Below, in pieces: positions 1 to 20,346 of a stretch of DNA of 20,346 nucleotides. This DNA comes from a virus: IMG/VR virus record IMGVR_UViG_3300025151_000394, positions 1 through 20,346 of that record. One strand, 5' to 3'. The notes below the pieces were generated by a model. The model made no database searches and was not told the DNA's origin. It worked only from the letters and a program-made list of their open reading frames with translations. A program made the position numbers and the translations under genes. Position 1 is the first letter of the stretch; every line of letters begins with the position of its first letter.

Positions 1-19
1 TTGGGGTAATGAAGTATGA
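1..19 (+). CDS. Possible 3' end of an upstream gene (partial)
   Basis: The frame starting at base 2 reads W-G-N-E-V and stops at TGA 17-19. This TGA overlaps the ATG of the next gene in an ATGA arrangement, the junction style seen elsewhere in this window (for example 1118-1121). A frame-1 stop (TAA at 7-9) is an equally short alternative. Only five codons are visible, so neither identity nor coding status can be established. Confidence 0.25.
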
Positions 20-186
20 AAAAAGCTAAAAAAAACACAAAAAAAGTGGATGTCTTTGCCATGATGGTTAAACACATGAACGAAAAGACACCAGTTAAAC
101 AAAATTCAGGTCGTGGAATAGTTACTGATAGTACAGTTGCACGAATACAAGACATTTACAAAGGGGATAAGAAAGAGAATGAGTGA
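16..186 (+). CDS. Hypothetical small basic protein (56 aa)
   Basis: A short reading frame starts with ATG at 16 and stops with TGA at 184-186. The product begins with a lysine-rich stretch (MKKAKKNTKKVD) and continues with a mixed charged segment ending DIYKGDKKENE. No domain is recognised. It is called because it fills the space before the cytosine methyltransferase exactly and shares a 4-base GTGA stop/start overlap with it (GTG at 183), the pattern of translationally coupled phage genes. A small terminase subunit often lies near this position, but the protein is too short and lacks a visible helix-turn-helix, so that is not claimed. No strong ribosome binding site is seen, only a G run at 3-6. 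Confidence 0.6.
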   Translation: MKKAKKNTKKVDVFAMMVKHMNEKTPVKQNSGRGIVTDSTVARIQDIYKGDKKENE

Positions 187-1121
187 AATTAAAAATACTA
201 GACCTGTTTTCAGGTATAGGGGGTTTTAGTTTAGGATTAGAAGCTACAGGACACTTTGAGACTGCTGCATTCTGTGAGATTGAACCCTATTGTCAAAAGG
301 TTTTAAAGAAACATTGGCCTGATGTTCCTATTTTTGATGACATTCGCAAATTAAAAGGAACAGATATTGGAACAATCGACATTATTACAGGAGGATATCC
401 CTGTCAGCCCTTCTCAGTCGCTGGAAAACAAAAAGCTGAGCAAGATCCGAGACACCTCTGGCCAGAGTATTTTAGACTTATCCAAGAACTCCAACCAACA
501 TGGGTTATTGGAGAGAATGTTAGTGGACATATTAAACTCGGTCTCGACTCGGTACTTGAGGACTTGGCGAGTGAAGGTTACTCCTCGAGGACATTTAGTA
601 TTTCAGCTGCTAGCATCGGTGCCAACCACAAAAGAGAACGCATCTGGACTGTGGCGTACACCAGACGCAGTTTCGGGAGGGAGCAATCTTCCAGGTATAA
701 AAAAAGCTCTGGACTCTGGTCATTTGAAAAGACCAAGTGGTCAACAGATACAAGTGAGGTTACAAGATCAAGTGAGAGAACCGAGACTGTGGCCAACACC
801 ACAGGCGACAGATGGAACGAGAGTAAATCAAATAAGATCTCCCAATCAACTATCAGAGAAAGCCAAGAAGGGGGGATGCTCCAATCTGAGAGAACGAGTA
901 ATGTGGAGAACTCCAGCAACAAGTCCATCAACAGCTTCTCAAACAGTAGCGAAGAACGACAAAAAGGATTGGGTGGAAAATGGTGGGAGTCTGAACCCAG
1001 AGTGGGTAGAGTGGCTCATGGGATTCCCAAAAGGGTGGACAGACTTAAAACCCTCGGAAACGCAGTAGTACCTCACATACCCTATTACATTGGTCAAGCG
1101 ATTGTAGAAAGTTATCAATGA
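183..1121 (+). CDS. DNA (cytosine-5-)-methyltransferase
   Basis: This enzyme would transfer a methyl group from S-adenosylmethionine to C5 of cytosine in phage DNA, probably protecting it from host restriction. Visible motifs, in order, are motif I DLFSGIGGFSLGL (residues 7-19, cofactor binding), motif IV GGYPCQPFS (70-78, catalytic Cys74), motif VI ENV (111-113), the motif VIII-like HKRERIW (149-155), and motifs IX/X in RVAHGIPKRVDRLKTLGNAV (276-295, GNAVVP at 292-297). At 312 aa it is a normal length for a small phage C5 methyltransferase. The start is GTG at 183, overlapping the preceding stop; the end (TGA 1119-1121) overlaps the terminase ATG. The segment between motifs VIII and IX (about 156-275), where the target-recognition domain should lie, is unusually rich in S, R, E and N. 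Its third codon positions are GC-rich, unlike the rest of the gene, and this coincides with the overlapping frame described separately. Confidence 0.95.
   Translation: MKLKILDLFSGIGGFSLGLEATGHFETAAFCEIEPYCQKVLKKHWPDVPIFDDIRKLKGTDIGTIDIITGGYPCQPFSVAGKQKAEQDPRHLWPEYFRLIQELQPTWVIGENVSGHIKLGLDSVLEDLASEGYSSRTFSISAASIGANHKRERIWTVAYTRRSFGREQSSRYKKSSGLWSFEKTKWSTDTSEVTRSSERTETVANTTGDRWNESKSNKISQSTIRESQEGGMLQSERTSNVENSSNKSINSFSNSSEERQKGLGGKWWESEPRVGRVAHGIPKRVDRLKTLGNAVVPHIPYYIGQAIVESYQ
367..1068 (+). CDS. Candidate overprinted gene inside the methyltransferase gene (+1 frame)
   Basis: A 233-codon open frame lies +1 relative to the cytosine methyltransferase and ends at TAG 1066-1068. It carries three similarly spaced W-x-T-P motifs (LWRTPDA, LWPTPQATDG, MWRTPAT) and the ending GGSLNPEWVEWLMGFPKGWT. 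From memory, that ending resembles a recurrent class of phage proteins; this is not verified. By hand count over 51 codons (about 792-945), G/C at third positions is 14/51 in this frame and 32/51 in the methyltransferase frame. The undisputed methyltransferase start has 14/60. So the middle of the locus looks coding in this frame. The start is uncertain: TTG 367, or ATG 517 with GGAGAG at 510-515 (giving 183 aa). Part of the resemblance could be forced by methyltransferase motifs VIII and IX/X read out of frame. The function is unknown. Confidence 0.5.
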   Translation: MEQSTLLQEDIPVSPSQSLENKKLSKIRDTSGQSILDLSKNSNQHGLLERMLVDILNSVSTRYLRTWRVKVTPRGHLVFQLLASVPTTKENASGLWRTPDAVSGGSNLPGIKKALDSGHLKRPSGQQIQVRLQDQVREPRLWPTPQATDGTRVNQIRSPNQLSEKAKKGGCSNLRERVMWRTPATSPSTASQTVAKNDKKDWVENGGSLNPEWVEWLMGFPKGWTDLKPSETQ

Positions 1122-2368
1122 AAATAACCATTCCCTACAAACCAAGACCACTACAAAAAGAAATACATAAGAATTTAGCCAGGTTCTCAGTCCTGGTCTG
1201 TCATAGAAGATTTGGCAAGACAGTCCTTACTGTCAATGAGCTAATTAAGAAGTGCCTACAATGTAAATTACCGAGACCTCGTTATTATTACATAGCACCG
1301 ACTTACAGTATGGCTAAGAGAATAGCTTGGGATTACTTAAAATATTACACATCAGTTCTACCAAAGATGGAGTTTCACGAAACAGAACTACGAGCTGATC
1401 TTCCTAATGGTGGTAGAATACAATTACTGGGATGTGAGAGACCACAAACACTTAAAGGATTGTATATGGATGGTGTGGTTCTTGATGAGGTAGCACAAAT
1501 GCCTCCGAAGATGTGGACTGAGGTTATTAGACCAGCATTATCTGATCGTAAAGGGTTTATGGTGGCTATTGGAACTCCACAAGGACATAATTCGTTCTTT
1601 GAACTCTATAATCATGGACTTCAGGATGAGAATTGGTACGCAAAAAGTTTTAAAGCTAGTGAAACAAAGATTGTAGATGAAGAAGAACTAGCAGCAGCTA
1701 AATCAATGATGCCTCCTGAAATATACGAGGCAGAATATGAATGTAGTTTTGAAAGCTCTGCTATAGGAGCTATCTATTCACAATCACTAGCGAAAGCAGA
1801 TACCGAAGGTCGTATTACGAAAGTTCCTTATGACTCAACTATTAAAGTAGATACTTACTGGGATCTCGGCATGCGAGATAAGACTGCAATATGGTTTGTG
1901 CAGCAAAAAGGTTCAGCAATCCACCTTATAGACTACTTTGAAGATAGTGGTGAGTCGCTAGAGTATTACGCATCAGTCCTGGATGAAAGAGGTTATGTCT
2001 ATGATACCCACTACCTACCCCATGATGCCAATGTACGAGAGATTGGAACCGGTAAATCAAGACTAGAAATAGCTCAATCACTAGGATTAGTGACAAGTAT
2101 TGTACCGAAGATGTCTATTGAAGATGGTATTAACGCAACCAGAATGACACTTGGTAGATGTTGGTTTGACTATGAAAAAACAAAAGATGGATTAGATGCC
2201 TTGAGACAATATCGATGGGCAGTCACCGATAAAGGTGAAACAAAAAATAGACCACAACACGATTGGACATCACATAGTGCTGATGCCTTTAGATATGTCT
2301 GTACAGGATTACAAGAAACAAAGAACTGGTCAACAGAAATTAAGTACCCAAGATTAGGAATTGTTTAA
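1118..2368 (+). CDS. terL: Terminase large subunit (DNA packaging ATPase/nuclease)
   Basis: This is the motor that cuts concatemeric phage DNA and pumps it through the portal. The N-terminal ATPase half shows a Walker A-type loop CHRRFGKT (residues 28-35), Walker B VVLDE (120-124) and the coupling motif AIGTPQG (150-156). The C-terminal RNase H-like nuclease shows three expected acidic positions: WDLG (Asp249), PHDAN (Asp303) and HSADAFR (Asp389). The 416-aa length is on the short side of the usual range but includes both domains. The ATG start overlaps the methyltransferase stop (ATGA), and the stop TAA overlaps the next ATG (TAATG at 2366-2370). Its last 34 coding bases recur, slightly diverged, at 2833-2866 after the next gene, which suggests a recombination event at its 3' end. 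Composition (about 38-45% GC in sampled lines) is clearly higher than in the following gene. Confidence 0.96.
   Translation: MKITIPYKPRPLQKEIHKNLARFSVLVCHRRFGKTVLTVNELIKKCLQCKLPRPRYYYIAPTYSMAKRIAWDYLKYYTSVLPKMEFHETELRADLPNGGRIQLLGCERPQTLKGLYMDGVVLDEVAQMPPKMWTEVIRPALSDRKGFMVAIGTPQGHNSFFELYNHGLQDENWYAKSFKASETKIVDEEELAAAKSMMPPEIYEAEYECSFESSAIGAIYSQSLAKADTEGRITKVPYDSTIKVDTYWDLGMRDKTAIWFVQQKGSAIHLIDYFEDSGESLEYYASVLDERGYVYDTHYLPHDANVREIGTGKSRLEIAQSLGLVTSIVPKMSIEDGINATRMTLGRCWFDYEKTKDGLDALRQYRWAVTDKGETKNRPQHDWTSHSADAFRYVCTGLQETKNWSTEIKYPRLGIV
2334..2367 (+). repeat. Direct repeat copy 1 (functional terminase 3' end)
   Basis: These 34 bases are the end of the terminase gene and match 2833-2866 at 30 of 34 positions by direct comparison. 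The last 17 bases (2351-2367) match 2850-2866 exactly. The repeat encodes T/S-E-I-K-Y-x-R-L-G-I-V in both copies and lies on both sides of the GNAT gene, 499 bases apart. Confidence 0.85.
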
Positions 2369-2820
2369 TGAACATAAAATCAAAACTAGATTACATCGTT
2401 AATCTATCAAAAACTAATTTTGATAGTATTGGTTTTATTCCATCACCATATTTAGAAAAACTTTTAATGAATGACCAAGTTTTTTTTGAATATGAAGGTG
2501 GATTAGAAGGTGGTTTTTGTGTCATTGGATCAGGAAAAAGTAGTTCTTTAAAAATATATCAACATTGTATAGAGCAAGATTTAAGAAAACTACAACATGG
2601 TAGAAAATTATTTAACAAAATAGAAAACATAGCAAGAGATAAAAACTATGACAATATTCATCTTAGAGTAAGAGAAAACTTAGAAGCAAATAAATTTTGG
2701 AAAGCAATAGGTTTTAATTTTTTATATTTAGAGCCAAAAATAACACAAAGAACAAACAAAGGAATTAATCATTGGGTTTATAAAATTAAAAATCCAAGAC
2801 AATATAGTTTAATTAAATGA
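2368..2820 (+). CDS. GNAT-like N-acetyltransferase
   Basis: The central and C-terminal part resembles a GNAT fold. An acetyl-CoA loop-like segment HGRKLFNKIENIARDKNY (about residues 77-94) is followed by the beta strand IHLRV (97-101) and the family's typical ending NLEANKFWKAIGF (104-116). The usual R/Q-x-x-G-x-G/A loop is imperfect (Leu75, Gly78, Lys80), so catalytic activity is uncertain. The substrate is unknown; phage GNAT proteins may act on host or virion proteins, or on small molecules. The gene shares a TAATG junction with the terminase. It is very AT-rich (22% and 25% GC in two sampled 60-base lines). It is bracketed by two copies of the terminase 3' end, suggesting it was inserted between the terminase and the downstream methyltransferase. 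Confidence 0.75.
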   Translation: MNIKSKLDYIVNLSKTNFDSIGFIPSPYLEKLLMNDQVFFEYEGGLEGGFCVIGSGKSSSLKIYQHCIEQDLRKLQHGRKLFNKIENIARDKNYDNIHLRVRENLEANKFWKAIGFNFLYLEPKITQRTNKGINHWVYKIKNPRQYSLIK

Positions 2821-2867
2821 AATTACAAAAGTCAGAAATTAAATATCTTAGATTAGGAATTGTTTAG
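2817..2867 (+). pseudogene. Remnant of the terminase 3' end (16 codons)
   Basis: After the GNAT gene a 16-codon frame reads MKLQKSEIKYLRLGIV and stops at TAG 2865-2867. The terminase ends L-Q-(ETKNWST)-E-I-K-Y-P-R-L-G-I-V, so this is a shortened, slightly diverged copy of the terminase C-terminus in the same reading frame. Its ATG overlaps the GNAT stop (ATGA 2817-2820), and its TAG is followed at once by the TTG start of the methyltransferase. The simplest reading is that a terminase directly preceded the methyltransferase before GNAT was inserted. If translated, the stub may serve only to deliver ribosomes to the TTG start. Confidence 0.7.
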
Positions 2868-4118
2868 TTGACGATTAAAATATTGCAAGGTAATTGCATA
2901 GACAAGATTAAAGAACTTGAAGATAACTCTATTGATTGTGTTGTCAGCTCTCCACCTTACTTTGGTTTAAGAGATTATGGAGTTGATGGTCAGTTTGGTT
3001 TAGAAAAAACCTATCAAGATTATATTGCTAATACAGTTAAGGTCTTTGAAACCTTAAAACCTAAACTAAAAGATACTGCTACAATTTGGTGGAATGTTGG
3101 AGATAGTTATTCAAGTGGCAGCAGAAAAACAATTAATTTACAAAATGTTAGAAAACCTAAATCTAATGAAATTTATAAAAGCAAACAAAAATATTTAGAT
3201 GGTTTAATTGTAAGACCAGCAATGCAAACAGGTATTAAAGAAAAAGATTTATTAATGATACCTAATAGAGTTGCAATAGCTCTACAAGATGCTGGTTGGT
3301 ACATTAGATCAGAGATTATTTGGCATAAACCAAATCCAATGCCTGAAAGTGTAAGGGATAGACCAACATCAGCACATGAAAAGATATGGTTAATAACTAA
3401 ATCTAAAAAATATTATTATGATGCAGATGCAATAAGAGAACCTTTAACATCATCTTCATTAACAAGATTAAGTCAAGATATTAAAAATCAAAAAGGCAGC
3501 ACTAGAGCTAATGGTGGAATGAAATCAAATGGAAATATGAAAGCTGTAAGACCATATAGAGTTTTAGATGCAGACCAAAGACCAGAAATTGTTGAATATA
3601 GAGATTTACCTGAACATAATAAAATTAGAGAATATTTATCATTAAATAGAAAAAATAAAAATATTACTATTGACGAAATAGAAAAACATTTTGGTAATCA
3701 AGCTGGTCATCATTGGTTTGAAAAAAATGGGAGTTATCCTAGTAAAGATGATTGGTTAAAATTAAAAAAATTATTAAATTTTGATGATACTTATGACAAA
3801 CAATTAACAACAATTAATATTAAAAGTGGATTAAAACAGAACCATCCTTTAGGTAAAAATAAACGCAATGTTTGGACTATAACCACTAAACCTTTTAAAG
3901 GCGCACATTTTGCAACTTTTCCTAAAGATTTAATAGAACCTTGTATTAAAGCTGGTTGTCCAGAGGGTGGTGTAGTTTTAGATCCTTTTGGTGGTAGTGG
4001 AACAACAGGCATAGTTTCAGCTCTTAATAGTCGTAATGCTATTTTAATAGAACTTAATCAAAACTATATAGATATTGCCAACAAAAGAATTAATAAAGAT
4101 GTAGGTTTATTTAATTAA
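2868..4118 (+). CDS. Site-specific DNA methyltransferase, beta class (probably N4-cytosine)
   Basis: This enzyme would methylate an exocyclic amino group of a DNA base using S-adenosylmethionine. The catalytic motif IV VVSSPPYFGL (SSPPY at residues 27-31) comes first. The cofactor motif DPFGGSGTTG (372-381) lies near the C-terminus, followed by an acidic strand end ILIEL (391-395). This order defines the beta class. S-P-P-Y rather than D-P-P-Y favours N4-cytosine over N6-adenine, but does not prove it. Residues of about 200-320, including GHHWFEKNGSYPSKDDWLKL, probably form the target-recognition domain. The 416-aa length is normal. The start is TTG at 2868 directly after the terminase remnant's stop, giving MTIKILQG, a standard N-terminus for this family. 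The gene is markedly AT-rich. With the C5 methyltransferase it makes two modification enzymes flanking the terminase. Confidence 0.92.
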   Translation: MTIKILQGNCIDKIKELEDNSIDCVVSSPPYFGLRDYGVDGQFGLEKTYQDYIANTVKVFETLKPKLKDTATIWWNVGDSYSSGSRKTINLQNVRKPKSNEIYKSKQKYLDGLIVRPAMQTGIKEKDLLMIPNRVAIALQDAGWYIRSEIIWHKPNPMPESVRDRPTSAHEKIWLITKSKKYYYDADAIREPLTSSSLTRLSQDIKNQKGSTRANGGMKSNGNMKAVRPYRVLDADQRPEIVEYRDLPEHNKIREYLSLNRKNKNITIDEIEKHFGNQAGHHWFEKNGSYPSKDDWLKLKKLLNFDDTYDKQLTTINIKSGLKQNHPLGKNKRNVWTITTKPFKGAHFATFPKDLIEPCIKAGCPEGGVVLDPFGGSGTTGIVSALNSRNAILIELNQNYIDIANKRINKDVGLFN

Positions 4119-4182
4119 ATTAACAAAGGTAAAGGAACAAACAGACATATAGCTTGTTTTGTTCTTAAAGGAAAAAAATAAA

Positions 4183-6201
4183 GTGAAATTTACAAAAGAA
4201 AAATTAAAAGCATTAATATCGCAAGAGATCACAAACTCATTAGGGTTTTATGGTGGAGAGCTAACACAACAAAGAAAGAATGCTTTAAAGTTTTATTTAG
4301 GTGAGCCATTAGGCAACGAAGTCGAAGGGCAATCCCAAGTAAGATCACAAGATGTCTTAGAAGTAGTAGAGAGTATCTTACCTTCTATGATGCGTATCTT
4401 TACTCAAGGTGAAAGCATAGTTCGATTTGAGCCACAAGGCCCAGAAGATGTTGCTTACGCAGATCAAGCATCAGATTACATCAACCATATCTTTATGAAG
4501 GATAACAATGGTTATTCTATTCTACATACTATGTTTAAAGATGCTCTGATCTCTAAAAATGGTTTTGTTAAATACTATTGGAAAAAAGACAAAGAACAAA
4601 AACAAGAGTCTTATGAAAATCTGAATGAAGCTGAGTACCAGGCATTATTAGCAGACACCGAAGTTGAAGTTGTAGAAGTCGAAGATACTAATACAGAATT
4701 AGATGTTGGTAATATCGATATGATGGAAGCTACCTACAATGTGACTGTTAAAAGAGTCAAAGATTATGGTCGTGTAGTTGTAGAGAATGTTCCACCAGAG
4801 AGTATGCTTATTAGTAAGACTGCTACTAGCTTAGATGATTGTAATTTTATTGCACAAAGAGTTTTCAAAACAAGATCAGAATTAATTAGTGAAGGTTTTG
4901 ACAAAAAGATTGTTAATGAATTACCTGTAGCTGATGAAGAAGTTTATAACACAGAGGCAGTAACTAGAAGGTCTTTTGATGATGAGACTATGCCTCAAGA
5001 GTTCCAAAACATCGATCCTTTATTGACGAGAGTATCAGTAGTCGATGCTTATATGAAGTGCGATTACGACAATGATGGAATAGCTGAACTTAGACACATC
5101 GTAGTAGGAGGTTCTGGGCCTAACGCATATCACATATTAGAAAATGAACCCATTGAACAAATACCTTTTGCTACTCTTACTGCTATCCCTATGCCTCATC
5201 GGTTCTATGGATTATCCATTTATGATTTAATTGGCGATGTTCAAGAAATTAAGACTACCCTTCTCAGGCAAACTCTTAATAATGCCTATCTACAAAACAA
5301 CGCAAGAACAGTTGTAGTAGATGGACAAGCAAACATTGATGATCTCCTTACATCAAGAGCTGGGGGAATTGTGAGAGTGAAATCACCCAATGCTGTCACA
5401 CCCCTAGCTTCCCCTAACTTTATGCAAGAAGGATTGGCGATGATAGAGAAAGTCGATCAAATAAGAGAAGGCAGATCAGGTGTTTCTAAAGTCCAAATGG
5501 GATTAGATGCCGATCAAATAAATAAATCACACACTACAGCTACAAGTGCGAATGTGATGATGAATGCTTCTACTCAAAGAATAGAGCTGTATGCTAGAAA
5601 CTTTAGTGAAGGCATTAAAAGAATGTTTCAAGGTATCTTAACCTTAGTGTGTAAGTACCAGGATCAAGAAAGAATTATTAAACTGAGAAATCAGTTTGTA
5701 CCTATGAACCCTAGAGAGTGGGTGGATAGATATAACGCAACAGTACAAGTTGGACTTGGTACAGGATCACAAGATCAAAGACTCGAAGTTTTAGGTCGTG
5801 TTTTGGCAGTCCAAGAAAAACTAATCGGTGCTGGTGGTATGGGTATCGTTGATCCTCAAAAGATTTATAATACCTTAGAGAAGTATTTAGAGAATGCCGG
5901 TTATAAAGACGCAAGTCAGTTCTTTAACAATCCAGCAACAATGCCTCCTCCTCCACCAAAACAACCACAACAAGATCCAACAGTACAATTAGCACAACAA
6001 GAACTTCAAAGACTTCAAGCAAAAGATCAAGCAGACCTACAACTGAAAGCTAGAAAGCAGCAGTCTGATGAACAATATAAATTAGAAAAGTTAAATCTCG
6101 ATCAACAGAAACTAGCAACACAAGTTGTAAAAGAGACTGATGCAAGACAATTAGAAAAAGAAAAACTAGCAACAAAAATTATAGAACAAGGAATTAACTA
6201 A
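4183..6201 (+). CDS. Portal protein (P22-like head-tail connector)
   Basis: The portal forms the dodecameric ring at the capsid vertex through which DNA is packaged and ejected. The N-terminal third carries a pattern typical of podovirus portals: a segment around VESILPSMMRIF, then GESIVRFEPQGPEDVAYADQ and the helix-rich SDYINHIFMKDNNGYSILHT, leading to KDALISKNGFVKYYW. The C-terminus has a proline run (MPPPPPKQPQQDP) followed by a long Q/K/L-rich predicted coiled coil, probably the barrel or internal tail. GTG at 4183 was chosen because AAAGGA (4168-4172) sits about 10 bases upstream; this gives 672 aa. An upstream TTG (4159) in the same frame would add eight residues without better spacing. 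The next gene starts at the stop (TAATG). Confidence 0.9.
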   Translation: MKFTKEKLKALISQEITNSLGFYGGELTQQRKNALKFYLGEPLGNEVEGQSQVRSQDVLEVVESILPSMMRIFTQGESIVRFEPQGPEDVAYADQASDYINHIFMKDNNGYSILHTMFKDALISKNGFVKYYWKKDKEQKQESYENLNEAEYQALLADTEVEVVEVEDTNTELDVGNIDMMEATYNVTVKRVKDYGRVVVENVPPESMLISKTATSLDDCNFIAQRVFKTRSELISEGFDKKIVNELPVADEEVYNTEAVTRRSFDDETMPQEFQNIDPLLTRVSVVDAYMKCDYDNDGIAELRHIVVGGSGPNAYHILENEPIEQIPFATLTAIPMPHRFYGLSIYDLIGDVQEIKTTLLRQTLNNAYLQNNARTVVVDGQANIDDLLTSRAGGIVRVKSPNAVTPLASPNFMQEGLAMIEKVDQIREGRSGVSKVQMGLDADQINKSHTTATSANVMMNASTQRIELYARNFSEGIKRMFQGILTLVCKYQDQERIIKLRNQFVPMNPREWVDRYNATVQVGLGTGSQDQRLEVLGRVLAVQEKLIGAGGMGIVDPQKIYNTLEKYLENAGYKDASQFFNNPATMPPPPPKQPQQDPTVQLAQQELQRLQAKDQADLQLKARKQQSDEQYKLEKLNLDQQKLATQVVKETDARQLEKEKLATKIIEQGIN

Positions 6202-7136
6202 TGGCATTTGAATCACCATTTTTTCAATCAACTCAAGCTCAAGGAATTATAAACAATTACCTCAACAATATGTCTGGTGGCCTTCCTCCTTACACAACAC
6301 CATCAACAAACCCTTATTTAGTTGATAGTACTCCTTTTGTGCCACCAGCAGCTCAACCCACACCTGATCCCACAGTTCCTAATTGTGAAGAACTCTATCC
6401 TGGAGAAGGCAGAGTTTACGATCCTGTGCTTCAGGCCTGTGTTATAGCTGAAGTAGCACCAGAAAATACTGGTGATAATGATAATGAAACAACACCTCCA
6501 CCTTATGAGGGTGTCGGAAGTGTATTTAGTCCTGAACAAAATGCCTTTATGAACTTAGGTCTAGGTGGTAGTACAGCCGATGATGTTCAATCTTACTTTG
6601 ATCCTAATGATCCTAACAAAAAACTAGATTTATATGGTGATGGATTAAGTGGTTTATATAAAAGATTTTCACCCTTTGGTCAGTTAGGTGTTTATTTAGA
6701 TGCTAAAAGATTAGCTGATGCTGGAGTTATAAATAAAAGAGATGATGGTGGTTATAGTTGGGCAAAAGGTGGCAATTTAAACTTAGTACAAGCTAACCAA
6801 GCATTTGAACAAGATTTAGCAAGACAACAAGGATTAAATTTAGATGCTCAAGCAGATACACCTTATGCTATTGACTCTTCTGGCAATCCAATTTACATGA
6901 AACAAAGTAGAGGAGACAAAGCTGATGATATGGGAACAATCAATTTTGAAGGTAGATCATCAAGTCCATTTCAATCTAACTTTGGTGCATCAAATATAGT
7001 TTCTTACTCTCCACCAGATCCTAATAGAGAAAAAAGCAGAAGTGAAAAAATGTTTGAAGCTAAACAAAGATTTGGGCCAACTAAAATGTATAATACAGAA
7101 AAATTTAAAGGATTAGGTTTTACAAGTGGCAGATAA
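6201..7136 (+). CDS. Hypothetical protein, proline-rich N-terminus
   Basis: No known domain is recognised in this 311-aa protein. The N-terminal third (about residues 27-100) is rich in P, T and D/E with low complexity (PPAAQPTPDPTVP and later ETTPPP), suggesting a disordered linker. It contains a NCEELYPGEGRVYDPVLQAC segment with two cysteines that could pair. The rest is richer in G, D, Y and N without transmembrane segments. Its position between portal and scaffold suggests a head or virion-associated role, but this is inferred from order alone. The start ATG overlaps the portal stop by one base. The end overlaps the next gene by 11 bases (7126-7136). Confidence 0.8.
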   Translation: MAFESPFFQSTQAQGIINNYLNNMSGGLPPYTTPSTNPYLVDSTPFVPPAAQPTPDPTVPNCEELYPGEGRVYDPVLQACVIAEVAPENTGDNDNETTPPPYEGVGSVFSPEQNAFMNLGLGGSTADDVQSYFDPNDPNKKLDLYGDGLSGLYKRFSPFGQLGVYLDAKRLADAGVINKRDDGGYSWAKGGNLNLVQANQAFEQDLARQQGLNLDAQADTPYAIDSSGNPIYMKQSRGDKADDMGTINFEGRSSSPFQSNFGASNIVSYSPPDPNREKSRSEKMFEAKQRFGPTKMYNTEKFKGLGFTSGR

Positions 7137-7356
7137 CGAACAAAAACAAAGTCAAGAAGCTAAACAAATACTAGAACACCCATTATTTATAGAAGCAGTA
7201 AACAAAATTCGATCCGACCTTAATCAAGAATGGTTAAATAGTGATCTCAAAAGTTCAGAACAGAGGGAAAACATTTTCGTTATGAGGAGAATGTTAGAAC
7301 TCGTTGTGATGCAAATACAGTCTGTTATGGAGACTGGTAAAATCATAAAAAAATAG
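7126..7356 (+). CDS. Small conserved-looking phage protein (76 aa)
   Basis: This is a 76-aa, mostly helical, charged protein (MADNEQKQSQEAKQILEHPL, ending MQIQSVMETGKIIKK). Small helical proteins of this type commonly lie between portal and scaffold in podovirus-like genomes, but no specific function is known to me. GTG at 7126 is the start: it places the N-terminus MADNE inside an 11-base overlap with the previous gene (GTGGCAGATAA). The identical 11-base overlap recurs at 12126. Translation is probably coupled to the upstream gene because no separate binding site is seen. Confidence 0.8.
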   Translation: MADNEQKQSQEAKQILEHPLFIEAVNKIRSDLNQEWLNSDLKSSEQRENIFVMRRMLELVVMQIQSVMETGKIIKK

Positions 7357-7366
7357 GAGTAATTAA

Positions 7367-8392
7367 ATGGCAGAACAACCAGCAATGGACTCTGCAACAG
7401 AAACTCAAAATGAATCTGTTGCACCAAAGCCCAATTCTCTCAATATAGGAGAGGCAGCAGAAAACTTGAAAACCCTACTCAATGCCTCAGGGAATCAAGA
7501 AACTGCAAGTGAAGAATCAACTAAAGAAGGAAGCGACTCGGAAACGAATATCGAAGAAACTTTAGAAGATCCAGAACTAATAGATCAAATTGAAGATGAA
7601 ACACCTTCAGATACTAATCAAGAACTTTATAAACTTACTGTAAATGGTGAGGAGACTGAAGTCACACTTGAAGAACTCAAAAAGGGATATTCTCGACAAA
7701 GTGATTATACTCGTAAAACCGAAAAACTATCGCAAGATAGAAAAAGTGTTGAAGAATTAAAAAACGAAAACACCAGGTTAAACGAGGAGGCTAAAATCAA
7801 AAGAGATCAATACGAAAAGCAACTTCAAGTATTATCCGAACAACTAAGAGCTACCGAACCTCAAGTCGATATGGAAAGACTCTACCAAGAAGATCCAGCA
7901 GAGTTTGTAAAACAGAAAGCTGAACAAGATCGCAGAAAAGAGTTACAACTAGCAGCTCAACAAGAACAAGATCGTATTCGCCAAGAAAAACAACAAGAAA
8001 GCGAAAAGGTCTATTCTCAATATTTAGATAATGAGAGAAAACTTCTTGCTGAAAAACTACCTGTCTATGGCGACAAAGATAAAGGCCCAGAGTTCGTAAA
8101 GAACTTAACTAACTATGCAAAGTCTATTGGTTATACCGATCAAGAAATTGCAATGTTAGTAGATCACCGAGCAGTTATGATGTTAGCCAATGCTTATCGA
8201 TACGATAAGTTAAAGAAAGCTAATCTAAATAATAAAAAAGTAACGAAGGTATCGAAAGTGGTTAGTTCTAGTAGTCCTAAAGTACAAGATGATAGTGATA
8301 ATGCAAAACGATTGAAATCTAAAAAAGCAACTCTGAAAAGATCAGGAAAAATGCAAGACGCAGTTTCCATTCTTAAAGAGATGTATTCTTAA
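7367..8392 (+). CDS. Capsid scaffolding protein
   Basis: Scaffold proteins guide procapsid assembly and then leave. This 341-aa product fits in composition and position, immediately upstream of the major capsid gene. It is very hydrophilic and E/K/Q-rich, with an acidic disordered first 85 residues. A compact motif YKLTVNGEETEVTLEELKKG (residues 88-107) continues into YSRQSDYTRKTEKL and resembles a segment I recall from phage scaffold-type proteins. A long coiled coil follows from about 115 to 230. The C-terminus is basic (KRLKSKKATLKRSGKMQD), as expected for a capsid-binding helix. The start is supported by GGAG at 7355-7358, which overlaps the previous gene's stop. Confidence 0.85.
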   Translation: MAEQPAMDSATETQNESVAPKPNSLNIGEAAENLKTLLNASGNQETASEESTKEGSDSETNIEETLEDPELIDQIEDETPSDTNQELYKLTVNGEETEVTLEELKKGYSRQSDYTRKTEKLSQDRKSVEELKNENTRLNEEAKIKRDQYEKQLQVLSEQLRATEPQVDMERLYQEDPAEFVKQKAEQDRRKELQLAAQQEQDRIRQEKQQESEKVYSQYLDNERKLLAEKLPVYGDKDKGPEFVKNLTNYAKSIGYTDQEIAMLVDHRAVMMLANAYRYDKLKKANLNNKKVTKVSKVVSSSSPKVQDDSDNAKRLKSKKATLKRSGKMQDAVSILKEMYS

Positions 8393-8417
8393 TAATAACT
8401 AAAGAAAGGAATAAGTA

Positions 8418-9383
8418 ATGGCCCAACCGACCAATACGCTGGACACTTACGATTTAGTTAATCCTATTAGGGAAGATTTAGCTGACATAATATACAATAT
8501 TAGTCCTACAGAAACCCCTTTTATGAGCAACGCATCTAAAGGTACAGCTACAAACACACTACATCAATGGCAGACAGATTCACTTACTGCTGCTAGTACA
8601 ACCAACGCACAAGTTGAAGGTGACGACTATACAGGAGAAGCAAGAGCAGATACTTCTCGTTTAACTAACTATACTCAAATCTCTGCAAAATCAGTAACCA
8701 TTTCAGGTTCAGATTCATCAGTAGATAATGCTGGTATGGGTGAGCAGATGGCTTATCAACTAGCTAAAATGGGTAAAGAACTCAAGCGAGACATGGAAAG
8801 CTCCATGATCGGAGTAGAACAAGCTAAAGTAGCTGGTAATGCTTCAACTGCTAGAAAGTCTGCATCTGTAGGCACATGGTATGGCCCAGCATCACCAACT
8901 AACAACTACTCTAAAAATGGATCGCCTTCAGCAGTTCCTCTAGGAACTGGTGCTGCTGCAATCGCTGGTGGTACTGCAAGAGACTACACAGAGGCATTAT
9001 TAAAAGCTGGTCTTTTAGTATGTTTCACTAATGGTGGTTCACCTGATACTGTTTTAATGACAGCATCACATAAACAAACTGCTTCAGCATTTAATGGTGT
9101 AGCAACTAAATACAAAGATGCTTCAGATAAAGTATCTATTGGAACTACAGACATCTATGTCTCTGACTTCGGAGAAGTAGCTTTTGTTCCAGATAGATTC
9201 CAAATCGCAAGTAGAGTAGATATTCTTCAAATGGATATGTGGAGTGTAAACTTTTTAAGACCATTCCAAACTACTGATCTTGCAAAGACTGGTGACTCTG
9301 ACAAGAAGCTACTCTTAGCTGAGTGGACTCTATGTGCAAAAGCACCTAACGCATCATATGGAATATTTAACTTAAACGCATAA
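8418..9383 (+). CDS. Major capsid protein (SU10/DUF5309 type)
   Basis: This is the main shell subunit. The N-terminus, with NPIREDLADIIYNISPTETP at residues 15-34, and the adjoining TLHQWQTDSL are typical of the SU10-like major capsid family (HK97 fold). Further hallmarks are the RADTSRLTNYTQI segment, the KELKRDME helix (the long spine helix) and the C-terminal ILQMDMWSVNFLRPFQTTDL. At 321 aa it is close to the family's usual size, with no added Ig-like domain. A purine-rich site AAAGGA at 8406-8411 precedes the ATG. The gene lies directly after the scaffold and before the window's only strong terminator, consistent with high, separately bounded expression. Confidence 0.93.
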   Translation: MAQPTNTLDTYDLVNPIREDLADIIYNISPTETPFMSNASKGTATNTLHQWQTDSLTAASTTNAQVEGDDYTGEARADTSRLTNYTQISAKSVTISGSDSSVDNAGMGEQMAYQLAKMGKELKRDMESSMIGVEQAKVAGNASTARKSASVGTWYGPASPTNNYSKNGSPSAVPLGTGAAAIAGGTARDYTEALLKAGLLVCFTNGGSPDTVLMTASHKQTASAFNGVATKYKDASDKVSIGTTDIYVSDFGEVAFVPDRFQIASRVDILQMDMWSVNFLRPFQTTDLAKTGDSDKKLLLAEWTLCAKAPNASYGIFNLNA

Positions 9384-9404
9384 TTTATTTGCGTGATAAA
9401 GGAC

Positions 9405-9432
9405 AGGGAGGGTTTATATGCCCTCCCTTTTT
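9405..9432 (+). terminator. Intrinsic transcription terminator after the capsid gene
   Basis: A perfect 8-bp stem (AGGGAGGG at 9405-9412 with CCCTCCCT at 9421-9428) closes an 8-base loop and is followed by a T run (through 9432). It begins 22 bases after the capsid stop. This is the only strong Rho-independent terminator found, and probably limits or tapers transcription after the capsid gene. Confidence 0.9.
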
Positions 9433-9451
9433 ACATTAACAAGGAGGCAAA

Positions 9452-9673
9452 ATGCCAGTATTTACAAATAAAAAACACACTTCAAAACTATATAAAGTTG
9501 TATCTGACAGTTTGAAATCTGATCCTATGATTAATAAAGGTAGTAATAAAAAACAATCTTCTACTTATATGATGGGTGATAGAAAATTTGATCCAATGCT
9601 CAAGATGAGTAGTAATCAAGGATTAGCTGTTAAAGGTACTATCGACAAAATGATAATGAAAGCTATTAAGTAA
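9452..9673 (+). CDS. Hypothetical small basic protein (73 aa)
   Basis: This lysine-rich, methionine-rich 73-aa product (MPVFTNKKHTSKLYK, ending GTIDKMIMKAIK) has no recognised domain. It is confidently a gene because a near-perfect ribosome binding site AAGGAGG (9441-9447) sits just before the ATG, and it is the first gene after the capsid terminator. The short basic sequence would suit a minor head or DNA-contacting protein, but that is only a guess from charge and place. Confidence 0.8.
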   Translation: MPVFTNKKHTSKLYKVVSDSLKSDPMINKGSNKKQSSTYMMGDRKFDPMLKMSSNQGLAVKGTIDKMIMKAIK

Positions 9674-9674
9674 G

Positions 9675-10028
9675 ATGGCTAAGAAATTTTCTCTTAATGA
9701 TTCTAATGATGGCTCAGTTGTTAAAACTAACCTAATTTATGATGATGCAGAGAAGAAAATGCACATTGAGAATTACCAGGACTCAGCATCAATTAAAGAA
9801 ATCTTAGACGCAAACAAACTAGCACAAAATGAAGGTGCTTATAAGTCTAAGGTAATGCAAAATGAAAAAGGTTATCGAGTTGCGAGACTTCCAAATATTG
9901 TGGTTCATCAATTAGCTAAACAAGGCATTCTAACTTATGCTGGAAAAGTATTAGATAAACCAAGATTTTTTAAATGGTTAAACGACTCAGATAACAGACA
10001 TTTTAGAATATATACAGGAAACTTATAA
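9675..10028 (+). CDS. Hypothetical protein between capsid and adaptor (117 aa)
   Basis: No catalytic motif is visible. The N-terminus is mixed charged (MAKKFSLNDSNDGSVVKTNL). The C-terminus has an aromatic/charged segment FFKWLNDSDNRHFRIYTGNL, a pattern I recall from conserved small proteins next to the capsid gene in SU10-like phages. A role in head completion or decoration is plausible from position but unproven. The ATG follows the previous stop by one base, and the stop is shared with the start of the adaptor gene (TAATG). Confidence 0.75.
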   Translation: MAKKFSLNDSNDGSVVKTNLIYDDAEKKMHIENYQDSASIKEILDANKLAQNEGAYKSKVMQNEKGYRVARLPNIVVHQLAKQGILTYAGKVLDKPRFFKWLNDSDNRHFRIYTGNL

Positions 10029-10657
10029 TGGCATTAGATACTTACTCCAATCTTAAAACTACTATTGCAAACTATCTTAATAGAAGTGATTTAACATCTA
10101 ATTTAGGTGATTTTATTACTTTAACAGAAGCTAGGTTAAATAGAGAGTTGCGAGTAAGAGAAATGATTAATACAGATACATCAACAACTACTGTTGCTGG
10201 TACACAATCTTATAGTTTACCGACAGGATATTTAGAAGCTACAACTGTTATTTATCAAAGTGATCCTTTTACTACTTTAAGATTTATTAATAATACAGAC
10301 TTTTATAGAAAATATAATTCTACTCAAACATCAGGAACTCCAAACTTCTTTACTATTGTTGGATCTAATATATTACTAGGAGTACAACCTGACTCTGCCA
10401 AAACTTTACAAATAAATTATTATAAAAATTTAACTGCATTATCTGATAGTAATGCAACCAACGACATTCTTACAAACTATCCTGAACTATATTTATATGG
10501 TTCTTTAGCAGAAGCAGCACCTTTCATTATGCAAGATGAAAGAATAAAAACATGGGGTAGTTTATACAAAGAAGCAATTAAAAATGCTAATGAAACATCA
10601 TCAAGAGGTTCTACAACATCTTCACCTTTACAGATGTCCACAACACAGGTGGCCTAG
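10028..10657 (+). CDS. Head-to-tail adaptor protein
   Basis: This 209-aa protein resembles podovirus adaptor (gatekeeper) proteins that dock under the portal and connect it to the nozzle. Features seen are the N-terminal helix YSNLKTTIANYLNRSDL and the helix FITLTEARLNRELRVREM (residues about 29-46). A beta region follows with SYSLPTGYLEATTVIY and GVQPDSAKTLQINYYKN, and then the helical YPELYLYGSLAEAAPFIMQD with a trailing helix. The helix-beta-helix arrangement and the position just before the nozzle gene both support the call. It starts in a TAATG junction and ends directly before the next ATG. Confidence 0.83.
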   Translation: MALDTYSNLKTTIANYLNRSDLTSNLGDFITLTEARLNRELRVREMINTDTSTTTVAGTQSYSLPTGYLEATTVIYQSDPFTTLRFINNTDFYRKYNSTQTSGTPNFFTIVGSNILLGVQPDSAKTLQINYYKNLTALSDSNATNDILTNYPELYLYGSLAEAAPFIMQDERIKTWGSLYKEAIKNANETSSRGSTTSSPLQMSTTQVA

Positions 10658-12136
10658 ATGATTGAGTTCGGTGATTTACAAGCTGATCTTCCTTCTTATC
10701 AGAACTCTGGAGCTTTAAAAGTAGATAATGTAATACCTTTACAAAAAGGTTATCAAGCTCTACCAGGTTTTCAGGCATTAACGACAACAGGATTATCAAA
10801 TGCTGCTGTGGGATTATTTACAAGTTTTAGTGCTGATGGTTCTACAAACTATGCTGGTGATAGGACAAAACTCTATCAGATGAACTCCTCATTGGTGTTT
10901 GTAGATAAAAGTAAAGCTGGTGGTTATAGCAACTCTACTACAGAGAATGCTAGAGATTTCTGGGCCTTTACACAGTTTGGATCTAATATTATTGCTACTA
11001 ATTATGCAGATAATATTCAAAAGTTTACAGAAGGTACAAGTAGTGCTTTTAGTGATTTAGTAGCTCTTAAAGCAAAATACATAGCTGTTATTAGAGATTT
11101 TGTTGTTGCTGGATATACTAATGAATCAAGCACAGCTTATAACCAACGAGTAAAATGGTCAGGTATTAATGACAGTTCTACTTGGACTCCTAGCCAATCA
11201 ACACAATCTGGTTATCAAGATATAGTTGGTAGTCATGGAAATGTGCAAGCAATAGTTGGTGGTGAGTCTGCTGGTGTGATCTTCATGGAAAAGGCAATCT
11301 ATAGAATGTCTTATGTCGGTGTGCCATTAATCTTTCAGTTCGATAAGATTGCAGATAACATTGGAGCTTTTGCACCTAAGTCAGTAGCTTCTTATGGAAA
11401 CCAAATATTTTTCTTAGCACAAGATGGTTTTTACAAACTAACTGGTGGTCAACAATTAACACCTATTGGTAATGGTAAAGTAAACAATTTCTTCTTTGAT
11501 GATTTATCATCAAACCTAGATGGTATCACAAGTGCGATAGATCCTAACAACTCAATAGTTGTATGGTCATATCGAGGTGGTGGTGCTACAGGAACTACTA
11601 ATAACAAATTTGTTATTTATAACTATGCAGTTGATAAATGGAGTACAGGAAGTGGATTAGATTTAGAGTTCATATCTAGTGCTTCTCAAGAGTCATTTAC
11701 AACTTTAGAGAGTTTAGATGTATTAGGTAATTTAGATAACTTAACAAGATCATTAGACTCCTACTATTATGGTGAAGGTATTGTAGGTTTAGCTGGTTTT
11801 AATAGTGAACATAAATTTGGTAAGTTTATAGCAACAAGTTTATCAGCAACAGTTGATACAACAGAGTTTGAAGGTGCTGAAAATAAAAGATCAACACTAA
11901 TTAATTGCAGACCGATTGTAGATGGAACATCAAATACAACAGTTACAGTCACACCAATTACAAGAAACTCACAACTTGATACTATATCAGTAGGTGATGC
12001 AGTATCGACCAATGATAGTGGATCTTGTCCATTAAGATCAACATCCAGGTATCATCGAGTTAGAGTAAATGTAACAGGAAATTTTAATACCTTATCAGGT
12101 GTAGATATAGAAGCGAGACCAGAAGGTGGCAGATAA
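10658..12136 (+). CDS. Tail nozzle / tail tubular protein
   Basis: The 492-aa protein opens with MIEFGDLQADLPSYQNSGAL and VDNVIPLQKGYQALPGF, a start typical of podovirus nozzle proteins (P22 gp10/SU10 nozzle-like), which form the tail tip channel below the adaptor. The body is beta-rich with repeated blade-like segments (for example VAGYTNESS..RVKWSGIND, GVIFMEKAIYRMSYVG, IFFLAQDGFYKLTGGQQ and FVIYNYAVDKWSTG), suggesting a beta-propeller. There is no signal peptide or membrane segment. ATG at 10658 follows the adaptor stop directly. The final 11 bases overlap the next gene (GTGGCAGATAA). Confidence 0.85.
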   Translation: MIEFGDLQADLPSYQNSGALKVDNVIPLQKGYQALPGFQALTTTGLSNAAVGLFTSFSADGSTNYAGDRTKLYQMNSSLVFVDKSKAGGYSNSTTENARDFWAFTQFGSNIIATNYADNIQKFTEGTSSAFSDLVALKAKYIAVIRDFVVAGYTNESSTAYNQRVKWSGINDSSTWTPSQSTQSGYQDIVGSHGNVQAIVGGESAGVIFMEKAIYRMSYVGVPLIFQFDKIADNIGAFAPKSVASYGNQIFFLAQDGFYKLTGGQQLTPIGNGKVNNFFFDDLSSNLDGITSAIDPNNSIVVWSYRGGGATGTTNNKFVIYNYAVDKWSTGSGLDLEFISSASQESFTTLESLDVLGNLDNLTRSLDSYYYGEGIVGLAGFNSEHKFGKFIATSLSATVDTTEFEGAENKRSTLINCRPIVDGTSNTTVTVTPITRNSQLDTISVGDAVSTNDSGSCPLRSTSRYHRVRVNVTGNFNTLSGVDIEARPEGGR

Positions 12137-12455
12137 TCAGTTTCCTTTTGTACCTTTATCAATACCAGATACAGGACAACACTTACGATTAGTTTCAACA
12201 TCATTGAACAATACGATCAATGGTAAATTAAACAGTACAGGAACAATCACACTTAGAGCAAGTCAAACTACTACTACTCTTAGCGATGCAAGAATAGGTG
12301 GTAATTCAGTTGTTGTGTTTATGCCAACAACTGCAAATGGAAGAACAGCTCTCAATGGACTTTATGTTTCTGCAAGAGCAAATGGGAGTGCCACACTTAC
12401 TCATGCAAGTTCAGGTAACACAGATCAAAACTTATCCTACTGTGTCATTGGATAA
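12126..12455 (+). CDS. Conserved small virion-associated protein (109 aa)
   Basis: This is a beta-rich 109-aa protein with the segments LNNTINGKLNSTGTITL, ARIGGNSVVVFMPTTANGR and ATLTHASSGNTDQNLSYCVI. Similar small proteins are, from memory, common next to the nozzle gene in marine and other podoviruses and are usually left as hypothetical or tail-associated. A role in trimeric tail parts is possible. GTG at 12126 is the start, inside an 11-base overlap with the nozzle gene, so translation is probably coupled. A different frame is open across its 3' half (12298-12441), but that extension is not supported as coding. Confidence 0.78.
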   Translation: MADNQFPFVPLSIPDTGQHLRLVSTSLNNTINGKLNSTGTITLRASQTTTTLSDARIGGNSVVVFMPTTANGRTALNGLYVSARANGSATLTHASSGNTDQNLSYCVIG

Positions 12456-12849
12456 TGTTGTAACTAGAGTACCTAGTGAAGATGTTGAATTTATATGGAG
12501 TCAAGTAGCTCCATTATTAGAGAAAGCATTAGACGAAAATTACAATATTGAAGATATATTGTATGGCCTCGCTAATGATCGAATGCAACTATTTATTAGT
12601 TGGAATAATAACAAAGTCGAAAGTGCTGTTGTCACAGAAATAGCACGATACCCCAACTCGAAAGTATTACGATATTTTCTAGCTGGAGGAACTAACCTAG
12701 AGAATTGGTTAGAAAGAATACAAATAGTCATAGAGAAATTTGCAAAAAAACAAAATTGTACTCATCTTGAAGTCGCTGGTCGAAAAGGATGGGTTAGAAA
12801 ATTGAAAGGATTTAGAGTTAAAGCATACTTACTAAATAAGGAAATATAA
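12442..12849 (+). CDS. GNAT-like phage acetyltransferase
   Basis: This 135-aa product resembles a small phage GNAT-like family in the tail module. It begins near NVVTRVPSEDVEFIWSQVAP, has the central strand QLFISWNNNKVESAVVTEI, and then the helix LENWLERIQIVIEKFAKKQN. It ends CTHLEVAGRKGWVRKLKGF, where the terminal G-F matches the end of the GNAT fold. The classical acetyl-CoA loop is not obvious, so the enzyme may be degenerate or have another role. The start is uncertain: GTG 12442 (14-base overlap with the previous gene) or TTG 12448. Neither has a clear ribosome binding site, implying coupling. The frame is open back to 12298, but that part overlaps the preceding gene and looks out of frame. 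Confidence 0.75.
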   Translation: MSLDNVVTRVPSEDVEFIWSQVAPLLEKALDENYNIEDILYGLANDRMQLFISWNNNKVESAVVTEIARYPNSKVLRYFLAGGTNLENWLERIQIVIEKFAKKQNCTHLEVAGRKGWVRKLKGFRVKAYLLNKEI

Positions 12850-12851
12850 AA

Positions 12852-13673
12852 ATGTCAAAAGGATCAAACCCACAAAATGTAACTACAACATCAACAAGTG
12901 AACCATCAGAGTTTATTAAACCCTATTACACACAAGCTATTGATGCAGCACAACAGTTGTATGAAAACCCTAATATACCTTCATTTTTCCCTAATAATAC
13001 TTATGTTGATTTTGCACCAGAAACTAATACTGCCCTTCAATTAGCAAGTGCAAGAGCTTTACAAGGCAATCCATTATTAGGTTCTTCTCAACAAGAAATA
13101 AATAAAGTTTTACAAGGTGATTACTTATCACCAACTACCAATCCTTACTCACAAGCATTATTTAATCAAATGGCTGGTGATGTGACATCACAAGTACAAT
13201 CACAATTTAGTAAAGCTGGAAGATTAGGATCAGGTGCTAACCAGGAAATATTATCAGACTCACTAGGTAGATTAGCTAATCAAGTTTATGGCGATCAATA
13301 TAATCGTGAGAGAGAAAACCAATTAGCAGCTACCCAGATTGCACCTCAACTTGGTGAAATGGATTACAATGACATTGCAAAACTGCAACAAGTAGGTCAA
13401 GAACGAGAGAGTTTAGAAATGGCAAAACTACAAGATGCTATTGCTCGATATGATTATAACCAATTACAACCCTATCAAAAATTAAACTATTATCTTGGTT
13501 CATTAGGTGCTTCTGTACCTTCAACAACTGTATCAACACAACCTGTCTTTAGAAATACTGGTGCTGGATTACTTGGTGGTGCATTAACAGGAGCTAACAT
13601 AGCTGGAATGATACCTGGACTTGGTGCTGGTATGGGAGCTATTGGTGGTGGATTACTTGGAGGATTCTTTTAA
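12852..13673 (+). CDS. Probable internal virion / DNA-ejection protein (273 aa)
   Basis: This is a mostly helical, Q/A/N-rich protein with a region around QALFNQMAGDVTSQVQSQF and KAGRLGSGANQEILSDSLGR (residues about 95-140). It is followed by a long polar helix to about 210 and then a glycine-rich hydrophobic C-terminus (GLGAGMGAIGGGLLGGFF). The last feature, which could insert in membranes, is typical of phage ejection proteins. It is the first of three such genes between the nozzle and the fibres, the same place ejection proteins occupy in P22-like phages. The specific protein is not recognised. The stop overlaps the next ATG (TAATG). Confidence 0.7.
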   Translation: MSKGSNPQNVTTTSTSEPSEFIKPYYTQAIDAAQQLYENPNIPSFFPNNTYVDFAPETNTALQLASARALQGNPLLGSSQQEINKVLQGDYLSPTTNPYSQALFNQMAGDVTSQVQSQFSKAGRLGSGANQEILSDSLGRLANQVYGDQYNRERENQLAATQIAPQLGEMDYNDIAKLQQVGQERESLEMAKLQDAIARYDYNQLQPYQKLNYYLGSLGASVPSTTVSTQPVFRNTGAGLLGGALTGANIAGMIPGLGAGMGAIGGGLLGGFF

Positions 13674-15073
13674 TGGTAGCTTTAGCTTTAAGAAATAGAG
13701 GACTTTTACCTGATAATTATGGCAATTCTTCAGTCGTAAATTCTTCTGTAAATTCTAGGACTGTTCCTTATTCTGTAAACACTACTCCAAGAAGCAATTA
13801 TAGCTTTCCAAATTTTAACCAAAATATAAGTGGTTCTAGGAGATTAAGAAATACACCCTACTCAGTATTCACAACTCCAAGTAGATTATCTGCTTCAAAC
13901 AATACAAATAATCAAGGTAATTATAGTTTCCCAACTTTTAATCCAATAGCTAAACCAGCTATACCTAATAATCAAGGTAATTATAGTTTCCCAACTTTTA
14001 ACCCACCAAACATTAATAAATCAGCAAAAGTACCTCCTAATCAATTAGGTCAAAACTTATTAAACTTTGCTACAAGTGGTGCTGGTGGAGCATTTGGTCA
14101 AGGATTACTTGATAAAAGTGGTTATTCTACTATGCCTGTATCTTTTGGTGAAGCTCTAGCTTCTGGGATGAAATCTATGAGTGAATTTAATAAAGAGACT
14201 AAAGATGCAGAGTTTGAAAGAGAAAAATTTGAATATTTACAATCACAAGATGCAATTACAAACGCATTGGAATTACAAAAAAATCTAAAAGGTGATGATA
14301 AAACTGCAAATATTAAAGATTTTAATTTTTATAAAAGTTTGTCAAAAGAAGATCAAGAAATTTGGGATAAGATTGATAAAAACCATCCAGGACTAGCAGC
14401 AATGATGGCTGGTGCAGTAACAGCAGCAGAACAAGGTACAGATAATGTTGTTTCACCTGGACAATTAGCATTTGATAAAACTGCTGGTGAATCATTATCA
14501 AAATTTGTAATTGAGGAACTTCCACAACAATTAGCAAATATAGATAAAATTGATGATGTTATAGCAATTATGAAAACACAAGAGGTTACTGGCCCTGTTG
14601 AGGGTGGAACTCCTTATGCACTAAAATTATTTACTAATCCAGAGTCTATAGGTGTTGAAGATGACATAAGATCAATTATTTATCAATCATTAAGAGCTAC
14701 ACTTGGAGCACAATTTACTGAGAAAGAGGGTGAAAGATTAGTAGCAGCCACATTTAATAAATATTTAAGTGAAGAAGTGAATATTGCTAGACTTGAGAGA
14801 TTAAGAGAAGAAACAGTTAGAGGCCTTGATACTAAATCTGAAATGTATAATTACCTTCAAGAAAATGGAACTTTAAAAGGATGGGAAGGCCCAGAACTTT
14901 TAACTGGAAGTAAATACAAAGAAAATAAATCATCACTTCAACAAAGTCTATTTGATGTTAGTGACTATGATGGTCTAGATAGCGATCAATTATTAGAAAT
15001 TTATGAAAGTGATATTAGTAAGGAAGAAAAACTATTCATTTATAACAATTTAGAAGCATTAGGGATTTCATAA
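13673..15073 (+). CDS. Probable internal virion / ejection protein with N-terminal repeats (466 aa)
   Basis: The first about 120 residues are low-complexity and repeated: PYSVNTTPRSNYSFPNFN, then PYSVFTTPSR, then two near-identical NNQGNYSFPTFNP units (DNA period 60 bases). Next come a G/A-rich segment (FATSGAGGAFGQGLLDKSGY) and a helical region (KSMSEFNKETKDAEFEREKF). The C-terminal part includes LRATLGAQFTEKEGERLVAA, which continues into TFNKYLSEEVN and resembles a motif I recall from phage ejection/transfer proteins. No membrane segment is obvious. Position among the ejection genes and the C-terminal motif support the call. The repeats are not explained by it. Confidence 0.68.
   Translation: MVALALRNRGLLPDNYGNSSVVNSSVNSRTVPYSVNTTPRSNYSFPNFNQNISGSRRLRNTPYSVFTTPSRLSASNNTNNQGNYSFPTFNPIAKPAIPNNQGNYSFPTFNPPNINKSAKVPPNQLGQNLLNFATSGAGGAFGQGLLDKSGYSTMPVSFGEALASGMKSMSEFNKETKDAEFEREKFEYLQSQDAITNALELQKNLKGDDKTANIKDFNFYKSLSKEDQEIWDKIDKNHPGLAAMMAGAVTAAEQGTDNVVSPGQLAFDKTAGESLSKFVIEELPQQLANIDKIDDVIAIMKTQEVTGPVEGGTPYALKLFTNPESIGVEDDIRSIIYQSLRATLGAQFTEKEGERLVAATFNKYLSEEVNIARLERLREETVRGLDTKSEMYNYLQENGTLKGWEGPELLTGSKYKENKSSLQQSLFDVSDYDGLDSDQLLEIYESDISKEEKLFIYNNLEALGIS
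13907..14005 (+). repeat. Tandem 60-base direct repeat encoding NNQGNYSFPTFNP
   Basis: Bases 13907-13941 and 13967-14001 are identical over 35 bases; allowing one T/C difference, the match extends three more bases to 13945/14005. The unit spacing is exactly 60 bases, so the reading frame is kept. A more diverged third copy (NYSFPNFN) lies near 13795-13818. The near-identity at synonymous positions implies recent duplication or slippage. Confidence 0.9.
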
Positions 15074-15074
15074 A

Positions 15075-16676
15075 ATGGCTACACTAAAAGATTTTAAAAA
15101 ACCAAATATAAACAATAATAACAATGCTAGTTTAGATGATTTTAAATTACCTAAAGACACTAAAAGAGGTTTTATTAAAGAATACGATCCGAATACAAAT
15201 GCTTTTTTTCAAGCATTAGGCAATTTAGATGAAAGTGCCTTGCAACTAGGTAAAGATATTATTACACCTTTGTTGAGTCCTGTGCAAACTGCTAAAGATT
15301 TAATATCTTTAGGATCTAGTGTTGTAAATCTTGTTAGACCTGGTGAACAAGGAAATGAAGAACTTGCAAAACAAGTAGGTAAGTTTTTTAAAGATCGTTA
15401 TGGTGGTTTAGAAAATATTAAAAAAACCTTTGCTACCGATCCTATTGGTATGTTGTCAGATGTCTCTATTATTTTTAGTGGTGGTGCATTGTTGCCAGGT
15501 AAACTTGGTAAAATAAGCCAAGTGGCTAGTAAAGTAGATCCTATAGTTGGTGGTACAAAACTTGTTGGTAGTGGTGTAAATTTAGTAAGTAAAGCACCCT
15601 CTAAAATATTAGGTATGACAACTGGTGCTGGTGAAACAGCTATATCAACTGCTTTTAGATCAGGTCAAAAAGGTGGAAAAGTTGCTGAAGATTTTAGAAG
15701 TAACATTACTGGTAAAGAAAGTATAGGAAAAGTTGTTGAAGATACTCTTGAATCATTAAAAAATAAAAAGTCACAAACTTCCAAAACATTTGTTGAGGGA
15801 AAAAATAAATTAGATTTAGGATCAAAAAAAGTAAATCCTGAAATAATTTCTAATATTGCTGAAGATATAGTGCAAAGTAAAAGTTTAGGACAGTTTGAAC
15901 TATCAAGTAAAGCACAAGGAAAGTTAAAACAATTAAACAAAATTATTGAAGAATGGAGATTAAATCCAAAAAATCATAATTTAGAAGGTCTTGATGCTCT
16001 AAAAAGAAGAATTGATGCAGAGTACCCTACTGGTATTAATGTTGGTGACTCAGGTAGATTAGTATCTGATGTAAGGAATAAAATTAAAGATATAATTGTC
16101 AAAGAGTCTCCTGATTATGCAAAAGTTATGAATGCTTATGAAGAAGCAATTAAACTTGAGAAAAAATTAAAAAATGAACTTAGTCTTGGTAAAAGAGCTG
16201 ATGCTGGAACAACTTTAAGAAAATTACAATCAGTTATGAGAAACAATGTTAATACAAATTTTGGTAGCAGACTTGAAGCATTAAAATTACTTGATACAGC
16301 AGATGGAAATTTGATGGCAAAACTTGCTGGTCAATCTTTAAACACTTTAACACCAAGAGGATTACAAAGTTTAATTCCATCAGGTGCTTTGGGAGTAGGA
16401 AGTTCAGCTTTGTTGGGTGGTGGTTTTATCAATCCTTTGGCTATAGCACCAACTTTAATTACTAGTTCTCCTAGACTAATGGGTGAAGCTGCTTATTATT
16501 CAGGTGTAGCTTCAAGACCTTTTGCAGCAATGAGTAACGCAATGAGTAAATTACCATCACCAGTTAGATCAGCATTAAAACCCTCTAATGTATTTAGAGG
16601 TTCAAGAGCTATTGGTTTATTAGACAGACCAATAGATGAAAACAGATCAGCATTAGAGAATAGAGGATTATTATAA
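15075..16676 (+). CDS. Probable internal virion / ejection protein (533 aa)
   Basis: This is a large, mainly helical protein with long amphipathic stretches and two glycine/alanine-rich hydrophobic regions. These lie around residues 124-145 (IGMLSDVSIIFSGGALLPGK) and 432-465 (SLIPSGALGVGSSALLGGGF onward), both plausible membrane-interacting segments. The N-terminus contains two related short peptides, LKDFKKP and LDDFKLP (residues 4-10 and 20-26), around an asparagine run. The middle is a K/E-rich helical region. No enzyme motif (such as a transglycosylase) is seen. Size, composition and place directly before the fibre gene fit a pilot or ejection protein forming part of the trans-envelope channel. 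The last eight residues, ALENRGLL, resemble ALRNRGLL near the N-terminus of the preceding gene's product. Confidence 0.7.
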   Translation: MATLKDFKKPNINNNNNASLDDFKLPKDTKRGFIKEYDPNTNAFFQALGNLDESALQLGKDIITPLLSPVQTAKDLISLGSSVVNLVRPGEQGNEELAKQVGKFFKDRYGGLENIKKTFATDPIGMLSDVSIIFSGGALLPGKLGKISQVASKVDPIVGGTKLVGSGVNLVSKAPSKILGMTTGAGETAISTAFRSGQKGGKVAEDFRSNITGKESIGKVVEDTLESLKNKKSQTSKTFVEGKNKLDLGSKKVNPEIISNIAEDIVQSKSLGQFELSSKAQGKLKQLNKIIEEWRLNPKNHNLEGLDALKRRIDAEYPTGINVGDSGRLVSDVRNKIKDIIVKESPDYAKVMNAYEEAIKLEKKLKNELSLGKRADAGTTLRKLQSVMRNNVNTNFGSRLEALKLLDTADGNLMAKLAGQSLNTLTPRGLQSLIPSGALGVGSSALLGGGFINPLAIAPTLITSSPRLMGEAAYYSGVASRPFAAMSNAMSKLPSPVRSALKPSNVFRGSRAIGLLDRPIDENRSALENRGLL

Positions 16677-18718
16677 TGACAGTATCAAGTTATAGCACAA
16701 CAGCAAGTAGCAACACAGCCATAAATGGAGTTAATATATCAGAGGGCATGAGTCCATCTGATGTAAACAATGCCATTAGAGAACAATTAAAAGATGTTAG
16801 ATCAGTCTGGAATGACAAAGAATGGTTTATACTAGGCGATGGTGATGGCACAACTACCTTTACAAGAGCTAGTACAACCTCTGTCACAATAGCTTCTAAT
16901 ATAACTTCTACTCACCATGTAGGTCGTAGAGTTAAAATAGTTGGATCTAATACAGGAACTATTTATGGAAAAATTGCAACTTCAAGTTATTCTTCACCTA
17001 ATACAACTTTAACATTTACACTAGATAGTGGCACAATTAATTCAGGTGACTCTACTGTAGATGTTTATGTAGGTTCAAATTATACTGGCTACTCAATTCC
17101 TGTTATTGATGAAGATGCTATGGGTACTGATAGTGCTATCCTCCCTCCTTCTCAACAATCAGTTAAAGCATTTGTTACTTCCGGTACAGTCACCCTATCC
17201 AATAAATCTATAGCTTTAGGTAGCAACACAGTTACAGGTACAACAGCACAATTTAATAGTGCTTTATCAGATGGCAGTTTTGCAACACTAGCTGGTTCAG
17301 AAACTTTAACTAATAAAACTTTAACAAGTCCTGTCCTTAATACAGGAATTAGTGGTACTGCTTTTAAAGATGAAGATGATATGTCAAGTGATAGTGCTAC
17401 TGCTGTTGCTTCTCAACAATCAATTAAGGCCTATGTAACTGCCCAATTAACAGCAGAAGATTTAGACTTTGCTGGTGATAGTGGTACAGGTTCAGTAGAT
17501 TTAGACTCACAAACATTTACGATTGCTTCAGGTGAAGGTATTGATACTTCTGCCTCTAGCCAAACACTAACTATTAGTGGTGAAGATGCTACAACATCAA
17601 ACAAAGGTATAGCTTCATTTAGTTCTGATAACTTTGCAGTATCGAGTGGTGCTGTTACTATTAAAGATGGTGGAGTTGCTAATGTAGAACTGGCTAATGA
17701 TAGTGTCTCGTATGGTGGTGTGTCCTTAGATTTAGGCCAAACAGATAGTACCCCAGCTTTTAACTTATCAGATGCAACTTCTTATCCAACAAGTGCTTTA
17801 AATGGTACGATTGCAAGTTCACAATTAGCTTCAGGAATAGATGCTACTAAGATTGCAGATGGATCAGTTACTTCAACAGAATTTCAATACATCAATACTT
17901 TATCTTCAAATGCTCAAACTCAATTAAGTGGTAAATTAACTGCTTCTAATGATTTATCCGATTTAGCTTCAGCTTCTACAGCAAGATCAAATCTTGGATT
18001 AGGAACTATTGCTACTCAAGCATCAAGTTCAGTTAGTATTAGTGGTGGTTCGATCACAGGTATAGGTAGTCCAAGTAATAATACAGATGTCGCTATTAAA
18101 TCTTATGTTGATGAAGCTGTTGCTGGTCTTAGAACAAGAATTATAGCTGAATGTGCAACTACAGCTAATGTCAATTTATCAAATGGATTAGAAGCTGGTG
18201 ATACCATTGATGGTATTACCCTTGTTGCTGGTGATAGAGTTTTAGTTAAAGACCAATCTACTGCTACTGAAAATGGTTTATACCTGGCAGTATCAAGTGG
18301 AGCAGCTAGTCGTGATCCAGAATACGATACAATCGCAGAATTAAGTGGTGGGTTAATCGTAGTTAATCAAGGATCATCTAATGATAATAAAATATTTCTT
18401 TGTACTACAGATAGCACAGGTTCAGTTGGTTCAACAAACATAACCTATACTCAAGTCACACCTTCAAACACAGGTACAGTTACTTCTATAGGATTAACAC
18501 AGTCAGGATCAGAGTTTAGTATATCAGGTTCGCCTGTTACTTCATCAGGAAATATTACATTAGATGTAAACAGAATTAGTGCCACTAAGATTGGTGCAAA
18601 CACTAATATATCAGATACAGAATATGGTTACTTGAATGGTGTATCGAGTTCAATTCAAGATCAATTAGACGCAAAAGCAACTGCTGGATTTAGTATCGCT
18701 ATGGCAGTTGCATTATAG
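16676..18718 (+). CDS. Tail fibre protein
   Basis: This 680-aa S/T/G-rich protein has the marks of a phage tail fibre. The N-terminal segment [20 protein letters not shown] (residues 17-36) matches the usual virion-attachment start. The shaft has repeated units, including [20 protein letters not shown] (145-164) and [20 protein letters not shown] (232-251), [11 protein letters not shown], two copies of ISGGSI/ISGEDAT-type strands, and [20 protein letters not shown] near the end. The C-terminus is a short hydrophobic tail FSIAMAVAL rather than a long enzymatic or chaperone domain. It probably forms beta-rich trimers that bind the host surface. The start overlaps the previous stop (TAATG). Confidence 0.88.
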
Positions 18719-18730
18719 GAAAGGTAAATA

Positions 18731-19060
18731 ATGGCACAAAATTTTAGAAATCAAATAGTCAGAAACACAGGTACATCAGGAGTTGATATTCTTAACGCAG
18801 TTGACAGTTACGATACTGTTATTGGTATAAGATTAGCTAATGTTCATACAGCAGCAATTAGTGTAGATGTATATATTGTTAGATCATCAACAAACTACTA
18901 CTTAGTTAAATCAGCACCTATCCCTGTCGGTGGCTCACTTGAGTTAATTGATGGAGGTGCGAAAGTTGTATTAGCTTCAGGTGATAAAATTGCAGCAGTT
19001 TCAACAGCAGCTAACAGTTTAGATACAGTTGTTTCTTACATAGACACAATTAGCACATAG
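18731..19060 (+). CDS. Small beta-rich virion-associated protein (109 aa)
   Basis: The protein (MAQNFRNQIVRNTGTSGVDI...) is a string of predicted beta strands: VIGIRLANVHTAAISVDVYI, NYYLVKSAPIPVGGSLELID, GAKVVLASGDKIAAVSTAAN and LDTVVSYIDTI. The pattern, with IPVGGSLELIDGG followed by KVVLASGDKI, resembles a small protein often found near fibre genes in marine phages, probably a structural or receptor-contact component. This is from memory and not a named family. A good purine-rich site AGGAAAGG (18718-18725) precedes the ATG by five bases. It follows the fibre gene by 12 bases. Confidence 0.75.
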   Translation: MAQNFRNQIVRNTGTSGVDILNAVDSYDTVIGIRLANVHTAAISVDVYIVRSSTNYYLVKSAPIPVGGSLELIDGGAKVVLASGDKIAAVSTAANSLDTVVSYIDTIST

Positions 19061-19068
19061 GAGATAGT

Positions 19069-19611
19069 ATGGGATATATTGGAAAACAACCAGCTAGTGC
19101 AGCATTAACAGCAGATGATATAACAGATGGTATTATCTCTACAGCTAAAATAGCTGATGATGCAGTTACTTCAGCTAAAGTTGCGTTTAGTCTAGGTAAA
19201 GTAGGACAAGTACAATCATTTAGAACTACAAATGAGCAAAGTACATCTTCAACAAGTTTTGTTGCATCAACGATAACTGATTCAATAACTTGTTCGGCAA
19301 CATCAAGTAAAGTTTTAATTTTTGTAAATGGTGGTAGAGCTTCTTATAGTGGTGGTACAGCAGAGGGAACAGTACATTTGTATTATGCAGTCGGTAGTGG
19401 TTCTTATAGTTCAATAGTAAATATAGTTAATTCAAATGTAAATGAGAGTGGGGGGTATGGAAAACCAGCAATGAGTTTTAGTTATCTACACAGTCCAAGT
19501 TCTACATCTGAACTTCATTATAAAATTTATTATAAAACAAATGCAAACACTTATTATTTAAACTCAGGTTCATCTTCAACAACTATAACATTGATGGAGA
19601 TATTAGCATAA
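19069..19611 (+). CDS. Fibre-associated protein with fibre-like N-terminus (180 aa)
   Basis: The N-terminus MGYIGKQPASAALTADDITD continues GIISTAKIADDAVTSAKV, a motif frequent at the start of marine phage fibre or receptor-binding proteins. The same A-x-K-I-A-D-x-x-V-T-S theme occurs in the large fibre ([13 protein letters not shown]). The C-terminal domain is a compact beta-rich S/Y/G-rich fold (residues about 60-180) ending in YLNSGSSSTTITLMEILA, plausibly a small receptor-contact or tip domain. A site GGAG (19060-19063) spans the previous stop and precedes the ATG. The stop is shared with the next gene's start (TAATG). Confidence 0.75.
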   Translation: MGYIGKQPASAALTADDITDGIISTAKIADDAVTSAKVAFSLGKVGQVQSFRTTNEQSTSSTSFVASTITDSITCSATSSKVLIFVNGGRASYSGGTAEGTVHLYYAVGSGSYSSIVNIVNSNVNESGGYGKPAMSFSYLHSPSSTSELHYKIYYKTNANTYYLNSGSSSTTITLMEILA

Positions 19612-19820
19612 TGGCAAATTTAGAAAAATTTTGGAAAGCATTATTTATTTTAAAACCTAATGTTGAAGCTAATGTTCATGGAGATATTTTAACAGAAGAT
19701 GATTTCAATAATATTGAATGGGTAACAGGAGTAAATGGAGAAATAGCTATAACAACTAAAAGTAATCCACATTCAGAAATAACTTGGATTAAAGTAAAAG
19801 AAGAAATGGGTAAATTATAA
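19611..19820 (+). CDS. Hypothetical small protein (69 aa)
   Basis: This short, mixed-charge 69-aa product (MANLEKFWKALFILKPNVEA...) has an acidic turn region ILTEDDFNNIEWVTG and ends ITWIKVKEEMGKL. No domain is recognised. Small proteins of this size sit beside fibre genes in several marine phages and may act as fibre chaperones or minor tail proteins, but nothing visible proves it. Coding status is supported by TAATG junctions on both sides and an AT-rich codon bias like its neighbours. Confidence 0.7.
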   Translation: MANLEKFWKALFILKPNVEANVHGDILTEDDFNNIEWVTGVNGEIAITTKSNPHSEITWIKVKEEMGKL

Positions 19821-20346
19821 TGTCTTTAATAAAAATAAAATCAGAAAGTATGAATCTTGCAGATACCTATGCGTTTACTGGTACTGTTACTGGTGCTAGT
19901 GATATAACTAAAATTGTTACAGTTGATGGAGCTGGTGCAAGTCAAGTAGACTTTGATGGTAATTTAGGTTCTTATACTTATAACATGATTATATTTAAAG
20001 ATTTACAAACTGCAAGTGATGTTAGTTTTAATATGAGATATTTTCATGGTGGTACTATTGCTACAAATGCAAACCATAGATTTGCTGGAAAAATGAGAAG
20101 TAGCACAGGTAACGATGAAAATCAAAATAATGATAGTGCTGATCATTTCCAGATAATGAGTGCTATTGATGATAGTAGTTCAGGAGCTGTTGGTTCAACA
20201 GGAGTAATTTATATACCAGCAACAACTGTTTCTTATATGCCAACTTTTTTTGGAAATGGATTTCAACAATCACATAATGGAAATAAAAATGCTATCTATT
20301 ATGCTGGACATAATACAGGACAAACAACTGCACCATCAGGTGTAAG
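19820..20346 (+). CDS. Tail/fibre-associated protein, 3' end cut off by the window
   Basis: From ATG 19820 the frame stays open for 175 codons to the window edge. The visible part is MSLIKIKSESMNLADTYAFT, then GTVTGASDITKIVTVDGAGA, and later YNMIIFKDLQTASDVSFNMR and FGNGFQQSHNGNKNAIYY. It is beta-rich and G/S/T/N-rich with no membrane segment, in keeping with a structural or receptor-binding component of the fibre module. The family is not recognised, and the missing C-terminus could carry the decisive domain. It starts at the shared TAATG junction with the previous gene. Confidence 0.72.
   Translation, partial: MSLIKIKSESMNLADTYAFTGTVTGASDITKIVTVDGAGASQVDFDGNLGSYTYNMIIFKDLQTASDVSFNMRYFHGGTIATNANHRFAGKMRSSTGNDENQNNDSADHFQIMSAIDDSSSGAVGSTGVIYIPATTVSYMPTFFGNGFQQSHNGNKNAIYYAGHNTGQTTAPSGV

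Follow-up and report, generated by a model that had tools for sequence, protein, structure and literature searches.

Canonical C5-methyltransferases are built from a large domain, which carries motifs I–VIII and X, and a small domain, which carries the target-recognition domain (TRD) and motif IX and makes specific contacts with the DNA (PMC3404938). Natural two-chain enzymes are also known: M.EcoHK31I, where one chain has motifs I–VIII and X and the other motif IX, and M.AquI, where the chains have motifs I–VIII and IX–X respectively; the predicted TRD of M.EcoHK31I has been placed in its large chain (PMC3404938). M.EcoHK31I, which recognises YGGCCR, is by its description the nearest precedent for the locus studied here. 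Lee, Kam and Shaw (1995) reportedly found that its small chain is translated from another frame within the gene of the large chain, and that activity in vitro requires the two together. The multispecific C5-methyltransferases of Bacillus phages, such as SPR and phi3T, carry between motifs VIII and IX short recognition modules that are exchangeable and vary in number. The ShiLan domain, finally, is an HNH endonuclease that lies hidden within a phage methylase gene, a homing insertion that occurs sporadically (PMC11855218). No described family of nested phage methyltransferases was found in the open-licence literature, and an earlier description may exist elsewhere.

The window, which is the whole stretch of DNA analysed, is a 20,346-base phage record from IMG/VR. 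It contains a C5-cytosine methyltransferase gene, here called alpha, which matches PF00145 (E=6e-47) and PHROG_363. At its start alpha overlaps an upstream ORF through GTGA, and at its end it overlaps the terminase gene through ATGA. Taking the frame of alpha as frame 0, a second gene, beta, is nested within it in the +1 frame. The features are as follows, with the evidence for each in brackets.

183–1121, + strand: alpha, C5-cytosine methyltransferase large-domain polypeptide, 312 amino acids, GTG start
183–677, + strand: alpha residues 1–165, large-domain motifs I–VIII (AF2, M.HhaI HMM, structure alignment)
678–1052, + strand: alpha residues 166–290, an open, low-complexity, predicted disordered spacer replacing the small domain (AF2, cassette substitutions)
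1053–1118, + strand: alpha residues 291–312, the motif X (GNAVVP) helix (pLDDT 80–96; beyond the constraint from the nested ORF)
353–359, + strand: AAAAGGA, Shine-Dalgarno-like, 7 nt 5′ of the nested TTG (sequence)
367–1068, + strand: beta, nested +1 gene, 233 amino acids, TTG start, TAG stop (open frame, synonymous constraint)
367–651, + strand: N-terminal arm of beta, over catalytic motifs IV–VIII of alpha (AF2, fourfold third-base agreement)
652–789, 790–903 and 904–990, + strand: the three W-x-T-P cassettes of beta, presumed target-recognition modules (cassette comparison)
991–1044, + strand: motif IX in beta, LNPEWVEWLMGFPKGWTD (invariant residues, frame-0 counterpart in 8 loci)

In the AF2 model of alpha, residues 1–165 mostly have a pLDDT of 82–97 and residues 291–312 of 80–96, while residues 166–290 lie mostly at 34–60 and have almost no secondary structure (alignments for structure prediction were built without rows from annotated records). 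Like M.HhaI, alpha has the large-domain fold, the model aligning to 2i9k_A with a VIA-align Z of 24.6 and an rmsd of 2.3 over 195 residues. The frame-0 profile matches M.HhaI only at 12–177 (motifs I–VIII) and 297–318 (motif X), with no match to the small domain. The catalytic residues P73-C74-Q75, E111-N112 and R153, together with G292-N293, are invariant in 102 homologues. An earlier note on this DNA had taken the motifs of the methyltransferase to be intact; this holds for motifs I–VIII and X but not for motif IX, which is not recognisable in alpha and is found in the +1 frame. By computation, alpha is a polypeptide without a small domain, unlike M.HhaI and the monomeric C5-methyltransferases, in that the TRD and motif IX are off the catalytic chain.

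To follow the +1 frame beyond the window, relatives were gathered with the +1 protein, the methyltransferase and the +1 alignment from viral contigs, bacterial genomes and phage records. The 233-codon +1 ORF reported in the earlier note is indeed present at 367–1068, with its three W-x-T-P repeats (+1 residues 96, 142 and 180) and its ending, GGSLNPEWVEWLMGFPKGWTDLKPSETQ. The hand-counted GC3 values were reproduced on recomputation: over 792–945 the +1 frame has 27.5% and the methyltransferase frame 62.7%, and the first 60 codons of the methyltransferase have 23.3%. When the synonymous codons of the methyltransferase were shuffled and the longest +1 open stretch was measured, the 237-codon stretch of the window was equalled in 1 of 20,000 permutations. 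Among homologues selected by their methyltransferase, p was below 0.01 for +1 in most and for +2 almost never; a few GC-rich homologues gave a +1 value above 0.01. A long +1 ORF is present in 216 of the 217 unique loci whose frame-0 gene is complete, with a median open length of 250 codons in +1 and 48 in +2 for a median gene of 317 codons. The sole exception, L120, is a canonical methyltransferase: frame 0 encodes a normal TRD and motif IX, and many stops interrupt the +1 frame. Three further loci, L280, L281 and L283, are of the same kind and have no comparable +1 ORF; all four have the TRD and motif IX on the catalytic chain, as monomeric enzymes do. A broken +1 frame beside an intact enzyme, which the earlier note had named as evidence against its proposal, occurs in none of the 216 non-canonical homologues.

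Beta was not found as a solo gene among 150 unique loci picked by the +1 C-terminal motif. At least four frame-0 methyltransferase motifs are kept in one ORF in 139 of these, and the remaining 11, with few frame-0 motifs, are cut by the end of the contig or have frame 0 disrupted. Several loci depart from the common pattern. In L005 (KT997847, 1243–2235) and L361 (Mycobacterium phage Llama, 1305–2064) frame 0 is shifted once upstream of the variable region with the remainder intact, and is annotated as two genes; sequencing error, decay and a further split all fit. In L039 (1240–2700) and L077 (1988–2946) stops abound in the frame-0 spacer that separates motifs VIII and X, and the +1 cassettes are open. 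Motif X of L039 is intact in frame 0 beyond these stops, a position that is difficult to account for without its separate translation.

Beta would be translated from its own start, in the window the TTG at 367 behind AAAAGGA (353–359). In 63% of the 216 loci codons 45–68 include a +1 start codon preceded by a Shine-Dalgarno match of 5 or more, compared with 1–11% in control frames and positions. The best-placed start in this interval is ATG in 154 loci, TTG in 42 and GTG in 16.

The pattern of synonymous change follows the nested ORF closely. In close loci (n=25) third-position differences are 0.37 before the overlap, 0.13–0.19 over the catalytic part and 0.33 after it. For distant loci, those under 55% identity, the agreement of fourfold third bases was used as the measure. 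This is 0.25 over codons 2–57, rises to 0.61 at codons 58–66, runs along the overlap at 0.61, 0.37, 0.36, 0.35, 0.55, 0.58 and 0.74 to codon 293, and is again 0.25 in the tail past the overlap. Codon by codon, the edges of the constraint fall at codon 59 and at about 290–291, the limits of the +1 ORF, and from G292 on the agreement drops to 0.31–0.26. The arm of beta (367–651) has an agreement of 0.35–0.55 compared with 0.25 outside. Over codons 58–160 frame 0 dominates, with the +1 constraint added to it. In a clade of 8 loci, here termed C-type, constraint is absent from codons 57–95, present over 97–270 and absent from 275–330; 7 of the 8 have a shortened +1 ORF that starts at about codon 90–101, and the constraint therefore tracks the shortened ORF. 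Codons 97–130 also vary little at third positions in the canonical L120, L280, L281 and L283, a sample of only four sequences.

Between motifs VIII and IX the +1 frame consists of cassettes of about 38 residues that open with W-x-T-P. We counted 571 of these, from 1 to 8 per gene; they are common to many loci and reshuffled among them. In 388 homologous cassette pairs, recruited by nucleotide similarity, the differences at +1 codon positions 1, 2 and 3 are 0.16, 0.11 and 0.40, and amino-acid differences per codon are 0.176 in +1 compared with 0.464 in frame 0, the +1 frame being the less changed in 373 of the 388. It is therefore the +1 frame that encodes the conserved protein between motifs VIII and IX. 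The annotated frame here is a poorly conserved, predicted disordered spacer that is kept open: from the +1 protein about 3 frame-0 stops would be expected per locus, yet frame 0 is open, in loci that were chosen for an open frame 0. The earlier note was right that, of the two readings of the target-recognition stretch, only that in +1 looks native. Cassettes that are near-identical or clearly related, PTPTTQEIEHPNMKLTPTGRRLTKDGKNSHSLNLADKV being one example, turn up at differing positions and in differing combinations in L003, L008, L010, L018, L023, L044, L046, L089, L123 and L181, spanning marine phages and clostridial and Paenibacillus loci, and this recurrence suggests active cassette exchange. 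An exchangeable series of modules between motifs VIII and IX is also what the SPR and phi3T enzymes have, though their modules are in frame with the catalytic motifs. The locus resembles ShiLan in that a phage methylase gene contains a further protein in a different frame and its own reading there is disordered. It differs in that nearly every enzyme of the family has the nested gene as a component, and this gene matches no HNH family.

With the constraint confined to the overlap and the substitution pattern specific to the frame, beta has the properties of an overlapping gene; computationally, it is a conserved, separately started, predicted protein-coding gene nested in alpha. The proposal of dual coding made from the window alone is thus strongly supported by the open +1 frame and the constraint over the overlap, synonymous change being depressed exactly there.

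Beta matches no family in Pfam, NCBIfam or PADLOC, and matches PHROG_1008, PHROG_26627 and PHROG_31772. Its AF2 model alone is poor (mean pLDDT 62, pTM 0.30); in the arm a helix at 45–59 and a hairpin at 64–84 are predicted, with a pLDDT of about 70–92 over residues 41–80. A fold search with this model gave nothing above noise, and the beta profile had no match among PDB sequences. At the C-terminus of beta, LNPxWVEWLMGFPxGW fits the motif IX pattern. The motif is LNPEWVEWLMGFPKGW in the window, read in +1, compared with LHPRECARVMGYPDSY in M.HhaI and RRVTPTERLKLQGFPDDW in L280. Residues E215, M218, G219 and P221 of beta are invariant (102 rows). The comparison that decides the matter is with the C-type loci, where the equivalent segment, RLNPDWVEWLMGYP, is in frame 0 shortly before GNAVVP, while the cassettes remain in +1. 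The C-type profile aligns this segment to M.HhaI 270–316 (motifs IX–X), and because this alignment is weak alone (i-Evalue 2.9) the assignment rests on the position directly before motif X. In a further group, D-type, alpha stops after motif VIII and the +1 ORF has the cassettes, motif IX and motif X; examples are the mycobacteriophages Dylan and Alma, Streptomyces phage Samy and the bacterial loci L140 and L181. Motif X is on the small chain only in the D-type relatives L140, L181, L360, L362 and L363, that of the window being in alpha. Simple regular expressions under-called motif IX in counting architectures; most of the loci left unassigned were then inspected by eye and proved to be variants of the B-type (MGFQ, MGFE, TFMGFP) together with the 8 C-type loci. 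By computation, motif IX belongs to beta.

The division of the motifs between alpha and beta is exactly that between the large and small domains, and therefore we read the locus as a nested two-subunit C5-methyltransferase, very probably with alpha as the catalytic large domain and beta as the target-recognition small domain. Alpha (183–1121) would provide the AdoMet-binding and catalytic motifs I–VIII and the motif X helix, with the disordered spacer between them, and beta (367–1068) would supply the small domain, comprising the N-terminal arm, the W-x-T-P cassettes that set specificity and motif IX. Brought together in trans, they would form a single methyltransferase, in which the cassettes of beta may contact the DNA and set the target sequence. 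With this enzyme the phage could modify its own DNA, as protection from host restriction or for a regulatory purpose. The earlier note had assigned specificity to the annotated frame and an unknown protein to the +1 frame; these roles are probably reversed, as it is the +1 protein, with its cassettes and motif IX, that resembles a target-recognition small domain. As in M.EcoHK31I, the large chain of the window has motifs I–VIII and X and the small chain motif IX, and the small-chain gene lies in another frame of the same DNA, as is reported of that enzyme. Unlike M.EcoHK31I, the TRD is here apparently in the small chain, as reshuffled W-x-T-P cassettes. The D-type loci are like M.AquI (CYCGRG) in that the first chain ends after motif VIII and a second one carries what follows; the window differs from M.AquI in keeping motif X in alpha and in having beta nested within alpha in +1. 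The arm of beta has no counterpart in the canonical enzymes.

A single chain made by programmed frameshifting, with motifs I–VIII read in frame 0, the cassettes and motif IX in +1 and motif X back in frame 0, would restore the canonical order of motifs I–VIII, TRD, IX and X, and would fit the intact frame-0 motif X past the stop-filled spacer of L039. It would, however, need two shifts in opposite directions, and the openness and constraint of the +1 frame begin at about codon 59, where the start codon and Shine-Dalgarno sequence also sit, some 100 codons ahead of the point at which a shift would first be useful. The spacer is open in frame 0 despite the stops expected there (in loci chosen as open), 139 of the 150 loci chosen by the +1 motif keep their frame-0 motifs in one ORF, and the D-type +1 ORF carries motif X itself so that a return shift is unnecessary. 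Frameshifting is on this evidence improbable. We hold it similarly doubtful that beta is an independent accessory protein, for example in anti-restriction or host take-over, with the target being found through the frame-0 variable region. While the lack of a recognised Pfam, NCBIfam or PADLOC family and the published placing of the M.EcoHK31I TRD in the large chain (PMC3404938) would suit such a role, motif IX, a part of the canonical C5-methyltransferase, is in beta and moves between frames, the mycobacteriophage +1 ORF carries both IX and X, the variable region as read in frame 0 shows little conservation and is predicted to be disordered, and in the 150 unique loci no beta gene occurs away from a methyltransferase.

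Base composition, codon bias, RNA structure or the conservation of the frame-0 protein might also open and constrain a second frame without its being a gene. Conserved frame-0 motifs do force some similarity on the +1 protein, and the few GC-rich homologues with a permutation p above 0.01 and the low third-position variation of codons 97–130 in the four canonical relatives, small as that sample is, point the same way. Chance or non-coding constraint is nonetheless extremely unlikely, given the 1 in 20,000 result in the window, the sharp edges of the constraint at the ends of the ORF, the excess of change at +1-phase third positions within the cassettes and the shift of the constraint with the ORF start in the C-type clade.

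From the relatives it seems likely that, among the phage and prophage C5-methyltransferases annotated as having a single chain, a very large class consists of nested two-subunit enzymes, with out-of-frame specificity cassettes over the spacer of alpha, recombination that swaps specificity while both frames stay open, and a motif IX that has switched frame. Beta is missed by most annotations. Gene callers often keep only one frame, so that the annotation of many such enzymes lacks half of the protein. The nested ORF of Paenibacillus phage Shelly has been annotated, as 'g55 internal gene', and for Dylan, Alma and Samy the depositors annotated two methyltransferase genes. Samy was considered as an un-nested locus and rejected as such: upstream of the annotated gene the +1 frame remains open over alpha and encodes arm sequence, and for this reason the annotated start of its beta is probably late. 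If the two-subunit reading is true, predictions of specificity from the annotated variable region read a spacer and not the recognition domain, expression of the annotated enzyme alone should fail, and cassette swaps in +1 would be a simple way to obtain enzymes that methylate new sequences. For work on overlapping genes the family offers an unusually large body of natural material: about 230 codons of overlap in hundreds of phage and bacterial loci, and clades that have a later start to the overlap, an earlier end or no overlap at all.

A second DNA methyltransferase in the window, of the N6/N4 type (2868–4118, + strand; PF01555, E 7e-51), is encoded three genes downstream of the cytosine enzyme, directly 5′ of the portal gene. 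A GNAT acetyltransferase-like gene (PF13673; 2368–2820, + strand) lies between the putative large terminase gene and this methyltransferase gene. The ORFs at 12126–12455 and 12298–12849 (+ strand) overlap by about 158 bases in different frames, and the listed start of the latter is probably too early.
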